In this document: positions 1 to 64,000 of the stretch, one piece after another | Position numbering within the stretch: the first letter of the stretch is position 1 | How the letters are laid out: every line of letters starts with the position of its first letter | From: Geodermatophilus obscurus | GTDB taxonomy: Bacteria; Actinomycetota; Actinomycetes; Mycobacteriales; Geodermatophilaceae | DNA length: 64,000 nucleotides | Direction of reading: 5' to 3' | Assembly: GCF_900115395.1 (NCBI RefSeq) | Contig: NZ_FOWE01000001.1 | Coordinates: 186,001-250,000 of the forward strand | Translations under genes and position numbers: made by a program | The notes under the pieces: generated by a model | Seen by the model: only the letters and a program-made list of their open reading frames with translations | Told to the model about the DNA's origin: nothing | Databases searched by the model: none

Positions 1-948
1 CTCGGCCGACAGCGGCCCGGCCGGGGTGGCCACCTCGACCCGCCGGCGCGCACCCCGCGGCGTCACCCGCGTGACCGTGCCGGTCGCGTCGGCGTCGTCC
101 CCGGGCCCGGTCACCGCCACCGCCTCCTGCCGGACGACGAGCACGCCGGGACCCGCGGCCACCGGGACGGGCAGCGCCAGGCGGCCCAGCGCCGACACGT
201 GGGCGCCGCCCTCCACCCGCCCGGGCACCTCGTTGGCGCCGCCCAGGAAGCGGCTCACCGCCAGCGTCGCCGGGCGGGTGTGCAACTCCTCCGCCGGGCC
301 GGCCTGGGCGATCCGCCCGTCGAGCAGCACCGCCACGGTGTCGGCGACGACGGTGGCCTCCTGCCGGTCGTGGGTGACCAGCAGGACGGTGGGGGCGACG
401 GCGGCGCGCAGGTCGGCCAGCAGCCGGTGCATCTCCTCGCGGACGCCGGGGTCGAGGGCGCTGAACGGCTCGTCGAGCAGCAGCACGGCGGGCGAGGCGG
501 CCAGCGCCCGGGCCAGCGCCACCCGCTGCTCCTGCCCGCCGCTGAGCGTCGCCGGACGCCGGGCGGCCAGGTCGGCGAGGCCGACCAGCGCCAGGTGCCC
601 GGCGGCCTGCGCGCGGGCCTCGCGGCGGCGCCGGCCGGCCACGGCGAGCGGGAAGGCGACGTTGTCGAGCACCGACAGGTGGGGGAACAGCCGGGGCCGC
701 TGCCCGACCATCGCCGTCCCGCGCCGCTCCGGGGGCAGCCCGGTGAGGTCGCGGCCGCCGGCGTGCACCCGGCCGGCGTCGGGGGTGTCCAGGCCCGCGA
801 CCAGCCGCAGGACGGTGCTCTTGCCGCTGCCCGAGGGGCCCAGCAGCGCCACGCACTCCCCGGCGGGGACGGCGAGGTCGACGCCGTCGAGCACCGGGGT
901 GCCGCCGAACCGCCGGACCAGGCCGCGCACCACCAGCTCCGCGCTCAC
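1..948 (-). CDS. ABC transporter ATP-binding protein (YnjD-like), 3' end cut by window
   Basis: ATPase subunit of an importer. It reads from a GTG at 948 off the left edge, so the C-terminus is missing. Walker A is GPSGSGKS, the signature is [15 protein letters not shown], Walker B is LLLDEP, followed by the H-loop VTHD. After about residue 220 comes a TOBE-like tail. The GTG overlaps the permease stop by 4 bp (GTGA), so it is translationally coupled. Family knowledge: such ATPases power inner-membrane permease pairs. The partner binding protein is YnjB-like, so this is the YnjD role. The substrate is unknown. Confidence 0.93.
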
Positions 949-1739
949 CGGGCGCCCCGGCGGGCCAGCAGCGCGGTCGCGACGAGCAGCAGCAGCGGCG
1001 GCAGGACCGCGGTGAGCGAGACGGCCGCGACGACGGCGTCGTTGCCGGTGGCCGACGACAGGGCGCCCACCAGCATCGGGAGCGTGACCAACTGCCCGCC
1101 GCCGACCACCAGGGTCACCACGTAGTCGCTCCAGCCGACGAGGAAGGCCAGGAACGCCGCGGTCGCCAGGGCCGGCGCGGCCAGCGGCAGGTGCACCCGC
1201 AGCAGCACCGCCCGCGGGCCGGCGCCGAGCGTGCGGGCCTCCTCCTCGACACCGACGTCGTAGCCGGTGTAGGCCGAGCGCATGACGAACACCGTGTAGG
1301 GCAGCGCCGACACGGTCAGCACGCAGACCAGCGCCACCGTCCCCGGGATGCCGGCCCGCAGCGTGAGCGTGGTCAGCCCCATGACGACGGCGAACGGCGG
1401 GACGGCGACCGGCGCGAGCAGCAGCCCCTCGACCAGCCGCCGGGCGGGCACGCGGTGCAGGGCCAGCGCGCGCCCGGCCATCGCCCCGGCCGGGGTGGCC
1501 AGCGCCGCGACGACCAGGCCGAGCAGCACCGAGCGGCCCAGCGCCGCCGCCGCGCCCTGGTCGGCCGCCTGCCGCCAGCCGGTCAGGCCCCAGGCGGTCG
1601 GCAGCAGGGCGGGGAAGGACCACCGGTCGGCGGCCGCCCACAGCACGAGGGGGACCAGCGGCAGGGCGAGCCACACCAGGGCGAGGGCCACCCGCGGCGC
1701 CACCCCGGCCCGCCGCCGCAGCGGAGCGGCCCGGGTCAC
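945..1739 (-). CDS. ABC transporter permease, second subunit
   Basis: About 264 aa, with roughly six hydrophobic segments and the binding-protein-dependent permease EAA-loop region ([20 protein letters not shown]), which docks on the ATPase. The GTG at 1739 overlaps the previous stop by 4 bp and gives a protein of normal length. An open frame extends further upstream, but that part is low-complexity Arg/Pro reading inside the upstream gene, so I rejected it. In E. coli ynjBCD the permease is one long protein; here the job is divided between this gene and the one before it. Confidence 0.88.
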
Positions 1740-2605
1740 GTCGCCGTGCGCCCGGTCGCACGGGCGGTCCGCGCGAGCAGCGCAGCGGTGGCCAGCAGGG
1801 AGGCCAGCGCGAGGGCGGTGGTGACGACCGCGACGGCCAGCGCCTGCTCGCGGCGGGCGAGGTCGACGTCGGTCCACAGCCGGAAGGCCAGCACCGGCAG
1901 CGGCTCGGGGTAGCTGCGGCCGAGCAGCCAGGCGACGTCGTAGGAGCCGAGGACGTAGGCGAACGTCACCCCGCCGGCGGCCACCGCCGACGGCGCGGCC
2001 AGCGGCAGCGCGACCCGCCGCAGCCGCTGCCAGGGCCCGGCGCCGAGGGTGGCGGCGGCCTCGTCGAGCTCGCGCTCACCGGCGGCGAGGGCGGCCAGCA
2101 CGACGAGGGCGACGAACGCCGACTCCTTCCACGCGTACTCGGCGACCACCGCCACCCACCACGGTCCGCCGACCAGCGGCGGGAAGTCGCCGGGCTCGAC
2201 GGCGAGCGCGCGGGCGGCCAGGCCCGAGTCGGCCAGCAGCAGCCCGATCGCGGCCGCCCCGACCAGGTGCGGCACCGGCACGGTGGCCGCCGCGGCCGCG
2301 CGCAGCAGCCGCCCGCCCAGCCGGGTGGTGCGGGCCAGCAGCGCGGTGCCCAGGCCGACCGCCAGCGCGAGGAGAGTGCTGGCCGCCGCGATCCCCAGCG
2401 ACACGCGCAGCCCGTCGAGCAGCGCCCGGTCGCCGGCCAGCGCGCGGTAGCCGGCCGTCGTCGGGTCCGGCTCGCCGACCACCGGCATGAGCCCGGTGCT
2501 CTGCAGCACGGCCACGGTGAGCGCGGCGCCGAGCACGGCCACCGTAGGCACGGCGGCCGGGAGCAGGAGCAGCAGCGCGCGACGGGAGGGGGAGCGCGCC
2601 GGCAC
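1736..2605 (-). CDS. ABC transporter permease, first subunit
   Basis: About 289 aa, starting at a GTG one base downstream of the binding-protein stop. It begins with a short basic N-terminus followed by a strong membrane segment, and has five or six hydrophobic segments in all. An EAA-type loop is visible (ELDEAAATLGAGPWQRLRRV). The open frame continues upstream, but only as a shadow of the binding-protein gene. It should pair with the second permease as a heterodimeric channel. Confidence 0.87.
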   Translation of the reverse strand: MPARSPSRRALLLLLPAAVPTVAVLGAALTVAVLQSTGLMPVVGEPDPTTAGYRALAGDRALLDGLRVSLGIAAASTLLALAVGLGTALLARTTRLGGRLLRAAAAATVPVPHLVGAAAIGLLLADSGLAARALAVEPGDFPPLVGGPWWVAVVAEYAWKESAFVALVVLAALAAGERELDEAAATLGAGPWQRLRRVALPLAAPSAVAAGGVTFAYVLGSYDVAWLLGRSYPEPLPVLAFRLWTDVDLARREQALAVAVVTTALALASLLATAALLARTARATGRTAT

Positions 2606-2606
2606 G

Positions 2607-3863
2607 TCAGCCGGCGCCGAGGACGTCGCTGCGCCAGCCGTCCTCGAGCGGGGTGACCCAGCCGGCGCCCAGCTCGGGGTCGGCGCCGCCGGAGAGCTCC
2701 TCGAACGGCGGGACGACCGGCGAGGCCGGCAGCGCCGCGAACCCGGCCCGCACATCCTCGGGTACCCGGTCGAGGTCGACGACCGGGTACTGGCCCCAGG
2801 TGGCCGGGTCGGCCTTGGCCAGCTGCTGCTCCGGGGAGAGGGCGAGGTCGGCGACGACGAGCGCGCCGGGCTGGTCGCCCGCGTTGACCGGGACGGCGAG
2901 GAAGCTGGCGTTGCCCAGCGTGCCCTCCTCCAGCGGCAGCACCCGGGTCGAGGCCGGCAGCGCACCGGAGGCCACCTGCTGCGCCAGCGTCGCCGGGCCG
3001 TAGGTCATGGTCAGGTCGACCTGGTCGCCGGCGTAGAGCTCCTCCAGCGCGGCGAGGTCGCGCGGGTAGGTGTCCCCGCCGCGCCACAGCGACGGCGCGA
3101 GCCCGGCGAGCCGGTCGAACAGCCGCGGCCCGAGCTCGTCGAGGGCGGCCCGGTCAAACTCGGCCGGCACCTCCTCGGGGCCCCCGGCGACGGCGTAGAG
3201 GACCTGCCGCAGGAACGCCGAGCCGGTGAAGTCCGGCGGTGCGGGGTAGGTGAACCGGCCGGGGTTGGCCTCGGCCCACTCCAGCAGACCCTCGATCGAG
3301 GTCGGCGGGTCGGCCACGTCCGCGGAGTCGTAGGCCAGCACGAACTGGGCCTTGTGCCACGGCGCCTCGCAGCCGTCGACGGGCGTGCCGAAGTCGCTGG
3401 TGAGCAGCGGGTCCTCCGGGTCGACGAACTCCATCGACGGCAGCTGCCCCGTCCAGTCGCACAGCCACGCGTCGGCCTGCCGCCCGGTCGCGAAGTTCTC
3501 GCCGTTGACCCACACCAGGTCGACGCTGCCGTCGTCGGTGCCGGCCTGCAGCTCCGACAGCACCCGGTTGACCGCGTCGGCGGTGTCGGTGACCGGAACC
3601 CGCCGGAGGGTCACCCCGCGCTCGGCCGCCGCGGGCGCCAGGACGTCGTCGACGTAGGCGTTGCCCTGCTGGTCGCCGCCGTACATCCACAGGTCGACCG
3701 TCTGCCCGTCGGCCTCGGCGAGCACCTCGTCCCAGGGACGGTCGGGTGCCGTGGGAGCGGCCCCGCCGCCGGCGCCGGGCTCGGGGGCCCCGGCGCAGGA
3801 CGACACCACCAGGACGCTCCCGAGCAGTGCGGCGGTCAGGGGCAGCGGACGGCGGCGCGGCAC
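2607..3863 (-). CDS. YnjB-like ABC transporter substrate-binding lipoprotein
   Basis: 418 aa. The N-terminus is a lipoprotein signal with lipobox VSSC, cysteine near residue 23, so it is anchored outside the membrane. The segments WVNGENF and GRFTYPAPPDFTGSAFLRQ match the YnjB family (COG4134) as I know it. It is the first gene of a four-gene minus-strand operon with two permeases and an ATPase. The ligand of the YnjBCD family is not established; distant relatives carry thiamine, polyamines or iron. It is divergent from the CDP-alcohol phosphatidyltransferase. Confidence 0.88.
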   Translation of the reverse strand: MPRRRPLPLTAALLGSVLVVSSCAGAPEPGAGGGAAPTAPDRPWDEVLAEADGQTVDLWMYGGDQQGNAYVDDVLAPAAAERGVTLRRVPVTDTADAVNRVLSELQAGTDDGSVDLVWVNGENFATGRQADAWLCDWTGQLPSMEFVDPEDPLLTSDFGTPVDGCEAPWHKAQFVLAYDSADVADPPTSIEGLLEWAEANPGRFTYPAPPDFTGSAFLRQVLYAVAGGPEEVPAEFDRAALDELGPRLFDRLAGLAPSLWRGGDTYPRDLAALEELYAGDQVDLTMTYGPATLAQQVASGALPASTRVLPLEEGTLGNASFLAVPVNAGDQPGALVVADLALSPEQQLAKADPATWGQYPVVDLDRVPEDVRAGFAALPASPVVPPFEELSGGADPELGAGWVTPLEDGWRSDVLGAG

Positions 3864-3918
3864 GGGGGCGGCTCCAGACCTCGGGGTCGCGTGTGGGCCG
3901 GGCGGCCCGGGAGGATGG

Positions 3919-3946
3919 GGATCGCGCGAAGGGTGTCACGCGATCC
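3919..3946. promoter_or_regulatory. 8-bp inverted repeat in the divergent promoter region
   Basis: GGATCGCG and CGCGATCC form a perfect 8-bp inverted repeat with a 12-bp spacer, in the 109-bp gap between the ABC operon and the phosphatidyltransferase gene. It could be an operator for either gene or a leader hairpin for the plus-strand gene. It is seen directly; its function is inference. Confidence 0.4.
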
Positions 3947-3972
3947 GGTGGGGCGCCAGACGAGGGGGCGAC

Positions 3973-4584
3973 GTGCTCGACGGCACCACCCGGCGGCTGG
4001 TCGCGCCGGCCCTCGAGGCCCTCGCCGCCCGCGTCGACCGGCCGGCCGTCACCCCCGACCGGGTCACCCTGCTCGGCCTCGCCCTCGGCCTGGGGTCGGC
4101 GGTCGCCGCGGCGACGGCGCTGTGGATCCCCGCGCTGGTGCTGTGGCTGCTGTCGCGGGTCGCCGACGGGCTCGACGGCGTCCTCGCCCGGCGCCGGGCG
4201 GCCGCGGGGGAGCCCCCGTCGGCGGCGGGCGGCTACCTCGACGTCACCGCGGACTTCCTCGTCTACGGCGCCACCGTCGCCGGCGTGGCGATCGGGTGGG
4301 GCGGGTCGCTGCTGCCGTTCGTCGCCGTCCTGGTCGCCTACTACCTCAACGGCGCGACGTTCCTCGCCTTCTCCTCGCTGGCCGAGCGCACCGGCCGCCG
4401 GCTCGACGACGGCCGGTCGCTGTCCTTCCTCGGCGGGCTGGCGGAGGGCACGGAGACGGTGCTGGTGCACAGCCTGTGGCTGGTGCTGCCCGGGCACGCC
4501 GGGACCATCGCCTGGGTGTGGGCGGGCGTCGTCGGGGTGAGCGGGGTGCAGCGGATGGTCGCGGGGTACCGAGCGCTGCGCTGA
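3973..4584 (+). CDS. CDP-alcohol phosphatidyltransferase family protein
   Basis: About 203 aa. The membrane enzyme moves a phosphatidyl group from CDP-diacylglycerol (or a related CDP-alcohol) to a second alcohol. The CDP-OH signature is present as DG-x2-AR followed by G-x3-D-x3-D (DGVLAR, then GYLDVTAD) at about residues 60-85, though the spacing between the halves is longer than usual. Several transmembrane segments follow. The GTG at 3973 has a GAGGGGGCGA ribosome site just upstream. The acceptor alcohol cannot be read from the sequence. Confidence 0.85.
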   Translation: MLDGTTRRLVAPALEALAARVDRPAVTPDRVTLLGLALGLGSAVAAATALWIPALVLWLLSRVADGLDGVLARRRAAAGEPPSAAGGYLDVTADFLVYGATVAGVAIGWGGSLLPFVAVLVAYYLNGATFLAFSSLAERTGRRLDDGRSLSFLGGLAEGTETVLVHSLWLVLPGHAGTIAWVWAGVVGVSGVQRMVAGYRALR

Positions 4585-4631
4585 CCACCGGTCGCCGCCG
4601 GGAGCGTCCCACCCGGAGGACACTGCGTGGC

Positions 4632-5237
4632 GTGACGGACCGGCCGGCGTGGGCGACGGAGCCGGTGGAGGTCCTCCCCGCGGATCCGGAGTGGCAGCGG
4701 CTCGGCGAGGAGCTGTGCCGGACGGTGCAGGGGACGCTCGCCCGGTGGCTCGTGGCTCCGGTGGAGCACGTCGGGCCCACGGCCGTCCCGGGCCTGGCGG
4801 CCAGACCCGTCCTCGGCCTGCAGGCCGCCGTGGCCGACCTCGGCTGCGCGCCCGCGGCGGCTCTGGCCCTCGGGGACGACCGGCACCTCGTCCCCGCCGA
4901 CCTCGACGCCCGGCCGTGGCGCCGGTTCCTGGTCCACGTCGTCGACGACGCGCGGGCGGCCCACCTGCACCTGCTCCCGGCCGGCAGCGAGCGGTGGGCC
5001 GAGCAGTTGGCCTTCCGCGACGCGCTGCGCCGGGATCCGGACCTGGTGCAGCGGTACGCCGTGCTCGAGCAGCGGCTGGCAGCCGAGCACGCCGACGACC
5101 GCGAGGCCTACACCGCGGGCAAGGAGGGGTTCGTCAGCGCCGTGCTCGGCCGTCCGCCGACGCAGAGCCGGCCGCCGTCCCCGCCGCCGGACGTGCGCGG
5201 TCGAGCAGGCGGCGCAGCCGCACCACCGCGGCGGTAG
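4632..5237 (+). CDS. GrpB/UPF0157 family protein
   Basis: About 201 aa. It matches the GrpB nucleotidyltransferase-like fold: DPEW near the start, then EHVGPTAVPGLAARP where the family has EHVGSTSVPGL. The centre has HLHLLPAGSERW, and the end has the usual FRDALRRDPDLVQRYAVLEQRLA and YTAGKEGFV segments. The final 30 residues are Pro/Arg-rich and run antisense over the end of the convergent reductase gene. No reaction is established for most of this family. The start is the GTG at 4632, 47 bp after the preceding gene. Confidence 0.82.
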   Translation: MTDRPAWATEPVEVLPADPEWQRLGEELCRTVQGTLARWLVAPVEHVGPTAVPGLAARPVLGLQAAVADLGCAPAAALALGDDRHLVPADLDARPWRRFLVHVVDDARAAHLHLLPAGSERWAEQLAFRDALRRDPDLVQRYAVLEQRLAAEHADDREAYTAGKEGFVSAVLGRPPTQSRPPSPPPDVRGRAGGAAAPPRR

Positions 5238-6633
5238 CCGGACGGACCCGGCCGAGGCGGGCGCGGACGTCGTCGAGGGCGGCGTTCCACGGCCCGTCGG
5301 CGTGCGTGGGGTAGGGGTGGGTGGTCGCCGCCAGGTCCGCCGTCCGCAGGCCCGTCCGCACGGCGAGGACGAGCTCGGCCAGCGCCTCCCCGGCCCGCGG
5401 ACCGACGACCGTGGCGCCGGTGACCCGCGAGCGCGGCCCCAGGGCCAGGCGGCTGAAGCCCTCCGTGCGGCCCTCGGCCACCGCGCGGTCGACCCGGTCG
5501 GCGCGCCGGGTCACCGTGCGCGGCGCCGGCCCGTCGCCGTCGGCCCACGTCGGCGCCCCGACGGCGGCCACCTCCGGGTCGGTGAAGGTGACCCGGGGGA
5601 CGGCGGTGGTGTCGACGGCTCGCCGCAGCCCGAGGACGGCGTTCGCGGCGGCGGTGGCGCCGTGCACCCCGGCGGTGTGCGTCCACCGCGAGACGGCGGT
5701 GACGTCGCCGGCCGCCCGGATGCGCGGGTTGGTGGTGCGCAGGGTGCCGTCGACGCGGACGTAGCCGTCGTCGTCGAGGGCCACCCCGGCGGCCGCGGGG
5801 TCGAGGGCGGCGGTGTCGGGCCGGCGGCCGACGGCGACCAGCAGCCGGTCGTAGCCGACGGTGTGCCGGCCGCCCGGTCCCTCCACGGAGACCTCACCGG
5901 GGCCGCCCGGCGTCCCGGCGACGGCGGTGACCCGGGTGCCGGTGAGCACCTGCACGCCGTCGGCCCCGAGGGCGGCGGCGACCAGGGCGGAGGCGTCGGG
6001 GTCCTCGCCGGGCAGCACCCGCGGCAGCGCCTCGACCAGGGTCACCGCGGCGCCGAGCCGGGCGAAGGCCTGCCCGAGCTCGCAGCCGATGCCGCCGCCG
6101 CCGAGGACCACCAGCCGGCCGGGCAGGGTGTCGAGGTCCCAGACGGTCTCGCTGGTCAGCGGCCCGGCCCCGCCGAGTCCCGGCACCGGCGGCAGGACGG
6201 GGACGGCGCCGGTGGCGAGCAGGGCCGCGCGGAAGTCCACCGGCCTCCCGTCGACGTCGAGGGTCCGCGGCCCGGTCAGCCGCGCGCGGCCGGCGAGCAC
6301 GGTGACCCCGGCGGCCTCCAGCGACTCCGCCGAGTCCTCCGGCTCGATGGCCGCGACCGCCCCGCGCACGTGCCGCATCACGGCGGCGAGGTCGACCGAC
6401 ACCTCCCCGACGGTGACGCCCAGGGCGCCGGCGGTGCGGGCATCGGCGGCGCGGGCCGCCGCGGCGAGCAGTGCCTTGCTGGGCACGCACCCGGTCCACA
6501 GGCAGTCCCCGCCGGGCCGGTCCCGCTCGACCAGCAGGACCCGGGCGCCCAGCGCGGCCGCCGTCCGTGCGCCCACCAGCCCCGCCGTCCCCCCGCCGAC
6601 GACCGCCAGGTCCCAGACGCGCTCGCGACCCAC
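5134..6633 (-). CDS. Disulfide-type FAD/NAD(P) oxidoreductase (mercuric/dihydrolipoyl reductase family)
   Basis: 499 aa pyridine nucleotide-disulfide oxidoreductase. The N-terminal FAD motif is GGGTAGLVGA, the redox disulfide is GGDCLWTGCVPSK, the NAD(P) motif is VVLGGGGIGCELGQAFARLG, and the second FAD motif is RIRAAGDVT. The C-terminal dimer domain has HPYPTHADGPWNAAL in place of the HAHPT active-site region of lipoamide dehydrogenases. There is no MerA heavy-metal domain and no vicinal C-terminal Cys pair, so true mercuric reductase activity is unlikely. The substrate is unknown. Its last 104 bp overlap the convergent GrpB gene. Confidence 0.88.
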   Translation of the reverse strand: MGRERVWDLAVVGGGTAGLVGARTAAALGARVLLVERDRPGGDCLWTGCVPSKALLAAAARAADARTAGALGVTVGEVSVDLAAVMRHVRGAVAAIEPEDSAESLEAAGVTVLAGRARLTGPRTLDVDGRPVDFRAALLATGAVPVLPPVPGLGGAGPLTSETVWDLDTLPGRLVVLGGGGIGCELGQAFARLGAAVTLVEALPRVLPGEDPDASALVAAALGADGVQVLTGTRVTAVAGTPGGPGEVSVEGPGGRHTVGYDRLLVAVGRRPDTAALDPAAAGVALDDDGYVRVDGTLRTTNPRIRAAGDVTAVSRWTHTAGVHGATAAANAVLGLRRAVDTTAVPRVTFTDPEVAAVGAPTWADGDGPAPRTVTRRADRVDRAVAEGRTEGFSRLALGPRSRVTGATVVGPRAGEALAELVLAVRTGLRTADLAATTHPYPTHADGPWNAALDDVRARLGRVRPATAAVVRLRRLLDRARPAAGTAAGSASADGRARR

Positions 6634-6814
6634 GGGTCTCCTCCCGGTCGGCCCGCCGGGCGGAGCGCGGCGGGGATCGGTGCCGAACGTGCCACGGGGA
6701 GGGCGCGGGCGCGACGCGGTGCCGGTCGCGGCCCGGCGGCGACGCCGGGAGACTGCGGACAGCCGGTTCCGCCACCCGGGGGGTCGCGCCGGTCAGGTCC
6801 TGCCGCTCGAGACA

Positions 6815-6835
6815 CCGGGCGGCGGGACCGCCCGG
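6815..6835 (-). terminator. Hairpin just after the GAF-ANTAR stop
   Basis: CCGGGCGG and CCGCCCGG form a perfect 8-bp stem with a 5-nt loop, ending 2 bp past the stop of the minus-strand GAF-ANTAR gene. There is no U-tract, which is normal for high-GC actinobacterial hairpin terminators. Confidence 0.5.
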
Positions 6836-6837
6836 GA

Positions 6838-7554
6838 TCAGCCGGTGCGGCCCGGCGGGAACTCCCCGGTGTCGACCAGGCGCTCGGCGACGTCACGGAC
6901 CTTGGTGTTGGTCTCGTTGGACACGCGGGCCAGCGCGTCGAACGCCTGGGACGCGGTGAACCGGAAGCGCTCCATGAGGATGCCCTTGGCCTGGTCGATG
7001 ACCGCCCGTGACCGCAGCGCCGCCTGCAGGTTCTCCGCCTGCTGGGCGGTCCGCCCGTAGAGGTGCGCGTTGGCCACCGGGACGACGGCGTGCCGGGCGA
7101 ACCGCTCGGCGCGCTCCCGCTGCGGCCCCTCGCCCGGGACCGCCCACTGCAGGTAGACGTTGAGGCCCCCCGCCACCGGCCCGCCGGGCGGGAAGGGCAC
7201 GGACAGCACCGCGCGGCGCCCGGCCCCGGCGGCCGCCGAGGTGAGCCGCGGCCAGCGCCGTTCGGTCGCGGTGTCCGGCACGACGAGCATCTCGCCGGTG
7301 GTCGCCGCCGTCAGGCAGGGGCCCTCGCCGGTGCGGTACTGCACCTCGTCCAGGGCGGCGGCCACCTGCGCGCTCGTGCCCACGGTGCTGCCGCCGTCCG
7401 GGCCCATGACGGTCACCGACAGCGCCGGCTGGCCACCCAGCACGTCGGCGGCCAGGCCGGCGGCGCGCTCGAGCACCAGCGGGAGCGGGTGGTCGGCGGC
7501 GACCAGGCCCAGGTCGAGCAGGGCATCCGACAGGCGGTCGTCCGGGCGGTTCAC
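6838..7554 (-). CDS. GAF and ANTAR domain regulator
   Basis: About 238 aa. Residues 20-165 form a GAF sensor domain (TGEGPCLTAATTGEMLVVPD is typical). Residues 175-230 form an ANTAR RNA-binding domain, with LRSRAVIDQAKGILMERF and the SNETNTKVRDVAERLV helix. ANTAR proteins bind paired hexaloop hairpins in leaders and relieve termination; this is family knowledge. The GTG at 7554 is preferred, because the open frame upstream is Pro/Arg-rich shadow coding. It stands alone, so its RNA targets are probably elsewhere. Confidence 0.92.
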   Translation of the reverse strand: MNRPDDRLSDALLDLGLVAADHPLPLVLERAAGLAADVLGGQPALSVTVMGPDGGSTVGTSAQVAAALDEVQYRTGEGPCLTAATTGEMLVVPDTATERRWPRLTSAAAGAGRRAVLSVPFPPGGPVAGGLNVYLQWAVPGEGPQRERAERFARHAVVPVANAHLYGRTAQQAENLQAALRSRAVIDQAKGILMERFRFTASQAFDALARVSNETNTKVRDVAERLVDTGEFPPGRTG

Positions 7555-7795
7555 AGGTCTCTCCCGAAGCGGGGTGCGGCTGCGGGGAGCCGGCTGCGGA
7601 TCCGGGTCCCGGCTGTTCGCAGGACGGACGAGCGGGGACGGATCCCCTCGGCACGCCGGCTGTGTGACGTGCGGACAGCAGGATACCGGCGTTCTGCGCG
7701 CTGTCGCCGCCGCCGGCCCCGCGAGCCAGGGGGCGCTCTGGACCCGGGAGCCCGGTCCGGGCCTGACCCGCGGCCCGCCGGGGTAGCGCGGCGGC

Positions 7796-8698
7796 ATGCA
7801 CACCCGGAGCACCGACCCCGCCGACGGCCCTCGCGAGGGCCAGCTGCAGCTGCGCGACGGCCGGACGATGGCCTACGCAGAGTGGGGCGATCCCGCCGGC
7901 CGGCCGGTGCTCGGCTGCCACGGCTCGCCCAGCTCGCGCCTGGAGCGGCACGTCGACGACCCGGCCGCCTACCGCCGCTGGGGCGTGCGGCTGATCGTCC
8001 CGGACCGGCCGGGGTTCGGCGGCTCCGACCCGCAGCCGGGCCGGCGGGTCACCGACTGGAGCGACGACGTCGTCCAGCTGTTCGACGCCCTCGGCGTCGA
8101 CCGGTTCGCGGCGCTCAGCCTCTCCGGCGGGGCGGCCTACGCGCTGGCCTGCGCCTACGCCCTGCCCGACCGCGTGCACGCCGTCGGCGTCCTGGGCGGG
8201 GCGCCGCCTCCGGACGTGCCCTGGCCCTGGTCGGACGTGCTGCCGGGGTGGCTGCCGCCGACGGTGCGGGCCGCGGCGCACCGCCCCTCGCGGGCCACCG
8301 CGACCCTGCTGCGCCCGGTGTTCGCCCCGCTCACCGTCAGCCCGGCGCTGCTCCCGCGGTACCTGCAGCTGCGGCTCAACCCCTCCGACCGGCGCGTGCT
8401 CGGCCGGCCCGCCGTCCGCCGGGCGATGGCGGCCACCTTCACCGAGGGGCTGCGGCAGGGAGCGGGGCCGCTGGCCGAGGACCGGGCACTGCTGTTCCGG
8501 CCGTGGGGCTTCCCGGTCGGGGAGGTGCGCCAGTCCGTGCACGTCTGGCACGGCACCCAGGACTGGCAGGTGCCGGTGGGGCTGGGCCGTGTGCTGGTGG
8601 CCATGCTCCCGAACTGCACGGCGCACTGGTACGCGGGCGAGGGCCACTTCCTCGTCTTCGACCACGCCCGTGAGGTGTACGCAGCACTCGCGCCGTGA
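7796..8698 (+). CDS. Alpha/beta hydrolase
   Basis: 300 aa alpha/beta-hydrolase fold. The oxyanion-hole region is CHGSPSSR, followed by DRPGFGGSD. The nucleophile elbow is LSLSGGAAY (S-x-S-G-G, Ser near 107). The acid is in the region of WHGTQDWQVP, and the catalytic His is in GEGHFLVF. It belongs to the large group of uncharacterised esterase/haloperoxidase-like hydrolases, and the substrate is unknown. It is the first of four close plus-strand genes. Confidence 0.88.
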   Translation: MHTRSTDPADGPREGQLQLRDGRTMAYAEWGDPAGRPVLGCHGSPSSRLERHVDDPAAYRRWGVRLIVPDRPGFGGSDPQPGRRVTDWSDDVVQLFDALGVDRFAALSLSGGAAYALACAYALPDRVHAVGVLGGAPPPDVPWPWSDVLPGWLPPTVRAAAHRPSRATATLLRPVFAPLTVSPALLPRYLQLRLNPSDRRVLGRPAVRRAMAATFTEGLRQGAGPLAEDRALLFRPWGFPVGEVRQSVHVWHGTQDWQVPVGLGRVLVAMLPNCTAHWYAGEGHFLVFDHAREVYAALAP

Positions 8699-8731
8699 CT
8701 GGCCGGCGGCGGAACGGGTAGCCGCCCCCGC

Positions 8732-9364
8732 ATGCCCACCCACCAGCGCGGCAGCAGCACCGTGCCCCCCACCTACGTCGACGCCAACCGGCTGTGGGTC
8801 GACAGCCGGCTCCGGTACGAGATCGGCCTGCGCGTCGAGGGGCGCATCCTGCACCGGCTCGGCGCGCGCGGGGACCGCGTCGTGGAGATCGGCACCGGCC
8901 GGCGCGGCCTGGGGGCGCGGGTCGCCGTCGAGCGGCTCGGTGCCCGCGAGGTCACCGCGTTCGACCTCTACCCGGCCACGGTCGGCCGCGCCCGGCTGCG
9001 TTGCGCCGACCTCACCGACCGGGTGACCTTCCGGGTGGGGGACGCCACGGCGCTGCCGGTCGACGACGCGGCCGCCGACCTCGTCGTCGACTTCCACGCG
9101 CTGCACCACGTCCCGGACTGGCGGACCGCCGTCGCCGAGGCCGCGCGGGTGCTGCGGCCCGGCGGGCAGCTGGCCCTGACCGAGATGACCGCGCGGTTCG
9201 TCGACGCCCCGTGGCTGCGCGCGGTGTCCCGCCACCCGGCCGACCGGTTCTCCACCGACGAGTTGCTCGCCCACCTGCGCGCCTGCGGCCTCGAGGTGCC
9301 GCCCGGCCGGCTGCGCCGCGCCGCCGGTGACCGGTGGATCCAGGCCGTCGCGACCCGGACGTGA
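8732..9364 (+). CDS. Class I SAM-dependent methyltransferase
   Basis: 210 aa. Motif I reads VVEIGTGRRGLGARVA, with a Glu-rather-than-Asp start and a Gly-rich loop. The acidic end of strand 2 is AFDLYP, motif II is GDATALPVDDAAADLVVD, and ARVLRPGGQLAL is the post-III motif. Methyltransf_11 type; the acceptor is not predictable. It is coupled to the next gene by a 4-bp GTGA overlap. The next two genes are small membrane proteins, so the methyl acceptor might be a lipid or another membrane-associated molecule (weak inference). Confidence 0.88.
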   Translation: MPTHQRGSSTVPPTYVDANRLWVDSRLRYEIGLRVEGRILHRLGARGDRVVEIGTGRRGLGARVAVERLGAREVTAFDLYPATVGRARLRCADLTDRVTFRVGDATALPVDDAAADLVVDFHALHHVPDWRTAVAEAARVLRPGGQLALTEMTARFVDAPWLRAVSRHPADRFSTDELLAHLRACGLEVPPGRLRRAAGDRWIQAVATRT

Positions 9365-9930
9365 GTGCCGGCGCCGTCGCCGGGAGCGTCGTCCGGCAGG
9401 CGCTGGCCCTGCTGCGCCGGCACGCCGGGCGGGTGTACGCCCTCTCGCTGGCGGTCACGCTGGTCAACACCGTGCCGGACGTGCTGCGCCAGCTGCTGGT
9501 GTACCGCGACCCGAGCGTCGGGCACGCGCTGCTGGTCGACGTCGTCGGCTTCACCACCGGCCTGCTGGCCCAGCTGTGGCTCACCGGCGCGCTCACCGGC
9601 CTGCCCGGCGACGGGCGGGTCCGGCCCCGCGGCGCGCTGGGTCGCGGAGCCGCGACCGCGGTGCGGGCGGTGCGCACCTCCCCGGCGGCGGTGCTCGCCG
9701 GGGTCGTCCTCGGCGGCGCGGTGTCGGCGCTGGTCACCCTGCCGCCGTCGGTGGCCGCGCTCGGGGTCGACGGCGTGCTCGGCCCGCTGGACGCGCCGCC
9801 GGCGGCGGCCTTCACGGTCGCCACGGTCAGCGACGTCGTGGCGAGCTGGCTCACGCTGCCCTTCCTCGCCCTCGTGCTGGTGGTCACCGCCGGTTCGACC
9901 AGGCAGTTCGCGGGCAAGGGCCGCGGGTGA
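9361..9930 (+). CDS. Small integral membrane protein of unknown function
   Basis: About 189 aa. There are four or so hydrophobic segments: residues 22-40, 50-75, 100-125 and 150-180. I do not recognise the family. The start is the GTG at 9361 inside the methyltransferase stop (GTGA). The next gene begins inside this one's stop in the same way, so the three should be made together. Confidence 0.7.
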   Translation: MSAGAVAGSVVRQALALLRRHAGRVYALSLAVTLVNTVPDVLRQLLVYRDPSVGHALLVDVVGFTTGLLAQLWLTGALTGLPGDGRVRPRGALGRGAATAVRAVRTSPAAVLAGVVLGGAVSALVTLPPSVAALGVDGVLGPLDAPPAAAFTVATVSDVVASWLTLPFLALVLVVTAGSTRQFAGKGRG

Positions 9931-10304
9931 GCAGCGACTGGGACACCGCCCGCAAGACCGTCGGGACGCTGTCGATCTGGATCGGGACGACGGCGCTGTT
10001 CGCGCCCCGCTGGATCGCCGGGAGCCTCGGGGTGCGGCCCGACGCCGCGCGGGACGACGTCGCGCTGCCGCTGCTGGTCCGGCTCGGCGCGGCGCGCAAC
10101 ATCGCGATGGGTGCGGCGCTGCTGGTGACGCCGGCGCCGGAGGCGCGGCGCACCACCGAGGTGACGCTGCTGCTCACCGCCCTCGACGCCGCCGCGGTGT
10201 GGACCGCCCGCGCCACGGGCGACGTGCGCCCGCGCAGCGCCGTCCTCTCGGGGGTCGTGCTGGCGCTGTCCTCCTACGGCGCCGCCCGCTGGCACCGCCG
10301 CTGA
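9927..10304 (+). CDS. Small membrane protein, DUF4267-like
   Basis: About 125 aa with three or four hydrophobic helices. The stretch PRWIAGSLGVRP, followed by LVRLGAARNIAMGAALL, resembles the DUF4267 style of small membrane proteins, though I hold that family call loosely. The GTG overlaps the previous stop by 4 bp. It is the last gene of the run; the convergent NUDIX gene ends 13 bp away. Confidence 0.68.
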   Translation: MSSDWDTARKTVGTLSIWIGTTALFAPRWIAGSLGVRPDAARDDVALPLLVRLGAARNIAMGAALLVTPAPEARRTTEVTLLLTALDAAAVWTARATGDVRPRSAVLSGVVLALSSYGAARWHRR

Positions 10305-10317
10305 GCGGGGTGGGGCG

Positions 10318-10917
10318 TCACCGCCAGGCGAACACCGGCGCCTCGAGGTGGGCGACGCGGGTGTGCCGCCCCCGGCAGGCGACCTGGCAGAACTGGTACA
10401 CCACCGCCGCGGTGGGGGCGTGCAGCCAGCCGCCGAGCAGCGGCAGCCGGATGACCGGCGCGTCGGACTCGGGGATGGCCTCCAGCACCGGGTCCACGTC
10501 GAGGTCGGCCAGCGGTACGCGGTGGACGGCGGCGACCTCCGCCTCGGCGGGGGCCAGCTCCCCGGTCTCACCGGCCCAGACCACCACCGGGGTCATCACG
10601 TAGCCGGAGCGGGTCACGTAGTCGTCGAGCAGGCCCAGGACGTCGCCCGGGCCGCGGACCATCCCGACCTCCTCGGCCAGCTCGCGCAGCGCGGCCCCGA
10701 CCGGCGTCTCGCCGTCGTCGAGCCGCCCGCCGGGGAGCGCCCACTGCCCGGCGTGCGCGCGCAGGCGGGCGGCGCGGCGGGTGAGCAGCAGCGCCGGCTC
10801 CTCCGCCGGCCCGGTCACGCAGACGGCGACGGCGGCCTGGCGCAGCTCGGGCCGGCCGGCCGCGCGGCGGGGGAACTTCCCGAGCCGTGCGGCCGCCGTG
10901 CCCTCGTCGAGCGTCAG
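10318..10917 (-). CDS. NUDIX hydrolase (CoA pyrophosphatase-like)
   Basis: About 199 aa if it starts at the CTG at 10917. The Nudix box is GGRLDDGETPVGAALRELAE followed by EVG, i.e. G-x5-E-x7-RELxEEx with the final residue I/V/G. The preceding LLLTRRAARLRAHAGQWALPGG is typical of NudL-type CoA pyrophosphatases. The C-terminal GxxxPxVxW barrel part is intact. No ATG, GTG or TTG occurs near the expected N-terminus: the nearest in-frame GTG downstream would remove the first strand. The CTG sits in a CTGA overlap with the Spo0M-like stop. Confidence 0.82.
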   Translation of the reverse strand: MTLDEGTAAARLGKFPRRAAGRPELRQAAVAVCVTGPAEEPALLLTRRAARLRAHAGQWALPGGRLDDGETPVGAALRELAEEVGMVRGPGDVLGLLDDYVTRSGYVMTPVVVWAGETGELAPAEAEVAAVHRVPLADLDVDPVLEAIPESDAPVIRLPLLGGWLHAPTAAVVYQFCQVACRGRHTRVAHLEAPVFAWR

Positions 10918-11693
10918 AACCAGCCGCGCCGGCCGCCGAGCTGGCGGACGGCCGCGTCGAGCTGCGCGGCGACCGCCGACACGTCGGTGTCGGAGTGCGA
11001 GAGGTGCAGTCGGCCGCCGACGTCGCGGCCCTCGGTGAGCAGCCCGCCGCGCCGGTCGACCTCCAGCACGACCTCCACGCCGTGCGGGGAGGCCAGGAAG
11101 GTCACCTCGAGCTCGTTGACCCGCCCGCGCAGCGACGACGGCGGCGCGAACTCGACCTCCTGGTAGAAGGGCAGGTCGCTGCCGGTGAGGCGGCCCTTCT
11201 CGACGTCGGCGCCGCGGAACGTGAAGCCCAGGCCGCCCAGCGCCTGGATGACCGTGCGCTGCACCGGCAGCGGCTGGACGGTGATCGCGTCGAGGTCGCC
11301 GGGGTCGGTGCCGCCCGGGATGTCGACCCGGGTGCGCAGGCCGATCTTCACGCCGCGCAGCGACCAGCCGTCGAGCGTGGTGAAGGGGCACTGCCAGGGC
11401 ACCGGGAAGCTGAACGGGATCGCCGCCTTCGCGCCCGCCTCGATCCGCCCGGCGCCGGCGATGGGCGCGGTGCCGAAGGTGACGGTCTCCTTCCACTCGT
11501 GGTCGCCGCTCTCCACCTCGACGGTGGCCTGCAGCGAGACCCGGAGCTCGTTGATCTCCTGGGCCACCTGGCCGCCGGTGAGGTGCACGGTGCCGGTGAC
11601 GGTGCCGCCGGGGGTCGTCGTGGGGGTGTCGAGGACGGCGTCGACGGTCGCGTTGCCGGCGCCCAGCTTCGCCATCAGGTTGCGGAAGGCCAT
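10914..11693 (-). CDS. Spo0M-like sporulation-control family protein
   Basis: 259 aa. The start is the ATG of MAFRNLMAKLGAGNATVDAVLD, which is how Spo0M proteins begin. An upstream in-frame start would only add a Pro-rich stretch. The family has an arrestin-like beta-sandwich; the HLTGG, LPFYQEVEF and PHGVEVVLEVDRRGG segments fit. In Bacillus, Spo0M negatively affects sporulation; in non-endospore actinobacteria the role is open (cell envelope or stress). A GGAG ribosome site lies 9 nt before the ATG. Confidence 0.88.
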   Translation of the reverse strand: MAFRNLMAKLGAGNATVDAVLDTPTTTPGGTVTGTVHLTGGQVAQEINELRVSLQATVEVESGDHEWKETVTFGTAPIAGAGRIEAGAKAAIPFSFPVPWQCPFTTLDGWSLRGVKIGLRTRVDIPGGTDPGDLDAITVQPLPVQRTVIQALGGLGFTFRGADVEKGRLTGSDLPFYQEVEFAPPSSLRGRVNELEVTFLASPHGVEVVLEVDRRGGLLTEGRDVGGRLHLSHSDTDVSAVAAQLDAAVRQLGGRRGWF

Positions 11694-11772
11694 GGGGGAG
11701 TGCTCCGTTCGGTTCGGGGACGGCGGGCACTCTGACACCACGCCCGGCGGGTGGCGAGGGGTTCCCGCGCGC

Positions 11773-13545
11773 TCAGGCAGGCGGCAGCACGCGCACCGCG
11801 AGGAGGGCGACGTCGTCGGCGCGCTCGGGTGCCAGCCGCTCCAGCAGAGTGTCGCCGACCTCCCCGGCCGGCCGGCCGGTCAGGTCGGCCGCGGCGGCGA
11901 GCAGCCGGGCGAGGCCCGCGTCGAGGTCGGCGTCGCGGCGCTCGACGAGCCCGTCGGTGTACAGCAGCAGCGTGGTCCCCGGGAGGAGCGTCTCGGCGGC
12001 GTCGCGGCGGTGGGTGTCGGGCCGGACGCCCAGCAGCAGGTCGGGGCGGCGGTCGAGCAGCCGCGGGGGCCCCGCCGGGGGGATGAGCAGCGGCGGCGGG
12101 TGCCCGGCGCTGGACCAGGTGAGGGTCCGCGCTCCGGCGGGAGCGTCCGCCGGCGCCGGCCCCACGCAGGCGAGGACGGCGGTGGCCAGGGTCGCGGTCC
12201 CGAACCCGGCCATGGCCCGGTCGAGGAAGGCCAGCACCCGCGACGGCGGCCCGCCGACGGCGGAGGCGATGCCGCGCAGCACGTTGCGCACCTGGCCCAT
12301 GGCCGCGGCGGCCAGCCGGTCGTGTCCGGTGACGTCGCCGATGACGACGGTGGTCCCCTCGCCGGAGGGGAACGCGTCGTACCAGTCGCCGCCGACCTGC
12401 GCCTCCACCGCCGCCGGGCGGTAGCGGACGGCGAGGTCGAGCCCCGGCACGCGCGGCGGGTCGGTGAGCAGCGAGCGCTGCAGCGTCTCGGCCAGGCTGC
12501 GGGTCGCCGAGGCCAGCCGCCGCTCGTCCTCCAGCCGGGTGACCCGCTCCACGGCCTGCACGGTCTGCACGGCGAGCGCCTCCAGCAGCCGCACGTCGTG
12601 GTCCTCGAGAACCCGGGGCCCGGCCCACCCGACGGTCAGCGATCCGAGCAGTCGCCCGTCCGAGCGCAGCGGCAGGGCGGCCCAGGACCGCAGCCCCGGC
12701 GCCGGCGGTGGCTGCGCGCCGGCCTCGCCCACCAGGACCGCCCGCCCGCGGGCCGCGACCGCCGACGGGTGCTGACCGTCGGCGGACAGCCTGCGGCCGG
12801 GCCGGCCGGACGCGGTGAGCACGAGGTCCCCGCCGCGCGGCCCGGGCAGCGCGAGGGCGAGCAGGGACGCGTCCAGCGCGGCGCCGCCGTGGTCGGCCAG
12901 CAGGTCGACCAGGTGGGCGCGGCTCTCGGCGGCGGCGAGGGCGGAGACGATCGCGGCCAGGCCCGCGAGGGAGTGCGCGGTGCGTCGCTGGCGGGCCTCG
13001 AGCGCGCGCAGCTCGGCGACGGCGTCCTGCAGCTCGCGGGTGCGGGAGAGCAGGTCGGCCTCCACCTCGACCACCCGCCGCTGCCCCTGCTCCGCCTCGC
13101 CCCGCAGCCGCACGTAGTCGGTGATGTCGTCGGACCGGTGCAGCAGGAACGCCACGCCGCCGGTGCCGTCGAGCACCGGGACGTTCACCGGGCTCCAGTA
13201 GCGGACGTCCCAGGTCCCGTCGGGCAGCGGGATGTCGTACCGCTGGACCGCCATCGTGACCGGCCGCCGTGTCACCAGCGTCTCCTCCAGCGACGCCCGC
13301 AGGTTCACCAGGCCGTCGGCGGCGGGGTCGTCCGGACGCATCGGGAAGGCGTCGAAGAGGTGCCGGCCGACGGTGTCCTCCAGCGTCGTCGCGGTGGCCT
13401 CCAGCCGGGCCCGGTTCGCGTGCACGATCACCAGGTCGGGGGTCAGCAGCAGCAACGGCGCCGGCGCGACGTCGAAGACGCGCGCCCAGTCCGGCACCGG
13501 CAGGTCCACGATCTCCTCCGTGCCCACGCACGCGGCGGCGGACAC
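11773..13545 (-). CDS. PAS-GAF-PP2C serine phosphatase (RsbU/SpoIIE type)
   Basis: 590 aa. Residues 20-150 are a PAS fold (LLLLTPDLVIVHANRA, then GRHLFDAFPM). A short coiled linker follows, then a GAF domain at about 190-345. The PP2C SpoIIE phosphatase at 360-588 shows EAQVGGDWYDAF, VVIGDVTGHD, SAGHPPPLL, LLLYTDGLVERRD and ERADDVALLAVR. All metal-binding Asp residues are present. Such enzymes dephosphorylate anti-sigma-antagonist proteins in partner-switching stress pathways. No STAS or HATPase partner gene is in the window. The GTG at 13545 lies inside a palindrome shared with the icmF promoter. Confidence 0.92.
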   Translation of the reverse strand: MSAAACVGTEEIVDLPVPDWARVFDVAPAPLLLLTPDLVIVHANRARLEATATTLEDTVGRHLFDAFPMRPDDPAADGLVNLRASLEETLVTRRPVTMAVQRYDIPLPDGTWDVRYWSPVNVPVLDGTGGVAFLLHRSDDITDYVRLRGEAEQGQRRVVEVEADLLSRTRELQDAVAELRALEARQRRTAHSLAGLAAIVSALAAAESRAHLVDLLADHGGAALDASLLALALPGPRGGDLVLTASGRPGRRLSADGQHPSAVAARGRAVLVGEAGAQPPPAPGLRSWAALPLRSDGRLLGSLTVGWAGPRVLEDHDVRLLEALAVQTVQAVERVTRLEDERRLASATRSLAETLQRSLLTDPPRVPGLDLAVRYRPAAVEAQVGGDWYDAFPSGEGTTVVIGDVTGHDRLAAAAMGQVRNVLRGIASAVGGPPSRVLAFLDRAMAGFGTATLATAVLACVGPAPADAPAGARTLTWSSAGHPPPLLIPPAGPPRLLDRRPDLLLGVRPDTHRRDAAETLLPGTTLLLYTDGLVERRDADLDAGLARLLAAAADLTGRPAGEVGDTLLERLAPERADDVALLAVRVLPPA

Positions 13546-13573
13546 TACCCATGGGTAGTTGGACGTCCTACTA
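13544..13573. promoter_or_regulatory. Nested palindromes between the PP2C gene and icmF, operator candidate
   Basis: ACTACCCATGGGTAGT (13544-13559) is a perfect 16-bp palindrome. It runs into TAGTTGGACGTCCTACTA (13556-13573), an 18-bp palindrome with one mismatched pair. Both fill the 50-bp gap between the two divergent starts; the first covers the GTG of the phosphatase. Binding there could block both promoters. The regulator is unknown and not encoded nearby. Confidence 0.6.
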
Positions 13574-13595
13574 AATCGCGCCTACCGTCTCGGGC

Positions 13596-16500
13596 ATGGC
13601 GTCCGCGGAGCTGCACGTACCCGTCCACCCCGTCCGGTTCGTCACCGCGGCGAGCCTCTTCGACGGCCACGACGCGGCGATCAACGTCATGCGGCGGCTG
13701 CTGCAGAGCCAGGGTGCGGAGGTCGTGCACCTGGGCCACGACCGGTCGGTCGACGCCGTCGTCCGGGCGGCGCTGGAGGAGGACGTGCAGGGCGTCGCGA
13801 TCTCCAGCTACCAGGGCGGGCACGTCGAGTACTTCGGCTACCTCGTCGACCGGCTGCGCGAGGCCGGGGCGGGGCACGTGCAGGTCTTCGGCGGCGGGGG
13901 CGGCGTGATCGTCCCGGAGGAGATCGCCGCGCTGCGGGAGCGGGGCGTGCGGATCTTCAGCCCCGAGGACGGCGCCCGGCTCGGCCTGCCGGGGATGATC
14001 AACGAGCTGATCCGCTCCTGCGACGTCGACCTGACGCAGGAGCGCCCCGATGTCGACGCGCTGTTCACCGGCGACCCCCGGGCGCTGGCCCGCGCGATCA
14101 CCGTGCTCGAGACCGGGGCCGACGACGAGCTCGCCGCCCGCGTCCGGGAGGTCGCCGCCGGGCGCACCGTGCCGGTCCTGGGCATCACCGGCACCGGCGG
14201 CTCGGGCAAGTCCTCGCTCACCGACGAGCTGCTGCGCCGGCTGCGCCGCGACCAGGAGGACAAGCTGCGGGTCGCCGTCGTCGCGATCGACCCGACCCGC
14301 CGCCGCGGCGGGGGAGCGCTGCTCGGCGACCGCATCCGGATGAACGCGCTCGAGTCCGGGGACGGCTCGCACACCTTCTTCCGCTCGATGGCCACCCGCA
14401 CCGCCGGCGCCCAGGTGCCCGGGCACCTCGACGACGTCATCGCCGCGGTGAAGGCCGCCGGCTTCGACCTCGTCGTCGTGGAGACGCCGGGCATCGGCCA
14501 GGGCGACGCGGCGATCGTGCCGTTCAGCGACGTCTCGCTCTACGTCATGACGCCGGAGTTCGGCGCGGCCAGCCAGCTCGAGAAGATCGACATGCTCGAC
14601 CTCGCCGACGTCGTCGCCATCAACAAGTTCGAGCGCCGCGGCGCCGAGGACGCGCGCCGCGACGTCGCCCGGCAGATGGTCCGCAACCGCGAGGCGTTCG
14701 GGCAGCCGTGGGAGCGGATGCCGGTGTTCGGCACCAGCGCCGCCCGCTTCGACGACGACGGCGTCACCGCGCTCTACCAGGAGCTGCTCGGCCTGCTGGT
14801 CGAGAAGGGCCTGCCCGCGGGCGCCGGCGTGCTGCCGCGGGTCGACGTGCGGGCCTCGACCGGGTTGAGCAGCGTCGTGCCGTCGTCGCGGGCGCGGTAT
14901 CTGGCGGAGGTGGCCGAGGCGGTACGCGGGCACCACCGGGTCACCGAGGAGCAGGCCGCCGTCGCCCGGCGGCGCGAGCACCTGACCACCGCCGCCGACG
15001 TCCTGGAGGGCGCGGCCGCCGAGGCGGCCCGCGAGGCGGCCGAGGCCGCCGACCGGGAGCTGCTGCCCGAGGTGCGCACACTGCTGGCGGAGTGGCCGGC
15101 GCGGGTGGAGGCCTACTCCGGCGACGAGTACGTCTACACGGTGCGCGGCAAGGAGATCCGCACGCCGCTGAAGCGCCAGACGCTCAGCGGGACCGAGGTG
15201 CCGCGGGTGGCGCTGCCGCGCACCACCGACTCAGCCGACCTGCTGCGCTTCCTGCGGCGCGAGAACCTGCCCGGCGCGTTCCCGTACACCGCCGGCGTCT
15301 TCCCGTTCAAGCGGTCCGGTGAGGCCCCGGCGCGGATGTTCGCCGGCGAGGGCGACGCGTTCCGCACCAACCGGCGGTTCCGGGTGCTGTCGGCCGGCAA
15401 CGAGGCCACCCGGCTGTCCACGGCGTTCGACTCGGTCACCCTCTACGGCCGCGACCCCGACCCGCGACCCGACGTCTACGGCAAGGTCGGCACGTCGGGC
15501 GTCTCGATCGCCACGCTCGACGACATGCGGGTGCTCTACGACGGGTTCGACCTGTGCGCGCCCACGACGTCGGTGTCGATGACGATCAACGGCCCGGCGC
15601 CGGCGGTGCTCGCGATGTTCATGAACACCGCGATCGAGCAGCGGCTGGACCGGTTCCGCGAGGAGGAGGGCCGTGAGCCCGACGCCGCCGAGGCCGAGGA
15701 GATCCGCGTCTGGGTGCTGTCGACCGTCCGCGGCACGGTGCAGGCCGACATCCTCAAAGAGGACCAGGGCCAGAACACCTGCATCTTCTCGACCGAGTTC
15801 GCGCTGCGCTGCATGGCCGACATCCAGCAGTGGTTCATCGACCACCGGGTGCGCAACTTCTACTCGGTGTCGATCTCCGGGTACCACATCGCCGAGGCCG
15901 GGGCGAACCCCATCAGCCAGCTCGCCTTCACGCTGGCCAACGGGTTCACCTACGTCGAGGCCTACCTGGCGCGCGGCATGGCCATCGACGACTTCGCGCC
16001 CAACCTGAGCTTCTTCTTCAGCAACGGCATGGACGCCGAGTACACGGTGATCGGCCGGGTGGCCCGGCGGATCTGGGCGGTGGCGATGCGCGACCGCTAC
16101 GGCGCCGACGCCCGCTCCCAGCAGCTGAAGTACCACGTGCAGACGTCGGGGCGGTCACTGCACGCGCAGGAGATGGACTTCAACGACATCCGCACCACGC
16201 TCCAGGCGCTGTGCGCGATCTACGACAACGCCAACTCGCTGCACACGAACGCCTACGACGAGGCGGTGACGACGCCGTCGGAGCACTCGGTCCGCCGGGC
16301 ACTCGCGATCCAGATGATCATCGACCGCGAGTGGGGGCTGGCCGGCAACGAGAACCCGCTGCAGGGCTCGGCGGTCGTCGACGAGCTCACCGACCTGGTG
16401 GAGGAGGCGGTGCTGGCGGAGTTCGACCGGATCGCCGAGCGCGGCGGCGTGCTGGGCGCGATGGAGACCGGCTACCAGCGCGGGAAGATCCAGGACGAGT

Positions 16501-16832
16501 CGATGCTCTACGAGCACCGCAAGCACGACGGGTCGCTGCCGATCGTCGGCGTCAACACCTTCCTCGACCCGCGCTCGGGCTCCGAACCGCCGAAGAAGGT
16601 CGAGCTGGCGCGGGCCACCGAGGAGGAGAAGCAGTCGCAGCTGCGCCGGCTGGCCGACTTCCAGGCCCGGCACGCCGACGAGGCGCCGGCCGCGCTGGCC
16701 GCACTGCAGGAGGCGGCGACGTCGGGCGGCAACGTGTTCGCCGCGCTGATGGACGCCGTCCGGGTGTGCTCGCTGGGCCAGATCTCCGACGCCTTCTTCG
16801 AGGTGGGCGGCCAGTACCGCAGGAATGTCTGA
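13596..16832 (+). CDS. icmF: Fused isobutyryl-CoA mutase with G-protein chaperone (IcmF)
   Basis: 1078 aa, close to the family's usual ~1090. The N-terminal B12-binding domain carries the cobalt-ligand His in DGHDAAIN (residues 23-30). The MeaI-type G-protein domain follows, with Walker A GITGTGGSGKSS at 196-207. The C-terminal mutase TIM barrel has TSGVSIATLDDM near 632 and CAPTTSVSMTINGPA after it. The enzyme interconverts isobutyryl-CoA and n-butyryl-CoA (some also act on isovaleryl/pivalyl-CoA) using adenosylcobalamin, and the GTPase domain guards cofactor loading. It is cytosolic. It overlaps the BtuF-like gene by 8 bp and is divergent from the PP2C gene. Confidence 0.96.
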   Translation: MASAELHVPVHPVRFVTAASLFDGHDAAINVMRRLLQSQGAEVVHLGHDRSVDAVVRAALEEDVQGVAISSYQGGHVEYFGYLVDRLREAGAGHVQVFGGGGGVIVPEEIAALRERGVRIFSPEDGARLGLPGMINELIRSCDVDLTQERPDVDALFTGDPRALARAITVLETGADDELAARVREVAAGRTVPVLGITGTGGSGKSSLTDELLRRLRRDQEDKLRVAVVAIDPTRRRGGGALLGDRIRMNALESGDGSHTFFRSMATRTAGAQVPGHLDDVIAAVKAAGFDLVVVETPGIGQGDAAIVPFSDVSLYVMTPEFGAASQLEKIDMLDLADVVAINKFERRGAEDARRDVARQMVRNREAFGQPWERMPVFGTSAARFDDDGVTALYQELLGLLVEKGLPAGAGVLPRVDVRASTGLSSVVPSSRARYLAEVAEAVRGHHRVTEEQAAVARRREHLTTAADVLEGAAAEAAREAAEAADRELLPEVRTLLAEWPARVEAYSGDEYVYTVRGKEIRTPLKRQTLSGTEVPRVALPRTTDSADLLRFLRRENLPGAFPYTAGVFPFKRSGEAPARMFAGEGDAFRTNRRFRVLSAGNEATRLSTAFDSVTLYGRDPDPRPDVYGKVGTSGVSIATLDDMRVLYDGFDLCAPTTSVSMTINGPAPAVLAMFMNTAIEQRLDRFREEEGREPDAAEAEEIRVWVLSTVRGTVQADILKEDQGQNTCIFSTEFALRCMADIQQWFIDHRVRNFYSVSISGYHIAEAGANPISQLAFTLANGFTYVEAYLARGMAIDDFAPNLSFFFSNGMDAEYTVIGRVARRIWAVAMRDRYGADARSQQLKYHVQTSGRSLHAQEMDFNDIRTTLQALCAIYDNANSLHTNAYDEAVTTPSEHSVRRALAIQMIIDREWGLAGNENPLQGSAVVDELTDLVEEAVLAEFDRIAERGGVLGAMETGYQRGKIQDESMLYEHRKHDGSLPIVGVNTFLDPRSGSEPPKKVELARATEEEKQSQLRRLADFQARHADEAPAALAALQEAATSGGNVFAALMDAVRVCSLGQISDAFFEVGGQYRRNV

Positions 16833-17595
16833 GGACGACCTGGGCGCGCCGGTCCCGCTGACGGGGCCGGCGCGACGGGTGGTCTCGCTGGTGCCCTCGC
16901 TGACCGAGGCGCTGGCGGTCACCGTGCCCGACCGGCTGGTGGGCGCCACGGACTGGTGCACACACCCGGCCGGCCTCGACATCGAGCGCGTGCGGGGGAC
17001 GAAGAACCCCGACCGGGCGGCGATCGCGGCGCTGGAGCCCGACCTCGTCGTCTGCAACCGGGAGGAGAACCGGCGCCTCGACGTCGACCGGCTGCGCGCG
17101 GCGGGCATCGCGGTGTGGGTGACGGTGATCGAGTCGGTCGACGAGGCGCTGGCCTCGATGCGGCGGCTCTTCGCCGAGGCGCTGCAGGTGCCCGAGCCCG
17201 GGTGGCTGACCGCCGCTGCCGCGGAGTGGTCGCGCCCGGCGCCGTCCCCGCCGCTGGGCTGCGCGGTCCCCGTGTGGCGGGACCCGTGGATGGTCGTCGG
17301 TCCGCGCACCTTCACCGGCGACGTGCTCGCTCGCCTCGGGCTGGTCAACGTCTTCGGCTGCGGCCTCGCCGCGGGGGAGGACCGCTACCCGCACGTGTCG
17401 GTCGACGACGTCCTGGGCGCGCGGCCCGACGTCGTCCTGCTGCCCGACGAGCCCTACCTGTTTACCCCCGACGACGGCCCGGAGGCGTTCCCCGGCGTGC
17501 GGTCGGTGCTGGTGTCCGGGCGGGCGCTGACCTGGTACGGCCCGTCACTGGCCACCGCCCGCGGGGAGCTGCTGGCCGCCCTCGGCGACCGCTGA
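16825..17595 (+). CDS. BtuF-like helical-backbone metal/cobalamin receptor without signal peptide
   Basis: 256 aa. The fold is that of periplasmic B12/iron-complex binding proteins (RVVSLVPSLTEALA, DLVVCNREENRRLDVDRL, TFTGDVLARLGLVNVFG). The N-terminus (MSEDDLGAPVPLTGPARR) is acidic, with no hydrophobic signal and no lipobox, so it should be cytosolic. The ATG lies 8 bp inside icmF, so the two are translated together. Next to a cobalamin-dependent mutase this suggests a soluble corrinoid binder or sensor, but that role is inference. No BtuCD genes are adjacent. Confidence 0.85.
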   Translation: MSEDDLGAPVPLTGPARRVVSLVPSLTEALAVTVPDRLVGATDWCTHPAGLDIERVRGTKNPDRAAIAALEPDLVVCNREENRRLDVDRLRAAGIAVWVTVIESVDEALASMRRLFAEALQVPEPGWLTAAAAEWSRPAPSPPLGCAVPVWRDPWMVVGPRTFTGDVLARLGLVNVFGCGLAAGEDRYPHVSVDDVLGARPDVVLLPDEPYLFTPDDGPEAFPGVRSVLVSGRALTWYGPSLATARGELLAALGDR

Positions 17596-17613
17596 CCTGT
17601 GGCCCCGATCCGT

Positions 17614-17633
17614 CCCTGAAGACGGCTTCAGGG
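17614..17633. terminator. Bidirectional hairpin terminator
   Basis: CCCTGAAG, loop ACGG, CTTCAGGG: an 8-bp perfect stem, extendable by a G-T pair and two more pairs. It sits between the convergent BtuF-like and RNA-ligase-like genes and includes the stop codon of the latter. Confidence 0.6.
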
Positions 17634-18203
17634 GCGGTGGTAGGTAGCGAGAGGGAATTCCTGAACCACCCGCCAAGACTGAGGCGCAGATGCCCCCTCG
17701 ATGAAGAGGACGGTGTCGATTCGGGCGAAGCAGGGGAGGTGCACGGACACCTCCTGCTCAGCCTCTGTAAGCGCCGACAGATCCGCGAGTCTCCGCTCGC
17801 CCACCGTGAGGTGCGGCGCGGAACCGTCATGGGCCCCCGCGTACGGCGGGTAGTCCGGGAAAGCCTTCAAGATGCCGGTCGTGAGATCCCTGAACGGCTG
17901 GGCCGGATCTGGTGCGAGCCATAGAACGTCCCGGTCGAACCAGGACGTCTCAGCAAACGAGCATTCGAACGCTGGAACTACCCGGACCGCCTCGCGGATC
18001 GCATCCAACGTCTCAGGTCGGTGTGCCAGAGCCGGTTCGACGAATGGAAAGAGCACCGTGACGTGAGGAGGCACGCCCCAGGCAGCCGCGCCATCGAGAT
18101 GCCGGCGGTGTTGTCCAACTGCGGCTTCTGCTGCCATCACCGGAACGATGAGCGCTGTCTGCACGGGAGGCGGTGCATCGACACTCGGAGCCAGGTATGG
18201 CAC
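17628..18203 (-). CDS. 2'-5' RNA ligase / cyclic phosphodiesterase family protein
   Basis: 191 aa two-histidine phosphoesterase. Both H-x-T-x motifs are visible: PPHVTVLFPF near residue 45 and APHLTVGE near residue 130. Members open 2',3'-cyclic phosphates or make/break 2'-5' bonds in RNA or nucleotides; the substrate here is unknown. Base composition of this gene is visibly less GC-rich than its neighbours, which may mean recent acquisition. The gene is isolated, with a terminator at its 3' end. Confidence 0.85.
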   Translation of the reverse strand: MPYLAPSVDAPPPVQTALIVPVMAAEAAVGQHRRHLDGAAAWGVPPHVTVLFPFVEPALAHRPETLDAIREAVRVVPAFECSFAETSWFDRDVLWLAPDPAQPFRDLTTGILKAFPDYPPYAGAHDGSAPHLTVGERRLADLSALTEAEQEVSVHLPCFARIDTVLFIEGASAPQSWRVVQEFPLATYHRP

Positions 18204-18313
18204 GTCGCGAGACTATGCACTTTCGGTGGCGCCGTACCGGCCGAGGCTGTCCCTAAGTGGGCCGCCCAGGGACACCCGCGTCGGCGGGCGCGCACGTCCT
18301 CAGCAGGACGGTC

Positions 18314-18703
18314 CTAGGCGGGCGGAGCGAAGAACTCGAGCGGAAGGCCATCCGGGTCCCGGAACGAGAGGCCGAAGCCGTAGCTGGCCTCCTCGATACC
18401 GCCGTGGCGGATCCCGAGCTCGTCGAGCCGGGCGGCCCACTGCGCCAACTCGGCTCGGTCGACGCATGCGAAGGAGAGGTGGTCGAGGCCCGGACGCCGC
18501 TCGTCGAACTGCACGTCGTCGCGGCCGTCCGGGAACTCGTGCAGGCCGACCAGCGTGTCGCCCAGGGACCACACGACGTGCCGGAACGGACCGGTGTCCT
18601 CGTCCAGTACCGGCTCTGCGTCGAACAGCTGCCGATACCAGGGAACGCTCCGCTCGAGGTCGGCGACCGTGAGCGCGACATGGGCGATGCGGGGAAATGA
18701 CAT
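18314..18703 (-). CDS. VOC (glyoxalase/dioxygenase) family protein
   Basis: 129 aa, a single VOC module with two beta-alpha-beta-beta-beta repeats (HVALTVADLERSVPWYRQLF at the start; LDHLSFACVDRAELAQWAAR at the middle; FRDPDGLPLEFF at the end). Candidate metal ligands are the first His, the central HLSF His and the final Glu. The substrate is unknown. The ATG of MSFPRIAH is chosen because GGAGAGG lies upstream; the open frame beyond is not conserved-looking. Confidence 0.87.
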   Translation of the reverse strand: MSFPRIAHVALTVADLERSVPWYRQLFDAEPVLDEDTGPFRHVVWSLGDTLVGLHEFPDGRDDVQFDERRPGLDHLSFACVDRAELAQWAARLDELGIRHGGIEEASYGFGLSFRDPDGLPLEFFAPPA

Positions 18704-19096
18704 GGTCAAACCTCTCCAGGTCGGAACCTCCCAGCGAAGGTCGTCTTGCATCGTGTGGAGACCAGGTCGACGCGTCAAGGGCCGCACCCGGCCGGACCCG
18801 GCCCCTCCGCTCGGACCCGCTGCTCGACCGCAGACGGCCCCTCCGGGGTCCTCGGGGTCGGGCTGTGCGACCGCTCGCAGCGAGCAGGGCTCACCGGCGG
18901 CGTGGGGCGGTTGCTCTGCTGGGCGAGGGCTCCCACCGCTCAGCAGGTCGCCCGAGGTGCGCCGCGTCGGCGTCGACCCTCTGGGCGAGACGGAAGCGGA
19001 GATGTCGACGTCGGGCGCTGTCGCAGCGTCGATCCCGAACCGGCCAGGCGTCAGGTGTGCGCGCCCGCGCGGTGGCCGAGTGCCTATGCGCGAACG
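18704..19096. other. 393-bp stretch without a recognisable gene
   Basis: I found no frame with a ribosome site and sensible composition on either strand, and no tRNA-like or strong terminator fold. It holds the promoter side of the VOC gene and a small GCTCGC-A-GCGAGC hairpin near 18865-18880. Confidence 0.5.
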
Positions 19097-19246
19097 CTAG
19101 GAGCCGGGGTCGGGGTCCGGGTCCTCCTCGGGCTCGAAGGTGCCGCCCGGCTCCTCCGACATCCCCAGCTCCACGCCGACGGCGCCCTCGGGCTGCGACC
19201 GGTCGCCCGCGTCGCCGTCGTCCGGGGTGTCCTGCGGTGAGGTCAT
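19097..19246 (-). CDS. Small acidic protein, 49 aa
   Basis: Reads MTSPQDTPDDGDAGD and on to EEDPDPDPGS, almost all Asp/Glu/Pro/Gly, with no hydrophobic core, so it is probably disordered. The ATG has a good GGAGGGAC ribosome site 5 nt upstream, which is the main support for a real gene. Function unknown. A chance open frame in GC-rich DNA is the alternative. Confidence 0.55.
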   Translation of the reverse strand: MTSPQDTPDDGDAGDRSQPEGAVGVELGMSEEPGGTFEPEEDPDPDPGS

Positions 19247-19319
19247 GGCCGTCCCTCCGCTCGCTCGACTGGCCGCACGGGAGTACCCGCGCGCCGCGGA
19301 CGCATGCCGGCCCCGACGC

Positions 19320-20072
19320 TCAGGGGCAGGGGAGGGCGGCCAGGACGTCGTCGCGCAGCGCGCGCCCGCCGGCGAAGGACCAGGCGGCGCCCGAGCCCGC
19401 CACCGTCTCGGCGACGCCGCCGGCCTCGGCCACCAGCAGCGCTCCCGGGTGCCAGTCCCACGGGTGGGCGTCGCTCTTCACCCACAGGTCGGCGCGCCCG
19501 GCGGCGACCCACGCCAGCTCGAGGCTGCCCGAGCCCCGGATGCGCAGCGCCGCGGCCGCCCGGGCCAGCCCGACGACGACGGGGTCGCCGACGTCGTCGG
19601 GGCCGAGGTAGGTCGACAGGGTGGCGTTCGCCAGCGTGGGTCCCGGGCCGCGGGTCAGGGGTGCGTCGCCGAGCCAGCACCCCCGGCCCCGGGCGGCGCT
19701 GAAGAGCTCGCCGGTGGCCGGGTGGAGGACGGCCGAGACGACGGCGCCGGCGTCGTCGACGAGGGCCACCGCGCTGCACCAGAACGGGTCGCCGCTGACG
19801 AAGTTCAGGGTCCCGTCGATCGCGTCGACCAACCAGGTGCGCCCTCCCGGCCGCTGCCCGCCCTCCTCGCCGACGACGCCGTCGTCCGGGCACCGCAGGC
19901 GCAGGTGGTCGAGGACGGCGGCCTCGGCCTGCCGGTCGGCCTCGGTGACGACGTCGCCGGGGCCGCTCTTCACCGTCACCGCCAGCCCGGCGGACCGGAA
20001 CCGTGCGGCCGCGACCTCCCCGGCGATGCGCACCGCCTCGCGCGCTGCGCCCAGGTCCTCGTCGATGCCCAT
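19320..20072 (-). CDS. Inositol monophosphatase family protein
   Basis: 250 aa Li-sensitive Mg-dependent phosphatase fold. The metal-site motifs are VVGEEGG (Glu), WLVDAIDGTLNF (D-x-DGT) and HPWDWHPGALLVAEAGG (Asp of motif 2). Family members hydrolyse inositol phosphate, histidinol phosphate, fructose-1,6-bisphosphate or PAP; the sequence alone does not decide. The ATG at 20072 begins MGIDEDLGAAREAV, the normal first helix. Confidence 0.88.
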   Translation of the reverse strand: MGIDEDLGAAREAVRIAGEVAAARFRSAGLAVTVKSGPGDVVTEADRQAEAAVLDHLRLRCPDDGVVGEEGGQRPGGRTWLVDAIDGTLNFVSGDPFWCSAVALVDDAGAVVSAVLHPATGELFSAARGRGCWLGDAPLTRGPGPTLANATLSTYLGPDDVGDPVVVGLARAAAALRIRGSGSLELAWVAAGRADLWVKSDAHPWDWHPGALLVAEAGGVAETVAGSGAAWSFAGGRALRDDVLAALPCP

Positions 20073-20245
20073 GGCGTCCACCCTCCACGACGGCGGTCCG
20101 CCCCGCAGCGACGGCCCGGCGGCCCCGCGCGCCGGCACAGGAGCCGCGGCGGAAGGGCAGCGACCGCAGGGGGTCCGTCGCTACCCTCCGGTCGCACAGC
20201 GGGGCTCCCCCCATCGACACCGCGGACACGAGCAGAGGTGCAGCC

Positions 20246-21370
20246 GTGAAGACACGCAGTGCAGTCCTCCACACACAGCCCGGCCGGTACGAGGTCACCG
20301 AGGTCGACCTCGACGAGCCCCGCGAGGGCGAGTTGCTCGTCAGGATGGCGGCCGTCGGGCTCTGCCACACCGATGACCACGACGTCCCGCCCGGGAGCGC
20401 GCCACCCCTCCGGCTGCCCCTCGCCGGCGGCCACGAGGGAGCCGGCGTCGTCGTCGGCGTCGGTCCCGCCACCCCGGGGTGGGCCGAGGGCGACCACGTG
20501 GTCCTCAGCTTCGTCGCGGTCTGCGGACGGTGCCGCATGTGCTCAACCGGTCGGCAGAACCTCTGCGACCTCGGCGCGAAGCTGTTCACCGGCGCCCGCA
20601 TCGACGACCCGACGAGCTTCCGGATGTCCTACCAGGGCAGGCCGGTGGGCCAGGCGTACGGCCTCGCCGCGCTCAGCGAGCACACCGTCGTCGACGCCCG
20701 GTCGGCGGTGAAGATCGACCCGGGCGTGCCGCTGGACAAGGCCGCGCTCGTCGGCTGCGGGGTCCCCACCGGGTGGGGGTCGGTCACCAACATGTCCGAC
20801 GCCCGCGACGGTGACGTGGTCGTCGTCATGGGTGTCGGCGGGATCGGGATCAACAGCGTGCAGGCCGCCCGGGCCATCGGCGCGCGGGCGGTCATCGCAG
20901 TCGACCCGGTCGAGTTCAAGCGCGAGACCGCCAAGCAGCTCGGCGCGACGCACACCGCCGAGACCATGGCCGAGGCCACCGAGCTCGCCCGGTCCCTCAC
21001 GAACGGGCAGGGCGCCGACGCGACCGTCGTGGCGGTCGGCGTGGTCACCGGTGAGCACATCGCCGAGGCCGTGATGTCCATCCGCAAGGCAGGCACGGTC
21101 GTCCTCACCGGCACCGGGAGCATGCGCGCGGCAGGCGGCATCCCGATCAACAACACCATGTTCACGGTGTTCCAGAAGCGGCTGCAGGGCGCGCTCTTCG
21201 GCGGCTGCAACCCGCGGTGGGACATCCCCCAGCTGCTGTCGCAGTACCAGGCCGGCACGCTCAAGCTCGACGAGCTCGTCACGCGGACCTACTCGCTGGA
21301 CCAGGTCGCGGAGGGCTTCGACGACATGAAGGCCGGCAGGAACATCCGGGGGGTCGTCCTCTTCGACTGA
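20246..21370 (+). CDS. NDMA-dependent (zinc-type) alcohol dehydrogenase
   Basis: 374 aa MDR-family dehydrogenase. The catalytic zinc ligands are in GLCHTDDHD and GGHEGAGVV. The structural zinc Cys cluster is CGRCRMCSTGRQNLC. The Rossmann motif is GVGGIGINSVQAARAIGA. The HTDDHD and SFRMSYQGRPVGQAYG segments fit the actinobacterial NDMA-dependent group, which keeps NAD(H) tightly bound and needs an external electron acceptor, often mycofactocin; that link is family knowledge. The GTG start at 20246 gives VKTRSAVLHTQPG. No mycofactocin genes are in the window. Confidence 0.9.
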   Translation: MKTRSAVLHTQPGRYEVTEVDLDEPREGELLVRMAAVGLCHTDDHDVPPGSAPPLRLPLAGGHEGAGVVVGVGPATPGWAEGDHVVLSFVAVCGRCRMCSTGRQNLCDLGAKLFTGARIDDPTSFRMSYQGRPVGQAYGLAALSEHTVVDARSAVKIDPGVPLDKAALVGCGVPTGWGSVTNMSDARDGDVVVVMGVGGIGINSVQAARAIGARAVIAVDPVEFKRETAKQLGATHTAETMAEATELARSLTNGQGADATVVAVGVVTGEHIAEAVMSIRKAGTVVLTGTGSMRAAGGIPINNTMFTVFQKRLQGALFGGCNPRWDIPQLLSQYQAGTLKLDELVTRTYSLDQVAEGFDDMKAGRNIRGVVLFD

Positions 21371-21376
21371 CCCGGC

Positions 21377-22042
21377 TCAGCCCGCGGCCCGGCTCCGCAG
21401 CTCGGCGAGCACCGGCGCGTACATGCCCGTCTTGATCGCCGCGAGGACGGGCCCGGCCTTCCCCGCGTGTGCCCCGGCGAGCTCCAGCGCCGTGGGACGG
21501 ACGGCGTCCTCGGCGACGGCGGAGTCGACGATGGCGGCGGCCTGCGCGTCGGTGCCGCCGTAGCGGCGGCCGGTCGTCATCGCCACGTGCGCGGTCTGCG
21601 GGCTGAGCCGCGCCTGCACCAGCGCCGACATGCCGGGGCTGAAGGGCAGGCCGATGTCGACCTCGGGCAGGCACCAGAATCCGCGGTCGGCCCGCATGAC
21701 CCGCAGGTCGTGGGCGAGCGACAGCATCGCCCCGGCGGCGAAGACGTGGCCCTGCAGCGCGGCCACGGTGACCACCGGCAGCACCAGCACGCGCGCGAAC
21801 AGCCGCTCGACCGTGCCGAGGTAGGACTCCCGCTGGTCGGCGTGCCCGGACAGCCAGGCGAGGTCCAGGCCGTTGGAGAAGAACTTGCCTGTGGCCGCGG
21901 TGACGAGCGCGCGGGGCCCCTCGGCGCGCTCCACCTCGTCGAGCGCGGCGTCCACCTCGGCGAGCCAGCCGGGGGAGAAGCGGTTCTCGTCGTCGCCGAG
22001 GTCGAGCACGAAGACGTCGTCGTGGCGGTCGAGCGTGGGCAC
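21377..22042 (-). CDS. Enoyl-CoA hydratase/isomerase family protein
   Basis: 221 aa crotonase fold, somewhat short. The oxyanion-hole segments are GKFFSNGLDLAWL and GHVFAAGAMLSLAHDLRVM. In the second active-site region the hydratase Glu pair is replaced (CLPEVDIGLPFSPGM keeps one Glu), so it may be an isomerase (Delta3-Delta2 type, as in eukaryotic ECI2-like proteins) rather than a hydratase. It ends 6 bp from the convergent alcohol dehydrogenase. Confidence 0.87.
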   Translation of the reverse strand: MPTLDRHDDVFVLDLGDDENRFSPGWLAEVDAALDEVERAEGPRALVTAATGKFFSNGLDLAWLSGHADQRESYLGTVERLFARVLVLPVVTVAALQGHVFAAGAMLSLAHDLRVMRADRGFWCLPEVDIGLPFSPGMSALVQARLSPQTAHVAMTTGRRYGGTDAQAAAIVDSAVAEDAVRPTALELAGAHAGKAGPVLAAIKTGMYAPVLAELRSRAAG

Positions 22043-22141
22043 GAGCAGCTCCTCGGGAGGTCGGACGGGGACGGGTCAGGACGGTGGGCCGCAGTCGGAG
22101 ACGGCGCTGACGGCGGCGAGCCGGCCGATGCTGCCCGACGG

Positions 22142-22498
22142 TCAGGTGTCGGCGGCGGCGACCGGCGCGCCGCCGAAGCCGATCTCGTTGCCGTCGGGGT
22201 CGCGGTAGACCACCTTGCGGACGCCGTTGTCGTATGTCTCCCGCAGTGCGGGCTCGATGCCGCGGGCGCCGATCGCCGCGACGCGCTCCTCGAGGTCGTC
22301 GACGAACAGCGTGACCATGGCGTGGCCGGCGTGCGCAGGCTTCGCCTCGGTGTAGACGTACCGGTGCTCCGCCAGCTCCCACACCGCCTCGACGTCGTTG
22401 GGCAGGAAGGCCGGCGGCGAGCCGAACAGCCGGCCGTACCAGCCGAGCGCGCGCTCGTGGTCGCTGACGGGGACCCCCGCGAACAGGTCGACGGTCAC
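22142..22498 (-). CDS. VOC family protein
   Basis: 118 aa, single glyoxalase/bleomycin-resistance-like module (VDLFAGVPVSDHERALGWYGRLFG, then VYRDPDGNEIGFGG). GTG start at 22498. The usual first metal His is not evident (GVPVSD), so metal binding is doubtful. Upstream lies a second, broken VOC gene in the same orientation. Confidence 0.84.
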   Translation of the reverse strand: MTVDLFAGVPVSDHERALGWYGRLFGSPPAFLPNDVEAVWELAEHRYVYTEAKPAHAGHAMVTLFVDDLEERVAAIGARGIEPALRETYDNGVRKVVYRDPDGNEIGFGGAPVAAADT

Positions 22499-22529
22499 GG
22501 CCGGACCGTAGCGGGCAGCACCGACGCGC

Positions 22530-22923
22530 TCAGGCCGGCTGCAGGAACTCCAGGCGGTTGCCGAACGGGTCGGCGGCGTACACGCGCCGGTACCCGGGGA
22601 AGTCCACGTCCCAGGTGACGTACTGCGCCGCCGCGGCCGGCCGCCGGACCATGTCGTCGAGGTCGCTCACGAGGATGCCGGGGTGGGCCTTGCGCGCCGC
22701 GGCGAACTCCTCCTCGACGCCGAGGTGCAGCTCCAGCCCGCCGGCGCGGGCCACGCCCCGCCGCGGGCGGCGAGCACCGGCGGCTTGCCACCTCCGTCAT
22801 CCCGAGCACCCCGGCGAAGAAGGCGCGGGCGGCCTCCTCCTCGCCGCGCGGCATGGCCAGCTGCACGTGGTGGAGTCCGTCGAACACGGGTCCGACCCCG
22901 CCGCCCTCCGGGACGGGGCGCAT
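22530..22923 (-). pseudogene. VOC family gene with two frameshifts
   Basis: The N-terminal part reads VFDGLHHVQLAMPRGEEE and on to AFFAGVLGMTEVA in one frame. The middle continues as KPPVLAARGGAW in a second frame. The C-terminal half, RAGGLELHLGVEEEFAAARK to FPGYRRVYAADPFGNRLEFL, is in the third. Each change looks like one missing base, near 22787 and near 22751. Together the three parts make a normal ~125-aa VOC protein. Either a true pseudogene or two sequencing errors in a GC-rich run. Confidence 0.75.
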
Positions 22924-22944
22924 CACGCGGGCAGGATGGCGGGC

Positions 22945-23385
22945 ATGCCGCGGCTGCTCGTCGTCCACCACACGCCCTCGCCGAACCTGCAGGCGGTGCT
23001 GGAGGCGGTGCGCGAGGGCGTGGCGCTGGTGGAGGAGGTCGACCTCGAGGTCCGCCCGGCGCTGTCGGCCGGCCCCGCCGACGTCCTGGCCGCCGACGGC
23101 GTCCTGCTCGGCACCCCGGCCAACATCGGTTACATGAGCGGCGCGCTCAAGCACTTCTTCGACACCGTCTACTACCCCTGCCTCGACGCAACCATCGGCC
23201 TGCCCTACGGCGTCTACGTGCACGGCGGCGACGACACCGCGGGCGCGCTCCGGGCCATCGGCACCATCACCGGCGCGCTGCGGTGGCGGCAGGTCGCCGC
23301 GCCGCTGTCCCTCACCGGCGCGCCCTCGGCCGGCGATCTCGAGGCCGCGAGGGAGCTCGCCGCCACCGTCGCGGTGGGCCTGTAG
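22945..23385 (+). CDS. Flavodoxin / NAD(P)H-dependent FMN reductase-like protein
   Basis: About 146 aa flavodoxin-like fold: the phosphate-binding loop VVHHTPSPNLQAVLEAV, then ADGVLLGTPANIGYMSGALKHFFD and the YVHGGDDTAGA segment. Probably binds FMN. An in-frame ATG 9 bp upstream is an alternative start. It precedes the CoA-disulfide-reductase-like gene by 25 bp on the same strand, so the two may be one redox operon. It is divergent from the broken VOC gene. Confidence 0.82.
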   Translation: MPRLLVVHHTPSPNLQAVLEAVREGVALVEEVDLEVRPALSAGPADVLAADGVLLGTPANIGYMSGALKHFFDTVYYPCLDATIGLPYGVYVHGGDDTAGALRAIGTITGALRWRQVAAPLSLTGAPSAGDLEAARELAATVAVGL

Positions 23386-23410
23386 CGCCCGGCGGTCCTA
23401 ACCTGCGGAC

Positions 23411-24781
23411 GTGAGCACCCGCCTCGTCGTCATCGGAGGGGACGCCGCCGGTGGCAGCGCGGCGTCCCAGGCCAAGAAGCGGCGCCCCGACCTCGACGTC
23501 GTCATGTTCGAGCGCGGCCGCGCCACCTCCTACTCCGCCTGCGGCATCCCGTACTGGATCTCCGGCACGGTCGAGCGCGAGGCCGACCTGGTCGCCCGCA
23601 CGCCCGAGCAGCACCGCGCCGCCGGCATCGACGTCCGGATGCGCACCGAGGTGGTCGGCATCGACACCGACAAGGGGGCCGTGCACTGGCGCGACCTCGA
23701 GGCGGGCACCGAGGGCACCGAGTACTACGACGACCTCGTCTACGCCACCGGCAGCGTGCCGATGCGCCCGCCGGTCGACGGCATCGACGCCGACGGCGTC
23801 TACGGCGTCCAGGTCCTCGACGACGGCGTGGCGCTGCGCGACGAGCTCGACAGCGGGCGGGTACGCCGGGTGGTCGTGGTCGGCGGCGGCTACATCGGGC
23901 TGGAGATCGCCGAGGCGTGCCGGGTGCGCGGACTCGACGTCACCGTGGTGGACAAGTCGGCCACCCCGGTCGGCACGTTCGACCCCGACGTCGGCGCCGC
24001 CATCGCCGAGGCGGTCCGCTGCGAGGACATCGAGCTGGTGCTGTCCGACGGCGTCGCCGGCATCGACGTCGGCCCCGACGGGCGGGCGCGCGCGGTGGTG
24101 ACCGAGAGCGGCCGCGAGCTGCCCGCCGACCTGGTGGTGCTCGGGCTCGGTGTGCGCCCCAACGTGCGTCTGGCGCGGGAGGCCGGCATCCCGCTGGGCA
24201 CCTCCGGCGGGATCGCCGTCGACCAGCGGATGCGCACCCGGGTCCCGGGCGTCTGGGCGGCCGGCGACTGCGTCGAGTCGGTGCACCGGCTGTCCAAGCA
24301 GCGGGTGGTGGTCGCGCTCGGCACGCACGCCAACAAGCAGGGCCGGGTCGCCGGGATCAACATCGGCGGCGGCTACGCCACGTTCCCGGGCGTCATCGGG
24401 ACGGCGATCACCAAGATCTGCTCCACCGAGGCCGCGCGGACCGGGCTGTCGGAGGCGGAGGCCGAGGCCGCCGGGTACGCGTTCGTGACGGCGGCGGTCG
24501 ACTCGACCACCAAGGCCGGCTACTTCCCGGGCGCCAGCGTGATCCGGGTCAAGATGATCGCCGAGCGCTTCAGCGGCCGGTTGCTGGGTGCCCAGGTGGT
24601 CGGGCGGGAGGGCGCGGCCAAGCGCGTCGACGCCCTGGCCATCTGCATCTGGAACGAGATGACCGTCGACGAGGTCCTCTCGCTGGACCTCTCCTACGCC
24701 CCGCCGTTCGCGCCGGTGTGGGACCCGGTGCTCATCGCCGCCCGCAAGGCCCTCGAGGCGGTGGAGGCCGACCGGGGCTGA
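23411..24781 (+). CDS. FAD-dependent oxidoreductase, CoA-disulfide reductase/NADH oxidase type
   Basis: 456 aa. FAD motif GGDAAGGSAASQAK, single redox Cys in SYSACGIPYW (Cys near 44), NAD(P)H motif VVVVGGGYIGLEIAEA, second FAD motif GVWAAGDCVES, and a C-terminal dimerisation domain ending SYAPPFAPVWDP. This is the single-cysteine group that forms Cys-S-S-CoA or Cys-sulfenate: CoA-disulfide reductases, NADH oxidases and peroxidases. The choice between them is not settled by sequence. GTG start. Confidence 0.9.
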   Translation: MSTRLVVIGGDAAGGSAASQAKKRRPDLDVVMFERGRATSYSACGIPYWISGTVEREADLVARTPEQHRAAGIDVRMRTEVVGIDTDKGAVHWRDLEAGTEGTEYYDDLVYATGSVPMRPPVDGIDADGVYGVQVLDDGVALRDELDSGRVRRVVVVGGGYIGLEIAEACRVRGLDVTVVDKSATPVGTFDPDVGAAIAEAVRCEDIELVLSDGVAGIDVGPDGRARAVVTESGRELPADLVVLGLGVRPNVRLAREAGIPLGTSGGIAVDQRMRTRVPGVWAAGDCVESVHRLSKQRVVVALGTHANKQGRVAGINIGGGYATFPGVIGTAITKICSTEAARTGLSEAEAEAAGYAFVTAAVDSTTKAGYFPGASVIRVKMIAERFSGRLLGAQVVGREGAAKRVDALAICIWNEMTVDEVLSLDLSYAPPFAPVWDPVLIAARKALEAVEADRG

Positions 24782-24887
24782 CCCCGAACGGACGCGACCG
24801 TCTCCCTTGACCGGGTCCCGGCGAGGGGTGCACGGTCCCGGTCCCGGGCGGGCTCCCGGCCCGCCCTCGTCCCGGGGGAGGGACGTC

Positions 24888-25361
24888 ATGCCCCATCTGG
24901 TGCCCGAGTTCGACTACCACGCCGACGTCGAACCCCACCCGGTCGGTCCCGGGCCCTACGGGAACCGCATCGAGGGGACCGTCACCGGCGGCGAGATCTC
25001 CGGCGAGCGGCTGAAGGGCAGGATCGTCGGCGGCGGTGCGGACTGGATGCTGGTCGGCCCCGACGGGTTCGGCCGGATCGACGTGCGCACCACGATGCAG
25101 ACGGTGGACGGCGCGTACGTCTACCTGCAGTACACGGGGCTGCTGGAGCTGACACCGGCCGTCCTCGCACTCATGGGCGGCGAGGGTCCGGCGACGGGCT
25201 TCGGCGACCAGTACTTCGTCACCGCCCTGCGGCTCGAGGCCGGTGACGAGCGCTACGCCTGGGTCAACCAGGCCGTCTTCGTGGCCGAGGGACGCCTGGT
25301 GCCCGGGAAGCGGGTGGAGTACCGGGTCTACCGGGTCGCGCCGGGGGAGCCGTCGGACTGA
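24888..25361 (+). CDS. DUF3237 / UPF0311 family protein
   Basis: 157 aa. Shows the lipocalin-like DUF3237 pattern: GGEISGERLKGRIVGGGADW, DGFGRIDVRTTMQTVDGAYVY and RYAWVNQAVFVAEGRL. The ATG at 24888 follows an excellent GGGGGAGGGAC ribosome site. The biochemical role of the family is unknown. Its last 34 bp overlap the convergent aminotransferase gene. Confidence 0.87.
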   Translation: MPHLVPEFDYHADVEPHPVGPGPYGNRIEGTVTGGEISGERLKGRIVGGGADWMLVGPDGFGRIDVRTTMQTVDGAYVYLQYTGLLELTPAVLALMGGEGPATGFGDQYFVTALRLEAGDERYAWVNQAVFVAEGRLVPGKRVEYRVYRVAPGEPSD

Positions 25362-26500
25362 CCCCGCAGCGCGGCGGCCATGCGCTCGACGATCGCGGTC
25401 AGCACCGGCTCCGGGGTCGCCAGGTCCATCCGGATCGCGCCGCGGCCGGCGGCGCCGCAACGGGCGCCGTCGACCACCGCCACCCCGGCCCGCTCCAGCA
25501 GCAGGTCGCCCGGGTCGTCGACGCCGAGGCCCTCGACCCAGGCGAGGTAGGTGCCCTCCGGCGGGCGGTACCGGGCGTGCGGCAGGTGCTCGGCGAGCAG
25601 GTCCGCGAGCAGCCGGCGGTGCCGGTCGAGGACGGCGAGCGTCCCGTCGAGCCAGGCGACGCCGTCGCGGTACGCGGCGACGTTGGCCACCGCGCCCAGG
25701 GTCGAGGCGCCGTGCTCGACCGGGTACCCCACCCGCGCCCACGTCGCGGCGTCGGCGTCGTTGCTCAGCACCAGCTGCGCGTACTTCAGGCCCGCGAGGT
25801 CCCATGCCTTCGACGCGCTGGTGGCCGTCAGCGCGTGCGCCGCCGTCACCTGGTCGAGGGAGGCGTAGGGCACGTGCCGGTGGCCGGGGAAGACCAGCGG
25901 GGCGTGCACCTCGTCGGAGAAGACCCGCCCGCCGTGCCGGTCGACGACCGCGGCGACGGCGAGCATCTCCGCGGGCTCCAGCACCCGGCCGATCGGGTTG
26001 TGCGGGTTGCACAACACCAGCAGGTGCCCGCCGGCGCGGAAGGCGGCGTCGAGCGCGTCGAGGTCGTACACGTACCGGTCGCCGTCGCGGGCCATCGGCA
26101 CCTCGAGGACCTCCCGGCCCAGCGCCGGGGGCACCTCGAGGAAGGGCATGTAGGCCGGCGTCGGCAGCACCACCGGCGAGCCCGGCCGGGACAAGTGGGT
26201 GATGGCGGCGGACAGGCCGGCGAGGACGTCGGGCAACGGCCGGACGCGCTCGGGCGGGACGTCCCAGCCGTAGCGGTCGCGGGCGAAGCCGCACCAGGCC
26301 GCGGCGACGTCGTCGGCCAGCCAGTCAGGGAGGTAGCCGAGCAGGCCGCGGTCGACGGCGTCGTGCAGTGCCCGGGTGATCGCCGGCGCCGTCCCGAGGT
26401 CCATCTCGGCCACCCACGCGCCGAGGGCGTCGGGGTGGCGGGTCCACTTCAGCGACCCCCGGGCGCGCAGCGCCGCGACGGCGCGGTCCACGTCGTCCAT
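25328..26500 (-). CDS. PatB/MalY-type PLP-dependent aminotransferase or C-S lyase
   Basis: 390 aa fold-type I PLP enzyme. It starts with LKWTRHPDALGAWVAEMDLG, typical of the MalY/PatB group. Motifs: CNPHNPIGRV, VFSDEVHAPLVFPGHRHVPY, and the PLP lysine in SASKAWDLAGLK. The end has GAIRMDLATP with the carboxylate-binding Arg. Relatives are cystathionine beta-lyases that release ammonia, pyruvate and a thiol. It overlaps the convergent DUF3237 gene. Confidence 0.9.
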   Translation of the reverse strand: MDDVDRAVAALRARGSLKWTRHPDALGAWVAEMDLGTAPAITRALHDAVDRGLLGYLPDWLADDVAAAWCGFARDRYGWDVPPERVRPLPDVLAGLSAAITHLSRPGSPVVLPTPAYMPFLEVPPALGREVLEVPMARDGDRYVYDLDALDAAFRAGGHLLVLCNPHNPIGRVLEPAEMLAVAAVVDRHGGRVFSDEVHAPLVFPGHRHVPYASLDQVTAAHALTATSASKAWDLAGLKYAQLVLSNDADAATWARVGYPVEHGASTLGAVANVAAYRDGVAWLDGTLAVLDRHRRLLADLLAEHLPHARYRPPEGTYLAWVEGLGVDDPGDLLLERAGVAVVDGARCGAAGRGAIRMDLATPEPVLTAIVERMAAALRGQSDGSPGATR

Positions 26501-26535
26501 GCGCTCCCCTCCGCCGGCCGGACGCGGTGATCCTG

Positions 26536-26580
26536 CCCGCCGCCGGCGGGAGGCGCGCGGCGGGTCCCGCCGGCGGCGGG
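26536..26580 (-). terminator. Strong GC hairpin after the membrane-protein gene
   Basis: A perfect 16-bp inverted repeat (26536-26551 and 26565-26580) with a 13-nt loop, starting right after the stop at 26581. It lies between that gene and the start of the aminotransferase, so it should insulate the two. Confidence 0.7.
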
Positions 26581-27222
26581 TCAGTCACCGCCGCCGGGCT
26601 CCCGACGGATGTGGTGCTCGGGGGGACCGGTCGGGTCGTCGACGAGCCAGCGGGCGGTGCCGGCCGGGTCCCGGGTGGCCAACTCGTCGATCAGCGCGGC
26701 GCGGAGGCGGACCTGGGCCAGGCCGGCCGGGATGCCCTGGTCGACTCGGTCCTGGAGTGCCCGCCACTCGTCGAGCAGACGAGCGGTGGTCGCCGCGCGC
26801 AGGACCTCGCGCAGCGCGGCGTCGTCGGGGACGGGGGTGGCGGGCGCTCCCGACCGGGAGGCCGGGGTGGCGACCCGGTCCCCGGGGAGCCACAGCCCGA
26901 AGGCCACCGAGCCGGCGACCATCAGGACCATCACGAGCAGCCCTCCGGCGGCTTCCAGCACCATGGCGCCGGACAGGACCGCCGGCACGGTGGCCAGCGC
27001 GCAGGCGCCCGTCGCCGGGTGCGCGAGGTCCGGCACGACGTCGCCGCAGCTGCGGTGCAGCCAGGCCAGCCCGGACGCGCCCACGACGGCCAGGACGGCT
27101 CCCCAGGCGAGCACCGGCCAGCCCTCGGTCACCGCACCGGCGAGGCCCAGGACGGTGGCCGGGACGCCGATGGAGACCCGGATGAGCAGTCTCCCGGCGG
27201 CGGGTGGGACGGTCGTGGGCAC
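26581..27222 (-). CDS. Membrane protein of unknown function with soluble C-terminal helix region
   Basis: 213 aa. Four hydrophobic segments lie in residues 13-118. Residues 130-200 are soluble and helical (EVLRAATTARLLDEWRAL and on). I do not recognise a family. It stands alone, followed by a strong hairpin. The start codon yields MPTTVPPAAG and lies 105 bp from the LLM oxidoreductase end. Confidence 0.68.
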   Translation of the reverse strand: MPTTVPPAAGRLLIRVSIGVPATVLGLAGAVTEGWPVLAWGAVLAVVGASGLAWLHRSCGDVVPDLAHPATGACALATVPAVLSGAMVLEAAGGLLVMVLMVAGSVAFGLWLPGDRVATPASRSGAPATPVPDDAALREVLRAATTARLLDEWRALQDRVDQGIPAGLAQVRLRAALIDELATRDPAGTARWLVDDPTGPPEHHIRREPGGGD

Positions 27223-27327
27223 CGGGGCCTCCCCTCACGGCGTACGGGGGCAGGATGCACCCGCGGCGACCGGTCGCCAGGTCTCCGGGAGCTTCGTCAC
27301 CGGATCGTCATGCGACCCCGGGCGAGG

Positions 27328-28341
27328 TCAGACCGGTGTCCACCCGAGCTGCGGGCCGAGGCGGGTGGCGATGTCCGTGAGGATCTGCTCGTAGTCGGTC
27401 TCGGCGAAGCTGAACGGCAGCGCGAAGGCCACGTCGGTGACCTCGCGGAACCCGGCGTGCGCGTACAGCGCCTCGGCGATCTCCTCCGAGGAGCCGACGA
27501 GGTCCGCGGCGAACAGCAGCCGCGCCGGGCCCTGCGGGCTGCGGGTGCGCGGGGTGCGCTCGGCGACGTAGGCGGCGTAGCGCTCGCGCTGGTCGGCGGT
27601 GGCGGAGTCGGTGGGGATGACCACCAGGCCCTGCGACACCCGGCCGGTGCCGCCGGCCTCGCGGTAGGCCCGGACCTGTTCGGCCTGGATTGCGGCGAAG
27701 TCGGTCCGGTCGCCCTCGGCCTTGACCACGCTGCTGGTCAGCAGGTTCATCCCGGCCTGTCCGGCCCACTGCGCCGACCGGGTGCTGCCGCCGCCGTACC
27801 AGAGCCGCTCGCGCAGGCCGGGGGAGTGCGGCTGCACCCGGTCCGACCACTCCTCGGCGACCCCCTCGCGCCCGGAGAAGGACGCGGCGGGCTCGCCGGC
27901 GACCAGCCGCAGCAGGCGCTCCACCCGGGTGTAGGTGAAGTCCTCGGCATCGGCGGTGTCGGGGTAGAGCGCGCCGCGGACGTCGTCCCAGTGCATCGGC
28001 GGGCCGATGCTCACGCCCGGGTGGAGCCGCCCGCCGGAGAGCACGTCCACGGTGGCGAGGTCCTCGGCCAGCCGCAGCGGGTTCTCCCACGCCAGCGGGG
28101 TGACGGCGGTGCCGAGCGCGATCCGCGACGTCCGCTGGGTCAGCGCCGCCAGGACGGCGACCGGTGAGGAGATGCCGGGCTGCAGGTGCCGGTGGCGCAG
28201 CCAGGCGCTGTCGAAGCCGAGCTGCTCGCCGAGCTCGACCACGCGCAGCGTCGCCTCGTGCCCGGGCCGGGGGTCGGTCGGGTCGAAGGAGCCGATGGTG
28301 AGGAAACCCAGGTGCTGCAGGGGGGTGCCGGGGGCGGGCAT
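27328..28341 (-). CDS. LLM class flavin-dependent oxidoreductase
   Basis: 337 aa luciferase-like TIM-barrel enzyme using FMN or F420: GFLTIGSFDPTDP, FDSAWLRHRHLQPGISSPVAVLAALT, LGTAVTPLAWENPLRLAEDLATVDVLSGGRL, LWYGGGSTRSAQWAG. It resembles the alkanal monooxygenase-like group of putative oxidoreductases. The ATG of MPAPGTPLQHLGFL is taken as the start. The substrate is unknown. Divergent from the GDPD gene. Confidence 0.88.
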   Translation of the reverse strand: MPAPGTPLQHLGFLTIGSFDPTDPRPGHEATLRVVELGEQLGFDSAWLRHRHLQPGISSPVAVLAALTQRTSRIALGTAVTPLAWENPLRLAEDLATVDVLSGGRLHPGVSIGPPMHWDDVRGALYPDTADAEDFTYTRVERLLRLVAGEPAASFSGREGVAEEWSDRVQPHSPGLRERLWYGGGSTRSAQWAGQAGMNLLTSSVVKAEGDRTDFAAIQAEQVRAYREAGGTGRVSQGLVVIPTDSATADQRERYAAYVAERTPRTRSPQGPARLLFAADLVGSSEEIAEALYAHAGFREVTDVAFALPFSFAETDYEQILTDIATRLGPQLGWTPV

Positions 28342-28493
28342 GGCGCCGATCCTGCCCGCCCCGGTCGGTACCGGTGGCCCGGAGACGGGTTCACCCGGTG
28401 TTCGCCGCTCCGTCGGCGGGCCGTCCACCTCCACCGGATGATGTGCCGGACGGGCCGCCGGCGAGAGTCGCCGCCGAGCCCGCGGAGGCAACC

Positions 28494-29630
28494 GTGCCCG
28501 TTCCGTCCCGTCGTCGCGCCGGCGCCGTCGTCGCCCTGATCGCCGTCCCGGTCGTCCTCGCCGCACCCGCGTCGGCGACCCCGCCGTCCTCCCCGCCGGG
28601 ACACGCGGCGACCGGGTCGGACGAGCCGATCGTCATCGGTCACCGCGGCGCCTCGGGCTACCGCCCGGAGCACACGCTGGCTGCCTACGAGCTCGCCGCC
28701 CGGATGGGCGCCGACTACATCGAGTGCGACGCGGTGAACACCGCCGACGGCGTCCTGGTGTGCCGGCACGAGAACGAGATCTCGGGGACCACCGACGTCG
28801 CCGACCTCCCCGAGTTCGCCGACCGCCGCACCACGCGCACCATCGACGGCGTCGAGCTGACCGGCTGGTTCACCGAGGACTTCACCCTCGAGGAGCTGCG
28901 CACCCTGCGGGCGGTCGAGCGGCTGCCCGACGTCCGCGAGGAGAACACCCTCTACGACGGGCTCTACGCCGTCCCCACCGTCGACGAGTTCCTGGAGCTG
29001 CGCGAGGAGCTCAGCCGCGAGCTGCGCCGCGAGATCGGCGCCTACGTCGAGACCAAGCACCCCACCTACTTCGACGGCATCGGGCTGTCGATGGAGGAGC
29101 CGCTGGTCGAGGACCTGCGCGAGGCGCACCTGGCCCACCGGCACGCCCCGGTGTTCCTCCAGTCGTTCGAGACGGCGAACCTGCGCGACCTCGACACGAT
29201 GGTCGACGTCCCGCTGGTGCAGCTGCTGTCGGCTACCGGGGCGCCCTACGACCTGGTCGCCGCCGGTGACCCGCGCACCTACGCCGACCTGGTCACCGCC
29301 GAGGGCCTCGCCGCCGTCGGGGAGTACGCCGACGGCGTCGGCCCGGACAAGAACCTGGTCATCCCGCGGCTGCCCGACGGCAGCCTGGGCGAGCCGTCGG
29401 CGCTGGTCGAGGACGCGCACGCCGCTGACCTTCTGGTCCACCCGTACACGTTCCGCAACGAGAACAGCTTCCTGCCCACCGACCTGCGGGAGGGCGACGA
29501 CCCCGCCGCCTACGGCCGCGCCATCGACGAGCAGCTGCGGTTCCTCAAGGCCGGCGTCGACGGGCTGTTCACCGACAACCCCGACACCGGTGTCGTCGCC
29601 CGGGAGCTGTTCGAGGAGTCGGCGGGCTGA
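28494..29630 (+). CDS. Secreted glycerophosphodiester phosphodiesterase (GlpQ-like)
   Basis: 378 aa. Signal peptide: basic PSRRR, hydrophobic core, then APASA cleavage region near residue 27. The GDPD barrel follows, with HRGASGYRPEHT (catalytic His), GADYIECD (metal Glu/Asp) and VCRHENEISGTTDVAD. It hydrolyses deacylated phospholipid head groups to glycerol-3-phosphate and an alcohol outside the cell. GTG start with GGAGG seven bases upstream. The length fits the long periplasmic type. Confidence 0.92.
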   Translation: MPVPSRRRAGAVVALIAVPVVLAAPASATPPSSPPGHAATGSDEPIVIGHRGASGYRPEHTLAAYELAARMGADYIECDAVNTADGVLVCRHENEISGTTDVADLPEFADRRTTRTIDGVELTGWFTEDFTLEELRTLRAVERLPDVREENTLYDGLYAVPTVDEFLELREELSRELRREIGAYVETKHPTYFDGIGLSMEEPLVEDLREAHLAHRHAPVFLQSFETANLRDLDTMVDVPLVQLLSATGAPYDLVAAGDPRTYADLVTAEGLAAVGEYADGVGPDKNLVIPRLPDGSLGEPSALVEDAHAADLLVHPYTFRNENSFLPTDLREGDDPAAYGRAIDEQLRFLKAGVDGLFTDNPDTGVVARELFEESAG

Positions 29631-29634
29631 TCGT

Positions 29635-29681
29635 CCGCCTCCCCCGGGAGCGGTGCGGGTCACCGCTCCCGGGGGAGGCGG
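29635..29681. terminator. Bidirectional terminator inside the end of a coding region
   Basis: A 20-bp perfect stem (29635-29654 with 29662-29681) and a 7-nt loop, 4 bp after the GDPD stop. The right arm encodes the last residues (GRLPRER) of the convergent AhpD-like protein, whose stop codon overlaps the loop. Confidence 0.75.
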
Positions 29682-30253
29682 CCCAGCAGGTGGAACTCGG
29701 GGTTGGGCGGGATCGCCGCGAAGTGCGCCAGCCGGTTGGACAGCGCGAAGAAGGCGGTGATCGCGCCGACGTCCCAGACGTCGTCGTCGCTGAGGCCCGC
29801 GGCGCGCAGCCGGCCGAGGTCGGCGGCGGTCACCGCGGCCGGGTCGGTGGCCAGCCGGACGGCGACGTCGAGGACGGTGTGCATCCGCTCGTCCAGCGGC
29901 GCCTTGCGCCAGTCGACGGCGACCAGGTCGGCCAGCAGCGGGTCACGGGTGCGGATGCGGGCGATCGCCCCGTGCGCCACGACGCAGTAGGCGCAGTCGT
30001 TGGCCGCGCTGGTGGCCACCACGATCAGCTCGCGCTCACCGTTGGACAGGCCCGGGGTGTCCTTGTCCATCAGCGCGTCGTGCATGGCGAAGAAGGCCCG
30101 GGCCTCCTCCGGCCGCCAGGCCAGCGCCGCGAACACGTTGGGCAGGAACCCCGAGCGCTCCTGCACGTCGGCGTACCGCTCGGCGAGGTCGGCCGGCAGG
30201 GCGGCGGGGTCGGCGACGGGGAAGAGGCTGATCGGCGGGGTGTCGGCGCTCAC
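29660..30253 (-). CDS. AhpD-like / carboxymuconolactone decarboxylase family peroxidase-related protein
   Basis: 197 aa. Active-site pattern CAYCVVAHG (C-x2-C-x3-H) with the upstream SNGERELIVVATSAAND, as in AhpD-like alkylhydroperoxidases. The second half repeats the fold (LSDDDVWDVGAITAFFALSNRLAHF), which is the uncharacterised peroxidase-related subgroup. Probably removes peroxides through a Cys pair; the electron donor is unknown. GTG start, 44 bp from the divergent lipoprotein gene. Confidence 0.88.
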   Translation of the reverse strand: MSADTPPISLFPVADPAALPADLAERYADVQERSGFLPNVFAALAWRPEEARAFFAMHDALMDKDTPGLSNGERELIVVATSAANDCAYCVVAHGAIARIRTRDPLLADLVAVDWRKAPLDERMHTVLDVAVRLATDPAAVTAADLGRLRAAGLSDDDVWDVGAITAFFALSNRLAHFAAIPPNPEFHLLGRLPRER

Positions 30254-30297
30254 CGGTGCAGTCTGCTCCCCGGGAGCCGTCGGGCAGAGTGGGCACC

Positions 30298-31455
30298 GTG
30301 CCCCGCCGGTGCTCCGCGCTGCTCGCGCTGACGCTGCTCCTGACGGGGTGCGCGGACCCGGGCCCGGCGGACGACGGCCCGCGGCCCTACCGCCTCGAGC
30401 CGGCGTGCCCGCCCGCGGGCAGCCCGCCGCTGGCCTCCGCCGACCTGGTCAACCAGGTCGTCGCCCGCGGCGACCTGCCCTACTGGCAGGCCGGGGACGT
30501 CGGCGCCAGCGCGCGCCTCTCCGACGGCCGGCTGGTGTGGGTCTTCGGCGACACGGTCCGCGCCGGCGACGTCACGCCCCGCCTGGTCGCCAACTCCCTG
30601 CTCGTCACCTCGGGCACGTGCGTGTCCCAGCTGCTGCCCCCCGGCAACGGGCCGGTGGTGCCGGACGTGTCCGGCGACGTGGTGCGGTGGCCGATGTCGG
30701 TGGTGGTCCTGCCGCCGACCGAGGGACTGGCCGACGCCGGCGTCGACGACGTCGTCGTCGTGCTGTGCGCGCGCACCGAGCGCGGCGACGGGTCCGGCGG
30801 CGCCCTCGACTTCCGCTTCCGCGGCACGACGGCGGCGGTGTTCACCGTGCGGGCCGGCGAGGCCCCGCAGCCGCTGGAGGTGCTCGAGCTGACGCCCGAC
30901 GACACCTCCGAGCAGCAGGTCAACTGGGGTGCGGCGGCGACCGTGAGCGGCGACTGGTACCACGTCTACGGCACCCGGCTGACCGGGGAGCCGTTCGAGT
31001 TCGGCCGCGAGCTCTACGTCGCCCGCATCCCGGTGGCCGACCCCGCCGACCGCGGCACCTGGCGGTTCTGGGACGGCACCCGGTGGCAGCCCGACATCGC
31101 CGCCGCCGCCCCGGTGCTGGCCGCCGACGGAGGGGTGTCGCAGACGCTGTCGGTCGACGAGGTCGACGGCACCTGGGTGGCGGTGTCCAAGCGCGGCGGC
31201 GACCTGGCCGACTTCGTGTGGACCTGGACCGCGCCCGGGCCGACCGGGCCGTGGGCGCCGTCCCGCGCGCTGCCGGCGCCCGCCGGCTACGACACCGGCG
31301 TGCTGACCTACGCCCCGCTCGCCCACCCGGAGGTGCCGCTGAGCTCCGGCGGCCTACTCGTCTCGGTCTCGCGCAACACCACCGACCTCGCCCAGCTGCT
31401 CGCCCGGCCCGAGGTCGGCCGCCCGCTGTTCGCCGAGATCCCCCGCCCCCGCTGA
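30298..31455 (+). CDS. Secreted lipoprotein, DUF4185-like beta-propeller
   Basis: 385 aa. Lipoprotein signal with lipobox LLTGC near residue 19. The body shows propeller-like repeats: ARLSDGRLVWVFGDTVRAG, WGAAATVSGDWYHVYGTRL, ELYVARIPVAD. These resemble DUF4185 / GH43-like five-blade propellers, but I could not confirm any catalytic residue. Attached outside the membrane; substrate unknown. Confidence 0.78.
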   Translation: MPRRCSALLALTLLLTGCADPGPADDGPRPYRLEPACPPAGSPPLASADLVNQVVARGDLPYWQAGDVGASARLSDGRLVWVFGDTVRAGDVTPRLVANSLLVTSGTCVSQLLPPGNGPVVPDVSGDVVRWPMSVVVLPPTEGLADAGVDDVVVVLCARTERGDGSGGALDFRFRGTTAAVFTVRAGEAPQPLEVLELTPDDTSEQQVNWGAAATVSGDWYHVYGTRLTGEPFEFGRELYVARIPVADPADRGTWRFWDGTRWQPDIAAAAPVLAADGGVSQTLSVDEVDGTWVAVSKRGGDLADFVWTWTAPGPTGPWAPSRALPAPAGYDTGVLTYAPLAHPEVPLSSGGLLVSVSRNTTDLAQLLARPEVGRPLFAEIPRPR

Positions 31456-31493
31456 CGGCACTCGCCGCTGTCCGGTGACCGGCCCCGGGCGGG

Positions 31494-33161
31494 TCAGCCC
31501 GTGGCGACGACGCGGTCGCGGCCGGCGCGCTTGGCGCGGTAGAGGCGGGCGTCGGCCAGCCCCAGCAGCTGCGCCGGGGTCGGGTCGGGGACCTCGGCGG
31601 CGCTCGCGGCACCGGCGCTGACCGTCACCGGCAGGCCACCGGTCAGGCCGGCCCACGGGTGCGCCGCGACGGCGCTGCGGACGCGCTCCAGGTGTGTGGC
31701 CGCGTCCTCGTCGTCGATGCCGGGCAGCACGAGGAGGAACTCCTCACCGCCCATCCGCGCGGCGAACGAGCCGCCGCCCGGGGCCGGGATCTCCTGCAGC
31801 AGGGTCGCGACCGCGCGCAGCACCTCGTCGCCGACGGCGTGCGAGCAGGTGTCGTTGACCCGCTTGAAGTGGTCGAGGTCGAGCAGCGCCACCCACAGCC
31901 GGTCGGTGCCACCGGCGAGCAGCCGCGGCAGCTCCTCGTCGACGTGGCGGCGGTTATAGAGGCCGGTGAGCGGGTCGCGCAGCGACAGTTCGCGCCAGCG
32001 GCGGCTCTGCCGGCGCGCCTCGGTGGTCTCGTACACCGCCTGCAGCGCCCGGGCGCGGGCCTCGCGCTGCGCGGACTGCAGCTCCACGAGCTCGGCGACG
32101 TACCGCTTGTGCTCCTCGTACGCGGCCCGGTGGTCCCCGACGGCGGCGTGCAGCTCGGCCTGCTCGGCGCGGGCGCGCACCCGGATGGCGGTCAGGCCGT
32201 GCAGGTCGCAGCGCCGGACGCACTCGGAGAGGGTGTCCTGCGCGAGGTCCACCTCGCCGCGGCGGCGCTGCACCTCGGCGAGGGTGAGCAGGAAGTCCGC
32301 GCCGGCGTCGCCGTCGGAGGAGGCCTCGAGCACCTCGGGCGCGAGGCCGAGCCGCAGCGCCGCCTCGGCCTCGGTCAACCGGTCGGCGCCCATGAGCGCG
32401 CGGGCGACGGTGTCGAGGTCGCCGACGGCGAGCGGGCGCCCGTGCGCCCGCGCCAGCTCCTGCAACCGGTCGCTGTGCGCCAGCGCGTCGTCGAAGCGGC
32501 CGGCCAGCGTGTCGGTGTAGGCGCGGTTGTTGAGGATGCGCAGCTGCCGGTCGACGTCACCGAGCTCCTCGGCCAGCCGCAGCACGGCGGTGTAGCGCTC
32601 GGGTGCGGCGGGGTCACGGGCCAGCCCGAGGACGTCGGCCAGCCGCACCAGGTGGTCGATCCGCAGCGCCGGCAGGGCGGTCTCGTCGAGCAGGTCGATC
32701 GAGGAGACGGCGTGCTCGAGCGCGCCGGCCAGGTCGCCGACCTCCTGCAGGACGGCGGTGAGCACGAAGGAGCTGCGGGCCATCAGGTACCGGTCGCGGG
32801 CCTCGGTGGCCCAGCGGTGCACCTCGGAGGCGGTCCGGCCGGCCTCGGCGACGGCGCCGCGCCGGCGCTGCAGGTCGGCGCGGACCAGGCGGGCACGCTG
32901 TTCGAGGTCGGGGCGGCCCAGCTGCCGGGCGGTCTCGGCCGCGGCCTCGGCGCGCCCGGTTGCCGACCCGGCGGCGAAGCGGGACAGGGTCTCCAGCTCG
33001 TCGAGGTCCGCGAGCAGCGCGCCGACCGCTTCCGGCACGGGTACCTCACCCTCGGCGAGCGCGTCCTCCCGGACCGCGAGACTGGTCACGACCGTCGCAT
33101 CGGCCGCGCCGTCGGCGTCCGTGAGCCGGGCCGGGCCGCCCCCACCCGGACGGGTGAGCAC
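31494..33161 (-). CDS. TPR-like and GGDEF domain protein, probable diguanylate cyclase
   Basis: About 555 aa. Residues 30-370 are helical repeats (TPR-like, e.g. LAGALEHAVSSIDLLDE, FDDALAHSDRLQELARAHG). The C-terminal 170 aa form a GGDEF domain: DPLTGLYNRRHVDEELPRLL, DLDHFKRVND, and the active-site motif GGEEF in RMGGEEFLLVLPG, so the cyclase is probably active. There is no obvious RxxD inhibitory site and no membrane segment. The GTG at 33161 lies 5 nt after the ligase stop, so the two are cotranscribed. Start is uncertain; GTG at the VTSLAVRED segment is possible. Confidence 0.85.
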   Translation of the reverse strand: MLTRPGGGGPARLTDADGAADATVVTSLAVREDALAEGEVPVPEAVGALLADLDELETLSRFAAGSATGRAEAAAETARQLGRPDLEQRARLVRADLQRRRGAVAEAGRTASEVHRWATEARDRYLMARSSFVLTAVLQEVGDLAGALEHAVSSIDLLDETALPALRIDHLVRLADVLGLARDPAAPERYTAVLRLAEELGDVDRQLRILNNRAYTDTLAGRFDDALAHSDRLQELARAHGRPLAVGDLDTVARALMGADRLTEAEAALRLGLAPEVLEASSDGDAGADFLLTLAEVQRRRGEVDLAQDTLSECVRRCDLHGLTAIRVRARAEQAELHAAVGDHRAAYEEHKRYVAELVELQSAQREARARALQAVYETTEARRQSRRWRELSLRDPLTGLYNRRHVDEELPRLLAGGTDRLWVALLDLDHFKRVNDTCSHAVGDEVLRAVATLLQEIPAPGGGSFAARMGGEEFLLVLPGIDDEDAATHLERVRSAVAAHPWAGLTGGLPVTVSAGAASAAEVPDPTPAQLLGLADARLYRAKRAGRDRVVATG

Positions 33162-33166
33162 GGCGC

Positions 33167-34711
33167 TCAGCCCCCCGCCAGCAGCGCGCGCACCGCGTCC
33201 ACGGTGTCGGCGTCGGCCGGGCCGCGGTCGGGGCGGTAGCGCAGCACCCGGGCGAAGCGCAGCGCGACGCCGCCGGGGTAGCGGGTGCTGCGCTGGGCGC
33301 CGTCGAGGGCCACCTCCACGACCACCTCCGGCCGTAGCTCCAGCCCCCACGGGTGCTCGGCGCGGGCGTGCGCCGGGAAGGTGGCCGTCTGCCAGTCCAG
33401 CAGCTCGTCGGTCATGCCCTTGAACGTCTTGCCCACCATGAGCGGCTCGCCGCCGTCGGGGTCGCGCGCGCCGAGGTGGATGTTGGACAGCTTCCCGGTG
33501 CGCCGGCCGTACCCCCACTCGACGCCGAGGACGACGAGGTCGAGGGTGTGCACCGGCTTGACCTTCTGCCAGGCGCGGCCGCGGCGGCCGGCGGCGTAGG
33601 GCGCGTCGAGCGCCTTGACCACCACGCCCTCGTGGCCGGCGGCCAGCGCGTCGTCGAGCACGGCGGCCGCCCGCTCCGGGGTGGGGCGCCGGGCCCCGGG
33701 CATCCGCAGCGGCGCGGCGTCCTCGGCGGCCAGCAGCCGGTCGAGGACGTCGAGGCGGGCGGCCAGCGGCTCGTCGAGCAGGTCGCGGCCGTCGAGGTGC
33801 AGCACGTCGAAGAAGAACGGCGAGAGCAGCACCGCGGCGGCGTCGTCGGGGTCGGCGCCGTCGCTGCCGAAGCGGCTCATCGTGTCCTGGAAGGCGCGCG
33901 GCCGGCCGTCGTCGTCGAGGGCGAGGGTCTCGCCGTCCAGGACGGCGGTGCGGCACGGCAGCGCGCGCACGCAGGCGACCAGCTCGGGCACGCCGTCGGT
34001 GACCTCGCGCAGGGTGCGGGTCCACACCCGCACCGTGTCGCCGTCGCGGTGGACCTGGATGCGCGCGCCGTCGAGCTTGTGCTCCACGGTCACCTCCGCG
34101 CCGAGGTCGGCGAGCGCGGCGTCGAGGGAGGAGCCGGGGCTCGCCAGCATCGGCCGCACCGGCCGGCCCACCCGCAGCCCGACGGCGGCCAGCGCCGCCT
34201 CGCCGCCGGTGAGCGCGGTGGCAGCCGTCTCGTCGAGCCGGCCGGTGAGCATCGCGGCGCGGCGCACGACCGCCAGCGGCACCTCCGCGGCGGCGGCGAC
34301 GGCGTCGAGGAGCACGCCCTCCAGCGCGCCCTGGCGCAGCTCCCCGCCGAGCAGCCGCACGAGGAAGCGCTGCTCGTCGGCGGTGGCGGCCGCGAGCACC
34401 TCCCCGAGCAGCGCCTCGCGGCGGGCGGTGGAGCCGCTGCCGGAGGTGGCCGCGAGCGCGGTGAGGGCGGCGTCGACCGCGGCGACCGTCAGCGACGGCG
34501 CGGCCGCCGGCCCGGGCACCGCGCGCGACAACGTCCGCCAGCCGACGCCGACCCGCCCCTGCGGCAGCTCACCGGCCAGCCACGCGGCGACCGGGCCGAC
34601 CTCGCCGGGCCCGGCGCCCCGCAGCGCCCCGGCGATGGCGGCCGCCTTCGCCGTCCGGGCCCGGGTGGCGGCCACCGCGGCGGACGCGGTGACGACGTCG
34701 GCGAGCAACAC
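33167..34711 (-). CDS. ligB: ATP-dependent DNA ligase (LigB type)
   Basis: 514 aa, the size of mycobacterial LigB. The N-terminal DNA-binding helical domain (MLLADVVTASAAVAATRART) is followed by the adenylation domain with the nucleophile lysine in EHKLDGARIQVHRDG. Motif III is in LDGETLAL, motif IV in GHEGVVVKALD, and motif V in WQKVKPVHTLDLVV. The OB domain ends with RPDRGPADADTVDAVRALLAGG. Seals nicks in DNA using ATP; an accessory to the essential NAD-dependent LigA. First gene before the GGDEF protein. Confidence 0.94.
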   Translation of the reverse strand: MLLADVVTASAAVAATRARTAKAAAIAGALRGAGPGEVGPVAAWLAGELPQGRVGVGWRTLSRAVPGPAAAPSLTVAAVDAALTALAATSGSGSTARREALLGEVLAAATADEQRFLVRLLGGELRQGALEGVLLDAVAAAAEVPLAVVRRAAMLTGRLDETAATALTGGEAALAAVGLRVGRPVRPMLASPGSSLDAALADLGAEVTVEHKLDGARIQVHRDGDTVRVWTRTLREVTDGVPELVACVRALPCRTAVLDGETLALDDDGRPRAFQDTMSRFGSDGADPDDAAAVLLSPFFFDVLHLDGRDLLDEPLAARLDVLDRLLAAEDAAPLRMPGARRPTPERAAAVLDDALAAGHEGVVVKALDAPYAAGRRGRAWQKVKPVHTLDLVVLGVEWGYGRRTGKLSNIHLGARDPDGGEPLMVGKTFKGMTDELLDWQTATFPAHARAEHPWGLELRPEVVVEVALDGAQRSTRYPGGVALRFARVLRYRPDRGPADADTVDAVRALLAGG

Positions 34712-34778
34712 GCCGCCATGCTGTCAGCCGGGTACGACACCGGCGGGTTCCCGCGCGGCGCAGGCCGCTCCTGGGAGG

Positions 34779-35087
34779 TCAGCCGGTGGGCTCGCCGCCG
34801 GCCTGCGGGTCGGCCGGGTGCCCGGTGAAGGCCGCGCGCGCGTCGGCGCGGGCGCGCTCGGCGGCGTGCGTCTCGTCCTCGCCGGAGTCGGAGGCCGGGC
34901 CGAGCGCGCGGACCACCTCGTCGGCGTGGGCGTAGTCGATCCCGGGCGGCACCGTCCGGAGGGCGCGCAGCACCGTGTCGGGGGCGCCGTGCCGCTCGGC
35001 GGCCACCATCAGGGCGTCCTTGTCGGCGGGGTAGTCGACCTCGCCGAGGTGCGCGAGCACGTCCTGGGCGGGTACGGCGTCGGCCAC
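34779..35087 (-). CDS. DUF2795 family protein
   Basis: 102 aa. Residues 8-66 match DUF2795: LAHLGEVDYPADKDALMVAAERHGAP and VLRALRTVPPGIDYAHADEVVRAL. The tail is acidic and Ala-rich. Function unknown; these small proteins are widespread in actinobacteria. GTG start. Confidence 0.85.
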   Translation of the reverse strand: MADAVPAQDVLAHLGEVDYPADKDALMVAAERHGAPDTVLRALRTVPPGIDYAHADEVVRALGPASDSGEDETHAAERARADARAAFTGHPADPQAGGEPTG

Positions 35088-35127
35088 GTGGTCTCCTCGG
35101 GGACTCAGGGAGGGGGACGCCGGGGGG

Positions 35128-36342
35128 CTACCCGCCGCCCGGTCCGGTACGCACCGTCAGCGTGACGCCGTCGGCGAGGCGGTAGGGCGCTGTCGCCACG
35201 AGGTCGCCGACGACGCGGCGCAGCCGGGACACCTCGGCGCGCGCGGCGACCACGTGCCCGTCGTCGCCGAACAGGCCGCGGCCCAGTGCGGCGGCGTCCG
35301 TCCCCTGCCGGCCGGCGCGCGCGACCAGCGCGAGGACCTGGGCCTGCCGGCGGGTCAGCGCGGCCGACCACGACCCCCCGTGCGGCGAGCCCTCGCCGGC
35401 GGACACCCGCAGCACCGGCGCGGCGGCGAGGTCGAGCTCGGCGGCCACCGTCGCCCGCGGCTCGTACGGGCGCACCAACCAGCCCTCGCCCAGCCGCTCC
35501 GGGGTGCACAGGCCCAGCCCGGCCACCGCGACGGGGCGGCCGGCGCGCGGGACGGCCACCCGGGGACCCGCGGCGATGCCCGACCGCACGGCCACCCACC
35601 CGTCGTCGTCGACGACCAGCAGCGGCCCGCGCACGGTCCCGAGCACCGGCTCGGCGCTGCGCCGCAGCCGCTCGAGGTGCTGCTCGTGCCGCCGCCACAG
35701 GCCCGACTCGGCCAGCCGCACCGAGGTCTCCACCAGCGCGCCGATCGCCGGGTGCAGCGTGAGCGCCGGCCCGCTGACGTCGACGACGCCGAGCAGGTCG
35801 CCGGTGACCGGCGAGTGCACCGGCGCCGCCGAGCAGTACCAGGGGTGCTGGGCGGCCTCGAAGTGCTCGGCGGAGAACAGTTGCACCGGCGCGGCCTCGG
35901 CCAGCGCGGTGCCGATCGCGTTCGTGCCCACCGCCGCCTCGGTCCAGGTCGCCCCCTCGGCGAAGCCCAGCCGGTCGGCCTGCCGCCGGGTGCCCGACGA
36001 CCCCTCGCGCCACAGCACCACGCCGTCGGCGTCGGTCACCACGACGAGGGCGGACGAGGCGTCGGCGACGCCGACCAGGACCTGCCGCAGCTCGTCGACG
36101 ACCGGGGACAGGCCCGAGCCCCGCCGGCGCGCCTCGACGGCCTCCACCGGCAGCGGGTCGCGCGCGCGGGGGCGGTCGGGGTCCATGCCGAGGCCCAGCA
36201 CGCGCGACCAGGACCGCTCGACCACGCGCCGCGGCCGCACCGGCGGGCGCCCGCCGGCGAGGACGGCGTCGTGCACCCGGGAGAGCACCCGGGCGTGGGT
36301 GGACAGGTCGGTCCCGGGCGCGACCGCCGACCACGCGGGCAC
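35128..36342 (-). CDS. AcoR-like GAF regulator lacking the AAA+ sigma-54 domain
   Basis: 404 aa. The N-terminal region (SWSRVLGLGMDPDRPRARDPLPVEAVEARR) and the GAF domain (WTEAAVGTNAIGTALAE, HPWYCSAAPVHSPVTG) are those of AcoR/MimR-type activators. The sigma-54-contacting AAA+ module with GAFTGA is absent. Instead the C-terminus has a winged/HTH-like segment (ALTRRQAQVLALVARAG, EVSRLRRVVGDL). It likely activates with sigma-70-type promoters. Divergent from the FMO gene, its probable target. The ligand may be a small carbonyl or alcohol (inference). Confidence 0.8.
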   Translation of the reverse strand: MPAWSAVAPGTDLSTHARVLSRVHDAVLAGGRPPVRPRRVVERSWSRVLGLGMDPDRPRARDPLPVEAVEARRRGSGLSPVVDELRQVLVGVADASSALVVVTDADGVVLWREGSSGTRRQADRLGFAEGATWTEAAVGTNAIGTALAEAAPVQLFSAEHFEAAQHPWYCSAAPVHSPVTGDLLGVVDVSGPALTLHPAIGALVETSVRLAESGLWRRHEQHLERLRRSAEPVLGTVRGPLLVVDDDGWVAVRSGIAAGPRVAVPRAGRPVAVAGLGLCTPERLGEGWLVRPYEPRATVAAELDLAAAPVLRVSAGEGSPHGGSWSAALTRRQAQVLALVARAGRQGTDAAALGRGLFGDDGHVVAARAEVSRLRRVVGDLVATAPYRLADGVTLTVRTGPGGG

Positions 36343-36461
36343 CGGCGCCTCCTCGGGCGTGCAATCCGCTGCAACGCTCCCGCTCCGGACCGCGGGGCGC
36401 TGTGCTGCACATCACACCACGCCCGACCGGGACGACGTCAGACCGGGAAGAGGAGGCCTGC
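36343..36461. promoter_or_regulatory. Divergent promoter region of the AcoR-like gene and FMO
   Basis: 119 bp. Contains TGTGCTGCACA (36401-36411), a 5-1-5 inverted repeat, as a possible binding site for the divergent regulator. I saw no GGC-N10-GC sigma-54 element, in line with the missing AAA+ domain. Confidence 0.4.
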
Positions 36462-38285
36462 GTGACGCAGACCCTGGACGCGCCCCCGCAGGGCGCCGCC
36501 CGCCGTGCGGCCGACTGGTTCGCCGCTCTGGAGGACGCGTTCCGCGCCCGCGACGTCGAGCGGGCCGCCGGCCTGTTCGCGAGCACGAGCTACTGGCGCG
36601 ACCTGGTCGCCTTCAGCTGGAACATCACCACCGTCGAGCACCGCGCGGGCGTGACGGACCTGCTCACCGCCACGCTGGACCGCACCGACCCCTCGGGCTT
36701 CGCCGTCAGCGAGGAACCGGAGGAGGCCGACGGCGTCACCACCGCCTGGTTCACCTTCCAGACGGCGGTCGGCCGCGGCAAGGGGCTGGTCCGGCTGGTC
36801 GAGGAGGACGGGCAGCTTCGGGCATGGACGTTCCTCACCACGCTGTACGAGCTCACGGGGCACGAGGAGCCGCGCGGCCCCGGCCGGCCCAGGGGCGCCG
36901 AGCACGGGGTGGACCGGCAGCGGCTGACGTGGGCCGAGCGGCGCGCCCGCGAGGAGGCCGAGCTCGGCCGCACCACCCAGCCGTACGTGCTCGTCGTCGG
37001 CGGGGGGCAGGGCGGCGTCGCGCTGGGTGCCCGGCTGCGCCAGCTGGGCGTGCCGGCCCTCGTCGTCGACCGGCACGCCCGGCCCGGCGACCAGTGGCGC
37101 AGCCGCTACAAGTCCCTCTGCCTGCACGACCCCGTCTGGTACGACCACCTGCCCTACCTGCCGTTCCCCGACAACTGGCCGGTGTTCTCGCCCAAGGACA
37201 AGATCGCCGACTGGCTCGAGTCGTACGTGAAGGTCATGGAGATCCCGTACTGGGGCAGCACCGAGGTCCGCAGCGCGGCCTACGACGAGGCGGCCGGCGA
37301 GTGGACCGTGGAGCTGGTCCGCGACGGCGAGGAGCTCACGCTCCGGCCGCAGCAGCTGGTGCTGGCCACCGGGATGAGCGGCAAGCCGAACGTGCCCGTG
37401 CTGCCCGGCCAGGACGTGTTCCGCGGCGAGCAGCACCACTCCTCGGCCCACCCCGGCCCGGACGCCTACGCCGGCAAGCGGGTGGTCGTGGTGGGGAGCA
37501 ACAACTCCGCCTTCGACATCTGCGGCGCGCTGTGGGAGCACGGCGCCGACGTGACGATGGTCCAGCGGTCCTCGACGCACATCGTGCGCAGCAGCAGCCT
37601 GATGGAGATCGGGCTCGGGGCGCTCTACAGCGAGGAGGCGGTGGCCGCCGGCATGACGACGGAGAAGGCCGACCTGGTCTTCGCCTCGCTGCCCTACCGG
37701 ATCCTGCACGAGTTCCAGATCCCGGCGTACGAGCAGATGAAGGAGCGCGACGCCGACTTCTACGACCGGCTGGAGAAGGCGGGGTTCTGGCTGGACTGGG
37801 GCGACGACGGCTCCGGCCTGTTCATGAAGTACCTGCGCCGCGGCTCGGGCTACTACATCGACGTCGGCGCCGCCGACCTGGTCGCGAACGGCGACGTGCA
37901 CCTGGTGCACGGGCAGGTCGTCCGCCTGACCGAGGACGCCGTCGTGCTCGACGACGGCACCGAGCTGCCGGCCGACCTGGTCGTCTACGCCACCGGCTAC
38001 GGGTCGATGAACGGCTGGGCGGCCGACCTGATCAGCCAGGAGGCCGCCGACCGGGTGGGGAAGGTGTGGGGCCTGGGCTCGGACACGACCAAGGACCCGG
38101 GCCCGTGGGAGGGCGAGCAGCGCAACATGTGGAAGCCCACCCGGCAGGAGGGGCTGTGGTTCCACGGCGGCAACCTGCACCAGTCGCGGCACTACTCGCT
38201 CTACCTGGCGCTGCAGCTCACGGCCCGCCACGCCGGCATCCCGACGCCGGTGCACGGGCTGGCCGACGTGCACCACACCCGCTGA
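36462..38285 (+). CDS. NTF2/SnoaL-like domain fused to flavin-containing monooxygenase
   Basis: 607 aa. Residues 12-130 look like an NTF2/SnoaL-type cone fold (AALEDAFRARDVERAAGLFA, SYWRDLVAFSWN). The FMO part has the FAD motif VVGGGQGGVALG at 179-189, a second Gly-rich dinucleotide loop VVVVGSNNSAFDI at 341-353, and a Rossmann return at LVVYATGYGSMNG. Such fusions occur in actinobacterial FMOs and flavoproteins annotated as putative Baeyer-Villiger-type enzymes; the substrate is unknown. AGGAGG lies 5 nt before the GTG start, so the frame upstream of it is ignored. Confidence 0.9.
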   Translation: MTQTLDAPPQGAARRAADWFAALEDAFRARDVERAAGLFASTSYWRDLVAFSWNITTVEHRAGVTDLLTATLDRTDPSGFAVSEEPEEADGVTTAWFTFQTAVGRGKGLVRLVEEDGQLRAWTFLTTLYELTGHEEPRGPGRPRGAEHGVDRQRLTWAERRAREEAELGRTTQPYVLVVGGGQGGVALGARLRQLGVPALVVDRHARPGDQWRSRYKSLCLHDPVWYDHLPYLPFPDNWPVFSPKDKIADWLESYVKVMEIPYWGSTEVRSAAYDEAAGEWTVELVRDGEELTLRPQQLVLATGMSGKPNVPVLPGQDVFRGEQHHSSAHPGPDAYAGKRVVVVGSNNSAFDICGALWEHGADVTMVQRSSTHIVRSSSLMEIGLGALYSEEAVAAGMTTEKADLVFASLPYRILHEFQIPAYEQMKERDADFYDRLEKAGFWLDWGDDGSGLFMKYLRRGSGYYIDVGAADLVANGDVHLVHGQVVRLTEDAVVLDDGTELPADLVVYATGYGSMNGWAADLISQEAADRVGKVWGLGSDTTKDPGPWEGEQRNMWKPTRQEGLWFHGGNLHQSRHYSLYLALQLTARHAGIPTPVHGLADVHHTR

Positions 38286-38336
38286 GCACCCACGACCCAC
38301 CGAGGACGCCCGGCGCCGGGGAGCCCCGCACTCCCC

Positions 38337-38427
38337 GGCGCCGGTGCCTGCGGTACCTAGGGGCGCCGGTGCCTGCGGTACCTAGGGGCGCCGGTGCCTG
38401 CGGTACCTAGGGGCGCCGGTGCCTGCG
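38337..38427. repeat. 25-bp tandem repeat, 3.6 copies
   Basis: Three identical 25-bp units (38337, 38362, 38387) plus a 16-bp partial unit. Each carries GGCGCC, GGTACC and CCTAGG palindromes. It sits in the gap between the FMO stop and the DUF6394 start. Perfect identity suggests recent slippage. Confidence 0.9.
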
Positions 38428-38475
38428 CGGCGTTAGGGTCGGCGCCGTCGCCGCCCAGCCCGCCGCGGGAGCCGC

Positions 38476-38862
38476 ATGAACCTCGAGAAGGTCGTCTTCG
38501 GCTTCTTCGTGCTGCTCGCGGCGACGCTGAACTTCGGGTTCTTCATCGGCGACATCGAGGACCCGGAGCAGCACAACGTCTACGAGCTGTTCGCCGCGCT
38601 GGTGGTCAGCCTGGTCGCCACGGTGCTGAAGTTCGGCGACCGCACCCAGATCGGCGCGGTGCACCTGGCGACCAGCCTGGTGGCCGACCTGCAGCTGGTC
38701 GCGGCGACCCTGACGTGGGCGTGGGCGGTGCACATCTCGACCGACGGGCTGACCGCGAACGCGACGGCGAGCATGGTGTCGCTGTCCGGCGGCGCGCTGC
38801 TGGCGAACGTCGTCTCGGTGGTGCTGCTCGTCGTCGAGACCGTCTCCTTCCAGCGCCACTGA
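38476..38862 (+). CDS. DUF6394 family membrane protein
   Basis: 128 aa with four hydrophobic segments. MNLEKVVFGFFVLLAATLNF, ELFAALVVSLVATVLKFGDR and ATSLVADLQLVAATL match my memory of DUF6394, known mainly from proteobacteria. Ends 15 bp before the potassium-channel gene, so the two form one operon and the protein may be a channel accessory subunit (inference). Confidence 0.82.
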   Translation: MNLEKVVFGFFVLLAATLNFGFFIGDIEDPEQHNVYELFAALVVSLVATVLKFGDRTQIGAVHLATSLVADLQLVAATLTWAWAVHISTDGLTANATASMVSLSGGALLANVVSVVLLVVETVSFQRH

Positions 38863-38877
38863 CCGCCGCCGACCGCC

Positions 38878-40665
38878 GTGGAAGCCGCCCCGCCGCCCCC
38901 CGTCACCACCCGCGGCCGGCGCGCGCGCCGGAGGGCGCCGGTCGTCCCGCGCGCGGAGGGGTCGGCGACGGTGTTCGTCGTCCTCCGGCGGATGCGCGCG
39001 CCGCTGATCACGCTCATCGTGATCTTCTTCGTCAGCGTGCTCGGGCTCTCGCTCATCCCGGGCGTCGACGCGGAGGGGCAGCCGACCAGGCTGAGCCTGT
39101 TCGACGCGTTCTACGTCATGAGCTACACGGCGACGACGATCGGCTTCGGCGAGATCCCCTACGCCTTCAGCTACGGCCAGCGGATGTGGACGACGGCGAC
39201 GATCTACCTGACCGTCGTCGGCTGGGCCTACGCGATCGGCTCGCTGCTGGCGCTGCTGCAGGACCGCGCCTTCCGCCAGGCGCTGGCACTGCGGCACGTG
39301 TCGCGCAAGGTCACCCGGCTGCGCGAGCCGTTCCTGCTGATCTCCGGGTACGGACAGGCCGGCGAGACGCTCGGGCTCTCCCTCGACGCGCTGGGCCGCC
39401 GGTTCACCGTCGTCGACATCTCGGAGAGCCGCATCGACGCCCTCGAGATCGCCAGCCACCGGGCCGACGTCCCCGGGCTGGTCGGCGACGCGCGGGACCC
39501 GCACGTGCTCGGCGTCGCCGGGCTCGGGCACCCGTACTGCGAGGGCGTGCTGGCCGTCACCGGCGACGACGAGGCCAACCTCGCGGTCACCATGGCCGCC
39601 GCGCTGCTGCGCCCCGAGCTCCCGGTGGTCGCCCGCACGACGTCGGCGACGGTGGCCGAGCGGATGTCCGGCTTCGGCTCGCCGACGATCATCAACCCCT
39701 TCGACCGGTTCGGCGACCACCTGCGGCTGGCGCTGCGGACCCCGGCGTCCTACCAGCTCATGACCTGGCTGGAGAGCGGGCCGGGCGCGGAGCTGCCGCC
39801 GCGGGGCAAGGCCCCGGCGCCGGGACGGTGGGTGGTGTGCGGCTACGGGCGGTTCGGCCGCCACTTCGCCGCCGACCTGCGCGCGGAGGGCCTGGAGGTG
39901 ACCACCGTCGACCCCTCGCCGGAGGAGGAGCCGACCGTCGTCGGGGACTCCGCGGACCCCGACGTCATCCGGTCGACCGACATGGCGTCCGCGGTCGGCC
40001 TGGTCGCCGCCACCGACAACGACACGACCAACCTGTCGCTGGTGGCCGAGGCGCGGCGGATCAACCCCGGCCTGTTCGTCGCCGCCCGGCAGAACCAGCC
40101 CGCCGACGCGGCGCTGTTCGCCGCGATGGAGGTCGACGCGCTGCTCGTGCCGACCGAGGTGGTCGCCCACGACGCCTACGCCCGGCTGAGCACGCCGCTG
40201 CTCTGGCGCTTCCTGCGCGAGCTGCCGAGGCAGACCGACGACTGGTCGGCCGGCGTCGTCGAGCGGCTGCTGGAGGCGTGCGGCACCCACCTCGAGGCGC
40301 TGTGGAAGGTGCGGCTCACCGCGGACGACGCCCCGGCCCTGCACCCGCGGTTGGCCGCCGGGGGGTTCCGGTTGTGCGACCTGCTGCGCGACCCCGCCGA
40401 CCGGGACGAGACCCTGCTGGCCGTGCCGCTCCTGGCCCTGCGCGGGGACGAGGCGCTGATGACCCCCGACGGTGACCTGGTGCTCCAGCCCGGCGACGAG
40501 CTGCTCTTCGCCGGCCGGGCAGCGGTACACCGGGAGGTGGAGGCGACGATGTTCATCGACGGCGTCGCCGACTACCTGGTCACCGGCCAGCGGGTGCCGC
40601 AGAGCTGGGTGTGGCGCAAGCTGACCCGGACGGGGCCGCTGCCGGAGGCGACCGCCGCGCCCTGA
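38878..40665 (+). CDS. Two-helix potassium channel with two RCK (TrkA) domains
   Basis: 595 aa. Two transmembrane helices flank a pore loop with the selectivity-filter-like TATTIGFGEIPY, a GFG variant of the GYG K+ filter. The first RCK NAD-binding domain starts LISGYGQAGETLGLSLDALG; the second starts WVVCGYGRFGRHFAADLRAEG. TrkA-C-like modules follow (DLLRDPADRDETLLAVPLLALRG, LQPGDELLFAG). A gated K+ channel or pore regulated by nucleotides or ions. Coupled with DUF6394 upstream. The exact start is not certain. Confidence 0.9.
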   Translation: MEAAPPPPVTTRGRRARRRAPVVPRAEGSATVFVVLRRMRAPLITLIVIFFVSVLGLSLIPGVDAEGQPTRLSLFDAFYVMSYTATTIGFGEIPYAFSYGQRMWTTATIYLTVVGWAYAIGSLLALLQDRAFRQALALRHVSRKVTRLREPFLLISGYGQAGETLGLSLDALGRRFTVVDISESRIDALEIASHRADVPGLVGDARDPHVLGVAGLGHPYCEGVLAVTGDDEANLAVTMAAALLRPELPVVARTTSATVAERMSGFGSPTIINPFDRFGDHLRLALRTPASYQLMTWLESGPGAELPPRGKAPAPGRWVVCGYGRFGRHFAADLRAEGLEVTTVDPSPEEEPTVVGDSADPDVIRSTDMASAVGLVAATDNDTTNLSLVAEARRINPGLFVAARQNQPADAALFAAMEVDALLVPTEVVAHDAYARLSTPLLWRFLRELPRQTDDWSAGVVERLLEACGTHLEALWKVRLTADDAPALHPRLAAGGFRLCDLLRDPADRDETLLAVPLLALRGDEALMTPDGDLVLQPGDELLFAGRAAVHREVEATMFIDGVADYLVTGQRVPQSWVWRKLTRTGPLPEATAAP

Positions 40666-40700
40666 CCGGCGCGACCGGCGCTCGTGACGAGGGGGGACGT

Positions 40701-41915
40701 GTGGCCGACGAGGGAGCGGGCCGACGACTGTGGCAGGGGCTGACCGGCCCCGGGGGGCTGGTCAGGCCGCCGAGCCTGCGCACCGACGACAACCGCTCGG
40801 CCTCGCGGCTGGAGCTGTTCTTCGACCTGGCGTTCGTGCTGGTCGTGGCGGAGCTGGCGATCGCGCTGCGCGAGGACGTCACCCTGCACGGGTTCCTCGT
40901 CTTCGCGGGCCTGTTCGCCACGGTGTGGTGGTCGTGGATCAGCTCGACGCTCTACGCCAACCGCTTCGACCACGACGACGTCGTCTACCGCGTGTACAAG
41001 CTGGCCAGCATGGCCGCCGTCGTCGGGCTGGCGGCTTCGGCGTCGGAGGCGACGGGAGAGCGGTTCACCGTCTTCGTCGTCTGCCAGCTGCTGCTGCGCG
41101 GGACGCTGCTCCTGCAGTACCACCGCGCGCACCGGCACGTGCCCGAGGCGCGGCCGATCACCCGCCTCTACCTGGCCGGGGCCGGTGCGGGGGCGGTGCT
41201 GTGGGCGGTGTCGCTCGCGGTGCCCCGGCCGGCCGCCTTCGCGCTGTGGGGCGCCGCCGTGCTGGTCGAGGCGCTGGTGCCGCTGCTGGCGACGCGCTCG
41301 CGCAGCGACGTGCCCCTGCACGTCGAGCACCTGCCCGAGCGGTTCGCGCTGTTCGTCATCCTCGTGCTGGGGGAGCCGGTGGCGGCGGTCGCGCACGGGC
41401 TCTACGACGCGAAGTGGTCGGGGGCCGCGCTGCCGGTGGCGGTGCTCGGCTTCGTGCTGGCGGCGGGGCTGTGGTGGAGCTACTTCGACCTCGCCGGCGC
41501 CCGCGCCAAGCGGCTGCTGGGCGAGGCCGGGGAGTCCAACGGCGCCACCTCCCACGACGTCTACGTGTTCGGCCACCTGCCGCTGACGCTCGCGCTGGCC
41601 ACCGTGGGCGCCGGCCTGGAGCTGGCGGTGGTCGAGGCCGCGGCCGGGGAGGTGCCGCCGGCGACCCGGCTGCTGGTCGCGGGCGGGGTGGCGGTCTACC
41701 TGCTGTCGGCCAGCGTGACGACGTCGGCGATGACCGGCGACACCCGCCGGCAGTGGTGGTGGCCCGTCCTGGCCGCCGTGGTCGCCGCGCTGGACGCCCT
41801 GCTGGAGCTGCCGGCGTTCGTGGTGATCGGTGCCCTAGCCGCGCTCGTCGCGGTCGTGGTGGTCGCGGGCCTGGCGCAGCGCTCGGCCGGTGACCTGGAG
41901 ACCGAGGAGGTCTGA
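40701..41915 (+). CDS. LtrA-family (low temperature requirement A) membrane protein
   Basis: 404 aa with about eleven hydrophobic segments. The LtrA signature ASRLELFFDLAFVLVVAELA is present, as is WWSWISSTLYANRFDHDDVVYR and HLPERFALFVILVLGEPV. The family is found in cold- and stress-related contexts in many bacteria, but its transport role is not known. The GTG at 40701 has GAGGGGGGAC upstream. It is followed by a nitroreductase and USP on the same strand. Confidence 0.9.
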   Translation: MADEGAGRRLWQGLTGPGGLVRPPSLRTDDNRSASRLELFFDLAFVLVVAELAIALREDVTLHGFLVFAGLFATVWWSWISSTLYANRFDHDDVVYRVYKLASMAAVVGLAASASEATGERFTVFVVCQLLLRGTLLLQYHRAHRHVPEARPITRLYLAGAGAGAVLWAVSLAVPRPAAFALWGAAVLVEALVPLLATRSRSDVPLHVEHLPERFALFVILVLGEPVAAVAHGLYDAKWSGAALPVAVLGFVLAAGLWWSYFDLAGARAKRLLGEAGESNGATSHDVYVFGHLPLTLALATVGAGLELAVVEAAAGEVPPATRLLVAGGVAVYLLSASVTTSAMTGDTRRQWWWPVLAAVVAALDALLELPAFVVIGALAALVAVVVVAGLAQRSAGDLETEEV

Positions 41916-41963
41916 TGCCCGCCCGACCGGGTGGGGCACGGGAGTCGAGGACGGGAGGACGGG

Positions 41964-42974
41964 ATGGACCAGCACGCGTGGACCCGGGTCGTCGAGGCCG
42001 CGACCCGCGCACCGTCGATCCACAACACCCAGCCCTGGTCGTTCGTCGCGGACGGCGACCGGCTCACGGTGCGCACCGACCCCTCGCGGGCGCTGCGGAC
42101 ACTGGACCCGAGCGGGCGCCAGCGCGTGGTCAGCTGTGGTGTGGCGGTCGAGTTCGCCGTCGTCGCGCTGACCGCCGCCGGGTCCGCGACGGAGGTCGAG
42201 CTGCTGCCGGACCCGGCGGACCCCGACCTGCTGGCGACGGTGACGGTCACCGGCCCGTGGGAGCCCGACGAGGAGGACCGGGTCCTCGACGAGGCGATCG
42301 ACGCCCGGCACACCGAGCGGGCGCCCTTCCTGCCGCAGGCCGTCCCGGCCGACCTGGTCGAGCGGCTGCAGGCGGTGGCCGGGGCCTTCCGGGTGTGGCT
42401 GGAGCCGGTCACCACCGAGGACGAGGAGGTCGCGACCGTGTTCCTCATCTCCCGGGCCGAGGAGATCGAGCGGGGTGAGCCGGAGTACCTCGCGGAACTG
42501 GAGCGGTGGATGCGCACCGACCCGGGCGCCGTCGACGGGATCCCGGTCGCGGCGGTGCCGGGGGAGGACCCGGCGACCCGGCCGTCGAACTGGCTGGTCC
42601 GCGACTTCGTCGTCGGGTCCCGCCCGGCCGGGGGCGCACCGCGCGGCCCCGACCCCGACGCGCCGCCCGAGGTGGAGCGTCCCGCGGTCGTGGTGATGGG
42701 CACCGACGCCGACGACCGGGCGGCGTGGCTGACCGCCGGGCGGGCGCTGGGCCGCGTGCTGCTGGAGGCCACCGCGGCCGGGCTGGCCGCCTCACCGCTG
42801 ACCCAGGCCCTGGACTGGCCGGCGACCCGTTCGCAGTTGCGCTCGCGGCTGTCGCTGATCGGGCACCCGCAGATGCTGCTGCGGCTGGGCTACCCCGCGG
42901 GTGACCGGACGCCGTCGACGAACCGGCGGCCGGTCACCGAGGTGCTCACCTTCGGTAGGACGCCCTCCGCCTGA
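41964..42974 (+). CDS. Acg-family FMN-binding nitroreductase-like protein
   Basis: 336 aa. Opens with VVEAATRAPSIHNTQPWSFV, the Acg (Rv2032/Rv3131) signature; the C-terminus has SPLTQALDWPATRSQLR and GHPQMLLRLGYPAG. In mycobacteria Acg-type proteins belong to the DosR dormancy regulon and bind FMN without an obvious electron-donor site. ATG at 41964 with GGGAGGACGGG before it. Same strand as LtrA and USP. Confidence 0.9.
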   Translation: MDQHAWTRVVEAATRAPSIHNTQPWSFVADGDRLTVRTDPSRALRTLDPSGRQRVVSCGVAVEFAVVALTAAGSATEVELLPDPADPDLLATVTVTGPWEPDEEDRVLDEAIDARHTERAPFLPQAVPADLVERLQAVAGAFRVWLEPVTTEDEEVATVFLISRAEEIERGEPEYLAELERWMRTDPGAVDGIPVAAVPGEDPATRPSNWLVRDFVVGSRPAGGAPRGPDPDAPPEVERPAVVVMGTDADDRAAWLTAGRALGRVLLEATAAGLAASPLTQALDWPATRSQLRSRLSLIGHPQMLLRLGYPAGDRTPSTNRRPVTEVLTFGRTPSA

Positions 42975-42996
42975 CCCTCCCTCCGCCTGACCCTCC
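42965..42996 (+). repeat. 16-bp tandem duplication spanning the nitroreductase stop
   Basis: CTCCGCCTGACCCTCC occurs twice, side by side, and both copies carry TGA. The duplication therefore does not change the product. Confidence 0.85.
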
Positions 42997-43002
42997 CCCA
43001 CG

Positions 43003-43016
43003 GGGACCAACGGCAC
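43003..43016. promoter_or_regulatory. DevR/OsdR-like box upstream of USP
   Basis: GGGACCAACGGCAC differs in one place from the GGGACCNNNGGCCC type of actinobacterial dormancy-regulator box that I recall. It lies 72 bp before the USP start, where an activator could work. The consensus is from memory, so this is tentative. Confidence 0.4.
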
Positions 43017-43087
43017 TGTCCCGGCGGACCGCTGCGGGCGTGCACTGGACTGCGGAGGTCACCGGGGACCGGCCGGGAGGTGCTGCG

Positions 43088-43618
43088 GTGGACGGAATGC
43101 CGGATCGCGGCGGAGAGATCGTCGTCGGGGTGGACGGGTCCGCCTGCGCCCGCGCGGCGCTCGCCTGGGCCGGGCGGCTCGCGGACCGGACGGGCCTGCG
43201 GCTGACGGTGGTCCGGGCGTGGTCGCTGACCAACGCGCCGCGGCCGCCGACCTGGGAGCCGGCGTACGTACCGCCGATGGCCGACTACGAGGCGGCGGTG
43301 CAGGCCGCCCTCGCCCACGACGTCGCCGCGGCCGGGGTGCCCGAGCGCGTGACGGTGCAGTGCCGGGCGGTGCACCGTTCGCCCGTCCCCGCGCTGGCCG
43401 CCGCGTCGGCCGACGCCGAGATGCTGGTCATCGGCTCGCGCGGCCGGGGCGGCGTCCGCGGCCGGCTCCTGGGGTCGGTGACGACCTCGCTGGTCGAGGC
43501 CGCCGGCTGCCCAGTGGTCGTGGTGCGCCCACAGCGCCGGCCGGACCATGCCCGGCCGGGGAGCAGGGACAGCAGGGAGGACGCTCATGGACAGGTCGAC
43601 CCCGCCGACGCCCGGTGA
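43088..43618 (+). CDS. Universal stress protein
   Basis: About 176 aa, one USP domain. IVVGVDGSACARAALAWAGR is strand 1 with helix 1, and GSRGRGGVRGRLLGSVTTSL is the ATP-binding G-2x-G-9x-G(S/T) region, so it should bind ATP. GTG at 43088 follows GGGAGGTGCTGC; an ATG 9 bp inside is also possible. In related organisms USPs with Acg proteins are dormancy-regulon members. Confidence 0.88.
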   Translation: MDGMPDRGGEIVVGVDGSACARAALAWAGRLADRTGLRLTVVRAWSLTNAPRPPTWEPAYVPPMADYEAAVQAALAHDVAAAGVPERVTVQCRAVHRSPVPALAAASADAEMLVIGSRGRGGVRGRLLGSVTTSLVEAAGCPVVVVRPQRRPDHARPGSRDSREDAHGQVDPADAR

Positions 43619-43916
43619 CGACCGGCGCCGGGAGATGTCACCGGACGAGAAGCTCATCGCCCAGTGGGAGGCTCAGCACGACGTCGCCGCCCGCGGGCAC
43701 CGCGGCGATCCGCTCGGGCTGCAGCGATCGCTGAGCCGCGAGCGCCTCGCCGATCAGTGCCGGCCGCCCCGCGGTGCGACGGCCAGCAGGGACGCCGCCG
43801 CGCAGGGGCAGCCGCGCGCTGCCGACGCGATGCCGGGCCCGGCGCCCGGCGAGCCGCAGGTGCCCGCCCGCCGGCACCCGTGGCGGCGCTTCCACCACCA
43901 CTCGTCCGAGCACTGA
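43587..43916 (+). CDS. Hypothetical hydrophilic protein
   Basis: 109 aa, starting inside the USP gene (32-bp overlap) with an AGGGAGGAC ribosome site before ATG. Contains MSPDEKLIAQWEAQHDV, a helical segment, then a low-complexity Arg/Ala/Pro tail ending RRFHHHSSEH. No family recognised. Probably translated with USP. Confidence 0.55.
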   Translation: MDRSTPPTPGDDRRREMSPDEKLIAQWEAQHDVAARGHRGDPLGLQRSLSRERLADQCRPPRGATASRDAAAQGQPRAADAMPGPAPGEPQVPARRHPWRRFHHHSSEH

Positions 43917-44012
43917 GTCCGTCGGGCGCGGAGGCGACCTGACGCCTCGTCGACGAGTCGGCAGGTCGGCACGGCGACGAGGCGAGCTGTCGGCATGTCG
44001 ATCGGTCCCCAC

Positions 44013-44060
44013 GTCGAGGTGTCGCTGCGTCGAGGTGTCGCCGCATCGAGCTGTCGCCAA
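44013..44060. repeat. Degenerate 16-bp repeat, three units
   Basis: GTCGAGGTGTCGCTGC, GTCGAGGTGTCGCCGC and ATCGAGCTGTCGCCAA stand in a row, with weaker copies just before them. Intergenic, between the hypothetical gene and the end of the HNH gene. Confidence 0.7.
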
Positions 44061-44077
44061 GTCGACCCGGCGGGACC

Positions 44078-45625
44078 TCAGAACGGTGGCGGGTCGTGGT
44101 CCGGGTCGGTCTGTGGTGGCCCGGCCGCCTGGGGTGGCGGGTCGGGCGCGGCCGGTGGTGGTCGCATGCCCGGTGGGCGGGTCGTGCTGGTGATGCCGGA
44201 CGGTGTGGTGACGGTGAGGATCCCGTCGGCGTCCATGGTGAAGCGCCAGCCGCGGGCGAAGGTCTTGAGCCGGTGGTGGCAGCGGCACAGGCAGCAGAGG
44301 TTGGCGCAGTCGGTCGGGCCACCTGCGGCGTGCGGGATGACGTGGTCGGTGTCGGCCCAGCCGACGCGTTGGCCGCAGGTGGGGAAGCGGCAGGTGCGGT
44401 CGCGGGCGCGCACGAACGCCTGCTGCGCGGCCGAAGGGCTGTAGCGGTTCACGGCGTGGGGCCGGTCGAGCACCGCACACGAGCACTCCTCGGCCCGGTG
44501 TTCCGGGCAGCCGCGGGCGGCGAGCCGACGCAGCCGGTCCAGCGTGCCGGTGGCGCGCAGGGTGCCGTCGTCGTCGGTGAGGGCCACGGTGACCGATCCG
44601 CCGTCGGGTGCCTGTACGCCGAGGGCGTCGAGCCGGGCGAGCAGGTCGCGCAGGTGTGCGGCGGTGATCGGCAGCCCGTTGACCGCACCGCACCCGGTCG
44701 AGGACCCGGCCAGCGAGGCGAGGGTGGCGGTGATCTGCAGGTGCGCGGTGATCTGCAGGTGCGCGGTGATCTGCAGGTGCGCGGTGATCTGCAGGTGCGC
44801 GGTCACCGGTGGGCGGCTGTCGTCCCAGGGGCGCTGGATCAGGTCGGCGGCCACCTGGGTGCGCAGCTGCCCGATCGGGCGGGGGTCGCCGTCGGCCTTG
44901 AGCATGGCCGCGAGTGCGTCGATGACCGCGTGGCAGGCCGCGGCCACCTCGGCGGGCAGGTCGGCGGTCAGTCTCGCCATGCCCTCGTCGGGGGAGGGCT
45001 CGAGGCGGACGTCGGCGTGGCGCTGTGCCTGCTCCCGGCGGCGCTCGGCCGCGTCGGGGTCCAACTGCAGCAGCAGTTCCAGCGCGCGCTTCTTCAGCTT
45101 TCCCGCCGTCAGGGTCGCGGCCTCGGGCAGCAGCCGGGCCTCCACCCGCCGCGCCAGCCCCGGGTCGGTGTGCTCCAGCGCCTCGACCAGGATCCGGGCC
45201 CGGTACTCGTCCAGCACCCCGGCGGCCAGCGCCGCCCACGTGGCGGGCAGGCTCTCCCGCAACGTCCAGGCTCGGTGGGCCAGCTTCGACGCCGCCACCC
45301 GGCCGCAGTTGAGGACCATCGCCAGCTCGACGGGAAAGAACTCCGACACCCCGGGCAGCTCGGGATCGGGCTTCCACGACCGCGCACCGGGTGTGCCGGG
45401 CGGCGGGTCGTCGTCATCGGGTGAGTCATCGGCCAGGCCGAGCACGAGTTCGGCCTCGTAGGCGGCGGTCCGAGCCCGCACCGCCTGCACCCGCGCCAGC
45501 TCCGCCGCCATCTGCTCCCGCGACAGCAACGACACCGGCAGCCGGCGCAACGGCGCCGGCGTCTCGACCAGGAGACCGGCCAGCGCACGCTCGAAGCGCG
45601 ACCCGTGGACGGCGACCTCCTGCAC
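44078..45625 (-). CDS. DUF222 / HNH endonuclease domain protein (13E12-type)
   Basis: About 515 aa from the GTG at 45625. DUF222 covers residues 20-350 (ELVLGLADDSP, GVLDEYRARILVEALEHTDPG). The HNH domain near 420-470 has CRFPTCGQRVGWADTDHVIPH followed by GGPTDCANLCCLCRCHHRLK, with both Cys pairs and the catalytic DH/H. This family is repeated in many actinobacterial genomes; it is often called the 13E12 group and its target is not known. Inside DUF222, TAHLQI occurs four times in a row from an 18-bp DNA repeat. The true start could be further upstream. Confidence 0.86.
   Translation of the reverse strand: MQEVAVHGSRFERALAGLLVETPAPLRRLPVSLLSREQMAAELARVQAVRARTAAYEAELVLGLADDSPDDDDPPPGTPGARSWKPDPELPGVSEFFPVELAMVLNCGRVAASKLAHRAWTLRESLPATWAALAAGVLDEYRARILVEALEHTDPGLARRVEARLLPEAATLTAGKLKKRALELLLQLDPDAAERRREQAQRHADVRLEPSPDEGMARLTADLPAEVAAACHAVIDALAAMLKADGDPRPIGQLRTQVAADLIQRPWDDSRPPVTAHLQITAHLQITAHLQITAHLQITATLASLAGSSTGCGAVNGLPITAAHLRDLLARLDALGVQAPDGGSVTVALTDDDGTLRATGTLDRLRRLAARGCPEHRAEECSCAVLDRPHAVNRYSPSAAQQAFVRARDRTCRFPTCGQRVGWADTDHVIPHAAGGPTDCANLCCLCRCHHRLKTFARGWRFTMDADGILTVTTPSGITSTTRPPGMRPPPAAPDPPPQAAGPPQTDPDHDPPPF
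44727..44798 (-). repeat. 18-bp tandem repeat in the HNH gene, four exact units
   Basis: Units GCGGTGATCTGCAGGTGC at 44727, 44745, 44763 and 44781. 18 bp keeps the frame, so the protein gains TAHLQI per copy; a length-variable site. Confidence 0.92.
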
Positions 45626-45924
45626 ACCTGCGAACCTACGGCCGGGGTACGACAGTTCCCGCAGGTCAGGAGGCACTCGGCACGCCAGATCGCTCGGGCG
45701 CCGCTCCAGGGCATTGGCCCACCCGGACCCGGGACGACGGCGTGCGCGGAGGTGCGGTCCCGAGGCGAGGAGCTGCACACCAGCGCCCACCGTCGCCCGG
45801 GGTACCCGTGCACCGCGGCACGGCAGGTCAGGCGGTGGGGTCGCCACGGGCACCACGCGGTGAGGGGGAGGTGTGGGTGCCCTGTGGCTGTGGCGTGCCG
45901 CCGTCCGCCGACAGGGTCGACGCC

Positions 45925-46590
45925 ATGACGCACACCGCTCCCGCCCCCATGGCCGACGTCCGCGACATGTACGTCGTCCACCGCGCCTTCCGCCGCGAGC
46001 TCCGGCTGGTGCCCGAGCTCGTCCGGGCCGTCGCCCCCGGCGACACCGGGCGCGCCGCCGTCCTCGCCCGGCACACCCGGATGTGCCTGCACGGCCTGCA
46101 CCTGCACCACACCGCCGAGGACGAGCTGCTCTGGCCCCTGCTGCTCGAGCGCTGCCCGCCCGACGCCGACCTGGTGCACCGCATGGAGGCCCAGCACGCC
46201 GAGGTGGAGCGGCTCCTCGACCTGCTCGGCCCGGCGCTGGACCGGTGGGAGGTCGAGGCCCGGCCCGCCGTCGCCGAGGAGGTCGCGGGCACGGTCGACG
46301 CGCTGCGGACCGTCCTGCTCGAGCACCTCGACGAGGAGGAGCGGGAGATCCTGCCGCTGGCCGAGCGGCACGTCACGCAGCAGGAGTGGTCGCGGCTCGG
46401 CCAGCACGGCAAGGGGCAGACGGCGCTGCGGGACCTGCCGCTGCTGTTCGGCTCGCTGCTGGAGGAGTGCAGCCCCGAGGAGCGCGAGATGATGCTGCAC
46501 GTCGTCCCGTTCCCCGTCCGGGTCCTGCTGCGCACCGTCGGCGCCCGCAGCTACCGCCGCTACGTCAGCCGGGTGCGGGGGACGCGCTGA
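45925..46590 (+). CDS. Hemerythrin HHE-domain protein
   Basis: 221 aa. Di-iron ligands are visible in VVHRAFRREL, GLHLHHTAEDELLWPLL, MEAQHAEVERLL and LLEHLDEEEREILPL. A four-helix bundle binding O2, NO or iron; the physiological ligand is unknown. The ATG of MTHTAPAPMADVRDMYVVH is the start; the frame upstream is antisense to the HNH gene. Last 26 bp overlap the convergent regulator. Confidence 0.88.
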   Translation: MTHTAPAPMADVRDMYVVHRAFRRELRLVPELVRAVAPGDTGRAAVLARHTRMCLHGLHLHHTAEDELLWPLLLERCPPDADLVHRMEAQHAEVERLLDLLGPALDRWEVEARPAVAEEVAGTVDALRTVLLEHLDEEEREILPLAERHVTQQEWSRLGQHGKGQTALRDLPLLFGSLLEECSPEEREMMLHVVPFPVRVLLRTVGARSYRRYVSRVRGTR

Positions 46591-48877
46591 GTTCCCGCGC
46601 CAGCGCCGGGACGTCCGCCGGGCGCAGCAGCCGGCCCGCGTCCCAGGCCCGCCCGAACGCCGCCTCGCCCAGCGCCGCGCGCACCTGCGGCAGCACCTGC
46701 CGGGCCAGCTCGACGTCGGGCGGGAAGGCCACCGCCACCGACGCCGCCTCCGCGGTCGCCGAGCCCGCGGCGAACAGCCGGGCGGCCAGCTCCGGCCGCC
46801 CCCGCCGGGCGGCGACGACGGCCAGGCCCGGCAGCGTGTAGGCCAGCGTCCAGGTGGTGCGGACCTCCGCGGCGAGCTCCGCGGCCTCGGTCCACCGCGC
46901 CAGCGCCTCGTCGTCGTCCCCGGCGAGCTGCGCGAGGGAGGCCTGGACGTTGAGCACGGTGGCCAGCGTGAACGGGCTGCCCAGGTCCCGCGCCAGCCGC
47001 TCCGCCGCGGCGAGCTCCGCCGTGCCCCCGCGGAGCTCGCCGGCCAGCAGCAGCCGCTGCCCGCGCACGATCACGGCGTGCGCGCCGGCCCAGGCCTGCC
47101 CGGTCTCCCCGGCCAGCCGCAGCGCCTCGGCGAGGTCGTCGTCGGCGCCGGCGGGGTCCCCGCGGAAGACGGCGGCCGACGCGGTGAGCACCAGTGCCAG
47201 GGCCCGCAGGTCGCCGGCGCCGGCCGTCGCGGCCGCGCGGGCGGCGCCTGCGGCCGCGTCCGCCGTCCCGGGGAGGTCGCCGGAGGCGTAGCGCAGCGCC
47301 GCGGTCGCCAGCAGCAGGCGGGCGTCGTCGTCCGGGGCGAGCCCGGCGCGCGGCACCCGCGTGACCCAGCCGAGCCCCTCGGCGACGTTGCCCCGCACCG
47401 CCCAGTACAGCCAGGTGCCCTCGACCAGCCGCGCGACGTCGGACGCGCGGCCGGCGGCCACCAGCCGGCCGAGCGCGGCCGAGAGGTTGCCGTGGTCGCG
47501 CTCGAGCCGGTCCAGCCACGCGCCCTGGGCCGGCCCGGCCAGGCCCGTGCCCGCACCGGAGGCGAGGTCGAGCACGGCCGCGGTGGCCCGGTCGGCCACC
47601 ACGTCTGCCTCCCCGGAGCCGGCCAGCCGCGCCGCCGCGTACTGGCGCACCGGCTCGAGCAGCCGGTAGCGGGCGTGCGGCCCGTCCTCCGCCACGACCA
47701 GCGACTGCTCCACCAGGCCACCGAGCTCCGGGACGACGTCGTCCCCGCCGGCGACGGCCCGCGCGGCGTCGAGGTCGAATCCGCCCGCGAACACCGCCAG
47801 CCGCCGCAGCAGCGCCTGCTCACCGGCGGTGAGCAGGTCTTGGCTCCAGTCCAGGGCGGCGCGCATCGTGCGCTGCCGCTCGGGCAGGTCGCGGGAGCGC
47901 CCGGAGCCGAGGGCGTCGTCGAGACGGTCGAGCAGGGCCGACGGCGGGAGGTAGCGCGCGTGCGCCGCGGCCAGCTCCAGCGCCAGCGGCAGCCCGTCGA
48001 GGCGACGGCAGATCGCGGCGACGTCGGCGGCCGCCTCCTGCAGCGACACCGCACGGCCGGCCGCTGCCGCCCGGTCGAGGAACAGCCGGGCGGCGGGGGA
48101 GGCGGCGACGGTCGCGGCGTCCGGGCGCGCCGGGACGGGCAGCGGGCCGAGGGGGTGCTCGCGCTCGGCCCGCACGCGCAGCGCCGCGCGGCTGGTGGCC
48201 AGCACCGCGAGCCCGGGGCAGCGCGCCAGCAGCGCGGCCACGTCCGGCGCGGCGTCGAGCACGTGCTCGACGTTGTCCAGGACGACGAGGTGCGCGCGGC
48301 CGCCCAGCCGCGCGGCGACGGCGTCGAGCACGGGTCCGGTCAGCTGCCGCCCGCCGAGTGCCCGGGCGAGCGCCGGCAGGACCAGCCGCGCCTCCCGCAC
48401 CGGCGCGAGCTCGACGAGCGTGACGCCGTCGGGGAAGTCCGGTGAGAGGGCGCGGGCGGCGGCCAGCGCCAGGGTGGTCTTCCCGACGCCGCCGGGCCCG
48501 GTGAGGGTGAGCAGCCGCGTCGCCCCCGACCGCAGCAGGCCGGTCACCTCGGCCAGCTCGGTCTCGCGGCCGACCAGCGGCGCGGCCGGCAGCGGCAGCA
48601 CCGGCGGCGTCGGCGGGGGCGGGCCCTCCGCCGGCGGACCCGGACGGGCGGCGGCGGCCAGGACCGCGCGGTCGGCGTCGTCGAGGTCGAGGGCGTCGGC
48701 AAGCGCGCGGAGGGTGTGCGGGTACGGCCGCCGACGCTCCCCGCGCTCGAGCGCGCTGACCCCCTTGGCGGTCAGCCCGGCGCGGGAGGCCAGCTCCTCC
48801 TGGCTGAGCGCGGCCCGTTCCCGCCACCGGCGCAGCAGGCCGGCGAGGGACCCGGGGTCGGACGGCACGGCGCTCAC
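46565..48877 (-). CDS. XRE HTH - NB-ARC/AfsR-like ATPase - TPR regulator
   Basis: 770 aa. Residues 10-65 are a Cro/C1 HTH (LSQEELASRAGLTAKGVSALERGERRRP). The NB-ARC part has Walker A TGPGGVGKTTLALAAA, Walker B HLVVLDNVEHVLD, and LDGLPLALELAAAHARYL. Residues 430-760 are TPR-like helices. A STAND-class switch: in Streptomyces such proteins act as regulators, and elsewhere some act as defence sensors. No effector gene is adjacent. Divergent from the ArsR gene. Confidence 0.9.
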   Translation of the reverse strand: MSAVPSDPGSLAGLLRRWRERAALSQEELASRAGLTAKGVSALERGERRRPYPHTLRALADALDLDDADRAVLAAAARPGPPAEGPPPPTPPVLPLPAAPLVGRETELAEVTGLLRSGATRLLTLTGPGGVGKTTLALAAARALSPDFPDGVTLVELAPVREARLVLPALARALGGRQLTGPVLDAVAARLGGRAHLVVLDNVEHVLDAAPDVAALLARCPGLAVLATSRAALRVRAEREHPLGPLPVPARPDAATVAASPAARLFLDRAAAAGRAVSLQEAAADVAAICRRLDGLPLALELAAAHARYLPPSALLDRLDDALGSGRSRDLPERQRTMRAALDWSQDLLTAGEQALLRRLAVFAGGFDLDAARAVAGGDDVVPELGGLVEQSLVVAEDGPHARYRLLEPVRQYAAARLAGSGEADVVADRATAAVLDLASGAGTGLAGPAQGAWLDRLERDHGNLSAALGRLVAAGRASDVARLVEGTWLYWAVRGNVAEGLGWVTRVPRAGLAPDDDARLLLATAALRYASGDLPGTADAAAGAARAAATAGAGDLRALALVLTASAAVFRGDPAGADDDLAEALRLAGETGQAWAGAHAVIVRGQRLLLAGELRGGTAELAAAERLARDLGSPFTLATVLNVQASLAQLAGDDDEALARWTEAAELAAEVRTTWTLAYTLPGLAVVAARRGRPELAARLFAAGSATAEAASVAVAFPPDVELARQVLPQVRAALGEAAFGRAWDAGRLLRPADVPALARELSASPAPG

Positions 48878-48918
48878 CGGCCGGGAGGGTAGCCGCGGCC
48901 CGCCATCGCCGACAGGAC

Positions 48919-48941
48919 ATCAGCCTTGACTGATATAAGTC
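48919..48941. promoter_or_regulatory. ArsR operator candidate over the promoter
   Basis: ATCAG-N6-CTGAT (48919-48934) and near-palindrome GACTGATATAAGTC (48928-48941) overlap the TTGACT -35-like element. AT content is high against the local background. ArsR proteins bind such 5' sites to repress their own operon. Confidence 0.6.
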
Positions 48942-48961
48942 GGCGCTGACATGCTCCGCCC

Positions 48962-49351
48962 GTGCACGCGTTCGACGTCCTGGGCGACCCCGTCCGCCGG
49001 CGCATCGTCGAGCTCCTCGCCGACGGTGAGCTGTCGGCGGGGGAGGTCACCGCGGTGGTGCGCCGGGAGTTCGGCATCTCCCAGCCCGGCGTCTCGGCGC
49101 ACCTGCGGGTGCTCCGGGAGAACGGCTTCGCCCGGGTGCGGGCCGACGGCGCGCGGCGGCTCTACGCCGTCGAGCCGGCGCTGCTGCAGGACGTCGACCG
49201 GTGGCTCGAGCGGTTCCGCGGCACCTGGGACCGGCACCTCGACGCACTCGCCACCGAGCTCGCCCGCGGCCAGCGCGAGCGGCGCCGGCGCGGCAGCACG
49301 CCACCCGAGGACCACCTACCCGAGAACCACCCACCCGAGGAGGAACCGTGA
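48962..49351 (+). CDS. ArsR-family transcriptional regulator
   Basis: 129 aa winged HTH. HAFDVLGDPVRRRIVELLADG, GISQPGVSAHLRVLRENGF (recognition helix) and RRLYAVEPALLQDVDRWL are typical. No metal-binding Cys is present, as in the SRPBCC-coupled subgroup. The GTG start follows the operator. The last residues are a Pro/Glu-rich tail, and the next gene starts inside the stop (GTGA). Confidence 0.92.
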   Translation: MHAFDVLGDPVRRRIVELLADGELSAGEVTAVVRREFGISQPGVSAHLRVLRENGFARVRADGARRLYAVEPALLQDVDRWLERFRGTWDRHLDALATELARGQRERRRRGSTPPEDHLPENHPPEEEP

Positions 49352-49971
49352 GAGACCTGCTGGCCGGAATCGCCGAGACCGCGCGGGAGGTCGCGCGCCG
49401 CGGCGCCGGCGACGACGAGACCATCGCCGTGAGCCTGCGCCGCGAGTACCCGGCCGACGTCGCCGACGTCTGGGACGCCGTCACCGACCCGGCCCGGTTG
49501 GCGCGCTGGTTCGCACCGGTCAGCGGCGACCTGCGGCAGGGCGGCACCTTCGCCGTCGAGGGCAACGCCGACGGCGAGATCCGCGAGTGCACGCCGCCGT
49601 CCTCGCTCGTGCTGACCTGGGGGAGCCCGGTCAGCGTGGTCACCGTGCGACTCGCGCCCGCGGGGCGGGGCACCGGGCTCGTGCTCGAGCACACCGTCCC
49701 GGCGGCGTTCGCCGGCAGCGGCGCGGGTGCCCTGTTCGTCGGCCCGGGCTGGGACGTCGCCCTGCTCGGCCTGGCGCTGCACGTGGGCGGCGACGACGTC
49801 GGCGACCCGGTCGCCTGGGAGGGCAGCGACGAGGTCCGCGCGGCCAGCGCCGCCTCGATCGACGCGTGGGTCGCCACCGTGACCGGCTCGGGCACGGCGA
49901 CCCCCGAGGAGGTCGCCGGCGGGGAGGCCGCGGCCCGCGCCCAGTTCACCCCGGAGCCCTCGGCGGGCTGA
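49348..49971 (+). CDS. SRPBCC / AHSA1 family protein
   Basis: 207 aa. START-like helix-grip fold: SLRREYPADVADVWDAVTDPARLARWFAPVSGD and GEIRECTPPSSLVLTWG. Binds a hydrophobic ligand or acts as an Aha1-like protein. Coupled to ArsR by a GTGA overlap, the classic ArsR-AHSA1 pair. Ends 1 bp before a strong terminator. Confidence 0.9.
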   Translation: MRDLLAGIAETAREVARRGAGDDETIAVSLRREYPADVADVWDAVTDPARLARWFAPVSGDLRQGGTFAVEGNADGEIRECTPPSSLVLTWGSPVSVVTVRLAPAGRGTGLVLEHTVPAAFAGSGAGALFVGPGWDVALLGLALHVGGDDVGDPVAWEGSDEVRAASAASIDAWVATVTGSGTATPEEVAGGEAAARAQFTPEPSAG

Positions 49972-50007
49972 ACGTGGTGGTCCCCGGCTCGCCGGGGACC
50001 ACCACGT
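49972..50007 (+). terminator. Rho-independent-like terminator of the ArsR-SRPBCC operon
   Basis: ACGTGGTGGTCCCCGG, loop CTCG, and its perfect 16-bp complement, right after the SRPBCC stop. Confidence 0.8.
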
Positions 50008-50052
50008 CGGTCAGAGTGGGCGCGCAGCTCCCTCGAGACGGAAGGCCCACGC

Positions 50053-51597
50053 GTGCGCGCCCAGGACGACGGCGACCCCCAGCTGGCGGAGTTCGGTTAC
50101 ACCCAGCGGCTCGACCGCAGCATCGGCCGGTTCGCCAGCTTCGCGGCCGGCATCAGCTACATCTCGATCCTCACGGGCACGTTCCAGCTGTTCTACTTCG
50201 GCTTCGGCGCCGGCGGCCCGGCCTACGTGTGGTCCTGGCCGATGGTCTTCGCCGGGCAGCTGATGGTCGCCCTGTGCTTCGCCGAGCTCGCCGCCCGCTA
50301 CCCGGTGGCCGGGTCCCTCTACAACTGGACGAAGCGCCTCGGCAGCACGACGACGTCGTGGCTGGCCGGCTGGGTGATGCTCACGGCCTCGGTCGTGACG
50401 CTCGCGGCGACCGCGCTCGCCTACCAGATCACGCTGCCCCAGCTGTGGTCGGGATTCCAGGTCGTCGGCGACGGCACCGGCACCTACGACGTCGCCGTCA
50501 ACGCCGTCCTGCTGGGCGGGCTGCTGATCCTGGCCACCACGCTGGTCAACGCCTTCGGTGTGCGGCTCATGAGCCGGATCAACAGCGCGGGGGTGTTCAT
50601 CGAGCTGGTCGCGGCCGTCCTGATCATCGTCGTGCTGGCCGTGGCGGTCACCCGCGGCCCGCAGGACGTCCTCACCGACACCGGCGGGCGCGGCGAGGGC
50701 CAGTCGCTGGGCTACCTCGGCGCCTTCCTCGTCGCCGCGCTCGCGTCGGGGTACGTGATGTACGGCTTCGACACCGCCAGCTCGCTGGGGGAGGAGACCA
50801 AGGACCCCGGCCGGACCGCCCCGCGCGCCATCCTGCGGGCCGTCACCGCGTCGTTCGTGCTCGGCGGGCTGATCCTGCTCTTCGCCCTCATGGCCGCGCC
50901 CGACCTCACCGACCCGCAGCTCTCGTCCAGCTCCGGCGGCCTGCAGTACGTGCTGCTCTCGGTGGCCGGCACGGGTCTGGGGAAGGCGTTCCTCGTCTGC
51001 ATCGTCGTCGCGGTCACCGTCTGCGTCCTCGCGGTGCAGACGGCGACCATCCGGATGGCCTTCGCCATGGCCCGCGACAACGCGCTGCCCTTCAGCGCGC
51101 AGCTGGCCCGCGTGGACCCCAAGCGGCGGACGCCGGTGGTGCCGGCCGTCGTCATCGGGCTGCTGGCGATCGGGGTGCTGGTGCTCAACGTGCGCCAGCC
51201 GCAGGTGTTCACCGCGCTCACCAGCATCGCCGTGGTGATGATCTACCTCGCCTACCTGCTGGTCACCGGGCCGATGCTGGTCGCCCGGCTGCGCGGGAGG
51301 TGGCCGCTGCCCGAGCGGCCGGGGCGGTTCTCGCTCGGTCGCTGGGGGCTGCCGGTCAACGTGCTCGCGGTGCTCTGGGGCGCGGGGATGGCGCTGAACC
51401 TCGCCTGGCCGCGGCGGGAGGTCTACAACGCCACGGGCGAGCCGCAGTGGTACCTGCAGTGGGCCGCGTTCGTGTTCATCGGCGCGATCATCGCCTCCGG
51501 CCTGGCCTGGTTCCTGCTGCGCCAGCGCAAGCGCACCGGCGTGCTCCCCGAGCACGCCGTCGTCGTCGACACGGCGCCGCCGCCTACCCCCGCCTGA
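50053..51597 (+). CDS. APC-family amino acid permease
   Basis: 514 aa with about twelve transmembrane segments. FGYTQRLDRSIGRFASFAAGIS and VMYGFDTASSLGEETKDPGRTAPRAIL are the APC pattern, with the conserved Glu pair after TM6. Resembles the GABA/choline-type amino acid:proton permease group; substrate unknown. GTG start. The last 14 bp overlap the convergent lycopene cyclase. Confidence 0.9.
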   Translation: MRAQDDGDPQLAEFGYTQRLDRSIGRFASFAAGISYISILTGTFQLFYFGFGAGGPAYVWSWPMVFAGQLMVALCFAELAARYPVAGSLYNWTKRLGSTTTSWLAGWVMLTASVVTLAATALAYQITLPQLWSGFQVVGDGTGTYDVAVNAVLLGGLLILATTLVNAFGVRLMSRINSAGVFIELVAAVLIIVVLAVAVTRGPQDVLTDTGGRGEGQSLGYLGAFLVAALASGYVMYGFDTASSLGEETKDPGRTAPRAILRAVTASFVLGGLILLFALMAAPDLTDPQLSSSSGGLQYVLLSVAGTGLGKAFLVCIVVAVTVCVLAVQTATIRMAFAMARDNALPFSAQLARVDPKRRTPVVPAVVIGLLAIGVLVLNVRQPQVFTALTSIAVVMIYLAYLLVTGPMLVARLRGRWPLPERPGRFSLGRWGLPVNVLAVLWGAGMALNLAWPRREVYNATGEPQWYLQWAAFVFIGAIIASGLAWFLLRQRKRTGVLPEHAVVVDTAPPPTPA

Positions 51598-52789
51598 TCC
51601 GGACGCGACGGCCCGCCGTCCGCGCGACGTCACGCAGCAGGCGGGCGCGCGCGGCGGGGGGCAGCGCGGCGAACACCCGCGCCATCGCCGCGGCGATCGC
51701 CGCCGGCGGCGATCCGACGTCGAGGTAGGCGGCCCACGTGCGCTCGGGCAGGGTGAAGAAGGCGGCGAAGAAGGCGTCGGTGGCCGCCGCGTCCAGGGGC
51801 AGCAGCACCTCCAGGCCCAGCCCGAGCAACGCCGCCGTCGCCCGGGGCCGGGCGGCGCGCACCACCCGGTGGGGGTCGCTGCCGCCGGCGAGCGCCGCGG
51901 CCACCCGCGGACCCAGCCGCAGCGACGACGCCACGCTGTAGCCGGTGGCCGGGTGCACCAGCCCGGCGGCCGCGCCCAGCCGGGTGCCGGCGCCGGCGCC
52001 CCGGGCCGCGCCGTCCAGCGGGATGGCCACCCGCTCGGCGTCCCCGGCGGGGCGCAGCCCGTGCGCGGCGAGCAGCGCGGCCAGCCGGTCGCGCAGGCCG
52101 GCCAGGGGCAGGGGCGGCCGCGCGGCCAGGGAGGTGGCCTCCAGCAGCACGGTGCCGTCGTCGAGGGGCAGGCCGTAGAGGAACGCCGGGGGCAGGGCCG
52201 GGTCGGCCAGCGCCGCCCAGTCCATGAGCAGCGCGCCGCCGGGCGGCACCAGGTCGGGCACCGGGCCCGCGACCACCTCGCCCCAGGCCCGCTGCTGCGC
52301 GCTGCCCGGGCCGCCGCCGCGGGCGTCGAGGACCACCCGCGCGGTCAGCCGCCCGCCGTCGGCGAGGACGGCGACCTCCCGTCCGCCGTCGGCCAGCATC
52401 CCGGCCACCCGGCCGGTGACCACCTCGCCGCCGGACGCGCGGAACCGGTCGAGCAGCGCGGCGTGCACGACGTCGTTGCGCAGCCGGGCGTAGCCGCGGG
52501 ACAGCCGCCGCTCCCCGCCGGCCGCCGTGCGCACCACGGTGGGGGAGTACCGCGTCGCCGCGGTGGCCGGGTCGAGGCCGAGCGGGCCGGCCGCGGCGTC
52601 GAGCTCGTCGGCCCACAGGGAGTAGGTGGCCGGCCAGGGCCGCGTGCCGGGGGCGACCAGGGCCGTCCGCAGTCCCGCCGCCGCGCAGGCGGCCGCGGCC
52701 GACAGGCCCGCCGGTCCGGCACCGGCGACGACGACGTCGAGGTCGTCGGGGGCGGGGGACGCGGCGGGCACGGCAGGAGACGACCACAC
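51584..52789 (-). CDS. Lycopene cyclase family protein (CrtL/CrtY type)
   Basis: 401 aa. FAD/NAD-binding Gly motif DVVVAGAGPAGLSAAAAC; WPATYSLWADELDAAAGPLG and HPATGYSVASSLRLGPRVA are lycopene-cyclase signatures. The enzyme closes the ends of lycopene to beta- (or gamma-) rings; it uses a flavin. No other crt gene is in the window, so it is separated from the carotenoid cluster. Minus strand, GTG start. Confidence 0.88.
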   Translation of the reverse strand: MWSSPAVPAASPAPDDLDVVVAGAGPAGLSAAAACAAAGLRTALVAPGTRPWPATYSLWADELDAAAGPLGLDPATAATRYSPTVVRTAAGGERRLSRGYARLRNDVVHAALLDRFRASGGEVVTGRVAGMLADGGREVAVLADGGRLTARVVLDARGGGPGSAQQRAWGEVVAGPVPDLVPPGGALLMDWAALADPALPPAFLYGLPLDDGTVLLEATSLAARPPLPLAGLRDRLAALLAAHGLRPAGDAERVAIPLDGAARGAGAGTRLGAAAGLVHPATGYSVASSLRLGPRVAAALAGGSDPHRVVRAARPRATAALLGLGLEVLLPLDAAATDAFFAAFFTLPERTWAAYLDVGSPPAAIAAAMARVFAALPPAARARLLRDVARTAGRRVRIRRG

Positions 52790-52841
52790 CCCCCGTCCCC
52801 GGCGCCAGGCCGGGATCGGGGGGTGCGGTCGGGGAGGCGGG

Positions 52842-54221
52842 TCAGCGGACGCCGGCGACCGCCTGCTCGCGCACCTCGGCCGGGGCGTCGGGCAGGTCGC
52901 CCGGGCCGTGGTCGTCGTCGAGCATGGTCGTCTCGTCGAAGGGGGACCGGCCCGACAGGGCGGCGTCGAGCTGGGTGCGGTCGAGCTCCTTGGTCCAGGT
53001 GGCGACCAGGACGGCGGCGACGGCGTTGCCGGCGAAGTTGGTCACCGCGCGGGCCTCGGACATGAACCGGTCGATGCCGACGATGAGCCCGACGCCGTCG
53101 AGCAGGTCGGGACGGTGGGCCGACAGGCCGCCGGCGAGGGTGGCCAGGCCGGCGCCGGTGACCCCGGCGGCGCCCTTCGAGGCGATGATCATGAAGGCGA
53201 GCAGGCCGAGCTGCTCACCGATCGACAGCGGGTCGCCCAGGGCCTCGGCGATGAACAGCGAGGCCATCGTGAGGTAGATGGCGGTGCCGTCGAGGTTGAA
53301 CGAGTAACCGGTCGGCACGACGATCCCGGCCACCGGCTTGCTCACGCCGGCGTGCTCCATCTTCGCGATCAGCCGGGGCAGCGCGGTCTCCGACGACGAC
53401 GTGGAGACGATGAGCAGGAACTCCCGGCCCAGGTAGCGCAGCAGCGAGAAGATGTTGATCCCCGCGACCAGCCGCAGGATGAGGCCGAGGACGACGAACA
53501 CGAAGACCGCGCAGGTGGCGTAGAAGCCCAGCATGATCACCGCGAGGCTCTTCAGCGCGTCGACGCCGGTCTCCCCGACCACCGCGGCGATGGCGCCGAA
53601 CGCGCCGATCGGGGCCACCCACATGACCATCGCCAGGATGCGGAAGACCAGCTTCTGGAAGTGGCCGATGCCGCGCAGGACGGGCTCCCCGGCCCGGCCC
53701 ATCGACTGGATGGCGAACCCGACCAGCAGCGCGACCAGCAGCGCCTGCAGCACCGACCCCTCGGTGAGCGCGGAGACCAGGGTGGTGGGGATCAGGCCGA
53801 GGACGAAGTCGACCGTGCCGCCGGAGCCCTCGGCGTCCTGGGCGAGTGCCGCCCCCTCACCGCGCAGGCCCTCCGACAGCTGCAGGCCGTCGCCGGGCTG
53901 CAGCAGGTTGCCCACCACCAGGCCGATGGCCAGCGCCACCGTCGACATCAGGAGGAAGTAGCCCAGCGCCAGGCCGCCGACCCGGCCGACCTTCGCCGCC
54001 TGCCGGATCGACCCGATGCCCAGCACGATGGTGCAGAAGATGACCGGGGCGATGAGCATCTTGATCAGGGCGACGAACGCCGTCCCGATCCACTTCAGGC
54101 CCGCGGCGAACTCGGGGAACACCAGCCCGACGGTGATGCCGAGGAGGACCGCGGCGATCACGGCCAGGTAGAGCCAGTGCGTGCGGTCGCGCCGCGTCGG
54201 TGTCGCGGTGTCTGCTGCCAT
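52842..54221 (-). CDS. dctA: C4-dicarboxylate:cation symporter DctA
   Basis: 459 aa DAACS-family carrier: STSSSETALPRLI (serine-rich hairpin), PTGYSFNLDGTAIYLTMAS, and TNFAGNAVAAVLVA. Takes up succinate, fumarate or malate with Na+ or H+. The ATG yields MAADTATPTRRDRTHWLYL. It is divergent from a CitA/DcuS-like sensor and regulator, so induction by dicarboxylates is likely. Confidence 0.95.
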   Translation of the reverse strand: MAADTATPTRRDRTHWLYLAVIAAVLLGITVGLVFPEFAAGLKWIGTAFVALIKMLIAPVIFCTIVLGIGSIRQAAKVGRVGGLALGYFLLMSTVALAIGLVVGNLLQPGDGLQLSEGLRGEGAALAQDAEGSGGTVDFVLGLIPTTLVSALTEGSVLQALLVALLVGFAIQSMGRAGEPVLRGIGHFQKLVFRILAMVMWVAPIGAFGAIAAVVGETGVDALKSLAVIMLGFYATCAVFVFVVLGLILRLVAGINIFSLLRYLGREFLLIVSTSSSETALPRLIAKMEHAGVSKPVAGIVVPTGYSFNLDGTAIYLTMASLFIAEALGDPLSIGEQLGLLAFMIIASKGAAGVTGAGLATLAGGLSAHRPDLLDGVGLIVGIDRFMSEARAVTNFAGNAVAAVLVATWTKELDRTQLDAALSGRSPFDETTMLDDDHGPGDLPDAPAEVREQAVAGVR

Positions 54222-54276
54222 GACTGCTCCTGTGGGGTCGGGAGACCGGGTGTGGTGCTCCCAGTGGGCCGCAGCC

Positions 54277-54292
54277 GGTGACCGCGGTCACC
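54277..54292. promoter_or_regulatory. Palindrome between dctA and the two-component genes
   Basis: GGTGACCGCGGTCACC is a perfect 16-bp palindrome in the 129-bp divergent region. GTGAC ... GTCAC at about 54311-54336 gives a second, looser inverted repeat with the same half-site. They are candidate sites for the adjacent response regulator. Confidence 0.6.
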
Positions 54293-54350
54293 CTTGCGTT
54301 CATTGCGTACGTGACCTGCCTCTCACGTCACGGAGCGGCACACTGCTGCC

Positions 54351-55976
54351 GTGTCCCTGGTCCCGGTGCGGCGGCGCGGTACCGTCAGCCTCGCCCGGCA
54401 GTTCCTGTGGCTGCAGGCGCTGGTCGTGGCGGTGCTGGTGGCGGCCTCGTCGGTGGTCGCCTACCGCGACGCGCGGGACGCGGTCGTGCTCAACGCCGAG
54501 GAGCGCACCACCGCCGTCGTCGAGAGCATCGCCGACTCCCCGCAGGTGGTCGCCGCGGTCACCGGGCCGGACCCCACCGCGGTGCTGCAGCCCTACGTCG
54601 AGCAGGTGCGCGCCGACGCCGGCCTGTCCTTCGTGACCGTCCTGGCGCCCGACCGCACCCGCTTCACCCACCCCGACCCCCGCGAGATCGGCCGGCCGTT
54701 CCGCGGCACCATCGCCCCGGCGCTGCAGGGGACGACGTTCTCCGAGACCTACACCGGCACGCTCGGCCCGTCGGTCCGCTCGACCGGCCCGGTGTTCGAC
54801 GCGGACGGCGAGGTCGTCGCGCTCGTGTCGGCCGGGATCACCGTCGACCTCGTCGGGGCCGATCTCGCCGACGACGTGCCCGGCATCCTCGGCACGGCGG
54901 CGCTGACCCTCGCCGTCGGCGCGCTGGGCAGCTGGGCGATCAGCCGCCGCGTGCGCCGGCAGACCGGCGGCCTGGACGCCACGACCCTGGCGCGGATGGT
55001 GGAGCACCACGAGGCGGTCCTGCACGCCGTCCGGGAGGGACTGCTCCTGGTCGACCGCGAGGGCCGGGTGCAGCTGGCCAACGACGAGGCGCGGCGGCTG
55101 CTCGACCTCGACGGCGACCCCGCCGGCCGGCCGGTCGCCGACCTCGGCCTGCCCGTCGAGCTGGCCGCCGCCCTCGCCGCCTCCGAACGCGGCGTCGACG
55201 AGGTGCACCTGACCGGCCGCCGCGTGCTGCTGGTCAGCCGCTCCCCGACGCGCGCCTCCGGGCGGGCCGCCGGCTCGGTCGTGACGCTGCGCGACCACAC
55301 CGAGCTGCAGGCCCTGACCGGCGAGCGCGACAGCGTGCAGGCCTTCGCCGAGTCCCTGCGCGCCCAGGCGCACGAGGCCGCCAACCGGCTGCACACCACC
55401 GTGTCGCTCATCGAGCTGGGCCGCAGCGACGAGGCCGTGCGGTTCGCGACGGCACAGCTGGCCTCGGCCCAGGAGCTCACCGACCGCGTCGTCGGTGCCG
55501 TCGAGGAGCCGGTGCTGGCCGCGCTGCTGCTGGGCAAGGCCGCGACCGCCGACGAGCGCGGCGTGCGGCTGGACATCGAGACCTCGACGGCGGTCGGGCC
55601 CACCGGCATCCCGGGCGGCGACCTGGTGACGATCGTCGGCAACCTCCTCGACAACGCCATCGACGCCGCCCTGGCCGGCGACCCGCCGCGCGAGGTGCAC
55701 CTGGCCGTCTGGGTCGAGGACGACCGGCTCGAGGTCCGGGTGGAGGACAGCGGCCCCGGGCTCACCGAGGAGCAGGTGCCGCTGGCGTTCCGGCGCGGGT
55801 GGTCGACGAAGGACGACGGCGCCGGCGCCCCGGCGCGGCTCGGCCGCGGGCTCGGGCTGGCGCTGGTCGCCCAGGCCGTCCACCGGCACGGCGGCACCGT
55901 GGAGGTCCGGCCCGGGCCGGGGGCGGAGTTCCGCGTGTCGGTGCCCCTCGCCGTCCCGGTGCGGACCGCGCCGTGA
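54351..55976 (+). CDS. CitA/DcuS-type sensor histidine kinase
   Basis: 541 aa. TM1 near 17-38, extracellular PAS-like sensor about 40-175 (RFTHPDPREIGRPFRG), TM2 about 180-205, cytosolic PAS (LLVDREGRVQLANDEARRLL), then the H-box LRAQAHEAANRLHTTVSLIEL and HATPase motifs NLLDNAIDAAL, DSGPGL and GRGLGLALV. Senses a dicarboxylate or citrate outside (inference from dctA and family). The regulator starts inside its stop (GTGA). Confidence 0.92.
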   Translation: MSLVPVRRRGTVSLARQFLWLQALVVAVLVAASSVVAYRDARDAVVLNAEERTTAVVESIADSPQVVAAVTGPDPTAVLQPYVEQVRADAGLSFVTVLAPDRTRFTHPDPREIGRPFRGTIAPALQGTTFSETYTGTLGPSVRSTGPVFDADGEVVALVSAGITVDLVGADLADDVPGILGTAALTLAVGALGSWAISRRVRRQTGGLDATTLARMVEHHEAVLHAVREGLLLVDREGRVQLANDEARRLLDLDGDPAGRPVADLGLPVELAAALAASERGVDEVHLTGRRVLLVSRSPTRASGRAAGSVVTLRDHTELQALTGERDSVQAFAESLRAQAHEAANRLHTTVSLIELGRSDEAVRFATAQLASAQELTDRVVGAVEEPVLAALLLGKAATADERGVRLDIETSTAVGPTGIPGGDLVTIVGNLLDNAIDAALAGDPPREVHLAVWVEDDRLEVRVEDSGPGLTEEQVPLAFRRGWSTKDDGAGAPARLGRGLGLALVAQAVHRHGGTVEVRPGPGAEFRVSVPLAVPVRTAP

Positions 55977-56641
55977 TCCGGGTGCTGGTGGTCGAGGACG
56001 AGCCGGTCGCCGCCGAGGCGCACCGGACCTACGTCGACCGCACCGCCGGCTTCACCACCGTGGGCGTCGCGCACACCGGCGCGGCGGCCCTCGACGCGCT
56101 CGCCCGCACCCCGGTCGACCTGGTGCTGCTGGACCTGCACCTGCCCGACGCCTCCGGCCTGGACCTGTGCCGGCGGATCCGGGGGGCCGGCGCCGACGTC
56201 GACGTGCTCGCCGTGACCTCGGCGCGGGAGCTGGCCACCGTGCGCGCCGCCGCGGTGCACGGCGTCGTCGGTTACCTGCTCAAGCCGTTCACCTACCCGG
56301 GCCTGCGCGACCGGCTGGTGGCCTACGCCGAGTACCGGTCGCAGCTGTCGGCCGGCGGGGAGGTTGCCGGTCAGGCCGAGATCGACCGCGTGCTGGGCAC
56401 CGTGCGGCCGTCCCGGTCGGCGCCGCTGCCCAAGGGCATGGGCCGCGAGACCCTCGACGCCGTCGTCGCCGCCGTCCGGCGCGCCCAGGGGGTGTCGGCG
56501 GCCGAGACCGCCGAGCTGATCGGCGCCTCCCGGATCACCGCCCGCCGGTACCTGGAGTACCTCGCCGAGGCCGGGCTGGTCGAGCGGGTGCCCCGCTACG
56601 GGAGTGCCGGCCGCCCGGAGCTGGAGTACCGCTGGCGCTGA
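55973..56641 (+). CDS. CitB/DcuR-type response regulator
   Basis: 222 aa. Receiver domain: VLVVEDEPVAAEAHR, phospho-Asp in LVLLDLHLPDASG, and YLLKPFTYPGL. The C-terminal HTH (VSAAETAELIGASRITARRYLEYLAEAGL) fits the citrate/malate regulators. Probably activates dctA at the palindrome between the genes. Confidence 0.93.
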   Translation: MIRVLVVEDEPVAAEAHRTYVDRTAGFTTVGVAHTGAAALDALARTPVDLVLLDLHLPDASGLDLCRRIRGAGADVDVLAVTSARELATVRAAAVHGVVGYLLKPFTYPGLRDRLVAYAEYRSQLSAGGEVAGQAEIDRVLGTVRPSRSAPLPKGMGRETLDAVVAAVRRAQGVSAAETAELIGASRITARRYLEYLAEAGLVERVPRYGSAGRPELEYRWR

Positions 56642-56648
56642 GCCGGTG

Positions 56649-57047
56649 TCACAGCGGGTCGCCGTCGACGTAGACCCACCGGCCGTCGTCCCGGCGGAAC
56701 CGGCTGTGCTCCTGGTGGGTGTGCCCGGACCGCACGTGCTCCTCCCCGCCGCTGCGCGCGTGCGCGCGGAAGGTGACGGTGCCCTCGGTGTCGAACAGCC
56801 CGCCGCCGGAGCCGGCCAGCACCTCCAGGCCGGTCCAGCGCACCGCCGGGTCGAGCTCCAGCGTGCGCGGGCGGGTGGCCGGGTCCCAGGTCGCGAGCAG
56901 GTACGCGGCGTCCCCGACGGCGAAGGCGCTGTACCGCGAGCGCATCAGCTGCTCGGCGGTGGCGGCCGCCGCCGTCCCGTCGTGCAGCCGCCCGCAGTCC
57001 TCGGCGTAGGTCAGGCCGGATCCGCAGGGGCAGCGCTCGGGGCTCAC
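56649..57047 (-). CDS. SEC-C motif / YchJ (UPF0225) family protein
   Basis: 132 aa. Zinc-binding SEC-C motif CPCGSGLTYAEDCGRLH at the N-terminus, then an NTF2-like YchJ body (EQLMRSRYSAFAVGDAAYLLATW). Function unknown. The GTG is 4 bp after the GH13 stop, so it is the second gene of that operon. Confidence 0.9.
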   Translation of the reverse strand: MSPERCPCGSGLTYAEDCGRLHDGTAAAATAEQLMRSRYSAFAVGDAAYLLATWDPATRPRTLELDPAVRWTGLEVLAGSGGGLFDTEGTVTFRAHARSGGEEHVRSGHTHQEHSRFRRDDGRWVYVDGDPL

Positions 57048-57051
57048 GCCG

Positions 57052-58704
57052 TCAGTCTCCGGCGATCCAGACGGCGGTGTCCGGCGGGAGGGCCACCGAG
57101 CGGGCCGAGGAGTGCACGCCGGGGCCGGACGCCAGGAGCACCCGCCCGCGCGAGCCCACCAGGACCGACTCGGCGCCCATGTTGACCACGCAGCGGACCG
57201 TGCGGCCACCACCGGTGCAGCGGACGGTGAGGACGTCGCCGCGGCTGCTGACCGTGGCCTCGCCGGTCCCCAGCGCGGGGTGCTCGGCCCGGACGGCCAG
57301 CGCCTGCCGGTAGAGGCTCAGCACCGACGAGGAGTCGCGGGCCTGGCGGGACACCGCGTGCTGCCGCCACTCGGCCGGCACCGGCAGCCACGGCCGGGCC
57401 GCGCCGGCGGGGGAGAAGCCGACGCCGGAGGTGGCGTTCCACGGCATCGGGACACGGCAGCCGTCACGGCCGGCCCGCTCGCCGTTGCTGCGCAGGAAGA
57501 TCGGGTCCCGCTTCGCCTCGTCCGGCACGTGCGCCTGCGGCAGGCCCAGCTCGTCGCCGGCGTAGACGTAGGCCGAGCCGGGCAGCGACAGCAGCAGCAG
57601 CGCCGCCGCGCGCGCCCGCGACAGGCCGGTCTCGCCGCCGCCGAAGCGGGTCACCATGCGGTCCTTGTCGTGGTTGCCCAGCACCCAGGAGACCGGGGCG
57701 CCCACGCGGCCGAAGGCCTCCAGCGCGCTGCCGATCGCGTCGGTGAACGCCGCCGTCTGCCACGTCGACTTCAGCAGCCGGAACGACAGCGACTGGTGCA
57801 TCTCGTCGGGCCGCGAGTACAGGGCGACCTCGTCGAGGTCGGCCAGGCACACCTCGCCGACGAGCATCGTGTCCGGGTACTCGTCGCAGATCCCGCGCCA
57901 GCGCCGCCACACGTCGTGGACCTCGGGCTGGTTCCAGGTCATGGCCTGCTCGGGGCCGTGGCCGAACAGCGTGGGGGAGTACTCGCCCGGGTTGTCCCGC
58001 AGGCCGGCGTCCTTGTAGAGGCCGTAGGCGACGTCGACCCGGAAACCGCTCACCCCGCGGTCGAGCCAGAAGCGCAGGGTTCGCTCGAAGTCCTCGGCGA
58101 CGACGGGGTCGCGCCAGTTGAGGTCGGGTTGCTCGGGGGCGAACAGGTGCAGGTACCAGCGGCCGTCCGGGGTCCGCGACCACGCCGGCCCGCCGAACAG
58201 CGAGCGCCAGTTGTTCGGCGGCTCCTCCGACGGCGGCGCGAAGTGGTACCGCGAGGCCTCGGGGCCGTCGGGGTCGGCCAGCGCCGCCTGGAACCAGGGG
58301 TGCCGGTCGGAGGTGTGGTTGGGGACGACGTCGAGCACCACGCGCAGGCCGAGCTGCCGCGCGTCGGCCACCAGGGCCTCGACGTCGGACACGTCGCCGT
58401 ACTCCGGGTCGACGGCGCGGTAGTCGACGACGTCGTAGCCGCCGTCGGCCCCGCCGGAGGGGTAGTGCGGGTTGATCCAGAGCGCGTCCACGCCCAGCCA
58501 CGACAGGTAGGGCAGCCGGGCGCGCAGGCCGGCGAGGTCACCGATCCCGTCGCCGTTCCCGTCGGCGAACGACCGCAGGTACACCTGGTAGACGACGGCC
58601 GACCGCCACCAGGGCTGCTCCGCGGCCTGCTCCTGGGCAGGTGCCGGCCGGGACCACGGCTGCTGGCCGGCGGCGGTGCCGGCCGTGACGAGCTGAGCGG
58701 ACAT
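57052..58704 (-). CDS. GH13 alpha-glucosidase
   Basis: 550 aa. Starts VVYQVYLRSFADGNGDGIGDLAGLR; nucleophile Asp in GFRVDVAYG, acid/base Glu in LVGEVCL, third acid in GNHDKDR. The beta domain has SLPGSAYVYAGDELGLPQ. An alpha-1,4/1,6-glucosidase of the oligo-1,6-glucosidase group, cytosolic (no signal peptide). ATG at 58704 follows a short Gln-rich stretch. Coupled to YchJ-like downstream. Confidence 0.9.
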   Translation of the reverse strand: MSAQLVTAGTAAGQQPWSRPAPAQEQAAEQPWWRSAVVYQVYLRSFADGNGDGIGDLAGLRARLPYLSWLGVDALWINPHYPSGGADGGYDVVDYRAVDPEYGDVSDVEALVADARQLGLRVVLDVVPNHTSDRHPWFQAALADPDGPEASRYHFAPPSEEPPNNWRSLFGGPAWSRTPDGRWYLHLFAPEQPDLNWRDPVVAEDFERTLRFWLDRGVSGFRVDVAYGLYKDAGLRDNPGEYSPTLFGHGPEQAMTWNQPEVHDVWRRWRGICDEYPDTMLVGEVCLADLDEVALYSRPDEMHQSLSFRLLKSTWQTAAFTDAIGSALEAFGRVGAPVSWVLGNHDKDRMVTRFGGGETGLSRARAAALLLLSLPGSAYVYAGDELGLPQAHVPDEAKRDPIFLRSNGERAGRDGCRVPMPWNATSGVGFSPAGAARPWLPVPAEWRQHAVSRQARDSSSVLSLYRQALAVRAEHPALGTGEATVSSRGDVLTVRCTGGGRTVRCVVNMGAESVLVGSRGRVLLASGPGVHSSARSVALPPDTAVWIAGD

Positions 58705-58743
58705 GCGCACAGGATCGGCACGGAGGGTGGCCGGTGGGGATGG

Positions 58744-58770
58744 TCCCGACGCCAAAGGGTGAGGTCGGGA
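58744..58770. promoter_or_regulatory. Inverted repeat upstream of the GH13 gene
   Basis: TCCCGAC and GTCGGGA, 13 bp apart, 40 bp before the GH13 start. A possible operator for sugar regulation, without a known consensus match. Confidence 0.35.
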
Positions 58771-58915
58771 TCGTCACATTCCGCCGAACGCGCAGGTGCC
58801 GGCGACGCTGCGTGGCGTCCCGCACACCCGGATGGGCGAGGGGTGTGCCCGTGTTGCACCAGGCGTCCCACGAGTCACGAGCCGTCCCCGAGCCGGCGGC
58901 GAGGAGTCCCGCACC

Positions 58916-59107
58916 ATGTCCCGCACCGTGTCCAGCCCGATGGCCGAGCGCGCCGTCTGTCACCGCCACCCCCGGCACGTCTGGATCGCCAGCTGCCCCG
59001 ACTGCACCTCCTGGCACCTCGCCGGCCTGCGGGCCGGACGCGACGAGCGGTCGCCGGTGCCCGGCCCCCGCGACGCGGGCGACGGCCGGGCCTCCGCAGC
59101 CGCGTAG
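58916..59107 (+). CDS. Small zinc-ribbon-like protein, 63 aa
   Basis: CHRHPRHVWIASCPDCTSWHL gives a C-x-H-x2-H, C-x2-C, H set that could hold one zinc. Ribosome site GAGGAG upstream of the ATG. A strong hairpin follows the stop, which supports a real transcript. Function unknown. Confidence 0.65.
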   Translation: MSRTVSSPMAERAVCHRHPRHVWIASCPDCTSWHLAGLRAGRDERSPVPGPRDAGDGRASAAA

Positions 59108-59110
59108 CCG

Positions 59111-59156
59111 GACACACCCACGCCCCTCCGGCCGGCCGGAGGGGCGTGGGTGTGTC
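59111..59156 (+). terminator. 46-bp perfect palindrome after the small zinc-ribbon gene
   Basis: The two 23-base halves are exact reverse complements (gives about a 21-bp stem, 4-nt loop). It starts 3 bp past the stop codon, so it works as a terminator. Confidence 0.8.
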
Positions 59157-59233
59157 GGGAGCGGGATGGGGTTGACTGTCGTTGAGCGTTTGACCAGCCG
59201 GGGTGCCTACCCCGTGAGCCGAGGAGGACCGCC

Positions 59234-60262
59234 GTGCACCTGGGTGTCGACAGCTTCGTGGCCGCGGTGACCGACCCGTCGACGGGCCGGGCCGTGGGGC
59301 CGGAGGAGCGGATGGCCGACCTGCTCGAGGAGATCGAGACCGCCGACCGGGCGGGCCTCTACTCCTTCGGGATCGGCGAGCACCACCGGCCCGAGTACTA
59401 CGACTCGGCGCCGCCGGTCATCCTGGCCGCCGCGGCCGCCCGCACCTCCCGCATCCGGCTGGGCAGCGCGGTCACCGTGCTGTCGGCCGCCGACCCCGTC
59501 CGGGTGTTCCAGCAGTTCGCCACCCTCGACCTGATCAGCCGCGGCCGCATCGACCTCGTCGTCGGCCGGGGCTCGTTCACCGAGGCGTTCCCGCTCTTCG
59601 GGCTGTCCCTGGCCGACTACGGCGAGCTCTTCGACGAGAAGCTCGACCTGCTGCTGCGCATCCGGGCCTCCGAGACGGTGACCTGGTCGGGCCGGCACCG
59701 GCCCGCGCTCACCGGCCAGGGCGTCTACCCGCGCCCGCTGCAGGACCCGCTGCCGGTCTGGGTGGGCGTGGGTGGCACGCCGACGTCGTTCGTCCGCGCC
59801 GGGCTGCTCGGCCTCCCGCTGATGGTCGCGATCATCGGCGGCCAGCCGCGGCAGTTCGCGCCACTGGTCGACCTCTACCGGCAGGCCGGCGAGCGTGCCG
59901 GGCACCCGCCGGAGGCGTTGCAGGTGGGCCTGCACGTCTTCGGCTTCGTCGCCGACAGCACGCAGGCCGCGGCCGACACGATCTACCCGGGCTGGCACGA
60001 GATGTTCACCAAGGTCAGCCGCGAGCGCGGCTTCGCCCCGCCCAGCCGCGCCCAGTTCGACGCCACCAGCGGCCCCGACGGCGCCTTCTTCACGGGCGAC
60101 CCCGACACCGTCGCCGAGAAGCTGGTCCGCATCTCCGGTCAGCTCGGCGGTGTCGACCGGGTGTCGATCCAGATGACCAACCCGCGGCTCGCGCACGCCG
60201 ACCTGCTGCGCGGCATCGAGCTGCTGGGCACCGAGGTCGCGCCGCGGGTCGCCGGGTCCTGA
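59234..60262 (+). CDS. LLM class flavin-dependent oxidoreductase
   Basis: 342 aa luciferase-like: GEHHRPEYYDSAPPVILAAAAART, GSAVTVLSAADPVRVFQQFATLDLISRGRIDLVVGRGSF, and LPVWVGVGGTPTSFVRAG. The EHH motif is typical of the alkanal monooxygenase-like FMN group. GAGGAGGACC precedes the GTG. Substrate unknown. Confidence 0.9.
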   Translation: MHLGVDSFVAAVTDPSTGRAVGPEERMADLLEEIETADRAGLYSFGIGEHHRPEYYDSAPPVILAAAAARTSRIRLGSAVTVLSAADPVRVFQQFATLDLISRGRIDLVVGRGSFTEAFPLFGLSLADYGELFDEKLDLLLRIRASETVTWSGRHRPALTGQGVYPRPLQDPLPVWVGVGGTPTSFVRAGLLGLPLMVAIIGGQPRQFAPLVDLYRQAGERAGHPPEALQVGLHVFGFVADSTQAAADTIYPGWHEMFTKVSRERGFAPPSRAQFDATSGPDGAFFTGDPDTVAEKLVRISGQLGGVDRVSIQMTNPRLAHADLLRGIELLGTEVAPRVAGS

Positions 60263-60278
60263 GGGCGGGCCCGGCCGG

Positions 60279-61268
60279 TCAGGGCTCCTCGGGGTAGGGC
60301 GGGGCGCTGTCGGCCACGACGGCGCCCCGCTCGCCCAGGGGCCGCTCGGGGCCGACCGTGGAGTCCCGCTCGGTCTGCCGCTCGGCCTCGGCGTTGACCA
60401 CCGCGCCCAGGACGACCAGGGAGACGCTGAGCCACAGCCACACCATGCTGATCGCCACCCCGGCCAGGGACCCGTAGGTGGCCGTGTAGTCCCCGAGGCC
60501 CTGCACGTAGGCGAACAGCGCGAGCGACGTCGCCAGCCACAGGCCCGTCGCCAGCACCGCGCCGCCGCTGATCCACCGCCAGCGCGCCTGCCGCCGGTCG
60601 GGGCCGACCCGGTAGAGCACCGCCAGCACGAGCACCATCAGCCCGGCCACGCCCAGCCAGACCAGCCAGGACTCGAGGGCGCGGACCGGGCCGGGCGCGC
60701 CGGCCATCAGCGACGACAGGAGGCCGCGTCCGGCGAGCGCGGCGCCCAGCAGCGCAGCCCCGCCCAGTACGACGGCCAGCCCGAGCCCGCTGCGCCGCAG
60801 GAACCCCCGCGACTCGTCCTCGTGGTAGGCCAGGGTCAGCGCGTCGATGAGGTAGGTGGCGGCCGTCGTCGCCGTCCACAGGGCCGCCAGCAGGCCGGTC
60901 AGCCCCCGGAGGGTCAGCACCTGCCCCGACGCGGCGGTGATGGAGGTGAGCTGGTCGCCGACGAGGGGCTCGAGGTCGTCGGGGAGCACCTCGGCCATGT
61001 CCGACAGCTGCTGCAGCGCCTCCTCCGGGGTGTTGACGGCCCCGTAGATCGACAGCGCCGTCACGAGCACGGGGGCGATCGACAGCAGCGCGAAGAACGC
61101 GACCGCCGAGACCTGCACCATGAGCCGCTCGCCGAACGCCACCCGCAGCGACCGCCGCAGGACCCGCCACCACTGCCGGGGCGGGATCCGGTGCGGCGAC
61201 GCGGCGTCGCTCGACCCGGAGCGCACCGGCCGCCCGGCCGTGGCCCCGCTGCCGCGAGCGTCAGCCAT
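60279..61268 (-). CDS. YihY/BrkB family membrane protein
   Basis: 329 aa with six hydrophobic segments after residue 45. YihY pattern: VQVSAVAFFALLSIAPVLVTALS, TAATYLIDALTLAYHEDESRGFL, and SLAGVAISMVWLWLSVSLVVLGAVVNAE. Role in the envelope is not established. The ATG at 61268 is used; the frame further upstream is Pro-rich shadow coding. Confidence 0.9.
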   Translation of the reverse strand: MADARGSGATAGRPVRSGSSDAASPHRIPPRQWWRVLRRSLRVAFGERLMVQVSAVAFFALLSIAPVLVTALSIYGAVNTPEEALQQLSDMAEVLPDDLEPLVGDQLTSITAASGQVLTLRGLTGLLAALWTATTAATYLIDALTLAYHEDESRGFLRRSGLGLAVVLGGAALLGAALAGRGLLSSLMAGAPGPVRALESWLVWLGVAGLMVLVLAVLYRVGPDRRQARWRWISGGAVLATGLWLATSLALFAYVQGLGDYTATYGSLAGVAISMVWLWLSVSLVVLGAVVNAEAERQTERDSTVGPERPLGERGAVVADSAPPYPEEP

Positions 61269-61402
61269 GGACGGTGTCCTGCCCACTCCGCGTCCCCCAC
61301 ACGCACCGGGGATCCCCGGAGTCCGGGGACCGGGGTCGGGTCCGGGCAGGATCCGGGCGCTGCCGGATGTCCCGCCGGCGCCCCCGGCGGCAGGCTCGTG
61401 CC

Positions 61403-61717
61403 ATGACATCGACACCGCACACGGCCATCCCCTCCACCCCCCGCCGCGAGCTCCGGCGCACCCGGTCCGGCGCGATGCTGGGCGGTGTCAGCGGCGGGCT
61501 TGCCGACTACACCGGCGTCGACACCGTGCTGTGGCGGGCCGCCTTCGTGGGGCTCACCCTCGCAGGCGGCGCGGGCATCGTGCTCTACGCCGTCCTGTGG
61601 GTGCTCACCCCGCCGGTGCCGCTCGCCCCGGGCGAGCAAGCCCGCCCCGTGGACCTCGCCGTCGAGCGGCTCAGCGGCCGGCTCAGCGGCGACCGCACGG
61701 GGTCGTCGCAGGGCTGA
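61403..61717 (+). CDS. PspC domain protein
   Basis: 104 aa. LRRTRSGAMLGGVSGGLADYTGVDTVLWRAAFVGLTLAGG is the PspC domain with one long hydrophobic helix pair to residue 75. A membrane-stress-linked family. ATG with weak ribosome site. Divergent from BrkB and overlaps the LuxR gene's end by 35 bp. Confidence 0.9.
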   Translation: MTSTPHTAIPSTPRRELRRTRSGAMLGGVSGGLADYTGVDTVLWRAAFVGLTLAGGAGIVLYAVLWVLTPPVPLAPGEQARPVDLAVERLSGRLSGDRTGSSQG

Positions 61718-62516
61718 CCGCGGGCAGGACGCCCCGCCGCTGGGCCTCCAGGACGGCGGTCAGCCGGTCGTGGACGCCGAGCCCGCGGTGGAGGCTGGTG
61801 GTGTGCGTCGTGACGGTGCGCACCGAGCAGCCCAGCCGGTGGGCGATCGCGGCGGCCGTCAGCCCCTCGGCCAGGCACTGCAGGACGCCGACCTCGCGTC
61901 CGGTCAGGCCGCAGGCTCGGGCGCTGCCGGCCGCGGCCCCGGCGACGTTCCCCGCGCCGCCGCGCCACCGGGCGAGGAGCCGGACGTGCCGGTCCAGGGC
62001 CCGCAGGGCCGGCTGCACCGCGGACAGCAGCGCCAGCTCGCGCGGCCCGAAGTCCGGACCGACGCGGGCGAACACGAACGCGGACACCTCCGCCCCGCCT
62101 CGCAGCGGCAGGCTGACCTGCTGGTCCCAGCCGCTCAGGTCGGCGAGGAACGCGCGCGCCGGTGACCGCCGCCAGGCGAGCGACCCGCCGGCGGCGGTCC
62201 GCGCGGTCAGCGGCGTGAGGTCGCCGCACGCGTTGGCCACCATCAGCGGGTGCCGGTGGCGCATCCGCCGGGTGACCGCGTCCAGCGTCGGCACCAGCCC
62301 GGGGTCGGCCCCGTGGACGGAGATCTCCGACTCGCCGGTGTGCCACCGGGTGCGCTGCAGCACCACTGCCGGGGCGTCCAGCCGGGGGCACAGGACGGCG
62401 GCCACGGCGTCGACCGGCAGCCGGGGGCCGTCGGGGCCGTCCCGGCGCGCGGGGTCCGCCAGGCCGTCGGGTGCGGCGACCACGAGGTCGGTGATCTCCT
62501 GGGCGGGTGAGCCCAT
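61683..62516 (-). CDS. GAF-like and LuxR-type HTH regulator
   Basis: 277 aa. Residues 1-185 look like a degenerate GAF-type sensor (ADPGLVPTLDAVTRRM, SGWDQQVSLPLRGGAEVSAFV). LuxR HTH at the end: LTGREVGVLQCLAEGLTAAAIAHRLGCSVRTVTTHTTSLHRGLGV. No receiver domain. Ligand unknown. Start is ATG at 62516. Confidence 0.85.
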   Translation of the reverse strand: MGSPAQEITDLVVAAPDGLADPARRDGPDGPRLPVDAVAAVLCPRLDAPAVVLQRTRWHTGESEISVHGADPGLVPTLDAVTRRMRHRHPLMVANACGDLTPLTARTAAGGSLAWRRSPARAFLADLSGWDQQVSLPLRGGAEVSAFVFARVGPDFGPRELALLSAVQPALRALDRHVRLLARWRGGAGNVAGAAAGSARACGLTGREVGVLQCLAEGLTAAAIAHRLGCSVRTVTTHTTSLHRGLGVHDRLTAVLEAQRRGVLPAVSPATTPCGRR

Positions 62517-62747
62517 GAGGGGCCTCCGGCGGTCTCGGCGGGGCGGTCGCCGCCTGCTGTCCGGGACGCGGCCCGGGTTCCTCGCGCGACCGGGAGGCGT
62601 CAACGCGGATCCGCCCGGCCGTCAAGCGGGACGTGCGCGGCCGTCCCTACGCAGATGTGCGGAGAGACGCCGGCCCGGTGCGGCCCCTAGCGTCCGCCGC
62701 GAGCGGAACAGCACCGCGGAACGGCACCGCAACACCGAGGGGGAACC

Positions 62748-63125
62748 GTGGCACTGACCATCCTGCACCTGCGCTGGGACGTCTCCGGCGACGAGGCCTA
62801 CGACGCACTCGGCCGGGCGCTCCCGGAGGACGACCGCCGGCCGCCGGAGTGCCTGTCCCGCCGGCACGTCCGCCACCCGCGGGCGGTCATGGTCTACGAG
62901 GTCTGGGACGACGCGCGGGCCGCCGGGTCGGAGCTCGACCGGGTCCGCGCCGAGCTCGGCGCCGGCCCCGACGCCCCGCAGCGCGTGGCCTTCTCCGTCC
63001 CCGAGTACTTCGCCGCCGGCTTCGGTCAGCGGCCCCGGGCGGCGCGGCCGGCCGACGCAGGCACGCCCGCCGTCCCGGCTCCCCGCGAGCCCGAGGCCGC
63101 ACCGGCGCCCGCGCCGGTGCCCTGA
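62748..63125 (+). CDS. Hypothetical protein, alpha/beta N-terminus and Pro/Ala tail
   Basis: 125 aa. First 85 residues (VALTILHLRWDVSGDEAYDAL, RHPRAVMVYEVWDDARAAGSEL) look like a small ferredoxin-like fold, perhaps a monooxygenase-type dimer (weak). Tail is Pro/Ala-rich. GAGGGGGAACC precedes the GTG. Upstream are two near-identical 13-bp repeats (62703-62728). Divergent from the LuxR gene. Confidence 0.62.
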   Translation: MALTILHLRWDVSGDEAYDALGRALPEDDRRPPECLSRRHVRHPRAVMVYEVWDDARAAGSELDRVRAELGAGPDAPQRVAFSVPEYFAAGFGQRPRAARPADAGTPAVPAPREPEAAPAPAPVP

Positions 63126-63133
63126 CGGAGGCC

Positions 63134-63165
63134 CCGACGGCCCCGACCGAGGTCGGGGCCGTCGG
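63134..63165 (+). terminator. 15-bp hairpin after the hypothetical gene
   Basis: Perfect stem of 15 bp with a 2-nt apparent loop, 8 bp after the stop. Followed directly by the 16-bp tandem repeats. Confidence 0.7.
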
Positions 63166-63258
63166 CTCCTGAGGTGCTCGGCCCCTGAGGTGCTCGGCCC
63201 CTGAGGTGCTCGGCCCCTGAGGTGCTCGGCCCCTGAGGTGCTCAGCCCCTGAGGTGCC
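63166..63258. repeat. 16-bp tandem repeat, about 5.8 copies
   Basis: Units CCCCTGAGGTGCTCGG at 63166 (one mismatch), 63182, 63198, 63214, 63230 (one change: TCAG) and a partial at 63246. The last units run into the end of the dienelactone hydrolase gene, supplying its stop codon. Confidence 0.9.
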
Positions 63259-63985
63259 TGCCGAACCAGGCCTCGGTGCGGGCCCAGGTGTCGGCCGCGG
63301 CCGCCGGGTCGGGCCTGATGCGCAACACGTTGCGCATCAGCGGGCGCAGGGCGCGCGGGCCCACCGGGGCGTCGTGCAGGAAGCCGTGCCCGGCGCCGGG
63401 GTACTCGCGCACGTCGGACTCGACGCCGAGCCGGGCGAGCACCGCCGTCAGCTCGGCGGCGGCGCCCCGCAGCCCGGGGTCGGCCCCCCCGTAGGCGCCC
63501 AGGACCGGGCAGGCTCCCAGCAGCGCCGTGTGCGGGTCCTCCGGCAGCCGGGCGTAGAACACCGCCGCGGCGTCGAACCCGCGCGCGGCCAGGTGCAGGG
63601 CCAGGCCCCCGCCGACGCTCGACCCCAGGACGCCGAGGCGGCCGGTGCAGCCGGGCACGGCGGCGAGGTGCGCGCGGGCGGCCTCCGCGTCGGCGAACGG
63701 GCGCCCGGTCCCGGCGGCCACGGCACGGAACGTCGGTACCAGGCTGCGGCGGGCGCCGCCGTCGGTGAACAGGTCCGGCATCAGCGCCAGGTAGCCGGCG
63801 GCGGCGATCCGCCGCACCTGGCGGCGCATGACACCGTCGACCCCGAAGGCCTCGTGCAGCAGCACCACGCCCGGCCACGGGCCGGACCCCCCGGGCACGC
63901 CGAGCACCCCGCGCAGGCCGGGGGTCCCGCCCGGCGCGGCCGGGATCTCGACGTCGGTCAGGACGGTGTCGTGCAGCTCGGTCAC
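63242..63985 (-). CDS. Dienelactone hydrolase family protein
   Basis: 247 aa alpha/beta hydrolase of DLH type: WPGVVLLHEAFGVDG (Glu), GVLGSSVGGGLALH as nucleophile elbow, GAYGGADPGL (Asp) and GAGHGFLHD (His). The DLH Cys is replaced by Ser (GSSVGG), so it may behave as an ordinary esterase. GTG start at 63985, 15 bp inside the right end of the window. Confidence 0.9.
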   Translation of the reverse strand: MTELHDTVLTDVEIPAAPGGTPGLRGVLGVPGGSGPWPGVVLLHEAFGVDGVMRRQVRRIAAAGYLALMPDLFTDGGARRSLVPTFRAVAAGTGRPFADAEAARAHLAAVPGCTGRLGVLGSSVGGGLALHLAARGFDAAAVFYARLPEDPHTALLGACPVLGAYGGADPGLRGAAAELTAVLARLGVESDVREYPGAGHGFLHDAPVGPRALRPLMRNVLRIRPDPAAAADTWARTEAWFGRHLRG

Positions 63986-64000
63986 GTGCTGCCTCCCGCG

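Follow-up and report, generated by a model that had tools for sequence, protein, structure and literature searches.

The 18-bp element upstream of icmF is a conserved sequence that we infer to be an operator. Our preferred reading, to which we give a probability of about 85%, is that it is the site of a MarR repressor of the Sco5413 type that would control icmF and be released by a ligand; binding, repression, the ligand, and the position of the promoter are all proposed here from sequence comparison. The proposed regulon would be new, with a regulator of a known kind. It would assign a target and an operator, along with a likely role in physiology, to a MarR family present in 200 of 296 sampled class genomes. 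The element lies within a 64-kb stretch of DNA (the window; GC content of about 76%), between a gene for a PAS-GAF-SpoIIE phosphatase and icmF. The two genes are a divergent pair, with SpoIIE on the minus strand and IcmF on the plus strand, as had been predicted. The locus comprises the following features:

11773 to 13509, minus strand: gene for the PAS-GAF-SpoIIE phosphatase (Pfam SpoIIE, 2.3e-41; PAS_4; GAF), with its probable start revised from 13545 to GTG 13509 by comparison of starts
13513 to 13519, minus strand: likely Shine-Dalgarno sequence GGAGGAG of the phosphatase gene, from the window sequence; relatives have a purine-rich stretch ahead of the corresponding start
13544 to 13559, no strand: perfect 16-bp palindrome ACTACCCATGGGTAGT, unique in the genome and poorly conserved; its right end forms the left edge of the putative operator
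13556 to 13573, no strand: putative operator TAGTTGGACGTCCTACTA, matching the consensus TASTWGGACGTCCWASTA at 18/18 positions and conserved before icmF in Actinobacteria; proposed site of a Sco5413-type MarR protein
13559 to 13564, plus strand: possible -35 hexamer TTGGAC of an icmF promoter, inside the putative operator, picked by eye 18 nt before a -10-like hexamer
13583 to 13588, plus strand: possible -10 hexamer TACCGT (TANNNT type) of a leaderless icmF transcript, from conservation
13596 to 16832, plus strand: icmF, encoding a fused isobutyryl-CoA mutase/GTPase of 1078 aa, whose score of 1908.8 bits with NCBIfam NF045497 (cut-off, 1500) identifies it as an IcmF equivalog

A scan of the window against Rfam found no RNA family.

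Conservation of the 18-bp element

The original prediction described a perfect 16-bp palindrome and an 18-bp near-palindrome that overlap by 4 bp and fill the whole of a 50-bp gap between the divergent starts. Both palindromes are present, the second being palindromic in 8 of 9 pairs, and they share bases 13556 to 13559; together they cover 30 bp rather than the whole gap. Palindromicity alone is little evidence of function, because such palindromes are common in DNA with a GC content of 76%. The window contains 13 perfect 16-mer palindromes, against a Markov-1 expectation of 7.7 +/- 2.4. For 18-mers allowing up to one mismatched pair, the count is 63 and the expectation 43 +/- 7; both counts are at chance level. 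We therefore tested conservation instead, and only the 18-bp element is conserved above chance.

Poor conservation in relatives that share the SpoIIE-icmF gene order had been named in advance as grounds for abandoning the idea. The 18-bp palindrome is kept in these relatives, matching at 18/18 positions in five of the seven and at 17/18 in the other two. Of 45 actinobacterial icmF loci drawn from a named genome collection, 41 have TASTWGGACGTCCWASTA at 15/18 or better within 200 bp upstream of icmF; four loci (L038, L051, L072, and L093) lacked a site at this threshold. The reversed motif was found upstream of icmF in 0/45 loci and shuffled motifs in approximately none, and the motif itself was found in 0/34 loci from other phyla. 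In genomes of the family (L002 to L031), the GGACGTCC element around icmF is kept with or without the phosphatase gene, its core differing by one or two bases in L030 and L031. Across the phylum, the operator lies before icmF or icmA and the neighboring genes differ.

Two of the four exceptional loci, L038 and L051, have a variant, TACTTTAACTTC(A/C)AAATA, upstream of icmF and beside a MarR gene that is transcribed divergently and falls on a long branch. The recognition-helix region of these two MarR proteins reads HPASVTN and not HPTSVTN. This residue change does not explain the variant site, since L034 and L036 have HPASVTN together with a GGACGTCC site.

The start of the phosphatase gene bears on where the operator lies. 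Its first in-frame GTG, at 13545, touches the 16-bp palindrome, and the original prediction accordingly placed a start codon inside the operator. ATG 13552 is in a different frame, and comparison with relatives favors GTG 13509, which follows the GGAGGAG stretch and is probably the real start. In the four relatives compared (L006, L007, L009, and L011; L010 was left out), the earliest usable start corresponds to this one and lies 12 to 13 codons before a conserved FDVAP; the corresponding distance in the window is 11 codons. A start codon within the operator is thus unlikely, and with the start at 13509 the intergenic gap becomes 86 bp (13510 to 13595), with the operator inside it. On the icmF side, TAC(C/G)GT occurs 6 to 7 nt before the icmF ATG in 10/10 aligned close relatives, counting the window, which suggests a leaderless icmF transcript with the operator over its -35 region. 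A scan of positions 13400 to 13700 for the sigma-70 consensus (spacing of 16 to 18 nt, 9/12 matches) returned no promoter, so the proposed promoter position comes from inspection by eye and from conservation.

These observations bear on three alternatives to, or extensions of, control of icmF alone. We give almost no credence to the idea that both palindromes arose by chance in GC-rich DNA. The near-expected counts in the window speak for it, and it is probably true of the 16-bp palindrome, but the phylum-wide conservation and target specificity of the 18-bp element refute it there. It is also unlikely that the overlapping palindromes form one composite operator through which a single regulator serves both the phosphatase gene and icmF. 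The palindromes do overlap, the divergent genes are close together, and three of the seven same-order relatives (L004, L007, and L011) retain ACTACCCATGGGTAGT in a variant form that matches at 13/16 or better. However, no such match was found in the other four (L005, L006, L009, and L010), and a genome-wide search found ACTACCCATGGGTAGT to be unique at up to 2 mismatches, which led us to reject it as an operator; as a palindrome it is probably incidental. The 18-bp operator, moreover, persists in two genomes (G011 and G010; L003 and L008) in which the phosphatase gene is absent and a gene that resembles Spo0M by eye faces icmF. A third idea, which would add to control of icmF rather than replace it, is that repression by the MarR protein extends to the phosphatase gene in a small clade, through position and without dedicated coupling, since only 86 bp separate the two genes. 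We consider it possible but less likely than not: the operator's edge and the revised phosphatase start are 46 bp apart, and 8 of the 10 closest genomes, the window's own among them, share the arrangement, but we recognized no conserved minus-strand promoter, and the linkage is local and missing in two relatives. Of the single regulator that had been predicted to couple the phosphatase to B12-dependent metabolism, the part that stands is an operator at icmF with one regulator that can be named. The coupling itself is weak, as other genes neighbor icmF across the phylum, and the phosphatase gene is a local neighbor, perhaps affected by the operator and perhaps not. In the window, the phosphatase gene is itself adjoined by a Spo0M gene (10914 to 11741, minus strand).

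A probable MarR-type regulator

The genes that accompany the operator point to the regulator. In two Nocardioides loci (L045 and L064), further copies of the operator precede a MarR-family gene that lies before icmF; the L045 protein, to which this score applies rather than to that of the window's genome, scores 46.4 bits in Pfam MarR against a cut-off of 24.6. Homologues of this gene were found near icmF in 18 of 111 loci, upstream, divergent, or downstream, and a MarR gene adjoins icmF or icmA in many genomes. A divergent operator is common to marR and icmF in L230. In those relatives that lack icmF, as in the Streptomyces-like family f18, the MarR gene precedes an icmA-type mutase gene, with the operator between them. 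This linkage argues against the TetR or GntR regulator originally predicted, and we rejected that class.

The window's genome (G000) encodes one MarR homologue at an E value of 1e-15 or lower (G000:C21:138454-139017). The gene is unlinked to icmF, with no operator site at its own locus and no icmA beside it. Compared with solved structures, the protein matched MarR structures, the best being PDB 4b8x (E value of 3e-51), which we take to be Sco5413 of Streptomyces coelicolor. Its assignment to the Sco5413 orthologue group follows from this best match, its single copy, the conserved recognition helix HPTSVTN, and the icmA neighborhood, the last in relatives only. For a tree of the family, homologues with fewer than approximately 125 aligned residues were dropped, and the remaining 142 reduced to 118 distinct sequences. 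Counts by the tree's “icmA” label are approximate, as the label was set automatically (for any locus with a mutase domain but no match to the IcmF N terminus) and is wrong for L114 and L117, both of which are beside icmF. Two MarR subgroups share the same operator, and for this reason we do not claim exact one-to-one orthology everywhere.

Site and regulator also occur together across genomes. In a sample of 296 class genomes, with the site defined at no more than 1 mismatch and the MarR protein at an E value of 1e-20 or lower, the site was present in 132 genomes and the MarR protein in 200. The 200 include every one of the 132, and the site was found in 0/96 genomes without the MarR protein; at 1 mismatch, no site was found in 68 of the 200 genomes with the MarR protein. 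In the phylum sample, the MarR protein was present in 23/23 genomes with the site and in 48/296 overall. The reversed control motif was found in 5/296 class genomes and 9/296 phylum genomes. Fisher tests gave 4e-33 (class) and 3e-21 (phylum), values that are descriptive and overstate independence because the sampled genomes are related. The MarR protein is present in 44 of the 45 actinobacterial genomes with icmF. The exception, Serinicoccus (L093), has icmF but neither the MarR gene nor the operator, a natural joint absence; its locus and one other lack both the site and its variant upstream of icmF. At L072, the MarR protein is present and no site was found upstream of icmF. Because all 132 site genomes encode the MarR protein and none of the 96 genomes lacking it carries the site, the regulator of the 18-bp site is, as judged from genome comparison, almost certainly a Sco5413-type MarR protein. 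It is improbable that the site belongs to some other unlinked regulator, of the TetR, GntR, or another family, and that the MarR protein co-occurs because both act in the same pathway. The MarR gene is indeed unlinked in the window's genome, and palindromes of such a size also suit TetR and GntR proteins, but the adjacency to icmF and icmA elsewhere, the apparently autogenous sites in L045, L064, and L230, the co-occurrence, and the joint absence in Serinicoccus all stand against it.

Genes behind the site

Genes for icmA/icmF, mmsA, and acyl-CoA dehydrogenase encode steps of valine and isobutyryl-CoA breakdown. A genome search with the motif alone recovered this set: in 79/79 fetched best-site loci, the start of a target gene lay within 260 bp of the site. 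The targets were an icmA-type mutase (40), icmF (27, one of which is the site common to a divergent marR in L230), an acyl-CoA dehydrogenase (7), and mmsA (5), counts that cover best-site loci only, second sites in the same genomes being mostly unclassified. In the window's genome, the icmF site is the one clear target and the sole site with fewer than 3 mismatches. The best reading of these comparisons is a regulon for valine and isobutyryl-CoA catabolism.

The names of the targets differ in their basis. The icmA-type mutases score above the cut-off of TIGR00641 (acid_CoA_mut_N; 588 and 598 bits), with no IcmA-specific model listed, and the name icmA rests on neighborhood and on SCO5415, which we presume to be icmA. 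MmsA was identified by model in L178 only (TIGR01722, methylmalonate-semialdehyde dehydrogenase, 637 bits versus 448.5). In Nocardia L048, a site 1575 bp upstream of icmF precedes an mmsA-like gene named by its likeness to that of L178. No specific model names the acyl-CoA dehydrogenase targets. In family f30 (L190, L192, and L194), the site precedes an acyl-CoA dehydrogenase gene beside birA-like and pccB-like genes, suggesting a regulon that reaches towards propionyl-CoA.

Proposed mechanism and known systems

Under the preferred reading of icmF control, a dimer of the unlinked MarR protein would occupy positions of about -40 to -23 relative to the leaderless icmF transcript, masking the -35 region and obstructing RNA polymerase. 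Accumulation of valine- or isobutyrate-derived acyl-CoA would supply a ligand, perhaps an acyl-CoA, that releases the MarR protein, and IcmF would then be made. We also lean, with distinctly less assurance, towards a broader reading in which the orphan Sco5413 MarR family is a phylum-wide master repressor of valine and isobutyryl-CoA catabolism that reads TASTWGGACGTCCWASTA, followed the mutase function through the exchange of IcmA and IcmF, and senses branched short-chain acyl-CoA. Interconversion of isobutyryl-CoA and butyryl-CoA feeds polyketide precursors in Streptomyces, and the regulator would for that reason be a direct handle on precursor supply.

Several known systems are comparable. 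The LiuR and LiuQ regulons of Proteobacteria govern branched-chain amino acid breakdown through regulators of the MerR and TetR families. They resemble the proposed regulon in tying a repressor to branched-chain acyl-CoA catabolism but differ in regulator family and operator, and the actinobacterial motif is missing from all 34 nonactinobacterial icmF loci; several proteobacterial loci have GACGTTTACGTAAACGT-like repeats upstream of icmF, which we take to be LiuR sites. CouR and BadR are acyl-CoA-responsive MarR repressors, and FabT responds to acyl-ACP. They share the MarR fold and a thioester or acyl ligand, the ligand here being a proposal, but are only distant sequence matches to the MarR protein described here; among PDB structures, CouR matched the icmF-linked MarR protein weakly (E value of 7e-4).

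The closest likeness is to Sco5413 itself, in structure and in the operator that separates its f18 homologues from icmA; the difference is that no operator or regulon for it was found in the literature searched. This Streptomyces member has a crystal structure and no assigned function that we found, and the title of its structure paper, as given in the reference list of PMC3737563, calls it “of unknown function.” In the portions of the literature available, SCO5413 appears in citations, an NdgR target table, a carbon-catabolite table, and a MarR list, none of which gives a regulon. The NdgR chromatin immunoprecipitation sequencing (ChIP-seq) target list excerpted from PMC4340878 includes SCO5413 and valine biosynthesis genes, a hint of the same metabolic context. 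Judged by title, no paper containing TGGACGTCCA was on this subject, and a search for isobutyryl-CoA mutase with TetR, operator, and Actinobacteria found nothing. A search for isobutyryl-CoA mutase with MarR returned PMC10731712, unrelated in its available part, and PMC6767563 as the other match. Regulation of icmF or icmA was absent from the literature searched, including the available part of PMC7923171, and no earlier report of an operator-MarR-icm regulon was found; the search lay largely outside subscription papers.

A further gene (16825 to 17595, plus strand) overlaps the icmF stop by 8 bp in the window and encodes a TroA-like helical backbone metal receptor with weak similarity to BtuF. 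L064 has a similar-looking gene after icmF, and in L128 one separates icmF from the MarR gene. This recurrence suggests a cobalamin-related partner of icmF.
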